In this document: positions 1-64,000 of the stretch, piece by piece | How the letters are laid out: each line of letters opens with the position of its first letter | Position numbering within the stretch: the first letter of the stretch is position 1 | NCBI RefSeq assembly: GCF_943181405.1 | Contig: NZ_CALPBY010000003.1 | Coordinates: forward strand, 248,001-312,000 | Origin: Cellulosimicrobium sp. Marseille-Q4280 | GTDB taxonomy: Bacteria; Actinomycetota; Actinomycetes; Actinomycetales; Cellulomonadaceae | Direction: 5' to 3' | DNA length: 64,000 nucleotides | Position numbers and translations under genes: made by a program | The notes under the pieces: model-generated | What the model was told of the DNA's origin: nothing | The model's input: the letters and a program-made list of their open reading frames with translations, nothing else | Databases searched by the model: none

Positions 1-1932
1 GAAGTCGAGGACGTGGTTGAACACGAGGGCCGCGACGCCGAGCGCGGCGCCGAACGACAGCACGTTCGCCGCCATGAGCAGCACGGGAGCGAGGACCGAG
101 CGCAGGAGCAGGATGAGGATGAGCAGGATCACGACGAGCACGACGGGGACGATGATGCGCAGGTCGCGCTGCCCGGCGAGCTGCGTGTCGAGCCGCTCCG
201 CCGCTGCTCCCCCGACGAGGGCGTCGGGCGAGACGTCGTGCACCGCGTCACGCAGCGCGGACACCGTCTCGACGGCCTCCTGGCTGTCCGACGGCGCATC
301 CGTCGTCACGTCGACCCGGACCTGCCCGTCGACGACGAGCGGGTCGCCCTGGGCGGGCGCGCCCGGCGCGGGCGCGGGCTGGTCGGTCACGGGGGTCGCC
401 GAGGCGACGCCGTCGGTCGCCTCGGCGGCGTCCACGACCGCCTGCACGTCGCCCTCGGGGGCGACGACGATCGCGGGCTGCGCGGAGACCCCCTCGAAGT
501 GGTCGGTGAGCACCTCCTCGCCGTCGACCGAGTCCACCTGCGTGAGGAACACCTCGGAGTCGCCGGTCCCGCTCGCGTCGAGCGTGGGGACGAACGCGGC
601 GCACGCAGCGAGGACGAGCGCGGTCACGATCCAGACCGGCCGGTCGTGACGCCCGACGAAGCTCGCGACGCGCGACCACACGCCGTGGCCCTCGACGCTC
701 ACGGCGTCCTCGGACGACGTCGCGGCCGGGGCGCCGTCCTCGCCCGACCCGGGGACGCCGGCGTCGGGCAGGGCGTGCTCCCCGGCGAAGCGGGGCATGC
801 GGGGCCAGAACAGCGCGCGCGAGCGCTGGCCCGCGACGAGGAGGAGCGCGGGCAGCAGGGTGAGCGCGGCGACGAACGCCGCCGCGATGCCGATGGCCGC
901 GACGGGCCCGAGGCTGCGGTTGGAGGCGAGGTCGGAGAGCAGGAGGCACAGCAGGCCGGCGATCACGGTGCCGGCGCTCGCGGCGATCGGCTCGACCGAC
1001 GCGCGCACCGCGCGGCGCAGCGCCGTGACGGTCGAGCGCACGTGCCGCAGCTCCTCGCGGTACCGCGCCACGACGAGCAGCGAGTAGTCGACCGCGGCGC
1101 CGACGACGAGGATCGAGAGGATCCCCTGGGACTGCCCGTTGAGCGTGAGGACGTCGGCTGCGGCGAGGTGGTAGACGACGAGGCCCGCGAGCGTCAGCGC
1201 GAGGACCGCGGTGAGGATCACGAGGAACGGCAGGACGGGCGAGCGGTAGACGATCGCCAGGATGATCAGGACGGCACCGAGCGCGACGAGCAGCAGGACC
1301 GTGTCGATACCGCCGAACGCGGTCACGAGGTCGGCCACGAACCCGGCCGGTCCGGTGACGTAGACGTCGAGGTCGGTGCCGGCGAGACCACCCTCCGCGG
1401 CGTCGGCGGCGGCGAGGTCGCGCAGCGCTCCGACGGCGAGCTCGCTCACGCTGTCCTCGTCCGCGCCGACGCGGTCGGACGCGACGGCGGCGTCGAGGGA
1501 GACCACGACGAGCGCGGCCTCGCCGTCCTCGGACGGGACGACGACCGGGTCCGCCGTGGACACGTCGGCGACGGTGCGCGGCTCGTCGCCCGTGGTGCCC
1601 TCCAGCTCGGCGTCGGGCACCGCCGCGGCGTACGCCTCGAGCGCGGCGAGGTCGTCGCCGTCCAGGGCCGACCCGTCCCCCGTCGAGGCGACGACGAGGG
1701 CGGGGAGCGACTCCGTGTCCACGAAGTCGTCCGCGAGCTCCGCGGCCTGCGTGGACTCCGCGCTCGCGGGGAGGAACGCGGCGGCGTCGTTCGTCTGGAC
1801 GGTGCTGAGCTGTCCCTGCGCCTGTCCACCGAGCGCGCCGATCACCATCCACACACCGATGACTGCGACAATGATCAGCCCGCGGAGGATCCCGCTCGTC
1901 CTGTTGCTCAGCATGCTGAGGAATGGTGCCAT
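1..1932 (-). CDS. MMPL-family membrane transporter (partial, C-terminus outside window)
   Basis: An RND-type MMPL exporter of actinobacteria, which typically moves lipids or hydrophobic compounds across the membrane. About 644 codons are visible, and the frame stays open to base 1, so the C-terminus is missing. Reading from 1932 the protein starts MAPFLSMLSNRTSG and has one TM helix (about residues 13-33). A large extracytoplasmic domain follows, then a membrane block containing ILVVGAAVDYSLLVVARYREELR-like sequence (about residues 265-290), the conserved MMPL TM motif. A second membrane block begins near the left edge. It is divergent from the MarR gene, so regulation by that repressor is likely. 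No clear Shine-Dalgarno precedes the ATG at 1932; an in-frame ATG at 1914 is an alternative start. The substrate is unknown. Confidence 0.88.
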   Translation of the reverse strand, partial: MAPFLSMLSNRTSGILRGLIIVAVIGVWMVIGALGGQAQGQLSTVQTNDAAAFLPASAESTQAAELADDFVDTESLPALVVASTGDGSALDGDDLAALEAYAAAVPDAELEGTTGDEPRTVADVSTADPVVVPSEDGEAALVVVSLDAAVASDRVGADEDSVSELAVGALRDLAAADAAEGGLAGTDLDVYVTGPAGFVADLVTAFGGIDTVLLLVALGAVLIILAIVYRSPVLPFLVILTAVLALTLAGLVVYHLAAADVLTLNGQSQGILSILVVGAAVDYSLLVVARYREELRHVRSTVTALRRAVRASVEPIAASAGTVIAGLLCLLLSDLASNRSLGPVAAIGIAAAFVAALTLLPALLLVAGQRSRALFWPRMPRFAGEHALPDAGVPGSGEDGAPAATSSEDAVSVEGHGVWSRVASFVGRHDRPVWIVTALVLAACAAFVPTLDASGTGDSEVFLTQVDSVDGEEVLTDHFEGVSAQPAIVVAPEGDVQAVVDAAEATDGVASATPVTDQPAPAPGAPAQGDPLVVDGQVRVDVTTDAPSDSQEAVETVSALRDAVHDVSPDALVGGAAAERLDTQLAGQRDLRIIVPVVLVVILLILILLLRSVLAPVLLMAANVLSFGAALGVAALVFNHVLDF

Positions 1933-1945
1933 GGCGGAGGGAGGA

Positions 1946-2509
1946 ATGCACGTGGAGAGACCGGCCGTGCGCCGTGCCGACGGGTCGGACGCCGATCCGG
2001 CCTTCGTCGACCCCACGTCCGCCGACGCCTCGTTCGCCGGTGCCGAGGCCGATCCCGCCTCCTCCGACCCGACCGGTTGGCCCACGGGACGGATCCTGTT
2101 CGCCGTGGCCCGACGCATCGAGCGGTCGTGGAACGCCCACCTCGGGCAGTGGGGCCTCAACCACGCCGGATTCCCCGTGCTCATGCACCTGCTGGGCGGC
2201 CCGCGCTCGCAGCGGGAGCTCGCCGCCGACTCCGGCGTGACGGAGCAGACGATGAGCCGCATCGTCGCGCGCCTCGAACGCTCGGGCTACGTCACGCGGA
2301 CCGGCGACCCGGAGGACCGACGCCGTCGGGCCGTCGCGATCACGGACACCGGTCGCGCCGCCGGCCTCACGGCCGCGCGTCGGCGCCCCGCCGAGGACCT
2401 CGCGACCCGCGGCCTCGACGACGACCAGGTCGCCGCGCTGCGGGAGCTGCTGCTGACGATGCTGGAGACCTTGCCCACAGCTCCCCGCGCACCGCGCGAC
2501 GAGGGCTAG
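1946..2509 (+). CDS. MarR-family transcriptional regulator
   Basis: A winged-helix DNA-binding regulator of about 187 aa. An acidic, low-complexity N-terminal stretch of about 45 residues precedes the MarR core. In the core, RSQRELAADSGVTEQTMSRI is the helix-turn-helix and RTGDPEDRRRRAVAIT is the wing with its usual D-R-R signature. The start at ATG 1946 is preferred because GGAGGGAGG lies immediately upstream; an in-frame ATG at 1931 would overlap the start codon of the divergent MMPL gene. Divergent position beside an efflux-type transporter is the classic arrangement for a MarR repressor that controls both genes. The ligand cannot be inferred. Confidence 0.88.
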   Translation: MHVERPAVRRADGSDADPAFVDPTSADASFAGAEADPASSDPTGWPTGRILFAVARRIERSWNAHLGQWGLNHAGFPVLMHLLGGPRSQRELAADSGVTEQTMSRIVARLERSGYVTRTGDPEDRRRRAVAITDTGRAAGLTAARRRPAEDLATRGLDDDQVAALRELLLTMLETLPTAPRAPRDEG

Positions 2510-2518
2510 CCTGGCCCG

Positions 2519-3220
2519 ATGGACGTGCTCACCCTGCCCGGCCGGACGGACTACCACGAGGCGTGGGAGCTCCAGCGTTCCGTGCACGACGCCGTGGCGT
2601 CCGGTGCGCGCGCGGACACCCTGATCCTCGTGGAGCACCCGGACGTGTACACGGCCGGTCGCCGCACGAACCGCACCGACCGGCCCGACGACGGGACGCC
2701 CGTCGTGGACGTCGACCGGGGCGGGAAGATCACGTGGCACGGCCCCGGGCAGCAGGTCGTCTACCCGGTCGTCCGGCTCGCCGAGCCGGTCGACGTCGTC
2801 GCGTACGTCCGCGCGCTCGAGGACGCCGTCATGGCCGTGTGCACGGACCTGGGGCTCACCACCCTGCGCGTCGAGGGCCGCAGCGGGGTGTGGTTCGCCG
2901 CCGACACGTCCCGGCGCGAGCGCAAGGTCTGCGCGATCGGCGTGCGGGTCGCGCGCGGCGTCACGATGCACGGCCTCGCGCTCAACTGCGACCCGGACCT
3001 GGCACGCTTCGACCGGATCGTGCCGTGCGGCATCGAGGACGCCGACGTGACCTCGCTCTCCACGGAGCTCGGCCGGACCGTCACCCTCGCCGACGTCGCA
3101 CCCGCGCTCGTCCTCGCGCTCGAGACCGCGCTCGCCCCGCTGCGCGCTGCCATGGCCGGTGCCGCCGGTCCGGTCGCGGCCGCGACCACGACGCGGGCCG
3201 CTGCGCTCACCCGCGGGTAG
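2519..3220 (+). CDS. lipB: Octanoyl-[acyl-carrier-protein]:protein N-octanoyltransferase LipB
   Basis: Transfers octanoate from acyl-ACP to the lipoyl domains of 2-oxoacid dehydrogenases and GcvH, the first step of lipoate synthesis; LipA then inserts the sulfurs. It has 233 aa, normal for the family. The active-site pair is visible: Lys136 in RKVCAIG and Cys170 in [13 protein letters not shown], together with the substrate-pocket motif [11 protein letters not shown] (68-78). The ATG at 2519 lies 9 bases after the MarR stop codon. lipA follows after one MFS gene, so the two lipoate genes sit in one neighbourhood. The C-terminal 20 residues are Ala/Thr-rich and probably unstructured. Confidence 0.95.
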
Positions 3221-3313
3221 CGCTCGCCCCCGCGCTATCCTGGACGCTCAGGGAAGTCTTGCGCTCCGGAGTTCGGGTGGGTCGGTGCGCAACACGTCGA
3301 CCCTGGACACCGC

Positions 3314-4711
3314 ATGTCACGCTCCGCGCCCCCCGTCCCTCCCACCCACGTTCCGGCAGCCGCGCCGTCGCTGCCTGACGAGCAGCCTTCCGCCCGCGCG
3401 CGGGCCGGCGCCTACGCCCGCCTGCCGCGCCTCGCGGGACCCTGGTTCCTCCCCGTCGCCTTCCTCGCGCGCCTGCCGTTCTCCATGCTGACGATCGGCA
3501 CGCTGCTGCTCGTCACGCAGACCACCGGCTCCGTCGGCCAGGGCGGCCTCGCGTCGGCCGCGACGGCGCTCGGCACCGCCGTCGGCGGGCCCACCCAGGG
3601 CGCGCTCGCCGACCGCGTCGGGCAACGCCGCGTCGTCCTGGTCTGCGCGCCCCTCGCGGGCCTCGCCGTGCTCGGCCTGCTCACCGCGAGCGCCGGGTCG
3701 TCCGGCTCGGTGGGGATCGTCCTCGCCGCCGCGGCGCTCGTCGGGGCGTCGGTACCGCAGGTCGGCCCTCTCGCCCGCGTGCGCTGGATCGCCCTGGCAC
3801 CCGACGAGCCCCGCACCCTGTCGGCGGCGATGAGCTACGAGAGCACCGCCGACGAGGTGAGCTTCGTGCTCGGCCCCGCGCTCGTCGGCGTGCTCGCGGC
3901 GCTCGGCTCGCCGCAGACGGCGATGCTCGCCGCCGCCGCGCTCGTCGTCGCCGCCGGCACGGCGTTCGCGCTGCACCCGACGGCGCGGGCCGGCTCCGGG
4001 GCGCACGGCCGCACGGCCGTCGCCCCGCCGGACGCACCGAGCGCAGACCCGCTCGAGGCCGACCGACCGAGGGACAACCGCTCGAGCCCGACCGGGCCCC
4101 GTGCCGCGCTGAGCCTCGTGCGGCGCGAGGCGGTCGTCGTCGTCGGCATGGTCGCGATGGGGCTGGTGTTCGGCGGCACGCAGGCGGCGCTCACGGCCCT
4201 CACGCGCGACGTGGGCTCGCCGGACCTCGCCGGGCTCGTCTACGCGGTGCTGGGCGTCGGGTCCGCCGTCACGGCGCTCTCGGTCGTCGCGCTCCCCGAC
4301 CGGTGGTCGCAGGCCGGGCGGTGGACGGCGTTCTCGGGCGGGCTCCTGGTCAGCGCCGTCGCCCTCCTCGGGGCGGCGTCCACGGGCTCGCTCCCCCTCG
4401 TCGTCGCGGCGGTCGCGGTCGCCGGCCTGTTCGTCGGCCCCGTCATGGTCACGGTCTTCACGGTCGCCGGGCAGCGTGCGCCCGCCGGCCGGACCGCGGC
4501 GGCGATGACGCTCGTCGCGAGCGCGAACGTCGTCGGGGTGGCCGTCGGAGCGACGAGCGCGGGCCTGCTGGCGGAGCAGGCGTCGACGACCGCGGCGTTC
4601 GCCGTCCCCGTCGCCGCGGCGACGCTCCTGCTCGCGTCCGGGATGTCGTTGACGTCACGTCCACGTGCTGGTCGCCGGGCGGGAGCGGGCAGGGCGGCTG
4701 CCGTACGCTGA
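3314..4711 (+). CDS. MFS transporter
   Basis: A major facilitator superfamily membrane protein of 465 aa with about 12 predicted TM helices in two halves. They are separated by a hydrophilic loop at about residues 224-265. The loop between TM2 and TM3 carries the MFS motif GALADRVGQRRVVLV, which marks the DHA/efflux-type branch. A 40-residue Pro/Ala-rich N-terminal tail precedes TM1. It sits between lipB and lipA on the same strand; nothing in the sequence shows a role in lipoate uptake, and the substrate is unknown. The C-terminus is Arg-rich (RAGRRAGAGRAAAVR). Confidence 0.85.
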   Translation: MSRSAPPVPPTHVPAAAPSLPDEQPSARARAGAYARLPRLAGPWFLPVAFLARLPFSMLTIGTLLLVTQTTGSVGQGGLASAATALGTAVGGPTQGALADRVGQRRVVLVCAPLAGLAVLGLLTASAGSSGSVGIVLAAAALVGASVPQVGPLARVRWIALAPDEPRTLSAAMSYESTADEVSFVLGPALVGVLAALGSPQTAMLAAAALVVAAGTAFALHPTARAGSGAHGRTAVAPPDAPSADPLEADRPRDNRSSPTGPRAALSLVRREAVVVVGMVAMGLVFGGTQAALTALTRDVGSPDLAGLVYAVLGVGSAVTALSVVALPDRWSQAGRWTAFSGGLLVSAVALLGAASTGSLPLVVAAVAVAGLFVGPVMVTVFTVAGQRAPAGRTAAAMTLVASANVVGVAVGATSAGLLAEQASTTAAFAVPVAAATLLLASGMSLTSRPRAGRRAGAGRAAAVR

Positions 4712-4818
4712 CCTGAGTCCGGCGTCGTACCGGGCGTCGCGCCCACCGGCGAGGCGCCCTCCTGACCGCTCGCGGTCGGACGCCGGCGCTCACCCGCCAC
4801 GACGACCGGGAGACACCC

Positions 4819-5829
4819 GTGACGATCGCACCAGAAGGCCGGCGCATGCTGCGGGTCGAGGCCCGCAACGCCGCGACGCCGATCGAGAAGAAGCCCGAGT
4901 GGATCAAGACCCGCGCGACGATGGGCCCCGAGTACTCCGAGCTCAAGGGACTGGTCAAGCGCGAAGGGCTGCACACGGTCTGCGAGGAGGCGGGCTGTCC
5001 CAACATCTTCGAGTGCTGGGAGGACCGCGAGGCGACGTTCCTCATCGGTGGCGACCAGTGCACGCGACGCTGCGACTTCTGCCAGATCGACACGGGCAAG
5101 CCCGCGGACTTCGACGCCGACGAGCCGCGCCGCGTCGCGGAGTCCGTGCAGGCGATGGGCCTGCGCTACTCCACCATCACGGGTGTGGCGCGCGACGACC
5201 TGCCCGACGGCGGCGCCTGGCTCTACGCGGAGACCGTCCGCCAGATCCACGCCCTCAACCCGGGCACGGGCGTCGAGCTCCTCATCCCGGACTTCAACGC
5301 GATCCCCGAGCTGCTCGACGAGGTCAACGGCTCCCGTCCCGAGGTGCTGGCCCACAACCTCGAGACCGTGCCGCGCATCTTCAAGCAGATCCGGCCCGGC
5401 TTCCGGTACGAGCGGTCGCTCTCGGTGCTGACACGAGCGCGCGAGGCCGGTCTCGTGACGAAGTCCAACATCATCCTCGGCATGGGCGAGACGATCGACG
5501 AGGCGAAGGACGCCCTGCAGGACCTGCACGACGCGGGGTGCGACCTCGTCACCATCACGCAGTACCTGCGCCCGTCGCTGCGCCACCACCCGGTCGACCG
5601 GTGGGTCAAGCCGGAAGAGTTCGTCGAGCTCTCCGACGCGGCCGAGGAGATCGGGTTCCTCGGCGTCATGTCGGGGCCGCTCGTGCGCTCGTCGTACCGT
5701 GCGGGGCGCCTGTGGGGGCAGGCCATGACGCGGCGCGGCATGGAGATCCCGACGGCGCTCGCGCACCTCGCCGAGCCCACCACGTCGCGCCAGGAGGCCG
5801 CGAGCCTCCTCGCCCGCGCACAGCACTAG
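4819..5829 (+). CDS. lipA: Lipoyl synthase LipA (radical SAM)
   Basis: Inserts two sulfur atoms into the protein-bound octanoyl group made by LipB. It has 336 aa. Both [4Fe-4S] cluster motifs are present: the auxiliary cluster Cys55-Cys60-Cys66 ([12 protein letters not shown]) and the radical-SAM cluster Cys81-Cys85-Cys88 (CTRRCDFC). The C-terminal RSSYRAG motif supplies the serine ligand of the auxiliary cluster. The start is GTG 4819, with GGGAGA upstream. DUF4191 follows 11 bases after the stop codon, an order common in actinobacteria. Confidence 0.97.
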
Positions 5830-5840
5830 ACTGAGGGACC

Positions 5841-6584
5841 ATGGCCCGCAAGAACTCCGACGCCACCGGCGCGCCCGCGGCCGGCGAGCAGGTCGGCAAG
5901 CAGAAGAAGCCCAAGAAGCAGCGCTGGTACCACCAGGTGTGGGCCGCGTACCAGATGACGCGCAAGCAGGACCCCGCGGTCACGTGGATCATGCTCGGCG
6001 TGTTCGTCGGCGTCCTGGCGGTCGCCGTCGGCATCGGCCTGTGGTGGGGCCAGTGGGTCTACACGCTCATCGTCGGCATCCCGTTCGGGCTGCTCGGGGC
6101 GATGTTCGTGCTCACCCGGCGCGCGGAGCGCGCCGCCTACAGCCAGATCGAGGGCCAGCCGGGCGCCGCGCGCGCCGCGCTGGGCACGATCCGCCGCGGC
6201 TGGACCTTCGACGAGGAGCCCGTCGCGATCGACCCCCGCACGCAGGACCTCGTGTTCCGCGGCGTCGGGCGCGCGGGCGTCGTGCTCGTCAGCGAGGGTC
6301 CGGCGCACCGCGCGACCCGGCTCCTCGAGAGCGAGCGCAAGCGCGTGGCGCGCGTCCTGCCGAACGTCCCGGTGACGACGATCCAGGTCGGCGACGACGA
6401 GGGCCAGGTCGCTCTGCAGAAGCTCCCCCGCACCGTGCAGAAGCTCAAGCCGACCCTCACCAAGCCCGAGACGGCGCAGGTCTCCAAGCGCCTGCGTGCC
6501 CTCGGCGCCGCCAGGCTGCCGATCCCGAAGGGCATCGACCCGACGCGGGCCCGGCCCGACCGCAAGGGCATGAAGGGCCGCTGA
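5841..6584 (+). CDS. DUF4191 membrane protein
   Basis: A conserved actinobacterial protein of unknown function, 247 aa. A Lys-rich cytoplasmic N-terminus (about 40 residues) precedes two TM helices (about residues 48-68 and 72-93). A soluble domain follows, containing YSQIEGQPGAARAALGTIRRGW, a stretch typical of DUF4191. The C-terminus is basic. The gene lies 11 bases after lipA and is probably co-transcribed with it. It ends just before a strong hairpin terminator. The link to lipoate metabolism is positional only. Confidence 0.85.
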   Translation: MARKNSDATGAPAAGEQVGKQKKPKKQRWYHQVWAAYQMTRKQDPAVTWIMLGVFVGVLAVAVGIGLWWGQWVYTLIVGIPFGLLGAMFVLTRRAERAAYSQIEGQPGAARAALGTIRRGWTFDEEPVAIDPRTQDLVFRGVGRAGVVLVSEGPAHRATRLLESERKRVARVLPNVPVTTIQVGDDEGQVALQKLPRTVQKLKPTLTKPETAQVSKRLRALGAARLPIPKGIDPTRARPDRKGMKGR

Positions 6585-6602
6585 CCCGTCCCTCCACAGT
6601 GC

Positions 6603-6655
6603 ACGACGACGCCCGGCAGGCGAGGAGCACCTCCTCACCGGCCGGGCGTCGTCGT
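6603..6655. terminator. Bidirectional intrinsic terminator between DUF4191 and the RDD gene
   Basis: A perfect 15-bp inverted repeat (6603-6617 with 6641-6655, acgacgacgcccggc and its complement) encloses a 23-base loop. The loop contains a second small stem (gaggag-cac-ctcctc). It lies between two convergent genes. There is no T tract, as is usual in high-GC actinobacteria. Confidence 0.8.
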
Positions 6656-6669
6656 CCCGCCCGGCCGGT

Positions 6670-6732
6670 GAGGCAGTACCCCGGTCACGCGAGGTAGTAC
6701 CCCGGTCGCGCGAGGTAGTACCCCGGTCCTCA
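6670..6732. repeat. Three tandem 21-bp direct repeats
   Basis: Three head-to-tail units of 21 bp (6670-6690, 6691-6711, 6712-6732) share the core gaggYagtaccccggtc. The third unit runs into the stop codon of the RDD gene. The unit length is a multiple of three. The array lies between the hairpin terminator and the end of the RDD gene and is not explained by any gene. Confidence 0.85.
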
Positions 6733-7206
6733 GGTGCGGACGAGCACCGTGCCGGCGGCACGGTCGTGCAGACCCCGCCCGTCGGAGTCCCAGACGACCG
6801 CGGGGATGACGAGCAGCAGGAGCGCGGTGCGCAGGAGCGCGCGCCCGACGCCGACCATGCGCGTGGGGGCCGCGAGCCGGTGCACGCGCATGCCGAGGAG
6901 CCGGTGACCGACGGTGAAGCCGAGCGTGCTGACGAGCAGCACGTTCTCGATGGCGAACACGAGCGGCTGCGACCACACGGGCAGGGCGGAGATCCCCTCG
7001 AGGAACCCGGGCGCTGTCGGCCGGAAGAACAGGTAGGCGACGAGGGTCGCGAGCGTCCAGTCGATCACGAGCGCGACGACGCGCCGTCCGACCGTCGCGA
7101 GCGAGCCCGGGCCCTCGGGAGGGAGCCCTAGCCGGGCACCACGCCCTTCTTGCCGGCCCCCGGGGGTGCCCTCGAGCCACGAACCCATGTCCTCGCGTGA
7201 AACCAC
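6730..7206 (-). CDS. RDD-family membrane protein
   Basis: 158 aa from GTG 7206 (MVSREDMGSWLEGTPGG). The RDD domain starts at about residue 37 with GRRVVALVIDWTLA (TM1), continues with a second hydrophobic segment (about 77-95, LVFAIENVLLVSTLGFTVGHRLLGM) and ends with WDSDGRGLHDRAAGTVLV, the conserved C-terminal RDD element. The start was chosen because the SREDMGSWLEG beginning is what this actinobacterial family usually shows. Function unknown; RDD proteins are proposed to be small transporters. It is divergent from glnA. Confidence 0.85.
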   Translation of the reverse strand: MVSREDMGSWLEGTPGGRQEGRGARLGLPPEGPGSLATVGRRVVALVIDWTLATLVAYLFFRPTAPGFLEGISALPVWSQPLVFAIENVLLVSTLGFTVGHRLLGMRVHRLAAPTRMVGVGRALLRTALLLLVIPAVVWDSDGRGLHDRAAGTVLVRT

Positions 7207-7343
7207 GGGTCCAGGGTACGTGCCCGGTCGTGGACACCCACGACACCCGCCCGGCGCACGACGGTACTGTGCGTCACGGCGCGCGACCCGCACGGGTCGT
7301 TCGCGCCCTCGTGTAGCACGACCGTCACACAGGGACGCAGGAC

Positions 7344-7381
7344 GTAACACGCCCGAAACAATGGGTACACGGCGGGGAAAC
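7344..7381. promoter_or_regulatory. GlnR-type operator upstream of glnA
   Basis: The sequence reads GTAAC-N6-GAAAC-N6-TACAC-N6-GAAAC. This matches the order and spacing of the actinobacterial GlnR box (gTnAC-N6-GAAAC repeated twice with 6 bases between), with one weaker half-site. It lies 80 bases before the glnA ATG. GlnR control of glnA is well known in Streptomyces and Mycobacterium; here it is inferred from the motif alone. Confidence 0.7.
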
Positions 7382-7461
7382 CGCCGCGGCCTAGGTTCGT
7401 GGGCGCCACGTCAGCGGCTCTGCCGCGCGGCCCGACGGCACCACCGATCAAGGAGCAACGG

Positions 7462-8886
7462 ATGTTCAACAACGCGGAGGAGGCAATCGCCTTCACGCGG
7501 AACGAGGGCGTCGAGTTCGTCGACGTCCGGTTCTGCGACCTGCCCGGCATCATGCAGCACTTCAACATCCCCGTCTCGCAGTTCGACGAGGCGGCGTTCG
7601 AGGACGGCCTGATGTTCGACGGATCCTCGATCCGCGGCTTCCAGGCGATCCACGAGTCGGACATGAAGCTCGTGCCGGACGTCAAGACCGCGTTCGTGGA
7701 CCCGTTCCGCAAGCGCAAGACGCTCGTCGTGAACTTCTCCATCGTCGACCCGTTCACGGGTGAGCCGTACTCCCGCGACCCGCGCAACATCGCGGCGAAG
7801 GCGGAGGCGTACCTGCGCTCCACCGGCATCGCCGACACCGCGTTCTTCGCCCCCGAGGCCGAGTTCTACGTCTTCGACGAGGCCCGCTTCGCGACGAACC
7901 AGCACTCGAGCTTCTACTACCTCGACTCGATCGAGGCGGCGTGGAACACGGGCCGCGAAGAGGAGGGTGGCAACCTCGCGTACAAGACGCGCTACAAGGG
8001 CGGCTACTTCCCCGTCTCCCCGTCGGACCGCTTCGCCGACCTGCGCGACGACATGGTCGCCTCGCTGGAGGGCGTGGGCCTCGAGGTCGAGCGCGCGCAC
8101 CACGAGGTGGGCACCGCCGGCCAGCAGGAGATCAACTACCGCTTCAACACGCTGCTCCACGCGGCTGACGACCTGATGAAGTTCAAGTACGTCATCCGCA
8201 ACGTGGGCTTCGAGGCCGGCAAGTCCGTCACCTTCATGCCGAAGCCGATCTTCGGCGACAACGGCTCGGGCATGCACTCGCACCAGTCCCTCTGGAAGGA
8301 CGGCAAGCCGCTGTTCTTCGACGAGAAGGGCTACGGCGGTCTGTCGGACATCGCGCGCTGGTACATCGGCGGCCTGCTCAAGCACGCGCCGTCGCTCCTC
8401 GCGTTCACGAACCCGTCGGTGAACTCCTACCACCGCCTGGTCCCGGGCTACGAGGCGCCGGTCAACCTGGTCTACTCGGCCCGCAACCGCTCCGCGTGCA
8501 TCCGCATCCCGGTCACCGGCTCGTCGGCCGGCGCGAAGCGCGTCGAGTTCCGCGTGCCGGACCCGTCGGCCAACCCGTACCTCGCGTTCGCCGCCCAGCT
8601 GCTCGCCGGCATCGACGGCATCAAGAACCGCATCGAGCCGCCGGAGCCGATCGACAAGGACCTCTACGAGCTGCCGCCCGAGGAGCACGCGCAGATCGCG
8701 CAGGTCCCCGGCTCGCTCGCCGAGGCGCTGGACAACCTCGAGGCCGACCACGAGTTCCTCACGCAGGGCGACGTGTTCACGCCGGACCTCATCCAGACGT
8801 GGATCGACTACAAGCGCACCAACGAGATCGACCCGATCCGTCTGCGCCCGCACCCGCACGAGTTCGAGCTCTACTACGACATCTGA
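7462..8886 (+). CDS. glnA: Glutamine synthetase type I (GlnA)
   Basis: Makes glutamine from glutamate, ammonia and ATP, the main entry of ammonium under nitrogen limitation. It has 474 aa, the full length of GSI-beta. Signatures include FDGSSIRGF near the N-terminus, the ATP/glutamate site around [12 protein letters not shown], and [12 protein letters not shown]. The adenylylation site is Tyr402 in [10 protein letters not shown], so the enzyme can be switched off by GlnE, encoded 5 kb away. The ATG at 7462 has AAGGAG upstream. A GlnR-like operator precedes the gene and a perfect 16-bp hairpin follows it, so it is monocistronic. Confidence 0.98.
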
Positions 8887-8904
8887 GTCGTCGTGGTTCG
8901 TCGC

Positions 8905-8939
8905 GAGAGCCCCGGAGTCCCTCGGACTCCGGGGCTCTC
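8905..8939 (+). terminator. Intrinsic terminator of glnA
   Basis: A perfect 16-bp stem (8905-8920 with 8924-8939, gagagccccggagtcc and its complement) closes on a 3-base loop (ctc), 19 bases after the glnA stop codon. Confidence 0.85.
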
Positions 8940-8997
8940 CCGCGTCGGGGCGCCGTCGCAGCCTGGACACCGGGCGGTCAGGGAGGTGCAGCTCGCG

Positions 8998-10671
8998 TCA
9001 GGCGACCTGCGGCGACTCACCGGCCGGCGTGTGGGCCGAGGGCAGGCACGCACCCGGGCGCAGGCCTGCGTAGCCCTCCGCCTCGACCTCGGCGCACAGG
9101 TCCTGGTAGACCTGCCCACCGCCGAGGTACACGGCCATCTCCTCACGCTTGCCGGGCACGTTGCCCCCGAGGAACCACGCGCCCGCCTTGCGGCCCTCCG
9201 CGTACATCACCGTCGCGTGCCCGGCGCGCTCGGTCTCCGCGCGCCACCAGTCCTCTGCCGCGCGCGTCGCCTCGAGCCGGTCCACCCCGTTCTCCCGCGC
9301 GAACGACAGCGCTCGCTGCAGCCACTGCGCCCCGAGCTGGACCGGGACCGGCAGGTTGGACAGGGGGGTCTGCGGGCCGACCGACATGAAGAAGTTCGGG
9401 AACCCGTGGACGGCGATCCCGAGGTAGGTCCGCAGCCCGTCGCGGTCCCACCGCTCCCGCAGCGTGATCCCCTCGCGCCCGACGACGTCGATCGCCGTCA
9501 GCGCCCCGGTCATGGCGTCGAAACCGGTCGCGAGCACGAGCACGTCGACCTCGTGCTCCACACCGTCGACGACCACGCCGCGCGGCGTGATCTGCGTGAT
9601 CGGCGACGCGAGCACGTCGACGAGCTCGACGTTCTCGCGGTTGTACGCGTCGTAGTAGCCGTGGCCCGTGGGCGGTCGCTTGCCCATGAAGGTGTACGTC
9701 GTGGGACTCAGCATCGCCGCCGTGCGCGGGTCGCTGACGATCTCCCGGATCTTGCCGCGGAGGAACTCGGACGCGAGCGCGCTGGCCTCCGGGCTCGTCA
9801 TGAGGTCCGTGAAGCACTCCATCGCGAAGTGGAAGCCCCCCGCCTGCCACTTGGACTCGAACACACGCCGCCGCTCGTCGTCGTCCACCTCCAGCGCGGA
9901 GTGCGGCGGGAAGTCCATCGGCACCCCGAACGGGTGCCGGGCAGCACGCTCGAAGACCGTGTCGTAGTTCTCGCGCAGCCAGGTGAGCTCTTCCGGCGTG
10001 ACAGCGGGGCTCGTCGACTCGAGGACGTAGTTGGGGGTGCGCTGGAAGACCGTGACGTGCGCGACCTGTGCGGCGAGCTCCGGCAGCATCTGGATGCCGG
10101 ACGCCCCGACGCCGATCATCCCCACGCGCTTGCCGTTCAGGTCCACGCCGTCGTGCGGCCAGCGAGCGGTGTGGTGCGCCGGCCCGGCGAACGTCTCCAG
10201 CCCGGGGACGGCCGGGAGCACCGGGCGCGAGAGGAGGCCGGTCGCCGACACGAGGTAGGTCGCCCGCAGCCGGGAGCCGTCCGCGAGCGTCAGCGTCCAC
10301 AGGTTGGTCGTGTCGGAGTGCTCGGCACGCTCGACCCAGGTGCTCAGCCGGACGTCCCGGCGCAGGTCGAGCCGGTCGGCGACGAACTCGAGGTAGGCGC
10401 GGATCTCCTCTCCCCGCGGGTACCGCTCGGTCCACTCCCACTCGTCGCGCACCGCGGTGGAGAACGAGAACGCGTAGGAGTCGTACTCCGAGTCGGTGCG
10501 CACGCCCGGGTAGCGGTTCGCCCACCACGTGCCGCCGATCCCTTCGGCGCCGTCCACCACGAGGACCGAGAACCCGATCTCCCGCAGGTGGTGGAGCATC
10601 GCCAGCCCCGAGTAGCCCGCCCCGATCACGAGGACGTCGTACGTCTCGCCGTCACCGCCCGTGGTCTGCAT
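8998..10671 (-). CDS. Flavin-dependent monooxygenase, Baeyer-Villiger (cyclohexanone monooxygenase) type
   Basis: An NADPH- and FAD-dependent class B monooxygenase of 557 aa. The FAD Rossmann motif GAGYSG is at about residue 17 and GGTWWANRYPGVRTDSE follows. The Baeyer-Villiger fingerprint FxGxxxHxxxWP is exact (FAGPAHHTARWP), and the NADPH-binding GVGASG comes directly after it. DVLVLATGFDAMTG is the typical C-terminal-half motif. The start at ATG 10671 has GGGGAG 7 bases upstream. It lies downstream of the DASS transporter on the same strand, 125 bases away, which suggests but does not show a shared catabolic role. The ketone substrate cannot be told from sequence. Confidence 0.88.
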   Translation of the reverse strand: MQTTGGDGETYDVLVIGAGYSGLAMLHHLREIGFSVLVVDGAEGIGGTWWANRYPGVRTDSEYDSYAFSFSTAVRDEWEWTERYPRGEEIRAYLEFVADRLDLRRDVRLSTWVERAEHSDTTNLWTLTLADGSRLRATYLVSATGLLSRPVLPAVPGLETFAGPAHHTARWPHDGVDLNGKRVGMIGVGASGIQMLPELAAQVAHVTVFQRTPNYVLESTSPAVTPEELTWLRENYDTVFERAARHPFGVPMDFPPHSALEVDDDERRRVFESKWQAGGFHFAMECFTDLMTSPEASALASEFLRGKIREIVSDPRTAAMLSPTTYTFMGKRPPTGHGYYDAYNRENVELVDVLASPITQITPRGVVVDGVEHEVDVLVLATGFDAMTGALTAIDVVGREGITLRERWDRDGLRTYLGIAVHGFPNFFMSVGPQTPLSNLPVPVQLGAQWLQRALSFARENGVDRLEATRAAEDWWRAETERAGHATVMYAEGRKAGAWFLGGNVPGKREEMAVYLGGGQVYQDLCAEVEAEGYAGLRPGACLPSAHTPAGESPQVA

Positions 10672-10795
10672 GAACGACTCCCCGTGTCCGGTCTGGCAGG
10701 GCGCCGCGGGCGGGAGCACGGGCGACGCGGTACACCGTCCCACGTGCGCGGTCGCCGTGCCAGGGTGAATCCACCCTCCCCGGCGACTGCCGCGG

Positions 10796-12391
10796 TCAGA
10801 ACGGCCAGACGAGCGGGACGTACAGGACCGCGGCGGCGAGGAACACCAGCGCGAGGGGCAGGCCGAGACGCCAGTAGTCGCCGAACCGGTAGCCACCCGG
10901 TTGCAGGACCATGAGGTTGACCGGCGTGGCGATCGGGGTGAGGAACGCCGCCGCCCCGGCGACGGTGAGCGCCATCATGAACGGCTGCGGGCTCACGCCG
11001 AGCGTCTGCGCGAACGACACCGCGACAGGGGCCATCACGAGCACCGTCGCGACGTTCGAGATGAACTGACCGAGCACGATCGTGAGGACGCACACCACGA
11101 GGAGCGCGAGGCGCGGGGAGCCGTCTCCGAGGAGTCCGAGCACGAGCCCGGCGATCGCATCGGCCGCCCCCGAGGAGACGAAGGCCGCCGACAGCGGGAT
11201 GAGCGCCGCGATCAGGACGACGGTGTCCCACGAGATCGCGCGAAATCCTTGAGGGACGGTGACGACCTTGGTGAGCACGAGGGCCATCGCCGCGAGCAGG
11301 CCGGCGATCACCGGCGGGACGACGCCGGTCGCCAGCAGCACGATCGTCACGACGAGCACCGCGAGGCAGCGGCGCCAGCCGCGACCCAGAGGGACTCCCC
11401 GCTGCAGGCTGCGGGACGAGTCGACGGCGATGACGTCGGGCGACTGCGTGTAGCGGTGGAGCGCGTCCCAGGGACCGCGGACGAGCACGGCGTCGCCGGG
11501 CTCGAGGGTCATGGCTCCCGAGGGGGTGTCGGTGTCCGGGCCCGTCGACCGGCCCTCGCCGCGGCGGAGCGCGACGACGACGAGGCCTTCGTCCCGCGTC
11601 GTCATGCCGGGGCTGACGGTCCGCCCGACCAGGGTCGAGCGCGGCGCGATGAGCACCTCGACGACCCCCGTGCCGCCGGTGAACAGCCGCCCCGTCTCCA
11701 GGTCGGCGGTGTAGCTCTCCCGCCACGAGCGCACCCGCTCACGCGGGTCGGTCGCCGTGTCGGCGAGGTGCTCGGGGACGCGCTCGGGGAGCAGCCGGTC
11801 TCCGAGCGTCACGACGAGCACGGCCGTGGCGAGCACGAGAGGGATCCCCACCAGGGCGAACTCGAAGTAGCCGAACTCCCGGCCGCCCGCCTCGGCCGCC
11901 GCCTCGGAGACGATGATGTTCACGGGCGTGCCGGTCAGCGTCAGCAACGATCCCGCGCCGGCGGCGAACGCGAGCGGGACGAGCATGCGCGACGGGACGA
12001 TGCCGGCCCGCGCCGCCGCGACGACCGCGACCGGGAGGAGTGCCGCGACCGCGCCGTTGATGCTGATGACCGCGGCGAGGAGCGCGGCGACCCCGACCAT
12101 CAGCGCGAGCAGCCCGGCACGGCCGAGGGACGCGCGCCGTTCGAGCCACTGCCCGATCCACGCGGTGATCCCCGTGGCGTCCAGCGCCTCGCTGAGCACG
12201 AACAGCGTCGCGATGAACAGCACGATCGGGTCGCTGAAGCCTCCCAGCGCCTCGTCGAGCGGGAGCACCCCCGTCGCCCAGAGCGCCACCGGAACGAAGA
12301 GCGCGACGACCACGAGCGGCAACCGGTTGGTCATGAAGCCCACGACCGCGAGCGCCAGGATGACGAACGTCGCGACCAGCGGATCGATCAT
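10796..12391 (-). CDS. SLC13/DASS-family transporter with RCK_C domain
   Basis: A divalent anion:sodium symporter-family protein of 531 aa with about 11-12 TM helices. Midway (about residues 205-285) is a cytosolic TrkA-C (RCK_C) domain, recognisable by LIAPRSTLVGRTVSPGM and MTLEPGDAVLVRGPWDAL; this domain binds a small ligand and gates transport in relatives. The repeated TGTPVNIIVSE and IATPVNLMVLQPGGYRFGDY motifs are the two substrate/sodium-binding signatures of the family. The ATG at 12391 has AGGGGGG upstream. The substrate (dicarboxylate, sulfate or other) is undetermined. Confidence 0.88.
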   Translation of the reverse strand: MIDPLVATFVILALAVVGFMTNRLPLVVVALFVPVALWATGVLPLDEALGGFSDPIVLFIATLFVLSEALDATGITAWIGQWLERRASLGRAGLLALMVGVAALLAAVISINGAVAALLPVAVVAAARAGIVPSRMLVPLAFAAGAGSLLTLTGTPVNIIVSEAAAEAGGREFGYFEFALVGIPLVLATAVLVVTLGDRLLPERVPEHLADTATDPRERVRSWRESYTADLETGRLFTGGTGVVEVLIAPRSTLVGRTVSPGMTTRDEGLVVVALRRGEGRSTGPDTDTPSGAMTLEPGDAVLVRGPWDALHRYTQSPDVIAVDSSRSLQRGVPLGRGWRRCLAVLVVTIVLLATGVVPPVIAGLLAAMALVLTKVVTVPQGFRAISWDTVVLIAALIPLSAAFVSSGAADAIAGLVLGLLGDGSPRLALLVVCVLTIVLGQFISNVATVLVMAPVAVSFAQTLGVSPQPFMMALTVAGAAAFLTPIATPVNLMVLQPGGYRFGDYWRLGLPLALVFLAAAVLYVPLVWPF

Positions 12392-12475
12392 GGGCACCCC
12401 CCTGGGACGCCAGGATGCCACACGGCGCCCCGCCCGGGAGGTCGCCGGAATAGCGGGCGCGCCGGTGCGTTGTCG

Positions 12476-13123
12476 ATGACCATGACGACTCTCGGCATCA
12501 TCGGCGCAGGCAACATCGGCTCACAGGTCGCCCGGGCGGCGATCGCCCACGGCTACGACGTGGTCGTCGCGAACTCGCGGGACCCCCGGACGCTCGACGG
12601 CCTCGTCGCGGAGCTGGGTCCGCGAGCACGGGCGGCGACCGCCGAGGAGGCGGCGCGCGCCGCGGACGTCGCCGTCGTAGCGGTGCCCTTCGGGGCGTAC
12701 CGCGACGTCCCCGCCGAGCCGCTCGACGGCAAGATCGTCCTCGACACGAACAACTACTACTGGGAGCGCGACGGGCACGTCGAGGCCCTCGACCGGGGTG
12801 AGGCCACGTCGTCGGGCCTGCTCCAGGAGCACCTGGCCGGGTCGAAGGTGGCCAAGGCGTTCAACCACATCCGGTCGACGGACATCACGACCGACGGGAC
12901 CCCCGCGGGCACCCCGGGACGCCGCGCGCTGGCGACCGCGAGCGACTTCCCCGAAGCCGCCGCCTGGGTCGTGCGGTTCTACGACGAGCTGGGGTTCGAT
13001 GCCGTCGACACGAGCCCGCTCGTGGAGTCGTGGCGCGTCGAGCGCGACCGTCCGGCGTACGTCGCACGCCAGGACGCCGACGAGCTGCGCGCGAACCTCG
13101 ACCGCGCGCCCCGCACCCTCTGA
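12476..13123 (+). CDS. NADP-binding reductase, F420-dependent-NADP-oxidoreductase-like
   Basis: A Rossmann-fold protein of 215 aa. GIIGAGNIGSQVARAA at residues 7-22 is the dinucleotide-binding motif, and VVVANSRDPRTL shows the residues that accept the 2'-phosphate of NADP. It resembles the NADPH:F420 reductase/YrpG-like family (NADP_Rossmann plus short C-terminal domain). It is divergent from the DASS transporter. No clear Shine-Dalgarno is seen; ATG 12476 or 12482 are both possible starts. The physiological substrate is unknown. Confidence 0.75.
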   Translation: MTMTTLGIIGAGNIGSQVARAAIAHGYDVVVANSRDPRTLDGLVAELGPRARAATAEEAARAADVAVVAVPFGAYRDVPAEPLDGKIVLDTNNYYWERDGHVEALDRGEATSSGLLQEHLAGSKVAKAFNHIRSTDITTDGTPAGTPGRRALATASDFPEAAAWVVRFYDELGFDAVDTSPLVESWRVERDRPAYVARQDADELRANLDRAPRTL

Positions 13124-13147
13124 CGTGCCCGTCCCGGGGCGGGTGCC

Positions 13148-13537
13148 TCACACGCGCTCGCCCCGGGCGACGAGGCCCGCGCCCACGATCAGCAGCACGA
13201 GGAGCGCGACCACGAGGCCGAGGAGCGCGAACGCGCGGGCCGGTCCGAGCGGACCCTCCACAAGGCGCGCTGACCGTCGGCAGCCGACGCCGCACAGGCC
13301 CCACAGCACCGCGGCGGCGAGGGGCTCGGGGCGCTGCCACGCGACGGTCAGCACGACCGCGAACGCTGCGAGCGCCCATGCGATCCACCCTGCCCAGCGC
13401 AGGCGCGAGCCGTAGAACGACCCAGCCGGCCGGCGGCCGCGCTCGGGCGCCGCGCGGCGGTCGCAAGAATCGCCGAGCACCCGGGGCTCGCGCCGGTCGA
13501 GCAGACCCGGGACGGGCGGCTCGTCGCCCCGGGCCAC
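13148..13537 (-). CDS. Small membrane protein downstream of glnE
   Basis: 129 aa from GTG 13537, which lies 2 bases after the glnE stop codon, so translation is probably coupled to glnE. The N-terminal 45 residues are polar (MARGDEPPVPGLLDRRE...). Two clear hydrophobic segments follow at about 55-73 (WIAWALAAFAVVLTVAW) and 103-124, with a weaker one at about 78-90. I recognise no domain. The position in the glnA2-glnE unit may be only structural. Confidence 0.65.
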   Translation of the reverse strand: MARGDEPPVPGLLDRREPRVLGDSCDRRAAPERGRRPAGSFYGSRLRWAGWIAWALAAFAVVLTVAWQRPEPLAAAVLWGLCGVGCRRSARLVEGPLGPARAFALLGLVVALLVLLIVGAGLVARGERV

Positions 13538-13539
13538 GG

Positions 13540-16500
13540 TCAGTCCTCGCCGTAGAAGACGCGTTCCATGACCGACCGCGCGCGCCGTGCGGTGCGCAGG
13601 TAGTGCTCCTCGAGCTCCGCGCCGGTGCCGACGTCCGGGAGGTCGAGCACGCGCGCGAGGCCGGTGAGGGCGAAGCGGTCGTGCGGCAGCACGTCGACGG
13701 TCGTCCCGGTCGTGCGGCCGGACCACAGCACGAGCGCGCTGCGCAGGCGCGACGCGAGGTGCCACGCCTCGCCGAGCACGGCGGCGTCGTCGGCGTCGAC
13801 GAGCCCGGCCTCCACGGCCGCGTCGAGCGCGTCGACGGTCGACGTCGTCCGCAGGCCGGGGACGTCGTGCGCGTGCTGGAGCTGCAGGAGCTGGACGGTC
13901 CACTCGACGTCGGCCACTCCCCCGCGCCCGAGCTTGAGGTGGCGTGACGCCTCGACCCCGCGCGGCAGCCGTTCCGACTCGACGCGCGCCTTGATCCGCC
14001 GGACCTCGCGCACCTCGGCCGGGTCGAGACCGCCCGCCGGGTAGCGACGGCGGTCCACGACGCCCACGAACTCCGCGCCGAGCCCGGCGACGTCGCCCGC
14101 GACGGGTCGCGCGCGCAGGAGCGCCTGCGCCTCCCACACGCTCGACCACCGCTCGTAGTACTCCGCGTACGACGCGAGAGAGCGCACGAGCGGGCCGTTG
14201 CGCCCCTCGGGGCGCAGGTCCGCGTCGACGGGCAGGGCCGGTTCCGGCCCGACGGCGGACAGGAGCTGGCGCAGTCGCGTCGCCACGGCGAGCGCGTACG
14301 CCTGGGCGTCGCGCTCCTCGGCGCCCGGCACCGGGTCGTGCACGAACATGACGTCCGCGTCCGAGCCGTAGCCCATCTCACGACCGCCCAGGCGACCCAT
14401 CGCCACGACGAGCACGCGGGCGGGGGCCGAACCCGGGTCCTGGGCGTCGTGGCCGAGCTCGTCGCGCGCGACGAACTCCGCGACCCGCAGCGCCCCGACC
14501 AGCACGACGTCGGCAGCGTCCGAGATGCTCCGCGCCGCGTGCACGGGGTCCACGAGGCCGAGCAGCTCCGCCGCCCCGGTGCGCGAGAGCTCGCGCCGAC
14601 GCACGGCCCGCAGGCTCACCGTCGCCGGCTCGACCTCGTCCGCGCGCGTGAGGATCGCGTCGGTCTCCGCGGCGAGCCGTCCGGCGCCCCGCGGGGTGAG
14701 GTCGGCGTCGGCGGCGAGCCAGCGCACCGACTCGGGCGAGCGGGCGAGCGCGTCGGCCAGGTACCGCGAGCTGGAGAGCAGGTGGGCGAGCCGTCGGGCC
14801 GCCGAGCCGGAGTCGCGCAGGAGCTTGAGGTACCAGTGGGTCGTGCCGAGCGTCTCCGAGAGGGTCCGGAACGCGAGCAGACCGGCGTCCGGGTCGGCGC
14901 CCTCGGCGAACCAGCCGAGCATGACGGGCAGCAGCTGGCGCTGGATCGCCGCGCGCCGGCTCACGCCCTCGGTGAGCGCGAGCACGTGGCGCATCGCGCC
15001 GACGGGGTCGCGGTAGCCGATCGCCGCGAAGCGGGCCTTGGCAGCCTCCGGGGCGAGGCTCACCTCGTCCGGCGAGAGCTGCGCGGTCGCGGGCAGCAGC
15101 GGGCGGTAGAAGAGCTCCTCGTGCAGGGAGCGCACCTCGCGGCGCGTCGAGCGCCAGCGCTCCGTGAGCCCGTCGGCGCCCTCTCCGCGCAGGCCGAGCG
15201 AGCGCGCGAGCCGGCGCAGCTCGTCGGCCGACGTCGGGACGAGGTGCGTCCGCTTGAGCCGGAACAGCTGGATGCGGTGCTCGAGGGCGCGCAGAAACCG
15301 GTAGCAGACGCCGAGCCGGGCCGCGTGGTCGCGACCCACGTACCCGCCCGCGGCGAGCTCGGCGAGAGCGGTGAGCGTCGACCGGCTGTGGATCGCCTCG
15401 TCGGCGCGCCCGTGCACGAGCTGGAGGAGCTGGACGGTGAACTCGACGTCGCGCAGGCCGCCCTTGCCGAGCTTGAGCTGGCGGTCGGCCTCCGCCGCGG
15501 GCACGTGGTCCTCGACGCGGCGGCGCATCGCCTGGGAGTCCTCGACGAAGTTCTCGCGACCCGCGGCCGACCACACGAACGGCGAGATCGCCTCCTCGTA
15601 CGCACCGCCCAGGTCCCGGTCCCCCGCGACCGTGCGGGCCTTGAGGAGCGCCTGGAACTCCCAGGTCTTCGCCCAGCGCTCGTAGTACGCGACGTGGCTC
15701 GCGAGGGTGCGCACGAGCGGCCCCTGCTTACCCTCGGGGCGCAGCGCGGCGTCGACCTGCCACAGGGGCGGCTCGCCGGACGTCCCCCAGCACACGCGTG
15801 CCAGGCCCGTCGCGAGCCGCGCCCCGACGCTCGTGGCGTAGGCCTCGTCGTGCCCGTCGGTGGGCTCGACGACGTAGATCACGTCCACGTCGGAGATGTA
15901 GTTGAGCTCGCGCGCGCCGCACTTGCCCATGCCGATCACCGCGAGGCGTACGCCGGCGCCGCGGTCGTCGAGCTCCGCGCGGGCGATCGCGAGCGCGCCG
16001 TCGAGCGCCGCGGCCGCGAGGTCCGCGAGCGCCGCGCCGACGGCGGGCATGCGGGTGAGCGGGTCGGGCACGGTCAGGTCCGTCGCCGCGATCCGCAGGA
16101 GCCGCGCGCGGTACGCACGGCGCAGCGCGTCGACACGCGTCGGCCCGCGCTCGTCGGCGACGGGTACCGCGGCGTCCGGGTCCGCGCCGACGGCGCGCAG
16201 GAGCTCCGCGCGCACCTCCCGCGCGTCGACCCCCGTCCCGGGGGTCGGGTCCGCGACGACCTCGAGCAGCGCGGGACGACGCACGACGTCGTCCCCGAGC
16301 GCGACCGACGCGCCGAGCACGGCGAGCAGGCGGTCCCGCGCCTCGCCGGGTTCGAGACAGCGACGCGCGAGGTCCGCGAGCGGACCTCTCCGCTCGACCT
16401 CGGGGCCCAGCGCCCCGGCGAGCCGTACGACCTGCAGCAGCGCGAGATCCGGGTCGGCGGACTCCCCGAACGCGGCGAGGACGTCGTCACCCGGTCCGTC

Positions 16501-16698
16501 ACCCGCTCCGTCGACGCGTCCGGCGCCCGACGGCGAGGCGTCGCCGTCGTGCCGCACGCCGCCGTCGAGCAGGAGCGCGAGGTCCGGGTCGGCGAGCAGG
16601 CTCGCCGACCGCGTGATGTCGGCGAACCCGACGCGAGCCAGGCGACCGGTGAGCGTCGGCCGGCGCGACCCGCCCGACCCCGTCGTGGGGCTGCTCAC
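13540..16698 (-). CDS. glnE: Bifunctional glutamine synthetase adenylyltransferase/deadenylase GlnE
   Basis: Adds AMP to, and removes it from, the Tyr of GlnA in response to nitrogen state. It has 1052 aa, the usual length. The N-terminal nucleotidyltransferase (deadenylase) motif GMGKCGARELNYISDVDVIY lies at about residue 255, and the C-terminal (adenylyltransferase) copy AMGRLGGREMGYGSDADVMF at about 765; both retain the SDxD metal-binding aspartates. The GTG start (16698) overlaps the glnA2 stop by 4 bases (GTGA), so the two are co-translated. GlnA in this window carries the target Tyr402. Confidence 0.97.
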   Translation of the reverse strand: MSSPTTGSGGSRRPTLTGRLARVGFADITRSASLLADPDLALLLDGGVRHDGDASPSGAGRVDGAGDGPGDDVLAAFGESADPDLALLQVVRLAGALGPEVERRGPLADLARRCLEPGEARDRLLAVLGASVALGDDVVRRPALLEVVADPTPGTGVDAREVRAELLRAVGADPDAAVPVADERGPTRVDALRRAYRARLLRIAATDLTVPDPLTRMPAVGAALADLAAAALDGALAIARAELDDRGAGVRLAVIGMGKCGARELNYISDVDVIYVVEPTDGHDEAYATSVGARLATGLARVCWGTSGEPPLWQVDAALRPEGKQGPLVRTLASHVAYYERWAKTWEFQALLKARTVAGDRDLGGAYEEAISPFVWSAAGRENFVEDSQAMRRRVEDHVPAAEADRQLKLGKGGLRDVEFTVQLLQLVHGRADEAIHSRSTLTALAELAAGGYVGRDHAARLGVCYRFLRALEHRIQLFRLKRTHLVPTSADELRRLARSLGLRGEGADGLTERWRSTRREVRSLHEELFYRPLLPATAQLSPDEVSLAPEAAKARFAAIGYRDPVGAMRHVLALTEGVSRRAAIQRQLLPVMLGWFAEGADPDAGLLAFRTLSETLGTTHWYLKLLRDSGSAARRLAHLLSSSRYLADALARSPESVRWLAADADLTPRGAGRLAAETDAILTRADEVEPATVSLRAVRRRELSRTGAAELLGLVDPVHAARSISDAADVVLVGALRVAEFVARDELGHDAQDPGSAPARVLVVAMGRLGGREMGYGSDADVMFVHDPVPGAEERDAQAYALAVATRLRQLLSAVGPEPALPVDADLRPEGRNGPLVRSLASYAEYYERWSSVWEAQALLRARPVAGDVAGLGAEFVGVVDRRRYPAGGLDPAEVREVRRIKARVESERLPRGVEASRHLKLGRGGVADVEWTVQLLQLQHAHDVPGLRTTSTVDALDAAVEAGLVDADDAAVLGEAWHLASRLRSALVLWSGRTTGTTVDVLPHDRFALTGLARVLDLPDVGTGAELEEHYLRTARRARSVMERVFYGED

Positions 16699-18032
16699 AG
16701 GACCTGGAGGAACCGCTTCAGCTCGAACGGCGTGACCTGCGCGCGGTACGCGTCCCACTCCTGGCGCTTGTTGCGCAGCACGAAGTCGAAGACGTGCTCG
16801 CCCAGGGTCTCGGCGACCAGCTCGGAGCTCTCCATGATCTGGATCGCGGCGTCGAGCGACTGCGGCAGCGGCTTGATGCCGAGCGCGCGACGCTCGGCGT
16901 CCGTGAGCTCCCACACGTCGTCCTCGGTGGCCTCGGGCAGGTCGTAGCCCTCCTCGATGCCCTTGAGCCCGGCGGCGAGCATGACGGCGAACGCGAGGTA
17001 CGGGTTCGTGGCCGAGTCGAGCGCGCGGTACTCCACGCGGCTCGAGTTGCCCTTGCCGGGCTTGTACATGGGGACGCGCACGAGCGCGGACCGGTTGTTG
17101 TGGCCCCAGCACACGTAGCTCGGCGCCTCGGCACCGCCCCACAGGCGCTTGTACGAGTTGACGTACTGGTTGGTGATGGCGGTGATCTCCGCGGCGTGCA
17201 CGAGCAGGCCCGCGATGAACTGGCGCGCCGTCTTGGACAGCTCGAACTGGGCGCCGGGCTCGTGGAACGCGTTGCGGTCGCCCTCGAAGAGCGACAGGTG
17301 CGTGTGCATGCCCGACCCGGGCTGATCGGCCATCGGCTTGGGCATGAACGACGCGAACACGCCCTGCTCGAGCGCCACCTCCTTGACGACCGTGCGGAAC
17401 GTCATGAGGTTGTCCGCGGTGGTCAGGGCGTCGGCGTAGCGCAGGTCGATCTCGTTCTGGCCGGGGCCGGCCTCGTGGTGGGAGAACTCCACCGAGATGC
17501 CCATGGACTCGAGCATCGTGATCGCCGCGCGGCGGAAGTCGTGCGTCGACCCCCGCGCGAGGTGGTCGAAGTAGCCGCCCTGGTCGACCGGGACGAGCGG
17601 CGACTCGGCGTCGGCCGGCTGGTTGAAGAGGTAGAACTCGACCTCGGGGTGCGTGTAGAACGTGAAGCCCTTGTCGCTCGCCCTGGCGAGCGCCCGCTTG
17701 AGGACGTTCCGGCTGTCCGCGAGGGACGGCTCGCCGTCGGGCGTGAGGATGTCGCAGAACATGCGCGCCGTCCCGTGCCGCTCGCCGCGCCACGGGAGGA
17801 CCTGGAACGTCGTCGGGTCCGGCCTGGCGATCATGTCGGCCTCGTACACGCGCGTGAGGCCCTCGATCGAGCTGCCGTCGAACCCGATGCCCTCGGCGAA
17901 CGCGGACTCGAGCTCGGCCGGGGCCACCGCCACCGACTTGAGCATGCCGAGCACGTCGGTGAACCAGAGCCGGATGAAGCGGATGTCGCGCTCCTCGACC
18001 GTGCGGAGCACGAACTCCTGCTGCCTGTCCAT
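16695..18032 (-). CDS. glnA2: Glutamine synthetase-family protein GlnA2
   Basis: A type I glutamine synthetase homologue of 445 aa, 29 residues shorter than GlnA. It keeps FDGSSIEGLTRV, GSGMHTHLSLFEGD and NNRSALVRVPMY, but lacks the KDLYELPP adenylylation loop and has PEATEDDVWELTD instead, so GlnE control is unlikely. In Streptomyces the GlnA2 orthologue works as a gamma-glutamylpolyamine synthetase. The start is set at ATG 18032 (MDRQQEFVLRTVEERDIRF), as in relatives; ATG 18041 in frame is an alternative. It is upstream of and overlaps glnE. Confidence 0.93.
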   Translation of the reverse strand: MDRQQEFVLRTVEERDIRFIRLWFTDVLGMLKSVAVAPAELESAFAEGIGFDGSSIEGLTRVYEADMIARPDPTTFQVLPWRGERHGTARMFCDILTPDGEPSLADSRNVLKRALARASDKGFTFYTHPEVEFYLFNQPADAESPLVPVDQGGYFDHLARGSTHDFRRAAITMLESMGISVEFSHHEAGPGQNEIDLRYADALTTADNLMTFRTVVKEVALEQGVFASFMPKPMADQPGSGMHTHLSLFEGDRNAFHEPGAQFELSKTARQFIAGLLVHAAEITAITNQYVNSYKRLWGGAEAPSYVCWGHNNRSALVRVPMYKPGKGNSSRVEYRALDSATNPYLAFAVMLAAGLKGIEEGYDLPEATEDDVWELTDAERRALGIKPLPQSLDAAIQIMESSELVAETLGEHVFDFVLRNKRQEWDAYRAQVTPFELKRFLQVL

Positions 18033-18159
18033 GCGGTACATCCTGCCTGATCCGTGTGACGAACGGGTGACACGACCGCGTGGCGGACCTGTGGCGTGCC
18101 CCGCACGCCGTCCGGCAGCCGCGGACGAGGCGCGCGCCGCGCTCGTCTACGCTGGCCGC

Positions 18160-19866
18160 ATGGCTGATCTGCGCGTCGCGCTGGCACAGGTCGACACGTG
18201 CGTGGGGGACCTCGACGGCAACGCCGCCCTGGTCCTCGAGCGCACCCGCGAGGCCGCGGCCGCCGGCGCCGCCCTCGTGGCGTTCCCCGAGATGACCCTC
18301 ACCGGCTACCCGATCGAGGACCTCGCGCTGCGCGCGTCGTTCCGGCGCGCGGCCTGGGAGGCCGCGGCCGACATCGCGGCACGGCTCGCCGCCGAGGGGC
18401 TCGGCGCGACCACGGTCGTCCTGGGGACCGTGGGCACCTCGGGCAGCCCCCGGGGTGCCGGCGCCGCCGAGCGCGAGGCGTCGGGCAGCCCCGCGGACCT
18501 GCCGACCAACCGCGCCGTCGTGCTGCGCGACGGCGTCGTGCAGGCCGCGTACGACAAGCACCACCTCCCGAACTACGGCGTGTTCGACGAGTTCCGCATC
18601 TTCGCCCCGGGCCGCACCACGACGGTCGTCGAGGTCGAGGGCCGCCGCGTGGGCGTCGCGATCTGCGAGGACATCTGGCAGGACGGCGGCCCGGTCGCCG
18701 AGATGGCGGCTCTCGACGAGGCGGGGAACGGCCTCGACCTCCTCCTCGTGCTCAACGGCTCCCCGTTCGAGGAGGGCAAGGGTCACGTGCGCACCGACCT
18801 CGCCGCGCGCCGCGCGCGCGAGGTGACCGCGCCGGTCGCCTACGTCAACCTCGTCGGCGGGCAGGACGACCTCGTGTTCGACGGCGGGTCGTTCGTCACC
18901 GACTCGACGGGTGCCGTCGTCGCGCGCTCGCCGCAGTTCGTCGAGGACCTGCTCGTGTGGGACCTGCCCGACGACGGCAGCGCCCCCCGAGGACCGAGCG
19001 CCCCGGAGCTGCACCCCGACGAGGAGGTCTACCGCGCCTGCGTCACGGGCCTCGCGGGCTACGTGCGCAAGAACGGCTTCCGGTCCGTGGTCCTCGGCGT
19101 CTCGGGCGGCATCGACTCCGCGCTCACGGCGACGATCGCGGCGGACGCGATCGGCGGGGAGAACGTCGTCGGGGTGTCCCTGCCGTCGCGCTACTCGTCC
19201 GAGCACAGCAAGGACGACGCCGCCGACCTCGCCAAGCGGCTCGGCGCCGACTACCGCGTCCAGCCCATCGCGCCCATGGTCGAGGCGTTCCAGGGCGAGC
19301 TCGAGCTCGAGGGCGTCGCCGAGGAGAACCTCCAGGCCCGCGTGCGCGGGGTGGTCCTCATGGCGATCTCCAACCGCGAGGGGCACCTCGTCATCGCGCC
19401 CGGCAACAAGTCCGAGCTCGCGACCGGCTACGCGACGATCTACGACGCGGGCAGCATCGGCGGCTTCGCGCCCCTCAAGGACGTCGACAAGTCGCGCGTG
19501 TGGCGGCTCGCGCGCTGGCGGAACGACGCCGCGCTCGACGCGGGCGAGATCCCGCCCATCCCCGAGTCGTCGATCACCAAGCCGCCCTCGGCCGAGCTGC
19601 GGCCCGGGCAGACCGACCAGGACTCCCTGCCGCCGTACGACCTGCTCGACGAGGTGCTCGACGCGTACATCGAGCACGCCGAGGGCCGTGCCGAGCTGCT
19701 CGCGCGCGGCTTCGACCCGGAGGTCGTCGACAAGGTCGTCACGCTCGTCGACCGCGCCGAGTGGAAGCGTCGGCAGTACCCGCCGGGCCCGAAGGTGACG
19801 GCTCTCGCGTTCGGTCGCGACCGCCGTCTGCCCATCACCAACCGCTGGCGCGAGCCTCTCGACTGA
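18160..19866 (+). CDS. nadE: Glutamine-dependent NAD+ synthetase
   Basis: Last step of NAD biosynthesis: converts nicotinic acid adenine dinucleotide to NAD using glutamine-derived ammonia. It has 568 aa and two domains. The N-terminal nitrilase-type glutaminase shows Glu44 (FPEMTLTGYP), the Lys of YDKHHLPNYGVFDE and the Cys of ICEDIW. The C-terminal synthetase shows the PP-loop SGGIDSAL, and GNKSELATGYAT. It starts at ATG 18160, 128 bases from the divergent glnA2 start. The gene is shorter than the mycobacterial form (about 680 aa) and like the short actinobacterial and E. coli-type enzymes with a nitrilase domain. Confidence 0.95.
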   Translation: MADLRVALAQVDTCVGDLDGNAALVLERTREAAAAGAALVAFPEMTLTGYPIEDLALRASFRRAAWEAAADIAARLAAEGLGATTVVLGTVGTSGSPRGAGAAEREASGSPADLPTNRAVVLRDGVVQAAYDKHHLPNYGVFDEFRIFAPGRTTTVVEVEGRRVGVAICEDIWQDGGPVAEMAALDEAGNGLDLLLVLNGSPFEEGKGHVRTDLAARRAREVTAPVAYVNLVGGQDDLVFDGGSFVTDSTGAVVARSPQFVEDLLVWDLPDDGSAPRGPSAPELHPDEEVYRACVTGLAGYVRKNGFRSVVLGVSGGIDSALTATIAADAIGGENVVGVSLPSRYSSEHSKDDAADLAKRLGADYRVQPIAPMVEAFQGELELEGVAEENLQARVRGVVLMAISNREGHLVIAPGNKSELATGYATIYDAGSIGGFAPLKDVDKSRVWRLARWRNDAALDAGEIPPIPESSITKPPSAELRPGQTDQDSLPPYDLLDEVLDAYIEHAEGRAELLARGFDPEVVDKVVTLVDRAEWKRRQYPPGPKVTALAFGRDRRLPITNRWREPLD

Positions 19867-19920
19867 CCGTCGCGGCACCCCGCCGGTCGCCTGCCAGAAC
19901 CCGTCTGAGGAAGGTCGTCC

Positions 19921-20769
19921 ATGTCCGCTCACACCACCCCCGAGCCCGCCGCGACCGGCGGGACGGGGCCGCGTCGCGTCCGCGTGCACCACCTCGCCGA
20001 GGCGAAGTCGCGCGGCGAGAGGATCACGATGCTCACCGCGTACGACGCCGTGACAGGGCGGATCTTCGACGACGCCGGGATCGACGTGCTGCTCGTCGGC
20101 GACTCGATCGGCAACACGATGCACGGGCACGCCACGACGCTGCCCGTCACCGTCGACGACCTGATCCCGCCCGCGCGCGCCGTCGCGGGCGCCGCGAGGC
20201 GCGCGTTCACCGTCGTCGACCTGCCGTTCGGGTCGTACGAGGCCGGCCCGGAGCAGGCGCTCGCGACGGGTGTGCGCTTCTTCAAGGAGGCAGGCGTGAG
20301 CGCGGTCAAGCTCGAGGGCGGACGCCGCATCGCGGCCCAGATCCGTGCGCTCACCGACGCGGGGATGCCCGTCGTGGGCCATCTCGGCTACACGCCCCAG
20401 TCGGAGAACCTGCTCGGCGGGCCGCGGGTGCAGGGTCGCGGGGACGACGCCGCCGAGCGGCTCAGCGAGGACGCGCTCGCCGTCGCCGAGGCCGGGGCGG
20501 TCGCGATCGTGCTCGAGATGGTCCCCGTCGAGGTCGCCGCGCGCATCACCGAGATCCTGCGCATCCCGACGATCGGCATCGGCGCCGGCGCCGCGTGCGA
20601 CGGCCAGGTCCTCGTGTGGACGGACATGGCGGGCATGACCGACTGGTCGCCGCGGTTCGCGAAGCGGTACGCGGAGATCGGCGCGGCGCTCGGCCAGGCC
20701 GCCGCCGACTACGCCGCCGACGTGCGCGGCGGGACGTTCCCCGACGACGCCCACAGCTTCGCCCGCTGA
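19921..20769 (+). CDS. panB: 3-methyl-2-oxobutanoate hydroxymethyltransferase PanB
   Basis: Adds a hydroxymethyl group from 5,10-methylene-THF to alpha-ketoisovalerate to form ketopantoate, the first committed step to pantothenate and CoA. It has 282 aa. Metal-binding and active-site segments are seen: LLVGDSIGNTMHGHATTLPVT, VKLEGG and GHLGYTPQS. GIGAGAACDGQVLV is the family's C-terminal signature. The start ATG 19921 follows GAGGAAGG. It lies 54 bases after nadE on the same strand, possibly co-transcribed. Confidence 0.96.
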   Translation: MSAHTTPEPAATGGTGPRRVRVHHLAEAKSRGERITMLTAYDAVTGRIFDDAGIDVLLVGDSIGNTMHGHATTLPVTVDDLIPPARAVAGAARRAFTVVDLPFGSYEAGPEQALATGVRFFKEAGVSAVKLEGGRRIAAQIRALTDAGMPVVGHLGYTPQSENLLGGPRVQGRGDDAAERLSEDALAVAEAGAVAIVLEMVPVEVAARITEILRIPTIGIGAGAACDGQVLVWTDMAGMTDWSPRFAKRYAEIGAALGQAAADYAADVRGGTFPDDAHSFAR

Positions 20770-20781
20770 CGCCCGTTCGCC

Positions 20782-20814
20782 GCCGCCCGCCCGCCCTGAC
20801 GTCGGCCGGGCGGC
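20782..20814. terminator. Hairpin between convergent panB and the amidase gene
   Basis: An 8-bp perfect GC-only stem (20782-20789 gccgcccg with 20807-20814) has a 17-base loop. It sits between the convergent stops of panB and the amidase gene. Modest strength, no T tract. Confidence 0.45.
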
Positions 20815-20835
20815 CGTCGCGAGCCGGGAGGCCTC

Positions 20836-21756
20836 CTACCCGTCGTCGGCCGTGCGGTCCGCCGCCCACGCCTCGAGCCCCGTCGCGAGGGCGTCGGCGT
20901 AGCGCTGGCGACCGCCCTCCGAGGCCATCACGGCGGCCTCCTCCGCGTTGCGCATCTCGCCGAGCTCCAGCATCACCGCGGGACGCTCGGCGTGGTTGAG
21001 GGTCGCGAGGTCGTCGCGCCGCTGGATCGGGCCGTCGTCGCCCGCGACCGACGACGACGGCGCGAACCCGGCCGCCCCGAGCGCCGCCACCAGCTCGCGC
21101 GCGAGCGCGACGCTCGGTGCACCCTGCGCGTCGTGCACCGGAGGGTCCGCCACGATCGCGAAGAACCCGTGCGCGCTGCGGTCCTCCGTGCCGTTGGCGT
21201 GCACCGACACGAGCACGTCGGCGTCGTGCTCCTGCGGGAACCGCCCGCGGGCGTCGACGCACGGCCCGACCCCCGCGTCGTCCGAGCGGGTGAGGACCAC
21301 GACCGCGCCGAGCTCGGTGAGGCGCGCCGCGAGGCGGCCGCTCACGTCCCACGTGAACGCGTGCTCGGGGTAGCCGGCGTCGGTCGACGCGCCGACGGTG
21401 TTGCACGCCTTGGTGCCGCCGCGTCCGTCGTCGACGGGCGCGTTGACCGTCAGCGGGTTCGCACCGTTCCCGCCGTTGTGCCCGGGGTCGACGGCGACCG
21501 TGAGCCCGGCGAGCGGCGGCGGAGGCGCGGTCTCGGCCGTGACCGTCGGCTCCGGGGTCGCGGTCGTCGCGTCCGGGGACGGCGAGGCGGCGAGCGCGGC
21601 GCCCGAGGGCGCGAGCGTCGTCGGACCGCCCCCAGGACCGGCACGGACCTGCAGCGCGACGAGAAGCGTCAGCGCCCCGACGGCCAGGCCCGCGAGGAGC
21701 AGGCCGAGGCTGCCCCACCGGACGCGCCACGGTCCCGGCGGAGGGGCGTGCGTCAC
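20836..21756 (-). CDS. N-acetylmuramoyl-L-alanine amidase (Amidase_3), membrane-anchored
   Basis: A zinc-dependent peptidoglycan hydrolase that cleaves between MurNAc and L-Ala, acting outside the membrane. It has 306 aa: one N-terminal TM/signal-anchor (about residues 15-37), a Pro/Thr/Ala-rich linker (38-80) and the Amidase_3 domain. The domain has the first zinc His in AVDPGHNGG, the Glu in [10 protein letters not shown], a His in [15 protein letters not shown] and the catalytic Glu of [11 protein letters not shown]. The GTG start (21756) overlaps the stop of the upstream small gene by 4 bases (GTGA), so the two are coupled. Confidence 0.88.
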
Positions 21757-21974
21757 TCGCCGTGCTCGCGGCGGTCTTCCTCGTCCCAGGCCTCCGACCG
21801 CTGCCGTGCGGTCTCCAGAGCCTTCTGCGCCGCCTCACGCGTCGGGTACGGGCCCATGCGGTGCGACCACGAGCTGCCGCGGCCCCGCTGGACCTCGCCG
21901 GTCCCGGTGTCGTAGTAGTACTGGTCCTCGGTCGTGGGGGTCTCGCCGTCGTCGGCGACAGGTCCGGTGCTCAT
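21753..21974 (-). CDS. Small SPOR-like conserved protein
   Basis: A 73-aa acidic protein from ATG 21974, preceded by a very strong GGGGGAGG ribosome-binding site. The core [25 protein letters not shown] followed by [24 protein letters not shown] is the short SPOR-like module conserved in actinobacteria. The order Tyr-rich strand, then 'G-P-Y-x-T-R-E-A-A' helix, fits a peptidoglycan- or protein-binding SPOR fold. It overlaps the amidase gene by 4 bases, which supports a cell-wall role. That role is inference. Confidence 0.8.
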
Positions 21975-22038
21975 CCCCCGATCCTCCCCCAGGTCCGGGG
22001 CGCGGCGCACCCGCCCGCCGACTTCGTAGACTGCGGTC

Positions 22039-22953
22039 ATGCCCTCGACCACACCCTCCTCCGACGCGGGCACCGCACCACAGGTCGCGGCGCCCGTGCG
22101 GCGCGGTCCCCTGGCCCCCGGGAGGATCGGTGCACGACGCGCCGTCCCGACCTCGATCCCGCGCCCCGAGTACGTCGGCCGCCCCGGCCCGCAGCCCTTC
22201 ACCGGCAGCGAGGTCAACGACCCGGAGACGATCGAGCGCATCCGGGTCGCGTCGCGCGTCGCGGCGCAGGCACTGGCCGAGGTGGGGCGCCACGTCGCGC
22301 CCGGCATCACGACGGACGAGCTCGACCGCGTGGGGCACGAGTTCCTCCTCGACCACGGGGCCTACCCGTCGACGCTCGGCTATCGCGGCTTCCCGAAGTC
22401 GCTGTGCACGTCGGTCAACGAGGTCGTGTGCCACGGCATCCCCGACTCGACCGAGCTCGTCGACGGCGACATCGTCAACGTCGACGTCACGGCGTTCCTC
22501 GGCGGCGTGCACGGAGACACGAACGCGACGTTCGGCGTCGGGACGGTCGACGAGGAGTCCACGCTGCTCGTCGAGCGCACGCGCGAGGCGCTCGCGCGCG
22601 GGATCAAGGCCGTCGCCCCCGGTCGCGCGGTCAACGTGGTCGGCCGTGTCATCGAGCGGTACGCGGCCCGGTTCGGGTACGGGGTCGTGCGCGAGTACAC
22701 GGGTCACGGCGTGGGTCGCGCGTTCCACTCGGGCCTCGTGATCCCCCACTACGACGCCGCTCCCCTGCACGACACCGTGATCGAACCCGGGATGGTGTTC
22801 ACCGTCGAGCCGATGCTCACGCTCGGCACGTCCGAGTGGCGGATGTGGGACGACGGGTGGACGGTAGTCACCGCAGACACCTCGCGCACGGCTCAGTTCG
22901 AGCACACGCTGCTGGTGACCGACGACGGAGCGGAGATCCTGACACTCCCATGA
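22039..22953 (+). CDS. map: Methionine aminopeptidase type I (extended, MetAP1c-like)
   Basis: Removes the N-terminal Met from nascent proteins. It has 304 aa, of which about 55 N-terminal residues are a Pro-rich extension ([14 protein letters not shown]), as in mycobacterial MetAP1c. Metal ligands are visible: two Asp in [17 protein letters not shown], His in GHGVGRAFH, Glu in FTVEPML and Glu in QFEHTLLV. The C-terminal stop overlaps the ppgK start by 4 bases (ATGA). The 5' region is shared with the divergent small SPOR gene. Confidence 0.96.
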
Positions 22954-23753
22954 ACGCGCACACGTCCTCCCACCCCTCCGGCCCGACCGGGCTCGCCTTC
23001 GGCATCGACGTCGGCGGCAGCGGCATCAAGGGCGCGCCCGTCGACCTCGCCACGGGCGAGTTCGCCCAGGAGCGCCACCGCATCCCGACGCCGCAGCCCT
23101 CCACGCCGCAGGCCGTCGCCGAGGTGATCGCCCGGCTCGTCGACGAGTACGACCTCCCGGCCGAGGTCCCCGTCGGTGTCGCGTTCCCCGCGCCGCTGCA
23201 GCACGGGATCGTCCGCTTCATCGCCAACCTCGACAAGTCGTGGACGGGCGTGGACCTGCCCGCGCTGCTGCACCGCGAGACGGGGCGCCACGTCGTCGCG
23301 GTCAACGACGCCGACGCCGCCGGCATCGGCGAGGTGCGGTACGGCGCGGCGCGCGACGCCGACGGCGTGGTGCTCGTCGCCACGCTGGGCACCGGGATCG
23401 GCAGCGCGATCGTCGTCGAGGGCCACCTGCTGCCCAACACCGAGCTGGGCCACCTCGAGATCGACGGGCACGACGCCGAGACGAAGGCGTCGGACGCGGC
23501 CCGCGACCGTGAGGACCTGAGCTGGGAGCAGTGGGCCGAGCGGCTCCAGCGCTACTTCGGCGTGGTCGAGGACCTGTTCTCGCCCGACCTCATCGTCGTC
23601 GGCGGCGGGGTGAGCAAGAAGCACGAGCACTTCCTGCCGCACCTGCACCTGCGCGCCCCGATCGTGCCGGCCCAGCTGCGCAACGCGGCCGGGATCGTGG
23701 GTGCCGCGTCGCTCGCCGCCGAGGACGCGCGTCGTACCGCACGGTCTGCCTGA
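22950..23753 (+). CDS. ppgK: Polyphosphate glucokinase
   Basis: Phosphorylates glucose to glucose-6-phosphate using polyphosphate (or ATP); the usual glucose kinase of high-GC actinobacteria. It has 267 aa and is a ROK-fold kinase. [15 protein letters not shown] (residues 18-32) is the phosphate-1 motif, [11 protein letters not shown] the catalytic Asp region, and LGTGIGSAI phosphate-2. [13 protein letters not shown] is the signature of the polyphosphate-using branch. The start ATG 22950 overlaps the map stop. Confidence 0.94.
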
Positions 23754-23822
23754 CGCCTCGGTCCGGCGCCCGCCGACCGGCGGGACCTGGCCTCCGGCCG
23801 ACGATCGGGCCGGCCGGCGGCC

Positions 23823-24188
23823 TCAGGACGTCGTGACGTCGTGCCGCTCGCTCCCGAAGATCTCGATGACGCCGAGCATCTCGAGGACGTCGGTCACGAC
23901 GCTCGGCGGGTTGCGCAGGGTCACCGAGAGCCCTTCCTCGGACCCGATCGTGTAGAACTGCACGAGGAACGCGATCCCGGTCGAGTCCATGAACGTCACC
24001 CGGGACGTGTCGATGACGACCGGGACGTCCCGCTCGAGCGCGTTCGCGAGCGCGGCGCTCGCCTCGCTGCGCAGCGCGACGTCGATCTCCCCCCACATGG
24101 CGACCACGCTGGCGCCCGGCTCCTCGAGCAGGCGGATCCCGCCCGTCTCGACCGCCGCGCCCTTCGTCTCTGCCTGCTGCACCGTCAT
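23823..24188 (-). CDS. STAS-domain anti-sigma-factor antagonist
   Basis: 121 aa from ATG 24188, with GGAAGG upstream. It is a single STAS domain of the SpoIIAA/RsbV type: [15 protein letters not shown] is the N-terminal strand and [14 protein letters not shown] holds the phosphorylatable Ser69 of the D-S-T-G motif. Such proteins bind anti-sigma kinases and release an alternative sigma factor when the Ser is dephosphorylated. No kinase or sigma gene is adjacent, so the partner is unknown. Confidence 0.88.
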
Positions 24189-24444
24189 CGCCCCGCCTTC
24201 CTGCTGCCTGCCCCGCCCGCCCCGACGGGTCGGCGCCACCTGCTTGACGCCCACCGACCGTCCGGCCCCGCTCTGCACGTCGTCGGGCGCGGCTGGGATG
24301 CACGGTCGATCGTGGCCAGGGTAGCCCAAAAATGCCACGGAATGGGAGCCCTCTGGCAAGAACTTTACCTGGCTGGCCGAGACAGCGTTGTCAGGGCGAG
24401 ATAGTTGACGATTCATTCACCAGTTGGACGGGTGTCCAACGGCG
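24189..24444. other. Intergenic region between STAS gene and ppc
   Basis: No convincing coding sequence. It is locally A/T-richer (around 24320-24420) than its neighbours and probably holds the promoter of the STAS gene on the minus strand. The segment GGGCTACCCTGG (minus strand, about 24317-24328) resembles a segment upstream of DUF3052 (GGGCTACCTTTG), a possible shared -10 region. The ppc terminator follows. Confidence 0.4.
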
Positions 24445-24482
24445 ACGGCCGCCCCTGGAGCGTCGGCTCCGGGGACGGCCGT
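24445..24482 (-). terminator. Intrinsic terminator of ppc
   Basis: A 17-bp stem (24445-24461 with 24466-24482) has one mismatch and one G-U pair and closes on a 4-base gtcg loop, 17 bases past the ppc stop codon. Confidence 0.8.
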
Positions 24483-24498
24483 GCGATCGGCAGCCCGG

Positions 24499-27234
24499 TC
24501 AGCCGGTGTTCTGCAGACCGGCGGCCACGCCGTTGACCGTGAGGAGCAGGAGGTGCTGCAGCTCGTCCTTCGCCGGACCCTCCGCGCCCGCCCGCAGCCC
24601 ACGCAGCGCGCGGACCTGCAGCAGGGACAGCGCGTCGACGTACGGGCTGCGCAGCTGGACCGCCCGTCCGAGGACGCGACGGCCCGAGAGCGGCCACGCG
24701 TTGCCCGTCACCGCGAGGACGCGCTCGCGCGTCAGGCGGAGCTCTTCGAGCACGGCGCCCGCGAGGTCGTCGCGGTCCCCCAGCGCGAGGTAGCGCTCGG
24801 CGATGCGCGCGTCGGTCTTCGCGAGCGACATCTCGACGTTGTCGAGCAGCGTCGCGAAGAGCGGCCACTCGCGGTGCGCCTCGCGCAGGAGCTCCAGGTC
24901 GCCGAACTCCGCGAGCGCCGTGCCGAGGCCGTACCAGCCCGCGAGGTTGATGCGGGCCTGCGACCAGGAGAACACCCACGGGATCGCCCGCAGGTCGTCG
25001 AGCGAGGACACGGACAGCCCGCGTCGCGCGGGCCGAGAACCGATCGGCAGCAGGCCGACCTCCTCGAGCGGCGTGACCTGCGCGAACCACTGCGGGAAGC
25101 CGTCCGCGCGCACGAGCTCGTGGAAGCGGCGACGCGACGAGGCGTCGAGCGCCACGGCCAGCTCCCGGTAGCGGTCGGTCGCCTCGGCGTTGCGCTTCTC
25201 CGTCGACGGCGCGGACGCGAGCAGGGTCGCGGCCGCCACCTGCTCGATGTGGCGCGACGCGATCGTCGGGTCGCCGTACCGGGCGAGGATGACCTCGCCC
25301 TGCTCGGTGAGCTTGAAGCGACCGTCCACCGAGCCCGGCGGCTGGGCGAGCACGGCCCGGTTGGCAGGGCCGCCCCCGCGGCCGAGCGCACCGCCGCGAC
25401 CGTGGAACAGCGTCAGCGTGATGTCGTGCCGCTCGGCCCACAGCGCGATGCGGCGCTGCGCGTCGTGCAGCGCGAGGGTCGCCGAGACGGGCCCGACGTC
25501 CTTCGACGAGTCCGAGTAGCCGAGCATGACCTCGACGCGGCGGCCGTTCTCGGCGAGCCGCTTCTGCACCTGCGGCAGCGTGAGCATCGACTCGAGGATG
25601 TCGACGCTCGCCTCGAGGTCCGCGAACGTCTCGAACAGAGGGATCGCGTCCACGACCGGCTTGTCGTCGGCACCGGCGAACGCGTGCTCGGCCAGCTCGT
25701 AGACGGCCGCGAGGTGCTCGGGCGCCTGCGTGAACGAGACGATGTAGCGCCGCGCAGCGCGCAGGCCGTAGCGCTGCTGGACAGAACCGAGCGCGCGGAA
25801 CGTGTCGAGGACCTCGCGCGTGCGGTCGGACAGGTCGCCGTGCACGCCCTTCTCGGCGATCTCCGCGAGCGCCGCGGCGTGCACCTGCGAGTGCTGGCGC
25901 ACCTCGAGCTCGGCGAGGTGGAACCCGAAGGTCTCGACCTGCCACACGAGCTGCTGCAGGTCGCCGTACGCGGCGCGAGGCGCCCCGGCGGCGACGAGGG
26001 ACTCCTGCACGACCCGCAGGTCCGACTCGAGCTGCTCGGGGTCGGCGTAGGCGAGGTCGGCGTTGCGCGCGCGCGTCGCCGCGACCCGTTCGGCCACGAC
26101 GAGCAGCACCGCGCGGTGCGGCTCGCGGGGAGACGCTGCCGCGGCGGCGGCCGTGACGGCCTCCGAGAGCTGGCGCTGACGCTGCCACAGGGCACGCAGC
26201 CCGTCCGACGGCGGCGTGCCGTCCTCGTCGAGGGTGAGCTTGCGGCCGACGCGCCGCGTCTGCTCCTCGAGCGCGACGAGCGCGTGCTCGGAGGCGATCG
26301 CCGCCGCCTGCCTTGTGACCTCCGCGGTGACGTTGGGGTTGCCGTCGCGGTCCCCGCCGATCCACGTGCCGAGGCTGACGAAGGGGCGCACGAGCGGCTC
26401 CTCGCGGCCCGCCTCGTCGCCGAGCAGCCAGTCGTCGAGGCGCCGGTAGACCGTCGGGAACGTGTCGAACATCGTCGCGTCGAACACGCCGAGCGCCGTC
26501 TTCACCTCGTCGAGCACGGACGGCTTGTGCTCACGGATCGGCGCGGTGCGCCACATGGTGTCGATCTCGGCGAGCAGGCGCCGCTCGTTCTCCGCGAGCG
26601 ACGTCCCGCCGAGGGGCTGGGCGTCGCGCTCGTCGAGAAGCGTCGCGATGCGGCGCACCGCGCCCGAGACGGCGCGGCGGCGCGCCTCCGTGGGGTGGGC
26701 CGTGAGGACGGGGCGGAACTCGAGACGGCGCAGCCGGCGCAGCGCCTCCTCGCGGCCCACCTCGGCGACGAGCTGCTCGAACGCCTCGGGCAGCGAGTCG
26801 TCGTGCGTGACCGCACGGGTCGCGAACTCGGCCTCGCGCTCGCGCAGGACGCGCACGCGGTGGTACTCCTCGGCGAGGTTCGCGAGGTGGAAGTAGCACG
26901 TGAAGGCGCGGGCGACCTGCTCCGCGCGCTCGATCGTCAGGCCCTCGACGAGCGCCTCGGCGTCGGCGAGCACCGCGCCCGTCGTGTCGTCGTAGGCGGC
27001 GATCGCGAGCTCGCGCAGGCGCTCGACGTCGTCGAGCAGGCCCTGCCCGCCCGTCTCGCGCAGCACGGTGCCGAGCAGCCCGCCGAGGAGGCGGACGTCG
27101 TCGCGCAGCGGGGCGGGGACGTCGTGGCGCGCGAGGCCGCGGTCCTTCTCGTCCGCGGCCCCGGGGACGGCGGTGCCGAGCCGGGCGGGGTCGCCGCTGC
27201 CGGGGGTCAGTTCCGGTGGGGAGAGGTCGTTCAC
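24499..27234 (-). CDS. ppc: Phosphoenolpyruvate carboxylase
   Basis: Carboxylates PEP to oxaloacetate, the anaplerotic supply to the TCA cycle. It has 911 aa from GTG 27234 (MNDLSPPELTPGSGD); a GTG/ATG further up would add 13 residues without better support. Catalytic motifs are intact: VLTAHPTEARRR with the catalytic His, GGDRDGNPNVT, MLGYSDSSKD, and FHGRGGALGRGGGPA. The C-terminus ends LQNTG, as in classical bacterial PEPC. It is followed by a strong hairpin, so it is probably monocistronic. Confidence 0.96.
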   Translation of the reverse strand: MNDLSPPELTPGSGDPARLGTAVPGAADEKDRGLARHDVPAPLRDDVRLLGGLLGTVLRETGGQGLLDDVERLRELAIAAYDDTTGAVLADAEALVEGLTIERAEQVARAFTCYFHLANLAEEYHRVRVLREREAEFATRAVTHDDSLPEAFEQLVAEVGREEALRRLRRLEFRPVLTAHPTEARRRAVSGAVRRIATLLDERDAQPLGGTSLAENERRLLAEIDTMWRTAPIREHKPSVLDEVKTALGVFDATMFDTFPTVYRRLDDWLLGDEAGREEPLVRPFVSLGTWIGGDRDGNPNVTAEVTRQAAAIASEHALVALEEQTRRVGRKLTLDEDGTPPSDGLRALWQRQRQLSEAVTAAAAAASPREPHRAVLLVVAERVAATRARNADLAYADPEQLESDLRVVQESLVAAGAPRAAYGDLQQLVWQVETFGFHLAELEVRQHSQVHAAALAEIAEKGVHGDLSDRTREVLDTFRALGSVQQRYGLRAARRYIVSFTQAPEHLAAVYELAEHAFAGADDKPVVDAIPLFETFADLEASVDILESMLTLPQVQKRLAENGRRVEVMLGYSDSSKDVGPVSATLALHDAQRRIALWAERHDITLTLFHGRGGALGRGGGPANRAVLAQPPGSVDGRFKLTEQGEVILARYGDPTIASRHIEQVAAATLLASAPSTEKRNAEATDRYRELAVALDASSRRRFHELVRADGFPQWFAQVTPLEEVGLLPIGSRPARRGLSVSSLDDLRAIPWVFSWSQARINLAGWYGLGTALAEFGDLELLREAHREWPLFATLLDNVEMSLAKTDARIAERYLALGDRDDLAGAVLEELRLTRERVLAVTGNAWPLSGRRVLGRAVQLRSPYVDALSLLQVRALRGLRAGAEGPAKDELQHLLLLTVNGVAAGLQNTG

Positions 27235-27339
27235 GGGGACGAGGGTATTCCTTGACCGACGCCCGACGCGCACGCGTCCGGTGGGTGATCCCTGACGGGG
27301 CGTGAGGTGGGCCGGCGGACCGGGGTCACCGGACGGTGC

Positions 27340-28158
27340 TCAGGGGCGGTACGCGCCCTGCCAGACCGTGTCGAACGGCGTCGCCGCCGGGACGCGCGCG
27401 GCGATGCCCTGCGTGACGACCTCCTTCGCGACCTCGACGGCCGCGCGGACGTCGGAGCCCTTCGCGAGCTCGGCCGTGATCGCCGCGGCGAACGTGCAGC
27501 CCGCACCCGAGACGCGCTCCTCGCCGACCTTGGGCCGCGACAGCACGACGACGCCGTCGCCGTCCACGAGGACGTCCACGGCGTCGGGACCTGCGAGCTC
27601 CACGCCGCCCTTCGCGACGACGACGTCCGGGCCCAGGTCGCGGATGCGGCGCGCGGCGTCGACGAGCTCGTCGACGGTCCCGATCGACTCGACGCCCGCG
27701 AGCGTGCGCGTCTCGAAGAGGTTGGGCGTCACGACGGTCGCGAGCGGCAGCACCTGCTCGCGCAGCGCGGTGTCGGTGTCGAGCGCGGCGCCCGGCTCCT
27801 GGCCCTTGCAGATGAGGACGGGGTCGAGCACGACGTGCTCCCACGACCGCGAGCGCAGCGACGCCGCGACGACGTCGATCGTCGCGGGCGTGCCGAGCAT
27901 GCCGACCTTCACGACCGACGGCGCGTGCGTGGCGACCGCGGCCTCGAACTGGTCGGCGATGACCTGCGCGTCCACCGGGACGAAGCGGTGCCCCCAGTCG
28001 TTCTTCGGGTCGAACGACACGATGCACGTGAGCGTCCCCACGCCGTACGCGCCGAGCTGCTGGAACGTCTTGAGGTCGGCCTGGATGCCGGCCCCGCCGG
28101 TCGCCTCCGAGCCGGCGATGACATAGGCGACGGGGGGCTGCTGGGTCTGCTGGCTCAT
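27340..28158 (-). CDS. Hydroxymethylpyrimidine/pyridoxal kinase (ThiD2/PdxK-type)
   Basis: A ribokinase-fold kinase of 272 aa. AGSEATGGAGIQADLKTF is the N-terminal substrate site and VSGAGCTFAAAI the anion hole with its Cys. The segment SFDPKNDWGHRFVPVD resembles B. subtilis PdxK, a ThiD paralogue that phosphorylates pyridoxal, more than the ThiD of thiamine synthesis. Either reaction is possible. AGGAG precedes ATG 28158. No thi genes are adjacent. The island attachment repeat begins 70 bases upstream of the start, so the island's insertion has replaced this gene's original upstream region. Confidence 0.85.
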   Translation of the reverse strand: MSQQTQQPPVAYVIAGSEATGGAGIQADLKTFQQLGAYGVGTLTCIVSFDPKNDWGHRFVPVDAQVIADQFEAAVATHAPSVVKVGMLGTPATIDVVAASLRSRSWEHVVLDPVLICKGQEPGAALDTDTALREQVLPLATVVTPNLFETRTLAGVESIGTVDELVDAARRIRDLGPDVVVAKGGVELAGPDAVDVLVDGDGVVVLSRPKVGEERVSGAGCTFAAAITAELAKGSDVRAAVEVAKEVVTQGIAARVPAATPFDTVWQGAYRP

Positions 28159-28227
28159 CGGGGACTCCTCGGCGTCGTGCGGCACGGTGGGTCGGGTCGC
28201 TCCGCGCCCGCCGTGCGAGGGCGCGAA

Positions 28228-28255
28228 GGTGCGGACGAGCCGGTCTGTACGCCGG
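28228..28255 (-). repeat. Left attachment repeat (partial copy of the rnpB 3' end)
   Basis: 28 bp identical to 35677-35704. Similarity extends to 28267 (9 of the next 12 bases match). On the minus strand it reads as the last bases of RNase P RNA, including GGCGTACAGACC and GCTCGTCCGCAC. It is a partial copy with no RNase P RNA around it, as expected for the displaced gene end left by integration. Confidence 0.88.
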
Positions 28256-28267
28256 CTACCGTTCCCG

Positions 28268-28515
28268 GCTCGTTTCACGGGGTCTAGCAGGATGTCATCA
28301 GGTCTTTCAAAATTGGCGAGATACCAACGTTCCCGGACGATCCCCGGTCCGACACACACCACGGCATCTACCTCGTACTCTCGGAGTGCTGTGACAGATT
28401 GTGACGGGTCAGGGGCCCGGCCGGGCTGTTCGATCGGTGCAGCGACGGTCGCTGCACCGATCCGTCGCCGATCACACCGTACTTCAGCGGGCCCCTCTCG
28501 AATCGCCGCGGATCC
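28268..28515. other. Non-coding left end of the island with a 14-bp inverted repeat
   Basis: No supported gene. 28283-28340 is visibly A/T-richer. At 28432-28462 there is a perfect inverted repeat: gatcggtgcagcga, 3-base loop cgg, then its complement. There is no T tract. It could be a terminator, a binding site for a recombination protein, or a relic of a mobile-element end. Confidence 0.5.
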
Positions 28516-29052
28516 GTGCCCAGCTGCCCGCAGGACGGCCGCCCAGGTCCCGCGGGGGTCGTCTCGTCGGACGAGATGCTCGACCAGGTCGCCCGCGAGG
28601 TCGCTGCACGCCTGGACGCCCACCGCCTCAGGGACGGCCGCGCCAAGGCGATCACGGTCGTCATCGACGAAGGCTGGGCGCTGACCCGATCGGACCCCGG
28701 TGAGCGGTCGGCGCAGGACGGCCTGGCCCGCGCCCGGATGGCCACCGTCCTGCCCTGGCTCGCCGACAACGGCCCGGACGCCAGCGTGCAGGTGGTCTAC
28801 GCGACCCAGAGCCTGACCGGCGACCTGACCGACACCCGCCTCGCGCAGGCGTGTTCGACGACCGTCCTGCTGGCCCGCTCCAGCTGCGAGGTCTGGGAGT
28901 CCCAGCTCGCGCAGCTGCCCCGACGACGCAACCGCCGCGAGCACCTGGTCCGGTGGATGAACCACGACCTCGACCACTACCGGATCGGTGTCAACACCGC
29001 CGGTCTCGTGCACGTCGCGCGCATCGTCGACGACGAGGGAACAGGCGCATAA
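28516..29052 (+). pseudogene. C-terminal fragment of a conjugation-type ATPase (TraC/VirB4-like)
   Basis: 178 codons from GTG 28516. Convincing protein begins at about SSDEMLDQVAREVAARL (28558). AITVVIDEGWAL is a Walker B motif (hydrophobics then D-E), and VVYATQSLTGDLTDTRL is a sensor-like element found in conjugative ATPases. There is no Walker A anywhere upstream, so the N-terminal half is gone. The end (TAA 29050-29052) overlaps the next gene. Assignment to the VirB4/TraC group is from motif order only. Confidence 0.6.
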
Positions 29053-29527
29053 GCCCCAAGGTCGTCGGTGTCCCCGCGCCCCGCCCCTCCTGGGACGAGT
29101 GGGCGCTGGGCATCGCGTTCGCCGTCGCAGAGCACGCGGACTGCACACGCCGCAAGGTCGGCGCGATCGCCCTCGGCCCGGACCACCGCGTGCTCGGGAC
29201 GGGGTACAACGGCTACCCCGCGGGGGCGCCGGGCTGCCTGTCGGACGGCGCGTGCCCGCGCGGGCACCTCGGTTACGACCAGGTCGTAGCGTCCACGGCG
29301 TACACCTCCGGCAGCGGGACGTGCCACGCGCTGCACGCCGAGGAGAACTGCGTGCTGCACCTGAGCCCGCAGGCCCGGTCGGGCGCGACCATCTACGTCA
29401 CGGACGAGCCATGCCCAACTGCCAGCGGTTCCTCGCCGGCGCCGGGGTCGCCCGGGTCGTGTGGCCCGAAGGAGAGCTCAGCTACGCCCCTGGACGTGGC
29501 CTCGGCCTCGCCGAGTTCGCCGCATAG
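29049..29527 (+). pseudogene. dCMP deaminase-like gene with a lost start codon and one frameshift
   Basis: Encodes a cytidine/deoxycytidylate deaminase-fold protein: SWDEWALGIAFAVAEHADCTRRKVGAIAL, GTGYNGYPAGAPGC, HALHAEENCVLH (zinc His and catalytic Glu) and PCPNCQRFLAGAGVARVVW (zinc cysteines). The PC..C motif is split: PCP is in one frame and NCQRF in another. One base appears deleted in the C run at 29414-29416. No ATG/GTG is in frame at the expected start. ATA at 29049, 7 bases after GAGGGA and overlapping the preceding TAA, looks like a mutated ATG. If real, the gene is inactive. Confidence 0.7.
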
Positions 29528-29569
29528 GGGCAGGTGTCGCAGACCACCCGCACCACCGAAGGGCCCGAC

Positions 29570-29785
29570 ATGACCGTCACTTCCGAGCGCAAGCAGCAGA
29601 CCGAGGGTTGGGTCTGGCCCAGGTCGTCGACGACCGCGCACTACTTCGGTCCCGACAACAAGGCCCTGTGCGGACGTCACGCGCTACTGCTCGTCGTCCG
29701 CTACGACGCCGAAGCCGACGCCCCGGCCTCGCCCGACGACTGCGGGACGTGCCGCACGCTCCTCGACCACCGTCTCGCGGGCTGA
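29570..29785 (+). CDS. Small Cys-containing protein of the island
   Basis: 71 aa from ATG 29570, with GAAGGG 7 bases upstream; GTG 29534 in frame would add 12 residues. The pattern HYFGPDNKALCGRH ... CGTCRTLLDHR has a lone Cys-Gly followed by a C-x-x-C, like the other small island genes at 33709-34226. It may bind zinc. No known function; such short genes are frequent in actinobacterial integrative elements. Confidence 0.55.
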   Translation: MTVTSERKQQTEGWVWPRSSTTAHYFGPDNKALCGRHALLLVVRYDAEADAPASPDDCGTCRTLLDHRLAG

Positions 29786-29858
29786 CGCGGGGACTTTCCC
29801 CGACGCCGGCCCCACCAGCGGGTTGAACGTCACCACGACCCCTGTAGGAGTGCCCGCC

Positions 29859-30060
29859 ATGACCGCCACCGCCACGCTCGCCGAGCAGACCCTCGCCGCC
29901 GCTGCGGAGAAGGTGACGCCGAGCTCGCCGCCCAGCTGGAGGACCACGTCGAGACGACCGACCCCGAGACTGGTTGGGTGACGGTCTTCGACGCCGACGG
30001 CAACGGCAAGGCCGCGGTCAACGAGGAGGGCATCTACACCCGCGCCGAGCTCACCGGCCG
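29859..30060 (+). pseudogene. Frameshifted small island gene
   Basis: GTAGGAG precedes ATG 29859. Translation starts MTATATLAEQTLAAAAEKV and then breaks. Shifting by one base at 29914 restores DAELAAQLEDHVETTDPETG and WVTVFDADGNGKAAVNEEGIYTRAEL. A single G appears missing from an expected GTGGAC. The right end is undefined because no stop follows in the restored frame; it probably ends at a rearrangement junction near 30060. Family unknown. Confidence 0.55.
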
Positions 30061-30139
30061 GCTCGCTCACCGGCTTCTCGGCGAACCTGCCCGTGCGCTC
30101 GCGCGGGTGTGCCGTCTCATCGAACCCGTTGATGGTCAT
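30040..30139 (-). pseudogene. N-terminal fragment of an 'FDE-AHPR' island gene
   Basis: From ATG 30139: MTINGFDETAHPRERTGRFA then EKPVSEPAGEL. This matches in pattern the start of the gene at 32359 (MATSRFDESAHPRRGDGKFA). The upstream bases are also alike (cgtcaacaRgcggRc just before each ATG). Only about 33 codons look real; after that the frame runs antisense to the preceding pseudogene. It is probably the remnant of a duplication or deletion. Confidence 0.5.
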
Positions 30140-30330
30140 GCCCGCTTGTTGACGGGGCCCGTCGCGTCCGGCCACCGGCACGCGCTACCAGGTCGCTGGA
30201 GGATGTCCGGAAGTCGTTCATTCGCTCTCTCTCCTGGCAAGGCGAGACCCGCCGCGCACGCGCGACGCCCAGGTCCGCCGCGGCAAGGTGCACAGGCAAG
30301 GAAGCCGGACGACCGCTCAGCGAGGTTGAC

Positions 30331-31215
30331 ATGGACGCAAAAGGAACCGCTCCTCTCGCGACAGACGACGAGGCCGGCGACGTCCGCGAAGAAGTCCAGG
30401 ACGCCGAAACGTCCGCACCAGAGCCACCAGGCCAATCGGCCGTCCTGGCACAGGCCGGGCATGCGCTGCGCTACGTGCCCGAGCGGTTACCCCGCGGCAC
30501 CAGAGTTCTCACGGTAGGGCCCGATGAGGTGAAGGCTTTTCGCGACGCGGAACGGCAAGACGAGCTCTCGTCCTGGCCGATCGCCAGCGACACGTTCCTG
30601 TTCGAGGTGGGCCCTCAGAAGCCCGTCGTGGCTCAGAAGAAGGTTGGGGGCGACGTCCCCGAGTCGATGGAGGATATCGCCAACAACATCTCCAAGGAGG
30701 TCCTGAAGATCGTCGGCAGGGCCGCCCAGACCATGCCCAAACGCCTGGCGTCGACCTTCTCCGTCTATCTGCTCATGCTGGTCGTCGTCTTCCTCGTCGG
30801 CATCGTGGCGGTCGCTGCGGCTCTGGTGAAGGGGTTCAGCGCCGAGAGTGCAGCTGATGCCGCGACCACGGCAGCGTTCGCCGGACTCTCCGCAGTCAGC
30901 TTCATCACCGTGTTCGTCACCAACCCGCTACGAGCAATGTCGAGCGCCGGGCCGCAGTCCGCCTGGGTCCTCGCGATGGTGACCACGTTCTGGGCCAAGT
31001 TCGCGTACTTCAAGAACCAGGAGAACGCGATCATTGAGATACAAGCTGCGCAGGAGGCTCTGGACAAGTCGTTCGAGACGTACTTCGCGAACACCCAGGC
31101 GACGATCTCCGACCCCGAACCGGAGGCACCCGCCACCGAGTCAGATACACCCGCGGCGGGAAGCCCGGGCAATCCACCCACCTTCGGCAGTACACCGGGT
31201 AAGGCGACGACATGA
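30331..31215 (+). CDS. Two-TM membrane protein, first gene of a two-gene cargo unit
   Basis: 294 aa with a soluble N-terminus (1-140, acidic at first), TM1 at about 144-166 (VYLLMLVVVFLVGIVAVAAALV) and TM2 at about 181-199 (AAFAGLSAVSFITVFVTNP). A charged helical stretch (210-258) and a disordered Pro/Glu/Thr-rich tail follow. GAGG lies 5 bases before ATG 30331. The stop overlaps the next gene (ATGA). The layout, cytosolic head, two TM helices, cytosolic coil, is shared by several bacterial membrane effectors. I do not recognise the family. The frame is intact while its neighbours are broken, which suggests selection or recent arrival. Confidence 0.7.
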   Translation: MDAKGTAPLATDDEAGDVREEVQDAETSAPEPPGQSAVLAQAGHALRYVPERLPRGTRVLTVGPDEVKAFRDAERQDELSSWPIASDTFLFEVGPQKPVVAQKKVGGDVPESMEDIANNISKEVLKIVGRAAQTMPKRLASTFSVYLLMLVVVFLVGIVAVAAALVKGFSAESAADAATTAAFAGLSAVSFITVFVTNPLRAMSSAGPQSAWVLAMVTTFWAKFAYFKNQENAIIEIQAAQEALDKSFETYFANTQATISDPEPEAPATESDTPAAGSPGNPPTFGSTPGKATT

Positions 31216-31667
31216 CACGCGACGGCCGCTTCGACGACCTCCCCCAGCCACAACCCAAGCCATTGGCCATCCCCGAATCGTGGAAGAGACAAGTCGACCG
31301 GCCGAACCTGGCGACTCCCCCAGGCTTCTTAGACGGAGGTGACAGGATGTTCCTGCCCGCACCCATCGAGTGGCACGGCAAGCCGACGCTGCCCGCCCAC
31401 TGGCAGATGGTGGTCAGGCAGCCATTGACGGACTCATCGCAGACCGTGGAGATCTCCGTCATCAAAGCGCCTTCCCGCATCCGAAGAGGTGACGACTACG
31501 TCTTCCTCACCGCGGAAAAGGACACCGTCGAGACACTCCCGATCAGCACGGTGCGGTCGGTCGCGACGGTGGAGTCGGTGGTGGAGCTGCTCGAAGCGCT
31601 GCAGCGAGCCCTCGACCTCGACCTCGAAGCCGACAGCGGGATCGACCTCAACATCGAGTTCGACTAG
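31212..31667 (+). CDS. Small soluble protein, second gene of the cargo unit
   Basis: 151 aa. Its ATG overlaps the stop codon of the two-TM gene by 4 bases, so the two are made together. No signal peptide or TM. The first 45 residues are Pro-rich and probably extended; then a mixed strand/helix region (MQMVV-like strands, ISVIKAPSR, DDYVFLTAEKD) precedes a C-terminal helix (VESVVELLEALQRALDL) and an acidic end. Family unknown. A partner or immunity-like role to the membrane protein is only a guess from the overlap. Confidence 0.68.
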   Translation: MTRDGRFDDLPQPQPKPLAIPESWKRQVDRPNLATPPGFLDGGDRMFLPAPIEWHGKPTLPAHWQMVVRQPLTDSSQTVEISVIKAPSRIRRGDDYVFLTAEKDTVETLPISTVRSVATVESVVELLEALQRALDLDLEADSGIDLNIEFD

Positions 31668-31764
31668 TTTCGGGCGACACTCGCGCCCGAGCGGATGGCA
31701 CCAGACCGCGCGCTCAGTCCCGGTAGCAGGCGGCGGCGTACAGTATGTCCGCGTCCCCCCCGCC

Positions 31765-32359
31765 TCGGCGTACGCGGCCAGGTCCTCGCCCCGCTCGGCG
31801 ACGTCGCCTCCCTCACAGGCAGTCAGAGCGGCCAGGACCGGTGCGAACTCCCCGCCGCGGCCCGGTCGCGCTCGACATCACCCTCGGCCTGGGCACGTTC
31901 GGCGACCCGGGCGCACAGGTGGTTGACCAGGCGCTCGTGGTCCTCGTCGGTGACGAGCCGACCCGAGGTCCGCAGGAACGTGTCGCCCTGACCGTGCCGG
32001 GTCAGCGCCCTTTCCCGCGCCATCGCCAACCGAGGGACGGCATCGGGGTCGCTCGCCCGCAGGAGTCCGGGATCGGCAAGCAGCGCCAACGACTCCCCCG
32101 CCGCCTTGCGCTGCCCGTCGCTGGCGGCCCAGTTCGAGGACACCTTGCGACCGGCGCGCTCGACACCGATCGCCGCCCACTGCACGGCGAGCTTCGCCCG
32201 GGCACGGACGGTGGAGGTCTCGGGGTCCAGGCGCGGGACCTGCACGCGCTCTCGCGCCAGAGCGTCCAGGCCGCCGACAGCCTCGGCGGCGGCCTTGGTG
32301 GCGAACTTCCCGTCGCCGCGCCGAGGGTGTGCGCTCTCGTCGAACCTGCTCGTCGCCAT
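31765..32359 (-). pseudogene. 'FDE-AHPR' island gene with two C-terminal frameshifts
   Basis: Starts at ATG 32359 (MATSRFDESAHPRRGDGKFA). The frame stops at TGA 31823 (178 aa), but one-base shifts restore sensible protein: first EFAPVLAALTACEGGDVAE and RGEDLAAYAEAGG after about 31862, then DADILYAAACYRD ending before 31730. Both shifts need one extra G in a G run (G4 at about 31860, G7 at 31755-31761). The body is helical and Ala/Arg-rich. Function unknown. Genes beginning like this are typical of actinobacterial integrative elements. Confidence 0.6.
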
Positions 32360-32391
32360 GTCCGCCTGTTGACGGGCTCCGGCGCTCGCGG

Positions 32392-32652
32392 TCAGTGACC
32401 GGCGCGGCCTGCCTCGGCTTCCTGTGTGCGAGCACGCCGGGCGGCCTCGGCGGCGAAGCCAGTGCACGAGTCCTTGCCGCCGAAGTCGTTGCGGCGCTCG
32501 TGCGGTCCGTGCGGGGTCTCGTCGGTGCACCACTTCGGCCCCTCGGCGGGCGCCGCTTCGGGGGCCGGGACGGCGCTGGGCGCAGGCTCGGCGAGCTCAC
32601 GTTCCAGTCCCCGCGGATCCTGCTCATGGACCGCGCGTGGGGTGTGGGGCAC
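32392..32652 (-). CDS. Small Cys/His-containing island protein
   Basis: 86 aa from GTG 32652. A Pro/Ala-rich N-terminal half precedes KWCTDETPHGPHERRND and CTGFAAEAARRARTQE; two Cys and two His are spaced as in small metal-binding proteins. It lies 32 bases upstream of the 32359 gene on the same strand and probably forms an operon with it. Function unknown. Confidence 0.5.
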   Translation of the reverse strand: MPHTPRAVHEQDPRGLERELAEPAPSAVPAPEAAPAEGPKWCTDETPHGPHERRNDFGGKDSCTGFAAEAARRARTQEAEAGRAGH

Positions 32653-32823
32653 GACGTCCAGGTGCCGGGCACGATGACGCGACGCTTCACCCGCGAGCCG
32701 AAGAACCGCACCGACCGCGCGTTCCTCGACTCGCGCTCGGGTGGGTACGGCTGGGCTGAGGTCGCCGACGTAGAGGAGTCGGCGTACGCGACCACGGTCG
32801 CCGCGCAGTGGACCAAGCCCTGA
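32626..32823 (+). pseudogene. Possible C-terminal gene fragment
   Basis: In-frame ATG 32626 gives about 65 codons: MDRAWGVGHDVQVPGTMTRR then FTREPKNRTDRAFLDSRSGG and YGWAEVADVEESAYATTVAA. The composition is that of a real protein end, but there is no clear start or ribosome-binding site and it overlaps the minus-strand gene. It could be a remnant of a longer gene. Low certainty. Confidence 0.35.
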
Positions 32824-32851
32824 CGTCGCGCATCCGGGCGGGCCGCCGGGC

Positions 32852-33400
32852 TCACTCCACGGTGAGGATCGCCTCGACTCGCTCGCGCTGACCGGCGGTG
32901 AGGTCCAACTTCTCGAACTCGCGCTCGGTGATCGTCCAGGTGGCGTTGATCTCGGCGTTGTTGAAGTCGATGTCCTCCACGTGCCCGGGCACGAGCTGGT
33001 CCAACGACCTCAACTGCACACCCCAGGCGTCGAGGTGAGCGAGGTACGCGTCGCGGGCCGCATCGAGCTCCGAGCCCTCGTCGAGCTGCATCGCATCGAG
33101 GTCGTGCTGTACGACCAAGATGTCGGCCAACGTCGAAGCCGAGCTCGCGGCGACCCGGTTGACCAAGCGCGTCGCCGCGGCGGTCTGATCGGACAAGCCG
33201 CGAGACTCCGCAACGGCCTCGGCCATCTCCGCTTCCGAGGCGTCCAAGCTCGCCTCACCGGCCTCGGCCAGGTCGAGCAGAACGTCTGTGCTTTGGCGGG
33301 ATAGGGCCTGTGCCCAGGCGACGCCACCACCGACTGCGAGCAGGAGCGCGACAGCGGCCGCGGCCGCGAGGGCTGGTCGGCGGAACCGGGAAGTCTTCAC
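32852..33400 (-). CDS. Exported or membrane-anchored helical protein of the island
   Basis: 182 aa from GTG 33400, with AGGA 8 bases upstream. The N-terminus is a basic segment followed by one hydrophobic helix (about 9-30, ALAAAAAVALLLAVGGGVAWA), a signal peptide or anchor. The rest is acidic and helical (heptad-like Ala/Leu/Asp/Glu pattern), ending in TITEREFEKLDLTAGQRERV. No Cys and no known domain. It is the last gene of the minus-strand small-gene cluster. Function unknown. Confidence 0.6.
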   Translation of the reverse strand: MKTSRFRRPALAAAAAVALLLAVGGGVAWAQALSRQSTDVLLDLAEAGEASLDASEAEMAEAVAESRGLSDQTAAATRLVNRVAASSASTLADILVVQHDLDAMQLDEGSELDAARDAYLAHLDAWGVQLRSLDQLVPGHVEDIDFNNAEINATWTITEREFEKLDLTAGQRERVEAILTVE

Positions 33401-33483
33401 GCGCGAATCCTGGCAGAACGGACACGTCGGCGCGGAATCGTCTCCGGGTGAAGTGCGGGCCGCACACGGGCCCGGTCGAGGGG

Positions 33484-33705
33484 TCAGTCCTCGGGCGGCG
33501 CCGCTTGCTCCGCCTCGACCTCGGCGAGCGTCTTCTTGTACTCGGCGCGCAGGTGCATGTCGAACCCGCGCTTCCAGTTCGGGGACACGACGCCTTTGCC
33601 GCCGCCGGACGCTCCGCACGAGCAGCCCCAGTGACCGAACTCGTCACCAGTGCCCTGGTGGCGCCGGCGCATGCGCTCGTTGACCTCGTCGTACTTGCTG
33701 GGCAC
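33484..33705 (-). CDS. Tiny Cys-containing island protein
   Basis: 73 aa from GTG 33705, with AAGGA 7 bases upstream and only 3 bases after the previous stop codon. MPSKYDEVNERMRRRHQGTG is followed by HWGCSCGASGGG with a C-x-C-G pair, then a basic and acidic tail. It is part of a four-gene cluster of tiny genes. Function unknown. Confidence 0.55.
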   Translation of the reverse strand: MPSKYDEVNERMRRRHQGTGDEFGHWGCSCGASGGGKGVVSPNWKRGFDMHLRAEYKKTLAEVEAEQAAPPED

Positions 33706-33708
33706 GGC

Positions 33709-33942
33709 TCAGTCCTTCATCGCGCGGGCGATGCGCAGGCACACGGGGCAGTCGGCACGGTCGGAGGTGACGATCCCGGGCGCCCCGGTCCCGACGTAGA
33801 TGAGGCGTGGGTTGATCCGGATCTTGTGGTCGCACAGCGTGCGTGTCTTGGGCCCGTCGAGGTCGACCAGGTGCAGGACTGTGCCGCGCGGGAGGCCGAC
33901 AGCGAGCAGCTGCAGCGGCAGTTCCTGGTACTCGGCGGTCAT
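33709..33942 (-). CDS. Tiny Cys-containing island protein
   Basis: 77 aa from ATG 33942, with AAGGAG upstream. It contains TRTLCDHKIRINPR and DCPVCLRIARAM: a Cys followed 35 residues later by C-x-x-C. The same arrangement (TRTLCGVK ... CQRC) is in the next gene upstream, so the two are probably distant paralogues. The ATG overlaps the stop of the upstream gene (ATGA). Zinc binding is likely; the role is unknown. Confidence 0.6.
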   Translation of the reverse strand: MTAEYQELPLQLLAVGLPRGTVLHLVDLDGPKTRTLCDHKIRINPRLIYVGTGAPGIVTSDRADCPVCLRIARAMKD

Positions 33943-34226
33943 GAGGCTGCGCTCCTTCTCGTGGCCGCGGCGTCGCAGCGCTGGCACAGCGGCTGGCGGG
34001 CGGTCTCCCGGTCGTCGTCGCCGTAGACGCGCTGCAAGGCGGTGACGTGGCCGACTCCCCGGGTGCTGTGGCGGGCGACGTACGGGATTTTCACACCGCA
34101 CAGGGTGCGCGTCTCGTCGGTGGGGTCGAACCGGTGCGCGCGGGTGGACACGACGAGCGCGGACAGGCTTGAGCCCTGCGCCCGGCCCCAGGAGATGAGC
34201 GGGAAGGTGTCCGTCACGGTGGTCAT
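33939..34226 (-). CDS. Tiny Cys-containing island protein
   Basis: 95 aa from ATG 34226 (GAGGGGGC just before). Core: DPTDETRTLCGVKIPYVARH and QPLCQRCDAAATRR. Similar layout to the 33709-33942 and 29570-29785 genes (T-x-C-G then C-x-x-C). It overlaps both neighbours by 4 bases, so translation of the cluster is coupled. Function unknown. Confidence 0.6.
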   Translation of the reverse strand: MTTVTDTFPLISWGRAQGSSLSALVVSTRAHRFDPTDETRTLCGVKIPYVARHSTRGVGHVTALQRVYGDDDRETARQPLCQRCDAAATRRSAAS

Positions 34227-34498
34227 GCCCCCTCAGTGGGTCCGGCAACAGCATTCTGCCTGCTGTTCGCCAGACGGGACATCGCCTGGCGGATCGAGAA
34301 GACGGAGACGCCGTCCACCTTGCTGGGCGGCTTGCGGTCATCGGCGATGACGCTCTCGACGAACGCGATCGCCCTGATGGCGCACGTCTCGCAGATGGTC
34401 GTCGGGTAGAACCGTCCAGGGCGCTTGTACGAGCCGCCGCCGAACCGCTGGACGCTCAGCGCGGGGTCAGCCTTCTTACGGCACGAGGTGCAACGCAT
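34223..34498 (-). CDS. Small zinc-ribbon-like island protein
   Basis: 91 aa from ATG 34498. The N-terminus MRCTSCRKKADPALS and the later TTICETCAIRAIAF give two C-x-x-C pairs 32 residues apart, a zinc-ribbon pattern. The C-terminal half (VSVFSIRQAMSRLANSRQ) is helical. It is the first gene of the minus-strand cluster and is divergent from the integrase relic; the two start codons share the bases CATG at 34496-34499. An excisionase- or regulator-like role would fit the position but is not shown by sequence. Confidence 0.6.
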   Translation of the reverse strand: MRCTSCRKKADPALSVQRFGGGSYKRPGRFYPTTICETCAIRAIAFVESVIADDRKPPSKVDGVSVFSIRQAMSRLANSRQNAVAGPTEGA

Positions 34499-35545
34499 GG
34501 TCAGGCCCCGTTCCGTACTGCTGCAGGAGCAGCTCGGGGCGGCGGTCTCCGGCCGCTGGGTGGACCCGCGCGGCGGTCAGATGAGCTTCAAGGAGTACGC
34601 GGAGAAGTGGCGCCTGGTGCAGGTGCACCGCGAAGGCACCGAGGCGCTGGTGGAGTCCCATCTCCGTCGGCACGTCTACGACATCATCGGCCACACCGCG
34701 CTGGCCGACATCCGACGGACCGACATCCAGACGTTGGTCCGCATCCTGCAAAAGAAGCCGCTCGCCCCGAGCACGATCCAGGTCGTCTACCGGTTCCTGA
34801 CGGCCGTACTCAACGCCGCCGTCAACGACCGCCTGATCGCGGAGACACCGGCCAAGCGCATCGCGCTGCCGAGGCGGAGAAGTCTCGCGTGGAGCCCATG
34901 CCGGTCGCATCAGTGCTCGCGCTGGAAGAGGCCATGCCGGATTACCTCTCCGCGCTCGTTCCGTTCGCAACTGGGACAGGCCTGCGCCAGGGCGAGGTGT
35001 TCGGACTCACCTGGGACCGCATCGACTTCAAGAAGCAGATCGTAACGGTGAACAGGCAACTGGTCTCTGTCACGGGAAACCGCCCCAAGTTCGGGCCGCC
35101 GGAGACCGATGCGTCCTATCGCGACGTCCCCTTTGCAGACGACACTCTGGAGGCACTGCTCCGCCATCAGGAGGAGTTCGGTGACGGCAGGAACGGGCTG
35201 GTGTTTCACGCCCGGGAGAACGGGCCGCTGAGACGCAACCGGTTCTCCGAGATCCTCGGCACAGCTCGTGACCGCGCGGGGCTGGCGAAGGCATGGACCA
35301 TGCACGACTTCCGGCACTTCTACGCCTCGATGCTGATCTCCCAGAACGCCTCGTACAAGCAGGTCCAAGAGCGGCTGGGGCACGAGAACGCGATGGAGAC
35401 GATCAACACCTACTCGCACCTCTGGCCGAACGATGACGAACTGACGCGCAAGGCGGTGACGGCCGTGCTCGGGGCCGCTCGTGCGGAGCGCGCGAAGCAG
35501 CGCGCGGCGGAGGCCGCCGCGACGACCCAGCAGCCCGACTCGTGA
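34497..35545 (+). pseudogene. Tyrosine integrase relic (N-terminal truncation plus frameshift)
   Basis: The first frame gives GRWVDPRGGQMSFKEYAEKW and LVESHLRRHVYDIIGHTALADI (SAM-like core-binding domain). One base appears missing at about 34872. The second frame then gives the catalytic domain: GTGLRQGEVFGLTWDRID (first Arg), HDFRHFYASMLI (H-x-x-R box), RLGHENAMETINTYSHL (final His and the nucleophile Tyr). The arm-binding N-terminus (about 50-60 residues in relatives) is absent, because the sequence before 34530 does not fit. The gene ends 130 bases from the right attachment repeat. Catalytic residues survive, but the protein is split and probably inactive. Confidence 0.8.
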
Positions 35546-35676
35546 CGGGCTGCCCCGCCACGAGCGCTGCCGCCCCTTGGTCAGGAGCCTCAGTTCCGTC
35601 ACAGCCGAATCGTGCTGTGACCGAACTGTGACTGCAAACCCGCCGAATCTGAGCGTTTTCCCAGGTCAGGCGGGGC
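35546..35676. other. Non-coding stretch between integrase and rnpB
   Basis: 131 bases with no gene. It includes CACAGCCGAATCGTGCTGTG (35599-35618), an inverted repeat with arms cacag/ctgtg and a longer imperfect core, and an A/T-richer part near 35650. This is where integrase arm sites would be expected. Confidence 0.4.
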
Positions 35677-35704
35677 GGTGCGGACGAGCCGGTCTGTACG
35701 CCGG
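35677..35704 (-). repeat. Right attachment repeat, inside the rnpB 3' end
   Basis: Identical over 28 bp to 28228-28255. It spans the 3' strand of helix P1 and the sequence before it (GGCGTACAGACCGGCTCGTC on the minus strand), so the functional rnpB end is kept on this side. Confidence 0.88.
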
Positions 35705-36106
35705 GTTCTGTTCCCGCGCGCGGTTGCCCCCGCGCGGGCGACGGTCATCCATCTACGACGCACGTTGCCATACGCCTCCAGCGGTCTACCCGACTGCGCT
35801 TCTCACCAGAGAATCGGGCGGGCCGCCCTCAAACACAGTCTGTCTGACCTTGCTCCAGGTGGGGTTTACCGAGCCGGACCGGTCACCCGGCCCGCTGGTG
35901 GTCTCTTACACCACCGTTTCACCCTTACCGCGACGATCGGGGCCGAAACCTCGACCAGCACGGCGGTCTGTTCTCTGTGGCACTGTCCCGCGGGTCACCC
36001 CGGGTGGGCGTTACCCACCACCTTGCCCTTCGGAGCCCGGACGTTCCTCGGCGGGGAGGCCTTGCGACCTGCCCCGACGCGACCGTCCGACCGACTCGTC
36101 CGCACC
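35679..36106 (-). ncRNA. rnpB: RNase P RNA (class A, actinobacterial)
   Basis: The catalytic RNA that matures tRNA 5' ends. About 428 nt. The two ends pair as helix P1 (GUGCGGACGAGUCGGUC at the 5' end with GACCGGCUCGUCCGCAC at the 3' end). Conserved segments on the minus strand include GGGTAACGCCCACCCGGGGT, GACAGTGCCACAGAGAACAG, GGTAAGGGTGAAACGGTGG, GTAAGAGACCACCAG, GGTAAACCCCACC and AGAACCCGGCGTACAG. A TATCCT -10 box (36113-36118) lies 7 bases upstream of the 5' end. The 3' end serves as the attachment site of the adjoining island. Confidence 0.95.
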
Positions 36107-36159
36107 CGCAAGGATACTGCCCGGCGAGCGCTGCTCGGACGAGCACCCGGTCGACCAGG

Positions 36160-36543
36160 TCAGACGTCGACGCGGTACGACAGCGCGAGCTCGTCGCCGC
36201 TCACGCCCCGGATCCCCCAGCTCTCGCGCGGCGCCTCGAGGATCACGAGCTCGACGTCGTCCGGGCCGAGCCCGAGGGCGGGCGCGACGTCGTCGTACAG
36301 GGCCGCCACGAGGGCTCGCTTCGCCTCGCGCGTGCGCCCCGTGAAGCACACGATCTCGACCACGAGGTACGCGTCCGAGCGCGGGGCGACGAGGTCGTCG
36401 TCGTCCAGGAGCAGGAAGCGGTGGAACCGCTTGTCCTCGGGCAGCTGCCACGCGCGCACGAGCGCGGAGTGCAGCGCGTCGGACACCTCCGCCCGCCGCT
36501 CGCCCCACACGCTGCGCCGTCCGTAGATCTTCACCTGGGCCAC
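36160..36543 (-). CDS. Tautomerase-superfamily protein
   Basis: 127 aa from GTG 36543. It resembles the longer tautomerase/MIF-fold proteins that begin with a beta-alpha-beta unit (QVKIYGRR ... VSDALHSALVRAWQLPEDKRF), with a second unit (VVEIVCFTGRTREAKRALVAAL, DVELVILEAPRESWGIRG). The residue after Met is Ala, then Gln. The catalytic N-terminal Pro of the superfamily is absent, so it may not be a tautomerase by the usual mechanism. It ends 53 bases before the rnpB 5' end on the same strand. Confidence 0.72.
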   Translation of the reverse strand: MAQVKIYGRRSVWGERRAEVSDALHSALVRAWQLPEDKRFHRFLLLDDDDLVAPRSDAYLVVEIVCFTGRTREAKRALVAALYDDVAPALGLGPDDVELVILEAPRESWGIRGVSGDELALSYRVDV

Positions 36544-36645
36544 GCCGGCAGCGTAGCGCCCGGGCACGACGGCGTGACGCACCCCACGCGCCCGGTCCGC
36601 CCGCCCGCGCGGGGCACGCCTCGGACGCGACCGTAGAGTGGCCGG

Positions 36646-37443
36646 GTGCTCGTGCTCCTCCCCCCGTCCGAGGGCAAGACCCCCGCGCCCGACGGCGCCC
36701 CTCCGGTCGACCTCGCGACGCTCACCTCTCCCGTCCTGACCGCCCGGCGCGAGCGCGTGCTCGACGCGCTCGTGTCCGCGAGCGCCCGCGACGACGCCGT
36801 CGAGGTGCTCGGCGCGAGCCCCGGCCTGGCGGACGAGGTGCGCCGCAACACGGGGCTGCGCACGGCGCCGGCGGCGCCCGCCGCGCACGTCTACACGGGC
36901 GTCCTCTACGGCGCGGCGGACCTGGGTGGCGCGCTCGCTGGTGGCGAGGAGGCCGCGCGACGCGCCACCGAGGACGTCCGCATCGTGTCCGGGCTCTGGG
37001 GCGTCCTGTCCCCCGCCGACCGCGTCCCGGCGTACCGCCTGTCGATGGGCGTCGCTCTCCCCGGTCTCGGGCGGCTCGCGACGGCCTGGCGACCCCACCT
37101 GGGCGCGGCGCTCGACGACCGCGCGGCGGGGGACGTCGTCGTGGACTGCCGGTCGGCGACGTACGCCGCGGCGTGGCGGCCCCGCACGACCGGCGCCGAT
37201 GCCGCCCAGTGGGTGGCCGTGCGGGTGCTGCGCGACGCGGACGGGAAGCGCTCGGTCGTGTCGCACAACGCCAAGCACACGCGCGGCGTGCTCACGGCCC
37301 ACCTCGTGCGCCGGGCAGGCGTCGTCGCGTCCGCGGACGACCTCGCGAAGGCCGCCGACGAGCTCGTCGGCATCGACCTGCTCGACGCGAGCCTCCGCGA
37401 CGACGGCCGCGGGCGGTTCACGCTCGAGCTCGTCGTGGCCTGA
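36646..37443 (+). CDS. yaaA: YaaA-family peroxide stress protein (DUF328)
   Basis: 265 aa from GTG 36646. It begins MLVLLPPSEGKTPAP, the YaaA signature, and contains VSGLWGVLSPADRVPAYRLSMG and VVSHNAKHTRGVLTAHL, both family motifs. In E. coli YaaA lowers intracellular iron/oxidative damage and binds DNA. No Shine-Dalgarno is seen before the start, so it may be leaderless. It is divergent from the tautomerase-like gene. Confidence 0.9.
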   Translation: MLVLLPPSEGKTPAPDGAPPVDLATLTSPVLTARRERVLDALVSASARDDAVEVLGASPGLADEVRRNTGLRTAPAAPAAHVYTGVLYGAADLGGALAGGEEAARRATEDVRIVSGLWGVLSPADRVPAYRLSMGVALPGLGRLATAWRPHLGAALDDRAAGDVVVDCRSATYAAAWRPRTTGADAAQWVAVRVLRDADGKRSVVSHNAKHTRGVLTAHLVRRAGVVASADDLAKAADELVGIDLLDASLRDDGRGRFTLELVVA

Positions 37444-37444
37444 G

Positions 37445-38770
37445 TCAGAGGTCGCTCGGGACGCCCTGCGCGACGAGCTCGCTCGTCCCGTCGGCCCACA
37501 GCCTGAGGATGCTCACGGACGCGGGCGGCACACGGAACCTCGACCACTGGTCGGGGGGCGCCTGGACCGCGACGCCGATCGCGGCGCGCACCTGCACCGC
37601 GTGGCCCACCACGACGACCGTGCGCCCCGCCGCGGGCGCGTCCTGGAGCTGCGTGGCGACGAGCTCGCGGAGCCCCGCGCGCACGCGCACCCCGACGTCG
37701 GCGACGGACTCGCCGCCCGGCGCGGCGACGGTGCCCGTGGCGTACCAGTCCCGGCGCAGCCCGGGCCACCGCTCGTCGATCCGGTCGGCGGTGAGCCCTT
37801 CCCAGGCGCCGAAGTCCACCTCGGCGAAGCGCGCGTCGGTCGTCACGGGCAGGCCGAGGCGTCGGCCCACCGCGCGGGCCGTCTCCAGGGTGCGCACCAT
37901 CGGGGAGGCGACGATCACGGACGGCCGCGGCAGGTCGGTCCAGGCCGACCGGCCGACGCGGAACACGAGGTCGGCCGCGCGCGCCGCCTGCGTGCGCCCG
38001 TGCGGCGTGAGCGACGGCCCGGGGACCGACGAGCCGCTGAACGCGCCCGCGACCGTGAGCGGTGTCTGCCCGTGGCGCACGAGGACGACCGTCAGCGCCG
38101 GGGCGTCGTCGAAGCGGATCGTGGCCCCGGACGGCCGCGGGGCCGGACCGGCCGACGTGCCCGCCTCGGCCCGCCCCTCCCCGGGTGCCTGCTCGAGCGG
38201 AGCCCCGTCCCGGCCGTCAGCGGCGGCTGCCGTATCGGCGGGAGCGGGGCCGGCGGCAGCGTCGTCAGCGGCTGCCGTGGCACCCGTGCCGTAGTCCCGC
38301 GCGATCGTGCCGCCGGTGTCCATCGCCTCGTTGGCGAGCCGGTCGGCATCCGCGTTCTGCGCGCGCGGGATCCACTCGTAGGTCACCTGGCCCGCGGGAA
38401 GGACGGTCGCGGCCTCCGCGGCCAGCCGACGCATGTCGGCGTGCTTGATCTGCCAGCGCCCCGACATCTGCTCGACGACGAGGCGCGAGTCCATCCGGAC
38501 CGTCACCCGTGCGTCCGGGTCGATCGCGGCCGCCGCCCGCAGACCGGCGACGAGACCGGAGTACTCGGCGACGTTGTTGGTCGTCGTGCCGAGGAACGCG
38601 GCACGCTCTGCGAGGACGCGGCCGCTCGCGCCGTCGCGCACGAGGGCGCCGAAGCCGGCCGGCCCGGGGTTCCCGCGGGAGCCGCCGTCGGCCTCGACCA
38701 CGAGGTGGCGTCGACCCGAGGAGCCGTCCGGGCCGGTCGGGGGGGCGTCGGGGCGTGCGTCCGCGCTCAC
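37445..38770 (-). CDS. Bifunctional RNase H / histidine phosphatase
   Basis: 441 aa, two domains joined by an Ala/Pro/Gly-rich linker (about 155-220), as in M. tuberculosis Rv2228c. The N-terminal RNase HI domain has catalytic carboxylates in VEADGGSRGNPGPAG, NNVAEYSGL, VRMDSRLVVEQ and NADADRLANEAMD. The C-terminal domain has the phosphatase VLVRHGQTPLT motif and the second His in VVVVGHAVQVRAA; in relatives it is an alpha-ribazole/acid phosphatase. The GTG start overlaps the upstream gene stop by 4 bases. Confidence 0.92.
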   Translation of the reverse strand: MSADARPDAPPTGPDGSSGRRHLVVEADGGSRGNPGPAGFGALVRDGASGRVLAERAAFLGTTTNNVAEYSGLVAGLRAAAAIDPDARVTVRMDSRLVVEQMSGRWQIKHADMRRLAAEAATVLPAGQVTYEWIPRAQNADADRLANEAMDTGGTIARDYGTGATAAADDAAAGPAPADTAAAADGRDGAPLEQAPGEGRAEAGTSAGPAPRPSGATIRFDDAPALTVVLVRHGQTPLTVAGAFSGSSVPGPSLTPHGRTQAARAADLVFRVGRSAWTDLPRPSVIVASPMVRTLETARAVGRRLGLPVTTDARFAEVDFGAWEGLTADRIDERWPGLRRDWYATGTVAAPGGESVADVGVRVRAGLRELVATQLQDAPAAGRTVVVVGHAVQVRAAIGVAVQAPPDQWSRFRVPPASVSILRLWADGTSELVAQGVPSDL

Positions 38771-39510
38771 GCGCCCGCGGCCTCCGGACGCACGACGATG
38801 TGGCCGTAGTCCTCGAGCCGGACGACCTGGTCAGGCGCCGCGGACGTCACGGCCGCGAGCTCGGCCGGGCTCAGGTCCACGTTGAGCCCCTCGAGCCGGC
38901 GCCCGCGCATCGCGACGACGCCGCGCCCGCCGTTCTGGTCGCGCACGCGCTCGTAGAGCGCGAGCAGCGTCGCGTCGATCCCGTCGGCGGCCGCACGGCG
39001 GCGCTCGGCGACCTGCGCGGCGTCGTCGTCGAGCTCGGCGAAGCGGGCGTCGCGCGTGGCGACGACCTCGGCGCGGGCGGCCTCGAGCTCGGCGTTCGCG
39101 GACTCGAGACGACCGAGCGCCTCCTCGTGCGCCTCAAGCCGCTCCATGACGTCGAGCTCGACCTCCTCGAGCACGCCCTGCCGGCGGGCGAGCGACTCGA
39201 GCTCGCCGACGAGCGCCTGCGCGTCCTTCGCCCCGACCTGGCCGGAGTCGAGGCGCGACCGGTCGCGCGCGGCGCGCGTGCGCACCTGCTCGACGTCGGC
39301 CTCCGCCTTCTTCAGCTCGCGCCGCAGGTCGGACGCCGCCGTGCGGGACTCGACGAGCGACGTCGCCAGGTCCTGCACCTGCGCGTCGAGCTCGGCGATG
39401 CGGGCCAGCTCGGGCAGGTTCTTGCGCTGGTGGGCGAGCTGCTGGAGACGCGTGTCGAGCTCCTGGACGTCGAGGAGCCGGAGCTGGTCTGCGGGCGGGG
39501 CGGTGGCCAC
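38767..39510 (-). CDS. Coiled-coil protein of the C4-type zinc-ribbon family, cysteines absent
   Basis: 247 aa from GTG 39510, with AAGGAAG upstream. Residues 10-180 form a long antiparallel coiled coil (Leu/Glu/Ala heptads). In the family (CT398/zf-RING_7) a C-terminal four-Cys zinc ribbon follows. Here that segment reads RGRRLEGLNVDLSPAELA ... VVRLEDYGHIVVR with no Cys at all: the whole protein has none. The fold may persist without metal. It is translationally coupled to the RNase H/phosphatase gene. Confidence 0.85.
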   Translation of the reverse strand: MATAPPADQLRLLDVQELDTRLQQLAHQRKNLPELARIAELDAQVQDLATSLVESRTAASDLRRELKKAEADVEQVRTRAARDRSRLDSGQVGAKDAQALVGELESLARRQGVLEEVELDVMERLEAHEEALGRLESANAELEAARAEVVATRDARFAELDDDAAQVAERRRAAADGIDATLLALYERVRDQNGGRGVVAMRGRRLEGLNVDLSPAELAAVTSAAPDQVVRLEDYGHIVVRPEAAGA

Positions 39511-39631
39511 GTGGTGCTTCCTTTCGTGGGACCGGTCGGGTCGTGGGACGCGGTCGGGTCGGGCGGGTGAGGGTCGCGGTGCGCCGCGGTGGGTCGCGGT
39601 AGGTCGCGCGCGGGCGACGGCGTCACAGGGG

Positions 39632-40582
39632 TCAGCCCTGCGCCCCGGGCGCCGACGCGGACGGGATGCGGGCCGTCCAGGGGTCGGTGACGGTCGTGCT
39701 GACCCGCGTCTCCACCTGCTCGCCGCGCGCGGCGAGCGCTCGCGCGAGGTCCTCGGCAGCGTAGCGGAGCCACGGCCACTCCGACGCGAAGTGCGGGACG
39801 TCGACGAGGAACGGCGTCGCCGACGGCCCGCCCTCGAACTGCGCCCGCTCGCGCAGCTCGGACACCGGGTGGTGGCGCAGGTCGGACGTCAGGTAGACGT
39901 CGGCACCGCTCGTGCGCACCGCGTCGAACAGCGAGTCGCCCGAGCCGCCGACGACCGCGACGGACTCGACCGTCGCGTCCAGGTCGCCCGCGACGCGGAC
40001 GCCCTGGACCGTCGCGGGCAGGACCTCGGCGACGCGCTCCGCGAACGCCCGCAGCGTCGTCGGCCCGGCCAGCCGCCCGACCCGTCCCGTGCCGGTGGTG
40101 ACGGTCCCGTGCGTGGCCGGCGCGTCGCTGCGACCGGCCGCGTGCGGCACGAGCGGCACCCGGTGGAGCAGGTCGAGCGCGTCCGCCAGCGCGTCCGCGA
40201 CGCCACGCTCGGCGGCGTCCGCGTTCGTGTGCGCGACGTACAGGCCGCACCCTCCCCGGATGAGCCGGTGCACGAGCGAGCCCTTGAACGTCGTCGCGGC
40301 AACCGAGTGCACGGGGCGCAGGAACAAGGGGTGGTGCGTGACGAGGAGCTCCGCGCCCCAGTCCAGCGCCTCGTCCGCGACCTCCTCGACCGGGTCGACG
40401 GCGAGCAGCACCTTGCGGACGGGCGCGCCCGGGTCGCCGGCGACCAGTCCGACGGCGTCCCAGTCCTCCGCCGTGGCCGGCGGGTAGAGCTCGTCGAGCG
40501 TGCGCACGACCTGGCCGAGGGTCGGGGGCGCGAGCCCTGCACCGGGCTCGTCGGCGTGCTCCGCGGCGGCGTCGAGGGTCAT
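39632..40582 (-). CDS. Nif3-like dinuclear metal protein
   Basis: 316 aa, NIF3/YbgI/DUF34 family. Metal-ligand segments are present: LVTHHPLFLRPVHS (His-His), YVAHTNADAAERG, and near the C-terminus VDVPHFASEWPWL. A central insert (about 170-230) carries GVRVAGDLDATVESVAVVGG, which is common in bacterial members. Relatives are often called GTP cyclohydrolase I type 2, but the activity is uncertain. It is upstream of the coiled-coil gene (121-base gap), the pairing seen across actinobacteria. Confidence 0.9.
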   Translation of the reverse strand: MTLDAAAEHADEPGAGLAPPTLGQVVRTLDELYPPATAEDWDAVGLVAGDPGAPVRKVLLAVDPVEEVADEALDWGAELLVTHHPLFLRPVHSVAATTFKGSLVHRLIRGGCGLYVAHTNADAAERGVADALADALDLLHRVPLVPHAAGRSDAPATHGTVTTGTGRVGRLAGPTTLRAFAERVAEVLPATVQGVRVAGDLDATVESVAVVGGSGDSLFDAVRTSGADVYLTSDLRHHPVSELRERAQFEGGPSATPFLVDVPHFASEWPWLRYAAEDLARALAARGEQVETRVSTTVTDPWTARIPSASAPGAQG

Positions 40583-40622
40583 GGCGGCAGGCTATCCCGC
40601 CCGACCGCGCCGGACGCGGTCG

Positions 40623-42395
40623 TTACTTCGCCTGCGCGTAGTGCTCGACGGCGGCGACCGTCAGCGGGAAGTCGACCGGGAAGTCGCCGAACAGCAGTCG
40701 CCCCGCCTCGACGGCGGCCTCCCGGACCTCACGCTCCACCACCTCGACGAGCTCCGCGGGCGCGTGGACGACCACCTCGTCGTGGAGGAAGAACACGAGG
40801 TGCGCCCGGCCCTGGAACGGTGCGCGGACCGCACCCGGGCTCTCGCTGACGGGCAGGGCCCACAGTCGGCGTCGGATCGACGCGAGCCAGCACAGCGCCC
40901 ACTCCGCGGCCGTGCCCTGGACGACGAAGTTGCGCGTGAAGCGACCCCAGGCCCGCGTCTGCGAGCGTGCTCGCGACTGGGCGTCCGCACCGCCGCCCGC
41001 TCCTCCCCCCGGGCCGTCGGCCGCGTCGTCGGCCGCGTACGCGCCGGACTGCGCCTCCTGCCAGGCGGCGCCGGGCGCCGGGGAGCTGCGCCCGAGCCGC
41101 GTCGTGACGACCTCGCCCCGCTCCCCCGCGCGGGCCGCACGCTCGACGAGGTCGATCGCGTCGGGGAACGCCTTCGCGAGCCGCGGCAGGACCAGGGCGC
41201 TGTCCCCCGTCGTCCCGCCGTACATCGCCCCGAGCATGCCGACCTTCGCGTGCTCGCGGCTCGCCACCGCCCCCGACGCGACGATCCCGGCGTAGAGGTC
41301 GACGCCCCGGCCGGCGTCCGCCATGCGCTCGTCGTGCGCGAGCCCCGCGAGCACGCGCGGCTCGAGCTGGGCCGCGTCGGCGACGACGAGCCGCCAGCCC
41401 GGGTCCGCGACCACCGCCCGCCGCACCTGGCGCGGGAGCTGGAGCGCACCCCCGCCGCTCGACGACCACCGCCCCGTGACGACTCCTCCGACCACGTACT
41501 CGGTCCGGAACCGGCCGTCGCGCACCCACGTGTCGAGCCACGTCCACCCGTTCGCCGTGAGCAGCCGCTGCAGCGTCTTGTACTCCAGCAGCGGCTCGAT
41601 CACGGGGTGCTCGATCTTCTCGAGCTCCCACTTGCGCAGCGACCGGGCGCCGACGCCCGCGTACTGGAGCGCCTTGAGCAGGTCCGGGTGCGAGTCGGGG
41701 TTGAGCGTCGGCGGGGCGTCGAGCGCGTCGCGGATCGTGCGGGCGAGCTCCTCCATGCGCGCCGGCCGCTCGCCCGGACGCGGTCGCGGTCCGAGGACCC
41801 CCTCGAGGATCTCGTCGTGCACGTCGGCGCGCCACGGCAGCCCCGCGTGGTGCATCTCCGCGGCGACGAGCGCCCCGGCCGACTCGCCCGCGAGGAGGAG
41901 GCGCAGCCGGCCCGGTGCGTCCGGGCCGTCCGCGGCCGCGACCGTGGCGAGCTGGTCGGCGAGCTCGGGCAGCGGGTCCAGGCCCGACGGCGCAGCGGGG
42001 GTCCCCGGCGCGTCGGCCCCCAGGTCGAAGAGCGAGTCGGGGCGGAGCGGGAGCGTGGGGTCGGGCCCGGCGGGTGCGGCGGTCAGGGCGTCCCAGGGCC
42101 CGGGCTCCCTCCGGGCGTACGGAGTCCCCGCGGTGAGCGCGGACCGGCGCAGGATCGCGCGCGCGAGCCGCAGGTCGTGCGACCGCTCCACCCGGGCGCC
42201 CGCAGCGAGCAGCGCGGAGTACCAGCGGTTCGTGTCGTCCCACACGGCGCGCTCCCCCGCGGCGACGGCTGCCGCGACATCGGCCCCCGACTCGCTCACC
42301 GGGCCTCCCGTGGGACGACCGGAGGCGTCGGCACGCCGAACCTCGACGACGGCGCCTCGGCCGGCGCCGGCACGACGCGTCAGGGCCAGGTACAC
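40623..42395 (-). CDS. PolA-like 'bifunctional 3'-5' exonuclease/DNA polymerase'
   Basis: A family A DNA polymerase homologue of 590 aa, lacking the 5'-nuclease domain. The N-terminal third is a degenerate exonuclease-like region (VWDDTNRWYSALLAAG, DLRLARAILRRSAL). Polymerase motifs are LVVADAAQLEPRVLAGLAHD (A), EHAKVGMLGAMYGGTTG (B) and HDEVVVHAP (C, with catalytic H-D-E). Motif A has Gln where polA has the Ser-Gln-Ile-Glu group, and a Gly/Ala/Asp-rich insert (about 475-500) interrupts the fingers-thumb region. The start GTG 42395 (MYLALTRRAG) is chosen as in relatives; an in-frame GTG 27 bases upstream is possible. The biological role is unclear. Confidence 0.85.
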   Translation of the reverse strand: MYLALTRRAGAGRGAVVEVRRADASGRPTGGPVSESGADVAAAVAAGERAVWDDTNRWYSALLAAGARVERSHDLRLARAILRRSALTAGTPYARREPGPWDALTAAPAGPDPTLPLRPDSLFDLGADAPGTPAAPSGLDPLPELADQLATVAAADGPDAPGRLRLLLAGESAGALVAAEMHHAGLPWRADVHDEILEGVLGPRPRPGERPARMEELARTIRDALDAPPTLNPDSHPDLLKALQYAGVGARSLRKWELEKIEHPVIEPLLEYKTLQRLLTANGWTWLDTWVRDGRFRTEYVVGGVVTGRWSSSGGGALQLPRQVRRAVVADPGWRLVVADAAQLEPRVLAGLAHDERMADAGRGVDLYAGIVASGAVASREHAKVGMLGAMYGGTTGDSALVLPRLAKAFPDAIDLVERAARAGERGEVVTTRLGRSSPAPGAAWQEAQSGAYAADDAADGPGGGAGGGADAQSRARSQTRAWGRFTRNFVVQGTAAEWALCWLASIRRRLWALPVSESPGAVRAPFQGRAHLVFFLHDEVVVHAPAELVEVVEREVREAAVEAGRLLFGDFPVDFPLTVAAVEHYAQAK

Positions 42396-42466
42396 GGACG
42401 CAGTGTGCCTCCCGGCACCCACACCGGCACGGCTGCTGCCGCGGCTCCGACCGGAGGGCCAGGCCG

Positions 42467-43768
42467 TCAGCCGTGCGACGCCGGGACGTCGCCGACGTCC
42501 GGCGGTGGCGGCGCGGGCTCCGGCGCCACCCCGCCGGTGCGCTCGAGCTCGAGCTCGGCCGTGAGCACACCGCCCGCGAGCACGGCGATGCTCGTGAGCC
42601 ACAGCCACAGCACGCCCGCGAGCACGAGACCGAGCATCTGCCCGGCCACCCGCACCAGGGCGATCGCCGTGCCGTCCACGCCGGGCGTGGACGGCACGGC
42701 GAGGGCGAGGTAGAGCCCGAACCCCGACGAGACCACCAGCACTCCCAGCGTCCCGACCACCGCGCCGGGCACGCACCGGGTCCACACCGTGTCGACGTTC
42801 GGGGCGTACCGGTAGAGCAGCGTGAGGTACGCGGCGCTCACCGCGACGACGAGCGGCCAGCGCAGGACGTCCCACGCGACCTGGAACTCGTCCCCGAGAC
42901 CGAACCGGTCCGCGAGCGCCGCGCCGTCGCCCAGGAGCGGCCCGACGACGACCATGCCCAGCACGGCGACGACGGTCGCGACCGCGCCCAGCGCGAGCGA
43001 GAGGCCCAGCACGTACTGGCCGACGAGACTGCGACGGTTCTCCACCTGGTAGGCGTCGTCGAGCGCGCGCACCGCGGCGCGGAAGACGCGGCTCGCGAGC
43101 CAGAGGGCCACGACGAACGCGCCCAGCGCGAACCCGGCGCGCCCTTCCGCGAGGAGACCGTCGACGAGCGGGGCGAGGACGTCGCTCGCGACCTGCTCCG
43201 CGAACACGTCCGCGAACCCGTCGACGACCGTGGTGCGGATCTGGTCGACGCGGGTGTCCCCGAGGAGCGGGCGCAGGAACCCGAGGCTCGCGCCGAGCGC
43301 CGTCGTGAGCGGGACGAGGGAGATGAGCCCGTAGTACGACATCTCCGCGGCGAGGCCCGTCACGCGGACGTCGGCCGAGCGGTACGCGGCGCGGAGCGCG
43401 ACCTCCGCCGCGGGCACCCCGCGCACCCGCAGCGGCGTGCGAGCCGCTCGCGCCAGGAGCCGGTCCCGCAGGCCGGGCGAGGTCGCGGCCCGGGCCGCAC
43501 GGCGGGCCAGGGCGGGCCGGACCACGTGCCCGGACGTCCAGCTCCCGACCGCGACGGCGGCCGGGCCGAGGACGGCGGTCGCAGCCGTCACCACCACGGT
43601 CCGCGTCATGGAGGGGTCGAGGAGGACGGTCCCGAGGCCGACGGCGGTACCGGCACCCACGAGGACCAGGACCGTCGACGTGGCGGTCGACGTCGTCGCG
43701 CGCACGGCGGGCACGCGACGGGCGAGCACCGCGACGACGAGTGCGAGGGACGCCACCAGGACGAGCAC
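42467..43768 (-). CDS. YihY/BrkB-family membrane protein
   Basis: 433 aa from GTG 43768, with AGGGAGAC upstream. Three N-terminal hydrophobic stretches are followed by the YihY domain, signalled by LAAEMSYYGLISLVPLTTALG (about 150) and later YRYAPNVDTVWTRCVPGAVVG (about 335), with about six TM helices. The C-terminus is Pro-rich and cytosolic. The family was misnamed RNase BN and its function is unknown. The extra N-terminal TM segments exceed the basic YihY length. Confidence 0.85.
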   Translation of the reverse strand: MLVLVASLALVVAVLARRVPAVRATTSTATSTVLVLVGAGTAVGLGTVLLDPSMTRTVVVTAATAVLGPAAVAVGSWTSGHVVRPALARRAARAATSPGLRDRLLARAARTPLRVRGVPAAEVALRAAYRSADVRVTGLAAEMSYYGLISLVPLTTALGASLGFLRPLLGDTRVDQIRTTVVDGFADVFAEQVASDVLAPLVDGLLAEGRAGFALGAFVVALWLASRVFRAAVRALDDAYQVENRRSLVGQYVLGLSLALGAVATVVAVLGMVVVGPLLGDGAALADRFGLGDEFQVAWDVLRWPLVVAVSAAYLTLLYRYAPNVDTVWTRCVPGAVVGTLGVLVVSSGFGLYLALAVPSTPGVDGTAIALVRVAGQMLGLVLAGVLWLWLTSIAVLAGGVLTAELELERTGGVAPEPAPPPPDVGDVPASHG

Positions 43769-43853
43769 GTGCGTCTCCCTCGGACGGCGTGGTCGGCGCG
43801 ACGCCCCTCTCGGGGACGGCGCGAGTGCGAGGGTGCGACGTCGACGGACGTCG

Positions 43854-43930
43854 TGGTGGGCCCGGAGGGACTCGAACCCCCGACATCCACGGTGTAAGCG
43901 TGGCGCTCTGACCAGCTGAGCTACAGGCCC
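43854..43930 (-). tRNA. tRNA-Val (anticodon TAC)
   Basis: 77 nt including an encoded CCA (plus-strand tgg at 43854-43856). The acceptor GGGCCTG pairs with CGGGCCC. D arm GCTC...GAGC, anticodon stem GCCAC...GTGG with loop CTTACAC (anticodon TAC at 43894-43896), T loop GGTTCGAGTCC. It lies upstream of YihY on the same strand. Confidence 0.97.
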
Positions 43931-43997
43931 CGGAACGAGCGGTGCACAGCCTACCGGTTCGCCTGCGCCGTCCGGTGCCGTGCGGTCCGTCCCGGTG

Positions 43998-44504
43998 TCA
44001 GAGCTGCTCGAGTGCGCGCCGGTAGCCGTCGAGGTCGCGGCGCTGCCCGCGCGGGTTCACGACGGACCAGCGGACGATCCCGTCGGCGTCGACGAGGAAC
44101 GACCCGCGCAGCGCGAGCCCGTTCTCCTCGTCGAGCACGCCGTAGGCCCGGGCGACCTCTCCGTGGGGCCAGAAGTCCGCGAGGAGGTCGAACTCGAACC
44201 CCTCCTGCTCCGCCCACGCCTTCTGCGCGAAGACCGAGTCGCACGAGATCCCGAGCAGCGTCACGCCGGACGTCTCGAACTCGTCGAGGTGGTCCCGCAG
44301 CTCGCACAGCTCGCCCGTGCAGATCCCGGAGAACGCGAACGGGTAGAACACCAGCAGCACCGGACCGCCGCGCAGGTCGGCGAGGTGGACCGGCGTGCCG
44401 TGCGTGTCGGGCAGCGTGAAGTCCGGTGCCGGGTCGCCCGGCCCGGGCGGCGCGACGCTCAGGACGCTGGCGATGCCCGACGGCGTCGTCGGCTCAGCGA
44501 CCAC
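43998..44504 (-). CDS. Peroxiredoxin (AhpE/BCP type)
   Basis: Reduces hydroperoxides in the cytosol. It has 168 aa. The peroxidatic Cys62 is in YPFAFSGICTGELCELRD, and Cys67, five residues on, is at the position of the BCP resolving Cys; AhpE of M. tuberculosis lacks it. The rest (VTLLGISCDSVFAQKAWAEQ, LVDADGIVRWSVVNP) is typical. The GTG start 44504 overlaps the end of DUF3052 by 11 bases, so the two are coupled, a conserved pairing. Confidence 0.93.
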   Translation of the reverse strand: MVAEPTTPSGIASVLSVAPPGPGDPAPDFTLPDTHGTPVHLADLRGGPVLLVFYPFAFSGICTGELCELRDHLDEFETSGVTLLGISCDSVFAQKAWAEQEGFEFDLLADFWPHGEVARAYGVLDEENGLALRGSFLVDADGIVRWSVVNPRGQRRDLDGYRRALEQL

Positions 44505-44907
44505 GACCCCGCGTCCCGAGGCGCGTCGCGGACCAGTCCTGGGCGATCGAGAACGTGCTCGTCGCGTGCAGGCCCGCGGTGGTGGCGGCCTCCTGGATGT
44601 CGTTGTGGCCCACGTGGCCGGGCCGGCCCGGCTTGAGCGTGAGGATCCAGATGAGGCCCCCGTCGTCGAGGACGGTCTGGACGTCCACGAGCATGTCCGT
44701 GAGGTCCCCGTCGCCCTCGCGCCACCACACGATCACACCGTCGGTGACGTCGTCGTAGTCCTCGTCGACCAGCTCTCCACCGACGAGCTCCTCGAGGTCG
44801 GCGCGCAGGTCGTCGTCGACGTCCTCCGACCACCCGAACTCCTGGACCACGTTCCCGGGCGCGAACCCCAGGCGGTCGATACCGCCGGATCCTGCGGTGT
44901 CCGTCAC
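44494..44907 (-). CDS. DUF3052 family protein
   Basis: 137 aa from GTG 44907 (MTDTAGSGGIDRLGFAPGNVV). DUF3052 hallmarks: QEFGWSEDVDDDLRADLEELV, VIVWWREGDGDLTDMLVD and WILTLKPGRPGHVGHNDIQEAA. Acidic N-terminal half. In related actinobacteria it lies upstream of the peroxiredoxin, as here. The fold resembles small methyltransferase-like Rossmann proteins, but the function is unknown. Confidence 0.9.
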   Translation of the reverse strand: MTDTAGSGGIDRLGFAPGNVVQEFGWSEDVDDDLRADLEELVGGELVDEDYDDVTDGVIVWWREGDGDLTDMLVDVQTVLDDGGLIWILTLKPGRPGHVGHNDIQEAATTAGLHATSTFSIAQDWSATRLGTRGRGR

Positions 44908-45316
44908 AGTCGTGCCGTTCCTTTCCTCGTCCGTCTCTGTCCTCACCGGCCTGCGCCGACCCGCACCCGCGGGTCCGGACGGCCGGTGGCGGACCACCGT
45001 GTGCCGTGTCTGGCAAAGGTAGCCCACCGTACGGTGCCCTGCTTGGCAAGGCGTACCCCGTGGACACGGCCCCTCGGCGCGTCGTCCGCGAGCATCCCGC
45101 CTCGCGCGCGTGTCACGGAAATCACTGCTCCTTGACCACCCGTTGGTGTGACTTCGGGCCCGGATGAGAACACAATGGGGAGACCACCCTGGTCTCGTGA
45201 AGAGGCGCGGTCGCCACCAGCGGCCGCGGCCGCACGCCCGGTGTGGCTCCGAGACGGACGACCGGGCGTGTACCGCGCGACCGGCGTCCGGCATCCGACG
45301 AGATATGAGGTTGCTG
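44908..45316. other. Intergenic region between DUF3052 and aceE
   Basis: 409 bases with no gene, holding two divergent promoters. On the minus strand TTGCCA ... GGGCTACCTT (about 45005-45045) may be the DUF3052 promoter. The central sequence ccgtacgg (45027-45034) is a palindrome. On the plus strand the aceE leader is over 100 bases, and GAGG at 45307-45310 marks the start. Confidence 0.45.
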
Positions 45317-48064
45317 GTGGCTTCGTACGACGAGACCGGACCGCTGATCAATGGTCTGCTCAGCCAGGTACCGGACATCGACCCCGCCGAGACCGGCGAG
45401 TGGGTCGAGTCCCTCGACGGCCTGATCGACGACCGCGGGGGCCCGCGCGCCCGCTACGTCCTGCTGAACCTGCTCAAGAGGGCACGGGAGCGCAACGTCG
45501 CCATCCCGTCCTCCTTCGCCACGCCCTACGTGAACACGATCGGCGTGCACGAGGAGCCCTACTTCCCCGGCGACGAGGCGCTCGAGCGCCGCTACCGGTC
45601 CTGGATCCGCTGGAACGCCGCCGTCATGGTGACGCGCGCGCAGCGCCCGGGCATCGGTGTCGGCGGGCACATCTCCTCCTACGCGTCCGTCGCGACGCTG
45701 TACGAGGTGGGCCTGAACCACTTCTTCCGCGGCAAGGACCACCCGGGCGGTGGCGACCAGGTCTACTTCCAGGGCCACGCCTCCCCCGGCGTATACGCGC
45801 GGGCGTTCCTCGAGGGCCGCCTGTCCGCGGACCAGCTCGACGGGTTCCGCCAGGAGAAGTCGCACGCGGGCGGCGGTCTGCCGTCGTACCCGCACCCGCG
45901 GCTCATGCCGGACTTCTGGGAGTACCCGACGGTCTCCATGGGCCTCGGCCCGGCGAGCGCCATCTACCAGGCGTGGACCGACCGCTACCTGCACAACCGC
46001 GGGATCAAGGACACGAGCCAGCAGGACGTCTGGGCGTTCCTCGGCGACGGCGAGATGGACGAGCCCGAGTCGCGCGGCATGCTCCAGCTCGCGGCGCAGC
46101 AGCAGCTCGACAACCTGACGTTCGTCGTGAACTGCAACCTGCAGCGTCTCGACGGCCCCGTGCGCGGCAACGGCAAGATCATCCAGGAGCTCGAGGCGCA
46201 GTTCCGGGGCGCGGGCTGGAACGTCATCAAGGTGATCTGGGGCCGCGAGTGGGACGTCCTGCTCAACGCGGACAAGGACCGCGCGCTGGTCAACCTCATG
46301 AACGCCACGCCCGACGGCGACTACCAGACGTACCGGGCGGAGAACGGCGCGTTCATCCGCGAGCACTTCTTCGGGCGCGACCCGCGCACCAAGCAGCTCG
46401 TCGAGAACATGACCGACGACGACATCTGGAACCTCAAGCGCGGCGGGCACGACTACCGCAAGCTCTACGCGGCCTACGCGGCGGCCCGCGCCCACACGGG
46501 CCAGCCGACCGTGATCCTCGCGCACACCGTCAAGGGCTACGGCCTCGGGTCGACCTTCGCCGGCCGCAACTCGACGCACCAGATGAAGAAGGTCAACCTC
46601 GCCGACCTCAAGACCCTGCGCGACTCGCTGCGGATCCCGATCACCGACGAGGAGCTCGACGCCAACCCGTACGAGCCGCCCTACTACCACCCGGGTGGCG
46701 ACGCGCCGGAGATCCAGTACCTGCTGGACCGCCGCCGCCAGCTCGGCGGGTTCGTGCCGGAGCGCCGCTCGAAGCCGACGCCGGTCACGCTCCCGGGCGA
46801 GAAGACGTACGAGATCCTCAAGAAGGGCTCGGGCCAGCAGGAGATCGCCTCCACCATGGCCTTCGTGCGCCTGCTCAAGGACCTCATCAAGGACAAGGAG
46901 ATCGGCAAGCGCATCGTGCCGATCATCCCGGACGAGGCACGCACGTTCGGCCTGGACTCGATCTTCCCGTCGGCGAAGATCTTCAACACCCAGGGCCAGC
47001 ACTACCTCGCCGTGGACCGCGAGCTCATGCTGAGCTACAAGGAGTCCGAGGCCGGGCAGATCATGCACACCGGCATCAACGAGGCCGGTTCCGCCGCCGC
47101 GTTCCAGGCCGTCGGCACGTCCTACGCCACGCAGGGCGAGATCATGGTGCCGGTCTACATCTTCTACTCGATGTTCGGCTTCCAGCGCACCGGCGACCAG
47201 TTCTGGGCGGCGGGCGACCAGCTCACGCGCGGCTTCATCGTCGGCGCCACCGCGGGCCGCACGACGCTCACGGGCGAGGGCCTCCAGCACGCCGACGGGC
47301 ACTCCCCGCTCCTCGCGGGCACGAACACCGCGATGGTCCAGTACGACCCGGTGTACGGCTACGAGATCCGGCACATCGTGCGCGACGGCATCGAGCGCAT
47401 GTTCGGGGACGGCTCCGACGGCCGCGACCAGAACGTCATGTACTACCTCACGGTGTACAACGAGCCGATGGTCCAGCCGGCAGAGCCGGAGGACGTCGAC
47501 GTCGAGGGCATCCTGCGCGGCATCCACCGCGTCTCGGTCTCCGAGTCCGAGGGTCCGAAGGCCCAGCTCCTCGCCTCCGGCGTCGGCGTGCCGTGGGCGC
47601 TCGAGGCGCAGCAGCTCCTCAAGGAGGACTGGGGCGTGTCGGCCGACGTGTGGAGCGTGACGAGCTGGAACGAGCTGCGCCGCGACGGCCTCGCCGCGGA
47701 CCAGGCCGCGTTCCTCGACCCTGCCGCCGAGGTCCGCACGCCGTACGTCACCGCGAAGCTCGCGGGTGCCGAGGGTCCGTTCGTCGCGACGAGCGACTAC
47801 GACCACCTGGTCCCCGACCAGATCCGCAAGTGGGTCCCCGGCGACTACGAGGTGCTCGGTGCGGACGGCTTCGGCTTCTCCGACACGCGCGCCGCGGCCC
47901 GCCGCCACTTCAAGATCGACGGTCCGTCCGTCGTGGTGCGCACCCTGCAGGCGCTCGCCAAGCAGGGCAAGGTGCCCGCCGACGCGTCGGCGAAGGCGAT
48001 CGAGAAGTACCGCCTCATGGACGTCACCGCCGGGACGTCCGGCAACGCCGGCGGCGACTCCTGA
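45317..48064 (+). CDS. aceE: Pyruvate dehydrogenase E1 component, homodimeric
   Basis: Decarboxylates pyruvate with thiamine diphosphate and passes the acetyl group to lipoyl-E2, making acetyl-CoA. It has 915 aa. Start GTG 45317 ([20 protein letters not shown]) is preferred over ATG 45305 because GAGG sits 6 bases before it. The ThDP-binding motif is [14 protein letters not shown] ... [15 protein letters not shown] (about 230-275). [21 protein letters not shown] and the C-terminal [23 protein letters not shown] are family-typical. The partner E2/E3 and the lipoate are encoded elsewhere, except lipB/lipA in this window. Confidence 0.97.
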
Positions 48065-48083
48065 CGGTCCGCACGCTCTGACC

Positions 48084-48143
48084 GCTGCACGACGACGGCC
48101 GGTCACCTCCCAGCTGGGAGGTGACCGGCCGTCGTCGTGCAGC
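48084..48143. terminator. 60-bp perfect palindrome after aceE (bidirectional terminator)
   Basis: 30-bp arms (48084-48113 and 48114-48143) are exactly complementary with no spacer; the tip is cccagctggg. It lies between the convergent stops of aceE and the 48184-48870 gene. Confidence 0.88.
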
Positions 48144-48183
48144 CGCTCGTGCAGCGCTCGTCGTGCGGCGCGGCCGTGGTCTC

Positions 48184-48870
48184 CTACGTGCCCGCGCGGT
48201 GCTGCTCGGCCTGCGCGACGGCGCGCTCGAGCTCGGTGCGCACGCGGGCGACCGCCTCCGGGTCGCCGTAGGACGTGAGCGACTCGAGGTGGTGCCGCGC
48301 CTCGACCGCTCGGTCCGCCTCGATCGCGGCGAGGACGAGCTGTCGCCCGACCTCGGGGTCGTGCTCGCGAGCGCGCCAGTGGCCCACGCCGAGCCCGAGC
48401 GCCTCGCCGGGGAGACCGGCGTCGCGGAGCACCTCCATCGACTGGGCGAGGGCGCGCCCGGTGTGGTCGCGCTCGGCCGCGGTGGCGAAGCGGCGCAGCG
48501 CGGACTCCTGGTCGTCGTCGAGCGAGAGGCGGCCGAGCTCGATGAGGGGGAACCATCCCTTGGGGTGGCCCGCGAGCTCCTCGGCGAGCGCCCACACCGC
48601 CAGGTCGGCGGCGCGCTGCTTCTCGGACTCGTCGGCCGGCGCGGCCAGCGGGTCGTCCACGTGGGTCCCCTCGGCAGCACGCCGTCGCACGAGCTCGGCG
48701 AGGGCACGGAACGCGCGCTCGTCGTTCGGGTCGTCGCCCAGCATCGCGCGCAGGGCGTCCTCGTGGACGGTGTCGCCGCGCTTCTCGCCCGACCGGGGTC
48801 GGCGCGCGCCGACCGTCGACGCGGACGTCGGGCGTCGCATGAGCTGGCGCAGGCGGGGCATCAGGGCCAT
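48184..48870 (-). CDS. Conserved helical-repeat protein of unknown function
   Basis: 228 aa from ATG 48870 (GTG 48876 in frame is also possible). N-terminal basic segment MPRLRQLMRRPTSAS, then EDALRAMLGDDPNDERAFRA and further 34-residue-like helical pairs (GWFPLIELGRLSLDDDQESALRRFATAAERD, AVEARHHLESLTSYGDPEAVARVR) that look like TPR repeats. No TM. Such proteins accompany aceE in related genomes. A scaffold role is inferred. Confidence 0.72.
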   Translation of the reverse strand: MALMPRLRQLMRRPTSASTVGARRPRSGEKRGDTVHEDALRAMLGDDPNDERAFRALAELVRRRAAEGTHVDDPLAAPADESEKQRAADLAVWALAEELAGHPKGWFPLIELGRLSLDDDQESALRRFATAAERDHTGRALAQSMEVLRDAGLPGEALGLGVGHWRAREHDPEVGRQLVLAAIEADRAVEARHHLESLTSYGDPEAVARVRTELERAVAQAEQHRAGT

Positions 48871-48952
48871 GCCCACGACCCTAGCGGCTCCCCCGGACGC
48901 TCACCCGACCGCCCCGGCACCAGACCTCCCGCGGGTCCTCGCGACCGACGGT

Positions 48953-48969
48953 TTGTGGACTGTCCACAA
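48953..48969. promoter_or_regulatory. Palindromic operator in the fasR promoter
   Basis: TTGTGGAC-T-GTCCACAA, an exact 8-bp inverted repeat with one central base. A TATGCT -10-like box follows at 48980-48985. The GTG start of the regulator is only 7 bases after that box, so the mRNA is probably leaderless and a protein bound here would block it. Confidence 0.6.
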
Positions 48970-48991
48970 CACCGGCCCGTATGCTCGGCGC

Positions 48992-50194
48992 GTGACGGCC
49001 ACCTCCCCGACAGCCTCCGGCCGTTCCCGCGCCACCGGAGCCGCCGGCAACGCGGACAACCTCCAGGGACTGCGCGACGGGAGCGGGCTGCTCATGGCGG
49101 CCGCGCTGCGGCGCCTCGACGAGGAGGTGCCCTGGTACCGCGAGCTGCCCGCCGAGGACCGGTCGTACGTCGGGCTCGTCGCCCAGTCGGGCATCACCGC
49201 CTTCGTCACCTGGTACGCGGACCCCCTGGCCCCGCCGCACGGCGTGAGCGAGATCTTCGCCGCGGCGCCGCCCGAGCTCACGCGCTCGATCTCGCTGCAG
49301 AACACGCTCCAGCTCGTGCGGATCGTCGTCGAGGTGGTCGAGGCGCACTCGGACCAGCTCGCGGCCCCCGGCGGCGAGCGCGACCTGCGCGAGGCGGTGC
49401 TGCGCTACTCGCGCGAGGTCGCCTTCTCGGCCGCCGAGGTCTACGCCCGCGCGGCCGAGGTCCGCGGCGCCTGGGACGCTCGCCTCGAGGCGCTCGTCGT
49501 CGACGCGCTCGTGCGCGGCGACGGCGACGACTCGCTGCGCTCGCGCGTGTCCGCGCTGGGCTGGGGCGGGCGCGGCTCGACCCTGGTCATCGCGGGCACG
49601 ACGACCGCGTCGCTCGACGAGGTGCGCACGGCCGAGCTCCGGCGGGCCACGCGCCGCGCCGCGGGCGACGCGCTCGTCGGCATCCACGGCGACCGGCTGG
49701 TCCTCGTCCTCGGCGGCGAGGGCGACCTCCAGGCCGCCGCGGCCTCCCTGCTCCCACGCTTCGGCCCCGGTCCCGTCGTCATCGGACCCACCGTCGCCGG
49801 TCTCGAGGAGGCCGGTCGCTCCGCGCAGGCCGCCCTCGCAGGCCTGCGCGCCGCGCCCGCCTGGCCCCAGGCACCGCGACCGGTCCTCGCCGACGACCTG
49901 CTGCCCGAGCGCGTCCTGACGGGAGACACGACCGCCCGGCGGACGCTCGTGACGCAGGCGTACCGCCCGCTCGCCGAGGCGACGGGCTCCGTGCTCGAGA
50001 CGCTCTCGGCGTACCTCGGGACGGGTCGCTCGCTCGAGGCCGCCGCGCGCACGCTGTACGTGCACCCCAACACCGTGCGGTACCGCCTGCGCAAGGTCTC
50101 GGAGATCACCGGGTGGGACCCGCTCGACGCCCGCGAGTCGTTCGTGCTCCAGGTCGCGCTCGCGCTCGGCCAGCTCGCGGCGGTCCCGCGCTGA
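48992..50194 (+). CDS. fasR: PucR-family transcriptional regulator of fatty acid synthesis (FasR-like)
   Basis: 400 aa from GTG 48992. The C-terminal PucR helix-turn-helix is ARTLYVHPNTVRYRLRKVSE (about 355-375), preceded by a GGDEF-like/HEPN-like middle region (STLVIAGTTTASLDEVRTAE). It sits directly upstream of fabD-fabH-acpP-fabF, as FasR (SCO2386) does in Streptomyces coelicolor, where it activates the fab operon. The symbol is assigned by synteny and family. A palindrome overlaps its own promoter, so autoregulation is likely. Confidence 0.85.
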   Translation: MTATSPTASGRSRATGAAGNADNLQGLRDGSGLLMAAALRRLDEEVPWYRELPAEDRSYVGLVAQSGITAFVTWYADPLAPPHGVSEIFAAAPPELTRSISLQNTLQLVRIVVEVVEAHSDQLAAPGGERDLREAVLRYSREVAFSAAEVYARAAEVRGAWDARLEALVVDALVRGDGDDSLRSRVSALGWGGRGSTLVIAGTTTASLDEVRTAELRRATRRAAGDALVGIHGDRLVLVLGGEGDLQAAAASLLPRFGPGPVVIGPTVAGLEEAGRSAQAALAGLRAAPAWPQAPRPVLADDLLPERVLTGDTTARRTLVTQAYRPLAEATGSVLETLSAYLGTGRSLEAAARTLYVHPNTVRYRLRKVSEITGWDPLDARESFVLQVALALGQLAAVPR

Positions 50195-50208
50195 GGCCCT
50201 CGCGCCGT

Positions 50209-50242
50209 CCTTGGAGGTTCCGCACAAACGCCTCCGCCAAGG
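50209..50242. promoter_or_regulatory. Imperfect inverted repeat upstream of fabD
   Basis: CCTTGG-AGG ... CCT-CCGCCAAGG, with outer arms 50209-50214 and 50237-50242 and inner AGG/CCT. It lies about 53 bases before the fabD start, where an activator such as FasR would bind. Assignment is tentative. Confidence 0.4.
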
Positions 50243-50294
50243 TTGGTGCGGGTCGTGACGTGGTCCGTCGACACCGCGTTGGCACAGTTGACAG

Positions 50295-51269
50295 GTGCTC
50301 GCCGTCTTGTGCCCTGGACAGGGCTCCCAGTCCCCCGGAATGCTCGCGCCCTGGCTCGAGCTGCCCGGCGTCGCCGACCGCCTCTCCGCGTTCGGCGAGG
50401 CCGCCGAGACCGACCTCGTCGCCCACGGCACGACGTCGGACGCGGAGACGATCCGGGACACCGCCGTCGCGCAGCCGCTGATCGTCGCGTCGTCGCTCGT
50501 CGCGCTGCGCGAGATCCTCGACGGCCGTGACGCCGCCGACGTCGTCGACGTCACGGCCGGCCACTCCGTCGGCGAGCTCGCCGCTGCGGCCGTGGCGGGC
50601 GTGCTCGACGACGCGGGTGCCGTCGGGCTCGTCTCGCACCGCGCGCGGTTCATGGCCGAGGCCGCGGCCGCGAACCCGAGCGGGATGAGCGCCGTCGTCG
50701 GCGGGGACCCGGAGGAGGTCCTCACGGCGATCGAGGCGGCGGGGCTGTGGCCCGCCAACGTCAACGGGGGCGGCCAGGTCGTCGCCGCCGGCGCGCTCGA
50801 GCACCTGCTCACGCTCGCCGAGAAGCCGCCGGCCAAGGCGCGCGTCATCCCCCTCCAGGTCGCCGGGGCGTTCCACACGCCGTTCATGCAGTCGGCGCGG
50901 GAGGCCTTCGAGCCCGTGGCCGCGGCCTGGGACGTGAGCGACCCGCGCCTGCCGTTCCTGTCGAACGCGGACGGCGAGCCCTACGGCCGCATCGACCTCG
51001 AGGGCAGCAGCCACGGCAAGGCCCGCGACGTCGTCCGTCGCCTCACCGCGCAGATCGCCGCGCCCGTCCGGTGGGACCTGTGCCAGGAGACGCTCGCCGA
51101 GCTCGGCGTCACCGCGATCCTCGAGCTCGCCCCGGGCGGCGTGCTCACCGGGCTCGCCCGACGCACGCTGCGCGGCGTCGAGACCGTCGCGGTGAAGTCG
51201 CCCGCCGACGTCTCGGCGGCGCGCGACCTCGTCGCACGGCACTCCGTCGCCGCGGGGGCGGGGGCGTGA
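50295..51269 (+). CDS. fabD: Malonyl-CoA:ACP transacylase FabD
   Basis: Loads malonyl groups onto AcpP for fatty acid elongation. It has 324 aa from GTG 50295. PGQGSQSPGM is the N-terminal signature, GHSVGEL holds the nucleophile Ser91, and GAFHTPFM the catalytic His. The stop overlaps fabH by 4 bases (GTGA), so the operon is translationally coupled. Confidence 0.96.
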   Translation: MLAVLCPGQGSQSPGMLAPWLELPGVADRLSAFGEAAETDLVAHGTTSDAETIRDTAVAQPLIVASSLVALREILDGRDAADVVDVTAGHSVGELAAAAVAGVLDDAGAVGLVSHRARFMAEAAAANPSGMSAVVGGDPEEVLTAIEAAGLWPANVNGGGQVVAAGALEHLLTLAEKPPAKARVIPLQVAGAFHTPFMQSAREAFEPVAAAWDVSDPRLPFLSNADGEPYGRIDLEGSSHGKARDVVRRLTAQIAAPVRWDLCQETLAELGVTAILELAPGGVLTGLARRTLRGVETVAVKSPADVSAARDLVARHSVAAGAGA

Positions 51270-52273
51270 CCAGCCCGACGCTGCGGCAGGCCACCGGGCC
51301 CGCCCACTCGCGGATCCTCGCGATCGGTGCCGCGCGGGGTGAGGACGTCGTGACGAACGACGACCTCGCCGGCCCCATCGAGTCGTCCGACGAGTGGATC
51401 CGCCAGCGCACGGGCATCGCCACCCGGCGCCGCGCCGGGTCCGACGTCGACGTCGTCGACCTCGCGGAGGCCGCAGCACGACGCGCGCTCGACGCCGCGG
51501 GCCTGACCGGCACCGACGTCGACGCCGTGATCGTCGCCACCATCACCTGGTTCCGCCAGACGCCGTCCGCGGCCGCCGTGCTCGCCGACCGGCTGAGCGC
51601 GACCCCCGCCGCGGCCTTCGACGTGTCCGCGGCCTGCGCCGGGTACGCCTACGGCATCGCGCAGGCGGACGCCCTGGTCCGGTCCGGGACCGCGCGGCAC
51701 GTCCTCGTCGTCGGGGCCGAGAAGCTCAGCGACTTCGTGGACCCGACGGACCGCACCATCTCGTTCCTGCTGGGCGACGGTGCGGGCGCCGCGGTCGTCG
51801 GTCCGTCCGACGTGCCCGGCATCGGTCCCACCGTCTGGGGCTCGGACGGGAGCCGGGCGAGCGCGATCCGGCAGACGCACGCCTGGACCGACCTGCGCTC
51901 GGAGCCCGAGCCCGGCTTCGCGACGATGCGCCAGGACGGGCAGACCGTCTTCAAGTGGGCGAGCTTCCAGATGGCCCCCGTCGCCGCGAAGGCGATGGCC
52001 GAGGCCGGCGTCGGCCCCCACGACATCCGGGCCTTCATCCCGCACCAGGCCAACCTGCGGATCACGGACCAGCTCGTCAAGCAGCTCGGCCTGCCCGACA
52101 CCGTGGCGGTCGCGCGGGACATCGTGGAGACCGGCAACACGTCGGCCGCGTCGATCCCGCTCGCGACCGAGCGGCTCCTCGCCGATGGGCAGGTCCGCTC
52201 CGGCGATCTCGCCCTCCAGATCGGCTTCGGGGCCGGGCTCGTCTACGCAGCGCAGGTCGTCGTCCTCCCGTAG
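51266..52273 (+). CDS. fabH: 3-oxoacyl-ACP synthase III FabH
   Basis: Condenses the starter acyl-CoA with malonyl-ACP. It has 335 aa from GTG 51266. Cys124 (SAACAGYAYG) is the nucleophile, IPHQANLRI the His, and GNTSAASIPL the Asn. In actinobacteria FabH decides the branched/straight starter, which cannot be read here. Overlaps fabD by 4 bases. Confidence 0.96.
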   Translation: MTSPTLRQATGPAHSRILAIGAARGEDVVTNDDLAGPIESSDEWIRQRTGIATRRRAGSDVDVVDLAEAAARRALDAAGLTGTDVDAVIVATITWFRQTPSAAAVLADRLSATPAAAFDVSAACAGYAYGIAQADALVRSGTARHVLVVGAEKLSDFVDPTDRTISFLLGDGAGAAVVGPSDVPGIGPTVWGSDGSRASAIRQTHAWTDLRSEPEPGFATMRQDGQTVFKWASFQMAPVAAKAMAEAGVGPHDIRAFIPHQANLRITDQLVKQLGLPDTVAVARDIVETGNTSAASIPLATERLLADGQVRSGDLALQIGFGAGLVYAAQVVVLP

Positions 52274-52403
52274 GGAAGAATCACCCTGGGCGGTTCGTCG
52301 TCGACCGACGGACCACGCCGCAACCAAGTACCGCACCACCGTTCGGGCCAGCCCGAGCACCGCCACCGGGACCGGTCCACCGGACCCACGACAAGGAGAA
52401 ACC

Positions 52404-52655
52404 ATGGCTTACACCGAGCAGGAAGTCCTCGCCGGCCTCGCGGAGATCGTCGCCGAGGAGACGGGTCTGCCGACGGACGCCGTCGCGCTCGAGAAGTCCT
52501 TCACCGACGACCTCGACATCGACTCCCTCTCGATGATGACGATCGTCACGCACGCCGAGGACAAGTTCGGGGTCCGCATCCCCGACGAGGAGGTCAAGAA
52601 CCTCACCACGGTCGGCGACGCCGTCTCGTACATCACGGGCGCCCAGGCCGCCTGA
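52404..52655 (+). CDS. acpP: Acyl carrier protein AcpP
   Basis: 83 aa, acidic, carrying fatty acids on a 4'-phosphopantetheine attached to Ser41 in the D-I-D-S-L-S motif. AAGGAG precedes ATG 52404. It lies 130 bases after fabH; the longer leader may allow higher, separate translation of this abundant protein. Confidence 0.97.
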   Translation: MAYTEQEVLAGLAEIVAEETGLPTDAVALEKSFTDDLDIDSLSMMTIVTHAEDKFGVRIPDEEVKNLTTVGDAVSYITGAQAA

Positions 52656-52750
52656 GCACCCGGCCTGCCCGGCAGGCCGTGCGGACGGGCCGGCACCACC
52701 CCGCCGGCCCGTCCGCCCACCCGTCGACCGAACACCCTCGAGGAGCTCCC

Positions 52751-53995
52751 ATGTCTGCCGTCCGTGAAGTCGTCGTCACCGGCCTCGGCGCCACCACGCC
52801 GCTCGGCGGGGACGTGCCCACGACCTGGGCGGCCGCGCTCGCCGGCGAGTCCGGGGCGCGAACGCTCGACAACGACTGGTCCGAGCGCTACGAGATCCCC
52901 GTCACGTTCGCAGCGACGATCAAGGTCAAGCCCGAGGAGGTCCTCGCGCGCCCCGAGATGAAGCGCATGGACCCCTCCACGCAGTACGCGATCGTCGCGG
53001 CGCGCGAGGCCTGGGCCGACGCGGGCAGCCCCGACGTCGACGGAGACCGGCTCGGCACCGTCGTGTCGTCCGGCATCGGCGGCATCTGGACCACGCTCGA
53101 CGGCTGGGACACGCTGCGCGAGCGCGGCACCCGCCGCATGCTGCCCATGACCGTCCCGATGCTCATGCCGAACTCCCCCACCGCGTACGTCTCGCTCGAG
53201 CTCGGCGCCCGCGCCGGCGCCCACGCGCTCGTCTCCGCGTGCGCGTCCGGCGCCGAGGCCATCGGCTACGGCGTCGACATGATCCGCGCGGGCCGCGCGG
53301 ACGTCGTCGTCGCGGGCGGGACCGAGGCCACCATCCACCCCATGCCGATCGCCGCCTTCGCGGCGTCGCGAACGCTCTCGCTCCGCAACGACGACCCGCA
53401 GGGCGCCTCCCGCCCCTACGACGTCGACCGCGACGGGTTCGTCATCGGCGAGGGCGCGGGCGTCGTCGTGCTGGAGAGCGCCGAGCACGCCGCAGCGCGC
53501 GGCGCGCGCGTGTACGCCCGGCTCGCGGGCGTCGGCCTGTCGTCCGACGCCTACCACATCACGTCCCCCGACCCCGAGGGCCGCGGTCAGGTCGCCGCGA
53601 TGCGCCGGGCGCTCGAGGAGGCCGGGGTCACCGGCCGCGACGTCGTGCACGTCAACGCGCACGCGACGTCGACCAAGGTCGGCGACCTCACCGAGACCCG
53701 CTCGATCCGCACGCTGCTCGGCGGGGACGCGGACCACGTCCAGCTCTCCGCGACCAAGTCGATGACGGGGCACCTCCTCGGGGGTGCCGGCGCGCTCGAG
53801 TCGATCTTCACGATCAAGGCCGTCGCGGAGCGCCTCGCGCCTCCGACGATCAACGTCGCGAACCCCGACCCGGAGCTCCAGGTGCCGCTCGTCCGCGACA
53901 CGCCGTCGGCGCTGCCCGCGGGCGACGTCGTGGCGCTCAACAACTCGTTCGGCTTCGGCGGCCACAACGTCGCGCTCGCGGTGACGAGCGCCTGA
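52751..53995 (+). CDS. fabF: 3-oxoacyl-ACP synthase II FabF
   Basis: Elongates acyl-ACP with malonyl-ACP. It has 414 aa from ATG 52751 with GAGGAG 5 bases upstream. Cys164 (SACASGAEAIG), His in VNAHATSTKVGD and His in MTGHLLGGAGALE form the Cys-His-His triad. SFGFGGHNVAL is at the C-terminus. Ends the fab operon and is followed by a perfect palindrome. Confidence 0.97.
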   Translation: MSAVREVVVTGLGATTPLGGDVPTTWAAALAGESGARTLDNDWSERYEIPVTFAATIKVKPEEVLARPEMKRMDPSTQYAIVAAREAWADAGSPDVDGDRLGTVVSSGIGGIWTTLDGWDTLRERGTRRMLPMTVPMLMPNSPTAYVSLELGARAGAHALVSACASGAEAIGYGVDMIRAGRADVVVAGGTEATIHPMPIAAFAASRTLSLRNDDPQGASRPYDVDRDGFVIGEGAGVVVLESAEHAAARGARVYARLAGVGLSSDAYHITSPDPEGRGQVAAMRRALEEAGVTGRDVVHVNAHATSTKVGDLTETRSIRTLLGGDADHVQLSATKSMTGHLLGGAGALESIFTIKAVAERLAPPTINVANPDPELQVPLVRDTPSALPAGDVVALNNSFGFGGHNVALAVTSA

Positions 53996-54010
53996 CGGAC
54001 CGCCACGCAC

Positions 54011-54044
54011 GCGAGGCCGCCTCCCGGCCGGGAGGCGGCCTCGC
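54011..54044. terminator. 34-bp perfect palindrome after fabF
   Basis: Arms gcgaggccgcctcccgg (54011-54027) and its exact complement (54028-54044), just past the fabF stop codon and before the convergent DUF3145 gene. Works as a terminator in both directions. Confidence 0.85.
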
Positions 54045-54091
54045 GTCGTCGTGACGGTGTCCCGCCGTGCAGGCGTCCCGTCAGCCCACGG

Positions 54092-54592
54092 TCAGCCCAC
54101 GCGGTGCAGCCAGCGCACGGGGGCGCCCGCCCCGGCGTAGCGGAACGGCTCGAGCTCGTCGTCCCAGGCCTTGCCGAGCGCGAGGTGCAGCGCCTCGCGC
54201 ATGGCCCAGGGATCGTTGGCCTGCTCGAGCGCGGCGCGCACGCGGTCCTCGGGCACCACGATGTTGCCGTGCACGTCGGTCGCGGCGTAGAAGATCCCCA
54301 GGTCGGGCGTGTGGGACCAGCGCCCACCGTCGACCCCGTGGCTGGGCTCCTCGGTCACCTCGTACCGCAGGTGGGACCAGCCGCGCAGCGCGGACGCGAG
54401 CTTCGCCCCCGTGCCCTGCGTGCCCTGCCAGGAGTACTCGCCGCGATACAGCCCGCGCGCCGCGGGCTGCTCGGTCCAGTCCAGGGAGACGCGCACGCCG
54501 AGGACGTTCCCGGCGGCCCACTCCATGTGCGGGCACAGAGCACGGGGTGCTGAGTGCACGTAAAGAACACCGCGGGTGATGGCACCGGCCAT
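54092..54592 (-). CDS. DUF3145 family protein
   Basis: 166 aa from ATG 54592, AGGGAGG upstream. Conserved actinobacterial protein, recognisable by GVLYVHSAPRALCPHMEWAA, SALRGWSHLRYEVTEEPS and WDDELEPFRYAGAGAPVRWLHRVG. In many actinobacteria it stays next to the fab operon, as here, which hints at a lipid-related role. Molecular function unknown. Confidence 0.92.
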   Translation of the reverse strand: MAGAITRGVLYVHSAPRALCPHMEWAAGNVLGVRVSLDWTEQPAARGLYRGEYSWQGTQGTGAKLASALRGWSHLRYEVTEEPSHGVDGGRWSHTPDLGIFYAATDVHGNIVVPEDRVRAALEQANDPWAMREALHLALGKAWDDELEPFRYAGAGAPVRWLHRVG

Positions 54593-54774
54593 GTCTGCCT
54601 CCCTAGGTCGAGGTTTCGTCTTCCCCAACGTCCTCACCAGGGTGGATCCACGGCACGTCGCACAACCGTCACGGCGTGTCTCGTGCCTATCTTGCACGAC
54701 GGCGCACGGATGCGCGAGAGATTCGCGGGGCGCGCCCTGACTGCGCCCCCGACACCGCGAGCGCCGCGCTGCCC

Positions 54775-55260
54775 TCAGAGCTGGGCGCGCAGCTCCCGCA
54801 TCGCCTTCTTGCGGACCGAGCGGTCGAGCCGGTCGAGGTAGAGCATGCCGTCGAGGTGGTCGCACTCGTGCTGCAGGCAGCGGGCCATGAGCTCCGTGCC
54901 CTCCACGACGACCTCGTTGCCGTCGAGGTCCGTGCCGACGACGCGCGCGTACCAGGCGCGCCGGGTGGGGAACCAGAGCTCCGGGACGGAGAGGCACCCC
55001 TCGTCGCCGTCCTGGAAGTCGTCGGAGAGCTCGACGATCCGGGGGTTGAGGACGTAGCCGATCTCGTCGTCGATGTTCCAGGAGAACGCGCGGAGGTTGA
55101 CGCCGATCTGGTTCGCGGCGAGACCCGCCCGGCCGTCGTGGTCCACGGTCTCGACGAGGTCGGCGACCAGGGACCGCACGCGGTCGTCGATCGTGGTGAT
55201 CTCGTCGCACGGGGTGCGGAGCACGGGGTCGGGGATGGTGCGGATCTCTCTCATCGCCAT
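54775..55260 (-). CDS. def: Peptide deformylase
   Basis: Removes the formyl group from nascent N-terminal Met, upstream of Map action. It has 161 aa from ATG 55260 (ATG 55254 is also possible). The three motifs are present: [16 protein letters not shown] (Cys89 metal ligand) and QHECDHLDG (His131, Glu132, His135). Class I-like. The start has GGAAG 9 bases upstream. Confidence 0.95.
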
Positions 55261-55342
55261 GCCCGCATTCTTCCACGAGGACGTCGCGCAACGGCCTCCC
55301 GGGCGGGCGGTCTCCCCGTGTGACGCCCGCCCGGGACGCAGG

Positions 55343-56149
55343 TCACATCCGGGCGTAGCGCGCCCGGGCGAACGAGTACAGGCCGTACGCGGCGAACCCG
55401 AGGCCGATGGCCACGAGGAGCACCACGCCGAAGGGCTGCGCCACGATCGTCGCGAACGCGGCGTCGAGACCGCCGGCCTGCTCCGGGTCGTTCTGCACCG
55501 CGGCCACGACGAAGAGCCCGCCGAGGACGCCGAGGGCGATGCCCTTCGCGATGTAGCCCACCTGCCCGAGCCGGACGACCGCGCGGCCGACGTGGCCGCT
55601 CGTGCCGCCCCGCAGGTCCTCGAGGAACTTCTTCTTCCAGCCCTTGACCACGTGGTAGACGCCGACCACGACGATCCCGACCCCGACGGCACCGACCAGC
55701 AGCGCGCCGCCCGGGCTCTGCATGAGTCGCGCCGTGAAGCTCTCCTCCTGCCCCGAGCCGCTCGACGCCCCCGACACGACCTGCACGGCCAGCACGCCGA
55801 GCGCGACGTAGACGACCGCCTTACCGGCGGCCTTGAGCCGGTCGGACGTCTCGAGCGCCCCGCTCAGGGCGACCGTCACCTGCCACAGGCCGAGGGCGGC
55901 GAACGCCACCACGGCGAACCAGAGGAGCCCCGTGCCGCCCGGTGTCTCGGCGACCGCGGCGAGCGCACCGGTCTGGCTCGCCTCCTCGCTCGACGCCCCG
56001 CCCGTCGCGACCTGGACGGCCAGCACCCCGATGACGAGGTGGAGCACCCCGCTCATCGCGTACCCCGCGCGGGCCAGCAGCTCCAGCGTCTTGCTCCCCT
56101 GAGCGCTGCGAGCGGCCGACTTCCCTCCTGAGCTCATGCTCGGTGCCAC
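55343..56149 (-). CDS. DUF1206 membrane protein
   Basis: 268 aa from GTG 56149 (GGAG upstream). Three repeats of about 80 residues, each with two TM helices; repeat starts are [33 protein letters not shown] and [15 protein letters not shown]. This is the DUF1206 pattern. Function unknown; it may be related to stress in related organisms. Confidence 0.88.
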
Positions 56150-56289
56150 GGATTCTCCTTCACGTCAGGACGCCGCCCCTCGCGCCGCCGGGATCTCCGG
56201 CCCCGACACTCTGGCAGCCCGAGCCCTTCCACGCATTTCGGACGTCGGAGCCCGGCAGCCACACATCACGGTTTGGTAACGTGCCTCGG

Positions 56290-57423
56290 ATGTCCACGAC
56301 GCCCCCTCGTCTCGTCGCGCTCGACGGGCTCCGATTCGCCGCCGCAGCGGCCGTCCTGGCGTACCACTTCGTCGCCGTCAACCACCACGCCTGGGGCGAC
56401 CGCACGAGCGAGGTGATGCCCGGGGTCCAGCAGGTCGCGGCGTTCGGCTCGTTCGGGGTGCAGCTCTTCTTCGTCATCAGCGGTTTCGTCATCCTCATGA
56501 CCGCCTGGGGGCGCGACGTCCGCGGCTTCGTCGCGTCACGCGCGGGGCGACTGTTCCCCGCGTACTGGGCATCGGTCCTCGTGACGCTCGTGCTGCTCGT
56601 GCTCGTCGCCCCGGGACGGCGAGACGTGGACCTGCCGCAGGCCGTGGTGAACCTCACGATGGTGCAGCGGGCGTTCGGCATCGAGGACGTCGAGGCCGTC
56701 TACTGGACGCTCTGGTCCGAGCTGCGGTTCTACGTGCTCGTCGGGGTCCTCCTGGCGCTCGGCCTGACGCGCGGTCGGCTGATCGCGTTCGTCACGCTCT
56801 GGCCGGTCGCCGGGGCGATCGCGACGCAGACCGGTTCCGACCTCCTGGCGACCGTCCTGGTCGCGGCCGACGCCCCGCTGTTCGCCGGCGGCATGGTGCT
56901 GTTCCTGCTCACGCGCGAGCCTCGCTCACCGGTCCTGTGGCTCGCGCTGGGGCTCGACGTCGCGCTCGCGGCCGCGCACTCGGGGCGCATCCAGGCGGTA
57001 CGGATCGAGAACAGCACCGACCTCGTCCTCGGCCCGGCGACGTACTGGACCGCGATCGTCCTGTGCTTCGTGGTCGTCGCCGCCGCGACCATGACGCCGC
57101 TCACGCGGCTCTCCTGGAGGTGGCCGACGACGCTCGGTGCCCTGACGTACCCGCTCTACCTCGTCCACTCCTCGTGGGGCCGGTGGGTCATCGAGACGGC
57201 GCACCCGGCCCTGCCCGGCTGGGCCACCCTCGCGCTCGCCACCGCGACGTGCCTTCTCCTCGCGCTGGCCATCCACCGGCTCGTCGAACGACCGTTCGGG
57301 CCCCGACTGAGGAGGGCGCTCGACCGGGACCTGCGGCGCGAGAGCGGGCCGCAGGAGGCGCGCCCGGAGACTCGCTCACCGGCCGCTCAGGTCGAGGCGG
57401 CGGGCGTCCCGGCCTCCAGGTAG
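56290..57423 (+). CDS. Acyltransferase 3 family membrane protein
   Basis: 377 aa from ATG 56290. [17 protein letters not shown] with the catalytic His, then [12 protein letters not shown] and [16 protein letters not shown], are AT3 signatures; about 10 TM helices follow. These enzymes O-acylate sugars, lipids or peptidoglycan at the membrane. [14 protein letters not shown] is the typical late motif. No ribosome-binding site is seen; TAACGT 9 bases before the start may be a -10, suggesting a leaderless transcript. The 3' end overlaps the broken DUF488 gene. Confidence 0.87.
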
Positions 57424-57555
57424 TCGCGCAGGACGACCGCCTGGTTGTGCTCCCTGTTCCTTGCTGACCCCACGGGGCCACAGCCGGTCGACGAGGACGC
57501 GAAACCCGTCGTCGTCGGACGGCTCGTCGTGGACGCGCCGCACCCGGATGGTCAT
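57387..57555 (-). pseudogene. DUF488 gene with its middle deleted
   Basis: ATG 57555 starts [20 protein letters not shown] then [13 protein letters not shown], the DUF488 N-terminus. In another frame just after, [20 protein letters not shown] ends at TGA 57387-57389, which fits the C-terminus of the same family. About 60-70 residues that should lie between them are missing, and the deletion breaks the frame. It overlaps the acyltransferase 3' end by 37 bases. Confidence 0.7.
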
Positions 57556-57615
57556 GACTCCATGAGACCGTCGCAGCGACCGGGGCGCACCCGGTGAGCG
57601 CTAAGATCGCCGCGC

Positions 57616-57692
57616 GCCCCGTTAGCTCAGCTGGTCAGAGCAGGAGACTCATAATCTCTCGGTCGCGGGTTCAAGTCCTGCACGGGGCACCA
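57616..57692 (+). tRNA. tRNA-Met (anticodon CAT, elongator type)
   Basis: 77 nt with encoded CCA (57690-57692). Acceptor GCCCCGT with ACGGGGC, anticodon CAT at 57650-57652 within ACTCATAATC, T loop GGTTCAAGTCC. The 5' G-C pair excludes initiator tRNA, which has an unpaired first base. A tRNA-Ile2 with modified CAT cannot be fully excluded, but the anticodon arm matches actinobacterial elongator Met. Confidence 0.93.
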
Positions 57693-57782
57693 GTCATCAC
57701 CGCGACGCCCGGCCGTCGGCCGGAGCATCCCTGCCGTTCGCGACGTCGTCCTCCCCCATCGCTCAGCGGTTACCGTAGGTCC

Positions 57783-58298
57783 GTGTCCTGGTTCCGCCGC
57801 CACTCGCTCCCCGACCCGGTCCGCCGCGCCCTCGACATCCCCGCCGGGGACCGCGTGCTCGCGTCGGCGGAGCTCGTGGACGGCGCGTGGGCCGTCGCGA
57901 CGCGCAGCACGCTCGTGACGAGCGACGCGTCCGGCGCGGTGGCGTCGAGGCGCCCCTGGTCCGACGTCGACCGCGCGTCGTACTCGCCCGAGTCGTCGAC
58001 CATCTCCGTCTCCTGGGTCGACGGGAGCCCTCCGGCGGACCTCCGCCTCGCCGACCCGCGACGCACCGCCCTCGTCCAGACGCTGCGCGAACGGGTCCAG
58101 TCGTCCGTCGTCCTGTCCGAGACCGTGACGTTCGCCGCAGGACGCACCGCGCGGGTCGCGGTACGCCGCCATCCCGACGGCGGCCTGTTCTCCCAGGTCG
58201 TCACGGAACCGGGGGTCGATCTCGACGACCCGGAGGTCGCCGCACGGGTCGACGCCGCCGAGTCCCGCGTCCGGTCGGCGTCCGGACTACCCCTCTGA
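57783..58298 (+). CDS. Conserved hypothetical protein between tRNA genes
   Basis: 171 aa from GTG 57783. Begins MSWFRRHSLPDPVRRALDIP then DRVLASAELVDGAWAVATRS, a beta-rich N-terminal part, and a helical middle (ALVQTLRERVQSSVVLSE). Ends with DPEVAARVDAAESRVRSASG. No TM, no known domain. A TACCGT -10-like box 7 bases before the start suggests a leaderless mRNA. Conserved family with unknown function. Confidence 0.65.
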   Translation: MSWFRRHSLPDPVRRALDIPAGDRVLASAELVDGAWAVATRSTLVTSDASGAVASRRPWSDVDRASYSPESSTISVSWVDGSPPADLRLADPRRTALVQTLRERVQSSVVLSETVTFAAGRTARVAVRRHPDGGLFSQVVTEPGVDLDDPEVAARVDAAESRVRSASGLPL

Positions 58299-58343
58299 GC
58301 CTGCTAGAGTTTTCCCCGGTCACCACGGTGAAGCCGTGGCCGA

Positions 58344-58416
<73 letters not shown>

Positions 58417-58423
58417 CCTTCGG

Positions 58424-58453
58424 AAGGGGCGTCGACACAGGTCGGCGCCCCTT
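58424..58453 (+). terminator. Intrinsic terminator of tRNA-Asn
   Basis: 13-bp stem (58424-58436 aaggggcgtcgac with 58441-58453), one G-U pair, loop acag, followed by TTTCTC. Eight bases past the tRNA. Confidence 0.8.
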
Positions 58454-58538
58454 TCTCGTCCCGACGCACGTCTCTCGGACAGCGGCCGCGGCTCGCTCGC
58501 ACTCGTCGTGCCTCCGGCGCGATGCGCCGCGCAGACCG

Positions 58539-60485
58539 TCAGGCGATCTCGCCCTCGCGCAGCGTGCGCCGTTCGGCCTCGACCGCGAGGAGCCGGGCGA
58601 AGGCCTCCTGGTACGCGGCGACGTCGGCCGACGGGTCGAGGCGCTGGAGCCTGCTCTTCGCGTCGGCGATCCGGCGGGTGAGGCCGAGGTCCACGAGCCC
58701 GCGCACGACGCCAGCCACATACCCCCCGACGACGCTCTCGCGGTCCTCCGGGAGCGGGGCGACGGCGAGCTCGGTGACGAGGCCCCGGACCGGCTCCGCG
58801 GCCTGCTCGACGACGGCCTCCACCCAGCGGCCCGCGCCGAGCACCGCGCCCTCGCGGGCACCGCCGGCGGCACGGACCGCGGCGTGCACCGCACGCCAGG
58901 CCGGGACCGAGAAGGCGTCCTCGTCGAGGGTGTCGAACACGGGCGGCACGTGCTGCGGGTACTGCAGCACCGCGACGAGGGCGAGCCGCTCGCGACGCGC
59001 GACGGGGTCGCGGGGGTCCGGTGCGGGCATCGCGGGCACGACCGGGGCGTCGTCGGCCGCGCCCTGGCGGGCGTCGTCGGGACGCGACGTGCGCACGGGG
59101 CCGGGCGTGGTCCGACGGCTCGCCGACGCGACCTCGCGCCGCACGCGGTCCGCGTCCATGCCGATCCACCCCGCGAGCAGGCGCGCGTACTCGGGACGCA
59201 GCGCGGCGTCGCGGATGCCCGCGACGATCGGTGCCGCGGCGCGCAGCGCGCCGACGCGTCCCTCGGCGGTGTCGAGGTCGAACCCGGCGAGCGTCGTGCG
59301 GATGACGAACTCGAACAGCGGCTGACGCCCGTCGACGAGCGCACGCACCGCGTCCGGTCCGCGCGCCATCCGGAGCTCGCACGGGTCCATGCCGCTGCGC
59401 TCGACGGAGACGAACGTCTGCGCGTAGAACCGCTGGTCCTCGCCGAACGCTCTGACGGCGGCCTTCTGCCCGGCGGCGTCGCCGTCGAACGTGAAGATCA
59501 CCTCGCCGCCGACGGACGTCCCGGACGCGAGCTGCATGCCGCCGCCCGCCGTCGTGTCGCCCAGGAGGCGGCGCACGATGCGCGCGTGCTCGGTGCCGAA
59601 CGCGGTGCCGCACGTCGCGACGGCGGTGGTCACGCCGGACAGGTGCGCGGCCATGACGTCGGTGTAGCCCTCGACCACGACGACGCGCTTCTGCTTCGCG
59701 ATCTCGCGCTTCGCCAGGTCGATGCCGTACAGCACGTTCGACTTCTTGTAGAGCGACGTCTCGGGGGTGTTGAGGTACTTGGGGCCCTGGTCCTCGTCGT
59801 ACAGGCGGCGCGCGCCGAACCCGACGATCTCGCCGGTGACGTCGCGGATCGGCCACACGAGCCGGCCGCGGAAGCGGTCGTAGATCCCGCGCTGACCCTG
59901 GCTCATGAGACCCGACGCGACCAGCTCGGCCTGGGTGAACCCACGACCCTGGAGATGCCGCTGCAGGCTGTCCCAGCCGGTCGGTGCGTAGCCGACCCCG
60001 AAGTGCTCGGCGTCGGACCGGTCGAAGCTGCGCTCGGCGAGGAACGCGCGCGCGGCGCCCGCCCCCGGGCCGACGAGCTGCTCCGTGAAGTACTGCGCCG
60101 CGACGCGGTGGGCCTCGAGCAGGCGCTGGCGCCTGCCGGGCTCCTCGCGCGGGCGGAGTGCTCCCCCGCCGTGCCCGCTCTCCTCGTACCGGAGCTGGAT
60201 CCCGACGCGGTCGGCGAGGTACTCCACCGCCTCGGTGAACGTCAGCCCGTCGATCTTCTGCACGAACGAGATGACGTCGCCGCCCTCGCCGCAGCCGAAG
60301 CAGTGCCAGCGCCCGACCCCGGGCCGCACGTGGAACGACGGCGAGCGCTCGTCGTGGAACGGGCACAGTCCCTTGAGCGAGCCGACGCCGGCGGACTTGA
60401 GCGTGACGTGCGCGGAGACGATCTCGTCGATCCGTGCGCGGTCGCGGACGGCGTCCACGTCCTCGCGTCGGATCAGGCCTGCCAC
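58539..60485 (-). CDS. dnaG: DNA primase DnaG
   Basis: Makes RNA primers at the replication fork. It has 648 aa. N-terminal zinc finger: Cys41, His44, Cys62, Cys65 (CPFHDERSPSFH...HCFGC). TOPRIM core: VVVVEGYTDVMAAH (about 278) and FTFDGDAAGQKAA (about 345). The C-terminal 150 residues form the DnaB-binding region. The start codon is GTG 60485. In many actinobacteria dnaG lies near dgt, as here. Confidence 0.96.
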   Translation of the reverse strand: MAGLIRREDVDAVRDRARIDEIVSAHVTLKSAGVGSLKGLCPFHDERSPSFHVRPGVGRWHCFGCGEGGDVISFVQKIDGLTFTEAVEYLADRVGIQLRYEESGHGGGALRPREEPGRRQRLLEAHRVAAQYFTEQLVGPGAGAARAFLAERSFDRSDAEHFGVGYAPTGWDSLQRHLQGRGFTQAELVASGLMSQGQRGIYDRFRGRLVWPIRDVTGEIVGFGARRLYDEDQGPKYLNTPETSLYKKSNVLYGIDLAKREIAKQKRVVVVEGYTDVMAAHLSGVTTAVATCGTAFGTEHARIVRRLLGDTTAGGGMQLASGTSVGGEVIFTFDGDAAGQKAAVRAFGEDQRFYAQTFVSVERSGMDPCELRMARGPDAVRALVDGRQPLFEFVIRTTLAGFDLDTAEGRVGALRAAAPIVAGIRDAALRPEYARLLAGWIGMDADRVRREVASASRRTTPGPVRTSRPDDARQGAADDAPVVPAMPAPDPRDPVARRERLALVAVLQYPQHVPPVFDTLDEDAFSVPAWRAVHAAVRAAGGAREGAVLGAGRWVEAVVEQAAEPVRGLVTELAVAPLPEDRESVVGGYVAGVVRGLVDLGLTRRIADAKSRLQRLDPSADVAAYQEAFARLLAVEAERRTLREGEIA

Positions 60486-60494
60486 GACCCGAGT

Positions 60495-61445
60495 CTATGC
60501 GTCCGGGGCGGCCGTGGAGGCCGCTCCGGCGCCGGTGCCGGGTCCCGCGCCGACGGCCTCCGCGAGCGCCGCCCGCGACGCGGCGCACCGGCGCGCGTAC
60601 GCCGCCGGGGTGGTCCCGGTCACGCGGGCGAAGTCGGTCCCGAGGTGCGCCTGGTCGTAGTAGCCGACGGCGGTCGCAAGGGTCGCGAGGTCCTGCCCGG
60701 GGTCGGCGGCGAGCAGGTCGGCGGCGACGTGGACGCGGTGCCGCTGCAGCACCCACTTGGGGCTCACGCCGACATACCGGGCGAACAGGCGCTGCAGCGT
60801 GCGCGGCGTGGTCCCGACGACGTCCGCGAGGTCGTGCACGCCGGCTCCCGGCCCGAGGCGGCCGGCCACGAGCGTGGCCATCACGGTCCGGACCCGCTCG
60901 AGGTCCCGCGCGGTCCGGGCGGAGCGGACGGCGCGCGCGCGAGCGCGCACGAGCGGCTCGACCTCGGCCACCGCGTCCTCGGGACGACCACGGACGGCCA
61001 GGGTGACGGCCGAGCGGGAGGCCGCGTCCGCCGTCGGGCCCAGGAACGACGCGGCGGGGACGAGCGCGCCGGGTCGCACGGCGTCGGCGGACCCGAGCAG
61101 GACACGGAAGGCGCCCGGTCGAAGCTTCGTCCCCACGACCGCACCGCTCCCCACGAGGGTGCGCTCGAACAGGCCTGGCGGGATCCCGTGCGCGGCGTAG
61201 CCGGACTCCTCCGCGACGACGTTGGCGACGGGGTGCGGCACGACGACCTGCGTGAACGACTCCCCCGGTGGCAGGTCCCAGCGCACGACCCAGTGCCGCT
61301 CGACGAGGTCGGCGACGTCGGGCGCCGGGTCGATCCGCACGAGCTCGAAGCCGCGGCGTGCGGCAGCGGGGTCGACGATCCCGCGCAGGGACGTCGTCGG
61401 AGGACGTGCCCCGACGGGAGGCTCGCGTTCGAACACCTGTCGCAT
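60495..61445 (-). CDS. AraC-family transcriptional regulator
   Basis: 316 aa from ATG 61445. N-terminal sensory part with a DUF6597-like pattern (DVADLVERHWVVRWDLPPGE, VVPHPVANVV). C-terminal AraC domain with two helix-turn-helix units: VHDLADVVGTTPRTLQRLFARYVGVSPKW and DLATLATAVGYYDQAHLGTDFARVTGTTPAAY. Divergent from the VOC gene, which it probably controls. Effector unknown. Confidence 0.88.
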   Translation of the reverse strand: MRQVFEREPPVGARPPTTSLRGIVDPAAARRGFELVRIDPAPDVADLVERHWVVRWDLPPGESFTQVVVPHPVANVVAEESGYAAHGIPPGLFERTLVGSGAVVGTKLRPGAFRVLLGSADAVRPGALVPAASFLGPTADAASRSAVTLAVRGRPEDAVAEVEPLVRARARAVRSARTARDLERVRTVMATLVAGRLGPGAGVHDLADVVGTTPRTLQRLFARYVGVSPKWVLQRHRVHVAADLLAADPGQDLATLATAVGYYDQAHLGTDFARVTGTTPAAYARRCAASRAALAEAVGAGPGTGAGAASTAAPDA

Positions 61446-61573
61446 TCCTCCAAGACTGGCACGACGGACCGACAGGAGCATGGTGGTCCCGGGACGAGCT
61501 CGGGACAAGCACGGGACGAGCACGCGAGAGCACGGACGCGCCCCGCACGGGGCGACTGTCGGAGGAGGACACC

Positions 61574-62032
61574 ATGGAGATGTCGGCACTGCACCCGAAC
61601 GTGACGGTGAGCGGCGCGCGGGAGGCCATCGCGTTCTACGAGGCGGCGCTCGGCGCCGAGGTGGTCGACGTGGTCACGGCCGGCGACGCGGTGATCCACT
61701 CGGACCTGCGGCTCCGGTCGGCGGCGGGCGTCTCGACCTTCACGGTCGCGGAGGAGTTCCCGCCCGACTCGGCCGCGCCGGAGCCGGGCGCGCCGACGCA
61801 CGCGTCCTTCTCCGTGCCGGTCGAGGACACCGACGCGGCGCACGCCCGCGCCGTCGCGGCGGGGGCGTCGAGCCTCGCCGAGCCGGCGGACTGGTTCGAG
61901 GGGTTCCGGCAGGCCGCGGTGCGGGACCCGTTCGGACACCGCTGGTACTTCGTCACCGTCGCGGAGTCGGTGACCGCGGAGGACGTGCAGCGTGCGAGCG
62001 ACGCGTGGATCACCCAGCGCGGCGACGACTGA
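61574..62032 (+). CDS. VOC-family (glyoxalase/bleomycin-resistance-like) protein
   Basis: 152 aa from ATG 61574 (GGAGGAGGAC upstream). Two beta-alpha-beta-beta-beta modules: LHPNVTVSGAREAIAFYEAALG and DTDAAHARAVAAGASSLAEPADWFEG, ending RDPFGHRWYFVTVAE. PhnB-like. Metal His/Glu partly present. Pairing with an AraC activator suggests an inducible small-molecule-binding protein. Substrate unknown. Confidence 0.87.
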   Translation: MEMSALHPNVTVSGAREAIAFYEAALGAEVVDVVTAGDAVIHSDLRLRSAAGVSTFTVAEEFPPDSAAPEPGAPTHASFSVPVEDTDAAHARAVAAGASSLAEPADWFEGFRQAAVRDPFGHRWYFVTVAESVTAEDVQRASDAWITQRGDD

Positions 62033-62050
62033 GGCGGTGCGTCGGGCGCG

Positions 62051-63382
62051 TCAGCCGTGCGGACGCACGAGCCGCGCGTGCAGCTGCATCGCCGACACGT
62101 CGGTGAGCGACGCGACCTGGTCGACGACGACGCGCAGGCGCGCGGCGTCGTCGGCCGCCTCCGCCCAGTCGGCGGCGAACGACGGCTCGAGCGCTACCGG
62201 CGCCCGGTCGGCGAGCACCTCGACGAGGTCCGCGATCACCTCGCGCTGCCGCTGGTAGAGCGGCTCCTGCTCGCGGGGCGCCATGACGTAGGCGACGGCG
62301 ATCCCCTTGAGCACGAGGATCTCGGCGACGGTCTCGTCGGGCACGACGAGTCGCGCCGCGTAGCGCGTCAGGGGTCCGTCGCCGAAGACGGCGCGCGTGG
62401 CCTCCTGGGCGGCGCCCGTGAACCGGCCGATGAGCTGGCTCGTCGCGTCCTTGAGCGCGGCGAGGGCACGCCGCGAGCCGTCGAACCCGGTGACGAGGTG
62501 CCCCGTCTTCTGCAGGCGACCGATCGCGGCCTCGAGCTCGGCCGCGTCCTGCGCGGTGCCGTACCAGGCGTGCACCGCGCGCACGACACGGTCGCGCTCC
62601 TCGGCGTCCTCGAGCACCGCGAGCTCGATGCGGCCCCCGACGACGGCGTCCTCGACGTCGTGCACGGAGTAGGAGACGTCGTCGGCGAGGTCCATGACCT
62701 GCGCCTCGAGGCACTTCACCTGGCTCGGCGCACCGGCGCGCAGCCAGTCGAACACGGGGCGGTCGTCCTCGTACACGCCGAACTTGTGGGTCGCGCGCCC
62801 GTCGGCCCGGGGTGGCCCCTCGCCGGCTCCCCACGGGTACTTGACGCTCGCGTCGAGGCTCGCGCGCGTGAGGTTGAGGCCGACGGGCCGGCCGTCGTCG
62901 GTGACCGCCTTCGGCTCGAGGCGCGTGAGGAGACGCAGCGTCTGGGCGTTGCCCTCGAACCCGCCGATGTCGACCGCCAGGTCCGCGAGCGCCCGCTCGC
63001 CGTTGTGCCCGAACGGCGGGTGCCCGAGGTCGTGCGCGAGGCACGCGGTGTCGACGATGTCGGGGTCGCAGCCGAGCGCCTTGCCGATCTCGCGGCCCAC
63101 CTGCGCGACCTCGAGCGTGTGGGTGAGCCGGGTGCGCACGAAGTCGTCGCTGCCCGGGCCGAGCACCTGCGTCTTCGCGCCGAGACGCCGCAGGGCCGAG
63201 GAGTGGACGATGCGCGCGCGGTCCCGCTCGAACGGGGTGCGGGCCCGGGACTTCGGCGACTCGACGGACCAGCGCTCCGTGTCGGCGTCCGTGTACGACG
63301 CCGTCCCCTCCTCGCCGGAGGCCGGGCGGGGGAAGGACCCGACGACCGTGGGGTCGAACGCGCCCTGCTCGAAGGTCTGCAC
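62051..63382 (-). CDS. dgt: Deoxyguanosinetriphosphate triphosphohydrolase-like protein
   Basis: HD-domain dNTPase that splits dNTPs to nucleoside and triphosphate. It has 443 aa from GTG 63382. HD ligands: [10 protein letters not shown] (His), [14 protein letters not shown] (His-Asp and catalytic His) and the later [17 protein letters not shown] (Asp). [14 protein letters not shown] is the N-terminal signature. The C-terminal region is helical. Upstream of dnaG on the same strand, about 1.5 kb apart. Confidence 0.93.
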
Positions 63383-63439
63383 CGGCTCAGCGTAGCGATC
63401 CCTGCGTGTCGACCGGCCGGACCGCCCGGGCGCGGCCGG

Positions 63440-64000
63440 TCAGTCCGACTGCTCGTGCAGCCCCCGGTAGACCGCGGTACGCAGCTCGCGAGCCCACTGG
63501 TCGGCCTGCGGCATCCCCAGCTCGTACGCGACCGCGATCTCGGCTTCGACGTCGTAGGGGACGCGGACGTGCTGGAGCGCGAACGGGGCGGGGTCGGGCG
63601 AGTCGACGACGCCCTCGAGGATCGCGTAGACCGGCGTCGGCTCGTCGAGCGGGTTGCCGACGCTGCCGGTGTTGAAGAGCGTCCGGCCACGGTCGATCTC
63701 GAGGTAGGCGTCGTGCACGTCGCCGTACCCGACGACCGTGGGCTCCGGCCCCGGCCCGGTGAGGTCGGTCGCGGCGAACATGCTCGCGAACTCCTCGGGC
63801 GTGTGGTGGAAGTGCACCCTGGTGTACAGGCTCCTCGCGGACGCGTGGAACAGGCGCACGCGCCGCCCGCTGAGCAGCAGGTCGTGGCACAGGGGGCGGG
63901 CGGCGAGGCGCTCGCGCTGGTCGGGGCGCAGCTCGTCGCGCCACCACACCATCTCGGGCGCCGACTCGTCGGCCCAGCGCGGCAGGAAGTCGTCCCAGTT
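63440..64000 (-). CDS. Metallophosphoesterase family protein (partial, N-terminus outside window)
   Basis: At least 186 codons, open through the right edge (reads NWDDFLPRWADESAPEMVWW at the edge). GYGDVHDAYLEIDRGRTLFN followed by TGSVGNPLDEPTPVYAIL is the C-terminal signature of calcineurin-like phosphoesterases. RLFHASARSLYTRVHFHHTP fits the loop that holds metal His residues. The N-terminal metal motif (DxH...GD) lies beyond the window. Substrate unknown. Confidence 0.85.
   Translation of the reverse strand, partial: NWDDFLPRWADESAPEMVWWRDELRPDQRERLAARPLCHDLLLSGRRVRLFHASARSLYTRVHFHHTPEEFASMFAATDLTGPGPEPTVVGYGDVHDAYLEIDRGRTLFNTGSVGNPLDEPTPVYAILEGVVDSPDPAPFALQHVRVPYDVEAEIAVAYELGMPQADQWARELRTAVYRGLHEQSD

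Follow-up and report, generated by a model that had tools for sequence, protein, structure and literature searches.

The window analysed here, a 64-kb stretch of the genome of Cellulosimicrobium sp. Marseille-Q4280, contains the RNase P RNA gene rnpB and the gene thiD on either side of a 7.4-kb island (Table 1). The island is bounded by two copies of a 28-bp sequence, identical throughout and in direct orientation. This is the longest exact direct repeat of the window, the runner-up being 20 bp, and by a hand estimate from base composition about 1e-5 such pairs would be expected by chance in 64 kb. Across the whole 4.86-Mb genome, with up to three mismatches allowed, the 28-mer is found at these two places only. 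Beyond the core, similarity extends over the following 12 bases with three differences. GC content is 69% within the island, against 74% outside it on the left and 77% on the right. RNA gene searches of the window place no tRNA or tmRNA gene at either end of the island.

Table 1. Features of the rnpB–thiD region (window coordinates)
Feature	Position	Strand	Evidence
thiD, presumed neighbour of rnpB before insertion	27340..28158	-	Phos_pyr_kin E 2.3e-64 on the containing ORF
Distal attachment-site copy, putatively the host's displaced rnpB 3' end	28228..28255	+	28/28 match to the rnpB end; thiD start (28158) 72 bp further left of the core, as in 10 empty relatives (52-80 bp)
Integrated element (very probable), 7.4 kb, 69% GC, decayed coding content	28256..35676	.	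Insert absent in 10/17 genus genomes; composition
Element-side extension of the attachment site, 9/12 rnpB-like	28256..28267	.	Repeat comparison
Deaminase-like ORF (dCMP_cyt_deam_1), cargo	28851..29573	+	Pfam E 1.7e-13
Integrase relic, N-terminal and central part in its own frame; start of intact relatives missing	34425..35045	+	Phage_int_M E 1.3e-5, just below Pfam's cut-off; comparison with intact relatives
Integrase relic, catalytic domain, other frame	34607..35545	+	Phage_integrase PF00589 E 1.4e-23; 48% identity to the intact L069 integrase over 216 columns
CAGGTCAG motif, presumed integrase binding site, element side	35662..35669	+	Same offset at 24/32 occupied sites, 0/10 empty
rnpB-side attachment-site copy	35677..35704	+	Exact repeat
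rnpB, RNase P RNA gene, complete	35681..36098	-	RF00010 (class A RNase P RNA), 272 bits, model positions 1-367 of 367

Bacteria depend on RNase P RNA for viability, and in the window the target gene is complete, matching the full Rfam model. The position of this match places the 3' end of rnpB within the right repeat copy, which spans the 3' strand of helix P1 together with about 10 nt of inner sequence. The window gives no further match to RF00010, and therefore none at the left copy, where blastn aligns the last 36 nt of rnpB only. In the window's P1, 14 of 15 pairs are Watson-Crick and one is a wobble, and the helix is largely paired across the sites compared (45 of 48 rows, L017, L087 and L228 being left out of the count). 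An earlier, sequence-only reading of this DNA had described the repeat, its 12-base extension and the absence of surrounding rnpB at the left copy, all of which are borne out; it had also equated one copy with the P1 3' strand, which is correct but slightly understates the extent of the copy. Its statement that the two ends come from different alleles is sound as to the imperfect similarity beyond the core. The wording, however, is better replaced by an attP and an attB that probably shared the 28-bp core and diverged outside it.

Next to rnpB lies a tyrosine integrase gene that is split and truncated, ending 131 bp from the rnpB-side repeat. The integrase relic proposed earlier is thus real, with Phage_int_M in one frame and Phage_integrase in another. 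Neither a relaxase gene nor an FtsK/SpoIIIE-type transfer gene is present among the window ORFs scanned, and an ORF at 28516-29052, by eye a possible transfer ATPase, drew no match in family and structure-sequence searches. The element in the window looks dead.

The state of the locus before integration can be read from its relatives. It had been predicted that thiD once lay about 70 bp past the rnpB end, and that relatives lacking the island would have thiD directly after rnpB and a single site copy. This arrangement is found in 10 of 17 genomes of the genus, with the thiD start 52-80 bp away. The other seven carry an insertion at the same rnpB-thiD site. Both copies with no inserted DNA between them occur in none of the 17, as all four two-copy genomes hold 7.0 to 19.5 kb between the copies. 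The insertions that recur at the rnpB end differ in content among relatives, and arrays of up to four sites are seen, with extra same-strand copies downstream of rnpB. Two observations do not fit site-specific insertion: a site copy with two mismatches that lies 16 kb away from rnpB, on its 5' side, in one genome (G037), and one of four copies lying on the other strand in another (G191).

The association of integrases with rnpB extends beyond the genus. Among relatives of the window integrase outside the query genomes, rnpB lies within 8 kb at 7 of 17 loci, always convergent with the integrase and separated from it by gaps of down to 15 bp. The intact integrase of Promicromonospora iranensis (L069/L087) ends 24 bp short of the Rfam-defined end of rnpB. 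In an even sample of the class, compared by eye, a relative of this integrase lies no more than 25 kb downstream of rnpB in at least 11 of 167 genomes, counting the window's own; none lies upstream among the matches listed. Direct repeats of at least 30 bp are present at four of these loci. In G282 an integrase lies 21 kb downstream on the same strand, and it is counted only as near because the two stretches compared yield no exact direct repeat that reaches 12 bp. A midpoint-rooted tree places the window's catalytic piece, on a long branch, within a group rich in rnpB loci, with moderate support (SH-aLRT 94), and by this tree the site appears to be used by more than one integrase lineage. The earlier view that use of rnpB is unusual therefore understates its repeated use within Actinomycetes, and the suggested search of actinobacterial rnpB 3' ends for adjacent integrases shows the association to be recurrent. 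Of 32 occupied sites, 24 have a CAGGTCAG-like motif at a constant offset and eight lack it there, whereas none of 10 empty sites has it; the motif is a predicted integrase binding site.

The rnpB end is also carried by phages. Exact matching of the family core against IMG/VR returned nothing, and phage-side sites were therefore located through their integrases. The Arthrobacter phages Kukla and TripleJ contain 35 and 34 bp, respectively, identical to an rnpB 3' end, and encode related integrases (38.0% and 37.1% over 75% of the query). In Kukla the rnpB-like core directly follows the integrase gene but, unlike in the window, in the opposite orientation relative to it. A pattern search of the 400 bases that follow the integrase in Corynebacterium phage Adelaide and in Gordonia phage Schmidt showed no rnpB-like core, and the rnpB ends of L223, L097 and L090 revealed no convincing core in the phage collection. 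Two 'phage' records, MT836823 and MT835553, were rejected as attP evidence: the part that matches the rnpB end belongs to a more extensive piece of rnpB, and nothing in the 5-kb stretches matches the integrase profile, so they are read as bacterial DNA. Some viral-contig integrases belong to the same family, some of them with a similar GGTCAG motif; they differ in their target, apparently a glnA 3' end as judged from the codons downstream.

Islands and prophages that occupy tRNA or tmRNA genes, reportedly treated by Williams in 2002, combine a tyrosine integrase, direct repeats of the gene's 3' end, preservation of the complete gene, tandem accretion and a structured RNA target. The rnpB system resembles the islands catalogued by Islander and TIGER in all of these respects, but it uses the RNase P RNA gene as its target. 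In the accessible text of PMC12424338, the site classes of TIGER/Islander are tRNA or tmRNA, protein-coding and intergenic only. Searches of an open-access library brought up no description of rnpB serving as an attachment site. The system is thus of a known kind, with a target that is apparently previously undescribed.

The 7.4 kb between the repeats is almost certainly what is left of an integrative element inserted into the 3' end of rnpB by site-specific recombination. An element-borne copy of the rnpB end (attP) would have been recombined with the same host sequence (attB) by the element's tyrosine integrase, probably at a point within the core holding the P1 3' strand. The junction on the rnpB side would have received a matching end from the element, so that the gene stayed complete, whilst the host's own last rnpB bases, its native flank and thiD would have been displaced by 7.4 kb. 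The window's integrase presumably made this insertion; its role here is indirect because it is broken.

That broken integrase, and a left copy comprising the last part of rnpB only, could also suit a history in which part of rnpB was first duplicated, an insertion or rearrangement then took place between the copies, and the integrase had no part in either. Such a history is highly improbable, since the position of thiD in single-copy relatives corresponds to that of the left copy, the same event is seen repeatedly with varying contents, related integrases adjoin rnpB outside the genus, and phages carry the core. Somewhat unlikely, yet of greater weight, is a composite region in which an older rnpB-site element was hit by later insertions, in which case the 7.4 kb would comprise more than a single element and the integrase relic might stem from only one of several visitors. 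Arrays are common in relatives; G011 has two consecutive inserts and a degenerate site adjoining thiD, and G008 contains the G007 element, 99% alike, plus further DNA. Against this, the window's genome has no third site copy at up to three mismatches.

Whether the element was a prophage bears on its nature rather than its site. Kukla and TripleJ carry the rnpB end, and one small ORF of the 10 scanned against PHROG matches a family of unknown function; the other nine, however, have no match, and none of the 10 is recognised as a virion gene. In three related elements (L069, L076 and L224) TrwC is encoded in the same stretch as the integrase, and in a fourth (L227) an FtsK/SpoIIIE protein, as in integrative mobilizable or conjugative elements of the TrwC/FtsK type, although the window ORFs scanned include no such gene. 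A prophage is thus unlikely, and the element was probably mobilizable.

Taken with site-specific integration at rnpB, these comparisons of sequence suggest that many actinobacterial elements and some phages land in the RNase P RNA gene, as others do in tRNA genes. With tRNA and tmRNA genes, rnpB would then count among the safe landing sites that RNA structure defines. Surveys that sort islands into the classes given above may file rnpB elements as intergenic. Intact relatives are integrases whose site is expected wherever the rnpB end is conserved, which lends them value in strain engineering and in studying why integrases favour the 3' ends of structured RNAs. It is conceivable, if still doubtful, that mobile DNA in actinobacteria has in the RNase P RNA gene a permanent place to dock, that recognition of the P1 end evolved in several integrase lineages, and that each arrival rewrites the 3' strand of P1 and replaces the native 3' flank and hairpin. 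If so, mobile elements would determine, again and again, how an essential ribozyme is matured or terminated, and P1 would evolve under integrase pressure as well as catalysis.

The two 28-bp copies that bound the island are identical, as the sequence-only reading had claimed, and after them the longest exact direct repeat of the window measures 20 bp. The right copy indeed holds the 3' end of rnpB, which is a complete RNase P RNA gene of class A, and the left copy has no rnpB around it: the Rfam search of the window gave no other RNase P RNA match, and just the last 36 nt align there. Past the core, 9 of the next 12 bases agree, which leaves the three differences originally counted. The integrase relic is present as described, its coding split over two frames, and it lacks the N-terminal part found in relatives. 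It is one of eight Phage_integrase matches in the window genome, where the 28-mer (up to three mismatches) occurs at these two places only. One ORF of the island is deaminase-like and weakly resembles ComEB and an anti-phage dCTP deaminase, far under the curated cut-offs; the remaining island ORFs scanned, integrase pieces aside, gave no family match except one PHROG of unknown function.

Relatives without the element were predicted to carry rnpB followed by thiD. This empty site was found in ten (G001-G005, G010 and G012-G015) of the 17 genomes that a search of the genus returned, all of which were compared. In these ten, the start of thiD lies 52-80 bp from the core, a range that includes the window value of 72 bp; a distance of about 70 bp before insertion had been proposed. 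In the other seven genomes the interval is filled (see the table). The 28-mer, with up to three mismatches, was matched in 16 of the 17 genomes, four of which have two copies; the sole exception, G002, is matched by a shorter pattern. Judged by eye, the thiD-side site is degenerate in G006, G009 and G011, and no second site was seen in G016. G011 has its own C-terminal integrase relic near the rnpB-side copy, with 46% identity to that of the window over 109 residues. The 10.6-kb insert at rnpB seen in loci L021 and L022/L023 carries ORFs named by eye as ATP-binding transport, sialidase-like and deacetylase-like; a related integrase was not found in it. In G008 this insert recurs, 99% alike, with about 9 kb extra.

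Features at rnpB and at the loci compared (G, genomes, G000 being that of the window; L, fetched loci)
Feature	Genome or locus	Position, size or distance
RNase P RNA gene	G000 (window)	35681-36098, minus
Deaminase-like ORF of the island	G000 (window)	28851-29573
Insert between thiD and rnpB	G000	7.4 kb
Insert between thiD and rnpB	G006	2.6 kb
Insert between thiD and rnpB	G007	10.6 kb
Insert between thiD and rnpB	G008	19.5 kb
Insert between thiD and rnpB	G009	about 0.55 kb
Insert between thiD and rnpB	G011	7.0 plus 2.4 kb
Insert between thiD and rnpB	G016	about 1.1 kb
rnpB insert	L021	1488-12059
Integrase relative convergent with rnpB	G000, G272, G273, G263, G366, G259, G384	2 bp to about 1 kb away
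Integrase relative on same strand as rnpB	G231, G282, G293, G382	13-21 kb away
Direct repeat including rnpB end	G259	35 bp
Direct repeat including rnpB end	G231	30 bp
Direct repeat including rnpB end	G293	at least 44 bp, reaching edge of stretch
Direct repeat including rnpB end	G382	33 bp
Group I intron match	L106	8990-9189
Core on 5' side of rnpB	L080 (G037)	18354
Core copies of array	L071 (G188)	2440, 4031, 5324, 8190

An alignment of four intact integrases, picked for their position at rnpB, was scanned against genome_contigs and gave 20 loci, three of which (L087, L095 and L096) are rows of the query itself. rnpB lies within 8 kb at seven of the 17 non-query loci (L089, L090, L092, L093, L094, L097 and L098). 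At all ten loci with rnpB, which come from Promicromonospora, Antribacter, Myceligenerans, Microbacterium, Nocardioides, a Propionibacteriaceae MAG and an Actinomycetales MAG, the integrase is directed at the rnpB 3' end across a gap of 15 bp to 4.9 kb. L088, which the integrase tree shows as a near copy of L089, has no rnpB within the 8 kb of contig available on that side; the other nine loci show at most 40% identity to the query and no rnpB within the stretch fetched. TrwC relaxases in three of the relatives' elements and an FtsK/SpoIIIE protein in one point to mobilizable or conjugative elements. A distant integrase relative from an alphaproteobacterial MAG has a group I intron match (RF00028, 74 bits) nearby.

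rnpB was identified in 163 of 167 genomes sampled evenly across the class, and relatives of the intact integrase of L069 (E up to 1e-25) were present in 66 of them. Listings and loci compared by eye place such a relative within 25 kb downstream of rnpB in at least 11 of the 167, the window's own genome included, in either of two orientations; within 25 kb upstream, inspection by eye revealed none among the matches listed. At four of these loci a direct repeat includes the rnpB end. No such repeat was found at G282, nor within the short stretches fetched for G263, G273 and G366.

A tree of 70 integrases, built without 12 duplicate loci and L103-L105 and with no row from L097 or the G259 integrase, contains a group of 16 (SH-aLRT 94, midpoint root), 14 of which are at rnpB; the window's catalytic piece falls inside it. 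With target labels assigned by the analyst (42 rows being other or unknown targets, and L100, L197 and L111, which contain no whole rnpB, assigned to rnpB from a short pattern alone), the rnpB label changes 8 times across the whole tree against a shuffled mean of 19, and none of 500 shuffles was as low. Thus, rnpB targeting is concentrated in one integrase group, yet is present in others as well. After the viral integrases of L110, L118, L119 and L124 there is sequence that reads, from its codons, like the 3' end of glnA, and the same label was given by eye to L123 and L125, two of the six; this likeness suggests that an integrase group related to the rnpB one may use glnA as its site.

Cores resembling an rnpB end are also carried by phages. 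Arthrobacter phages Kukla and TripleJ have 35 and 34 bp identical to an rnpB 3' end (E 8e-9 and 3e-8), and when this query was searched against 50,697 phage records, Kukla and the two TripleJ records were the sole matches up to E 1. The 29-base core of Kukla lies 10 bases past the integrase stop with no annotated feature over it, and recurs without mismatch in rnpB of G222, a genome of the order. Two 'phage' records from human faeces (MT836823.1 and MT835553.1, unannotated) were rejected, as they look like bacterial DNA and contain long rnpB stretches. On IMG/VR contig L111, a core after the integrase is 92% like the L094 rnpB over 25 bp and lies between GGTCAG and CTGACCAGC; we read it as a candidate attP with putative arm sites.

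The motif CAGGTCAG, allowing up to two changes, falls at position -18 relative to the core in 24 of the 32 occupied sites versus none of 10 empty ones (Fisher p 3e-5, too optimistic because the sites are related), and is exact at the window site. L221, where it lies one base further out, was scored as a miss. Outside this count are L229, which the pattern did not place, L089, L097 and L222, where the motif is present by eye, and L226, which is without it. It also occurs in three of 11 further single-copy sites left unsorted; L064, among these three, coincides with L085, which was scored as occupied solely for a second copy elsewhere in the genome.

A 25-base core (up to two mismatches) was matched in 85 of 221 genomes of the family, 19 of which, counted by eye from the listing, have two or more copies, the maximum being four; genus g19 accounts for ten such genomes among its 13. 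In the fetched arrays with rnpB, one copy adjoins the gene and the rest lie downstream on the same strand. The exceptions are G037, where a core with two mismatches lies 16 kb away on the 5' side of rnpB, a misfit to downstream insertion, and G191, with one of four copies on the opposite strand; G036 and G134 fall outside this ordering, their copies being on separate contigs. The densest array observed, in G188, has four sites in the 6 kb downstream of rnpB.

The terminal helix P1 of the RNA was scored at 15 positions in 45 of 48 rows, with G282 taken as occupied. The 35 occupied genes have 477 Watson-Crick, 36 wobble and 12 unpaired cells out of 525, and the 10 empty genes 142, 8 and 0 out of 150. 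Ten of these unpaired cells belong to the two outermost pairs, the inner ones being in L220 and L221, and L073, L076 and L098 keep the helix through three wobbles. Pairing at occupied sites is partly a consequence of the core itself being rnpB sequence. Over the 50 nt downstream, folding is less stable where the site is occupied (mean -15.9 kcal/mol, z -0.89, n=32) than where it is empty (mean -23.0 kcal/mol, z -1.81, n=10), which weakly suggests that insertion leads to loss of a native 3' hairpin, although base composition may also differ; L227 and L228 are occupied yet have strong hairpins downstream.

According to a TIGER/Islander paper, tRNA or tmRNA genes account for 33.8% of islands, coding sequence for 43.4% and intergenic DNA for 22.8% (PMC12424338). 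No description of insertion at rnpB was found among the open-access papers searched; subscription papers fall mostly outside that body, and a prior report is possible. The mechanism is ordinary; the target, the 3' end of rnpB, is one that has been used repeatedly and apparently not described before. The window holds a dead example of an rnpB-site element, and some relatives keep intact integrases.
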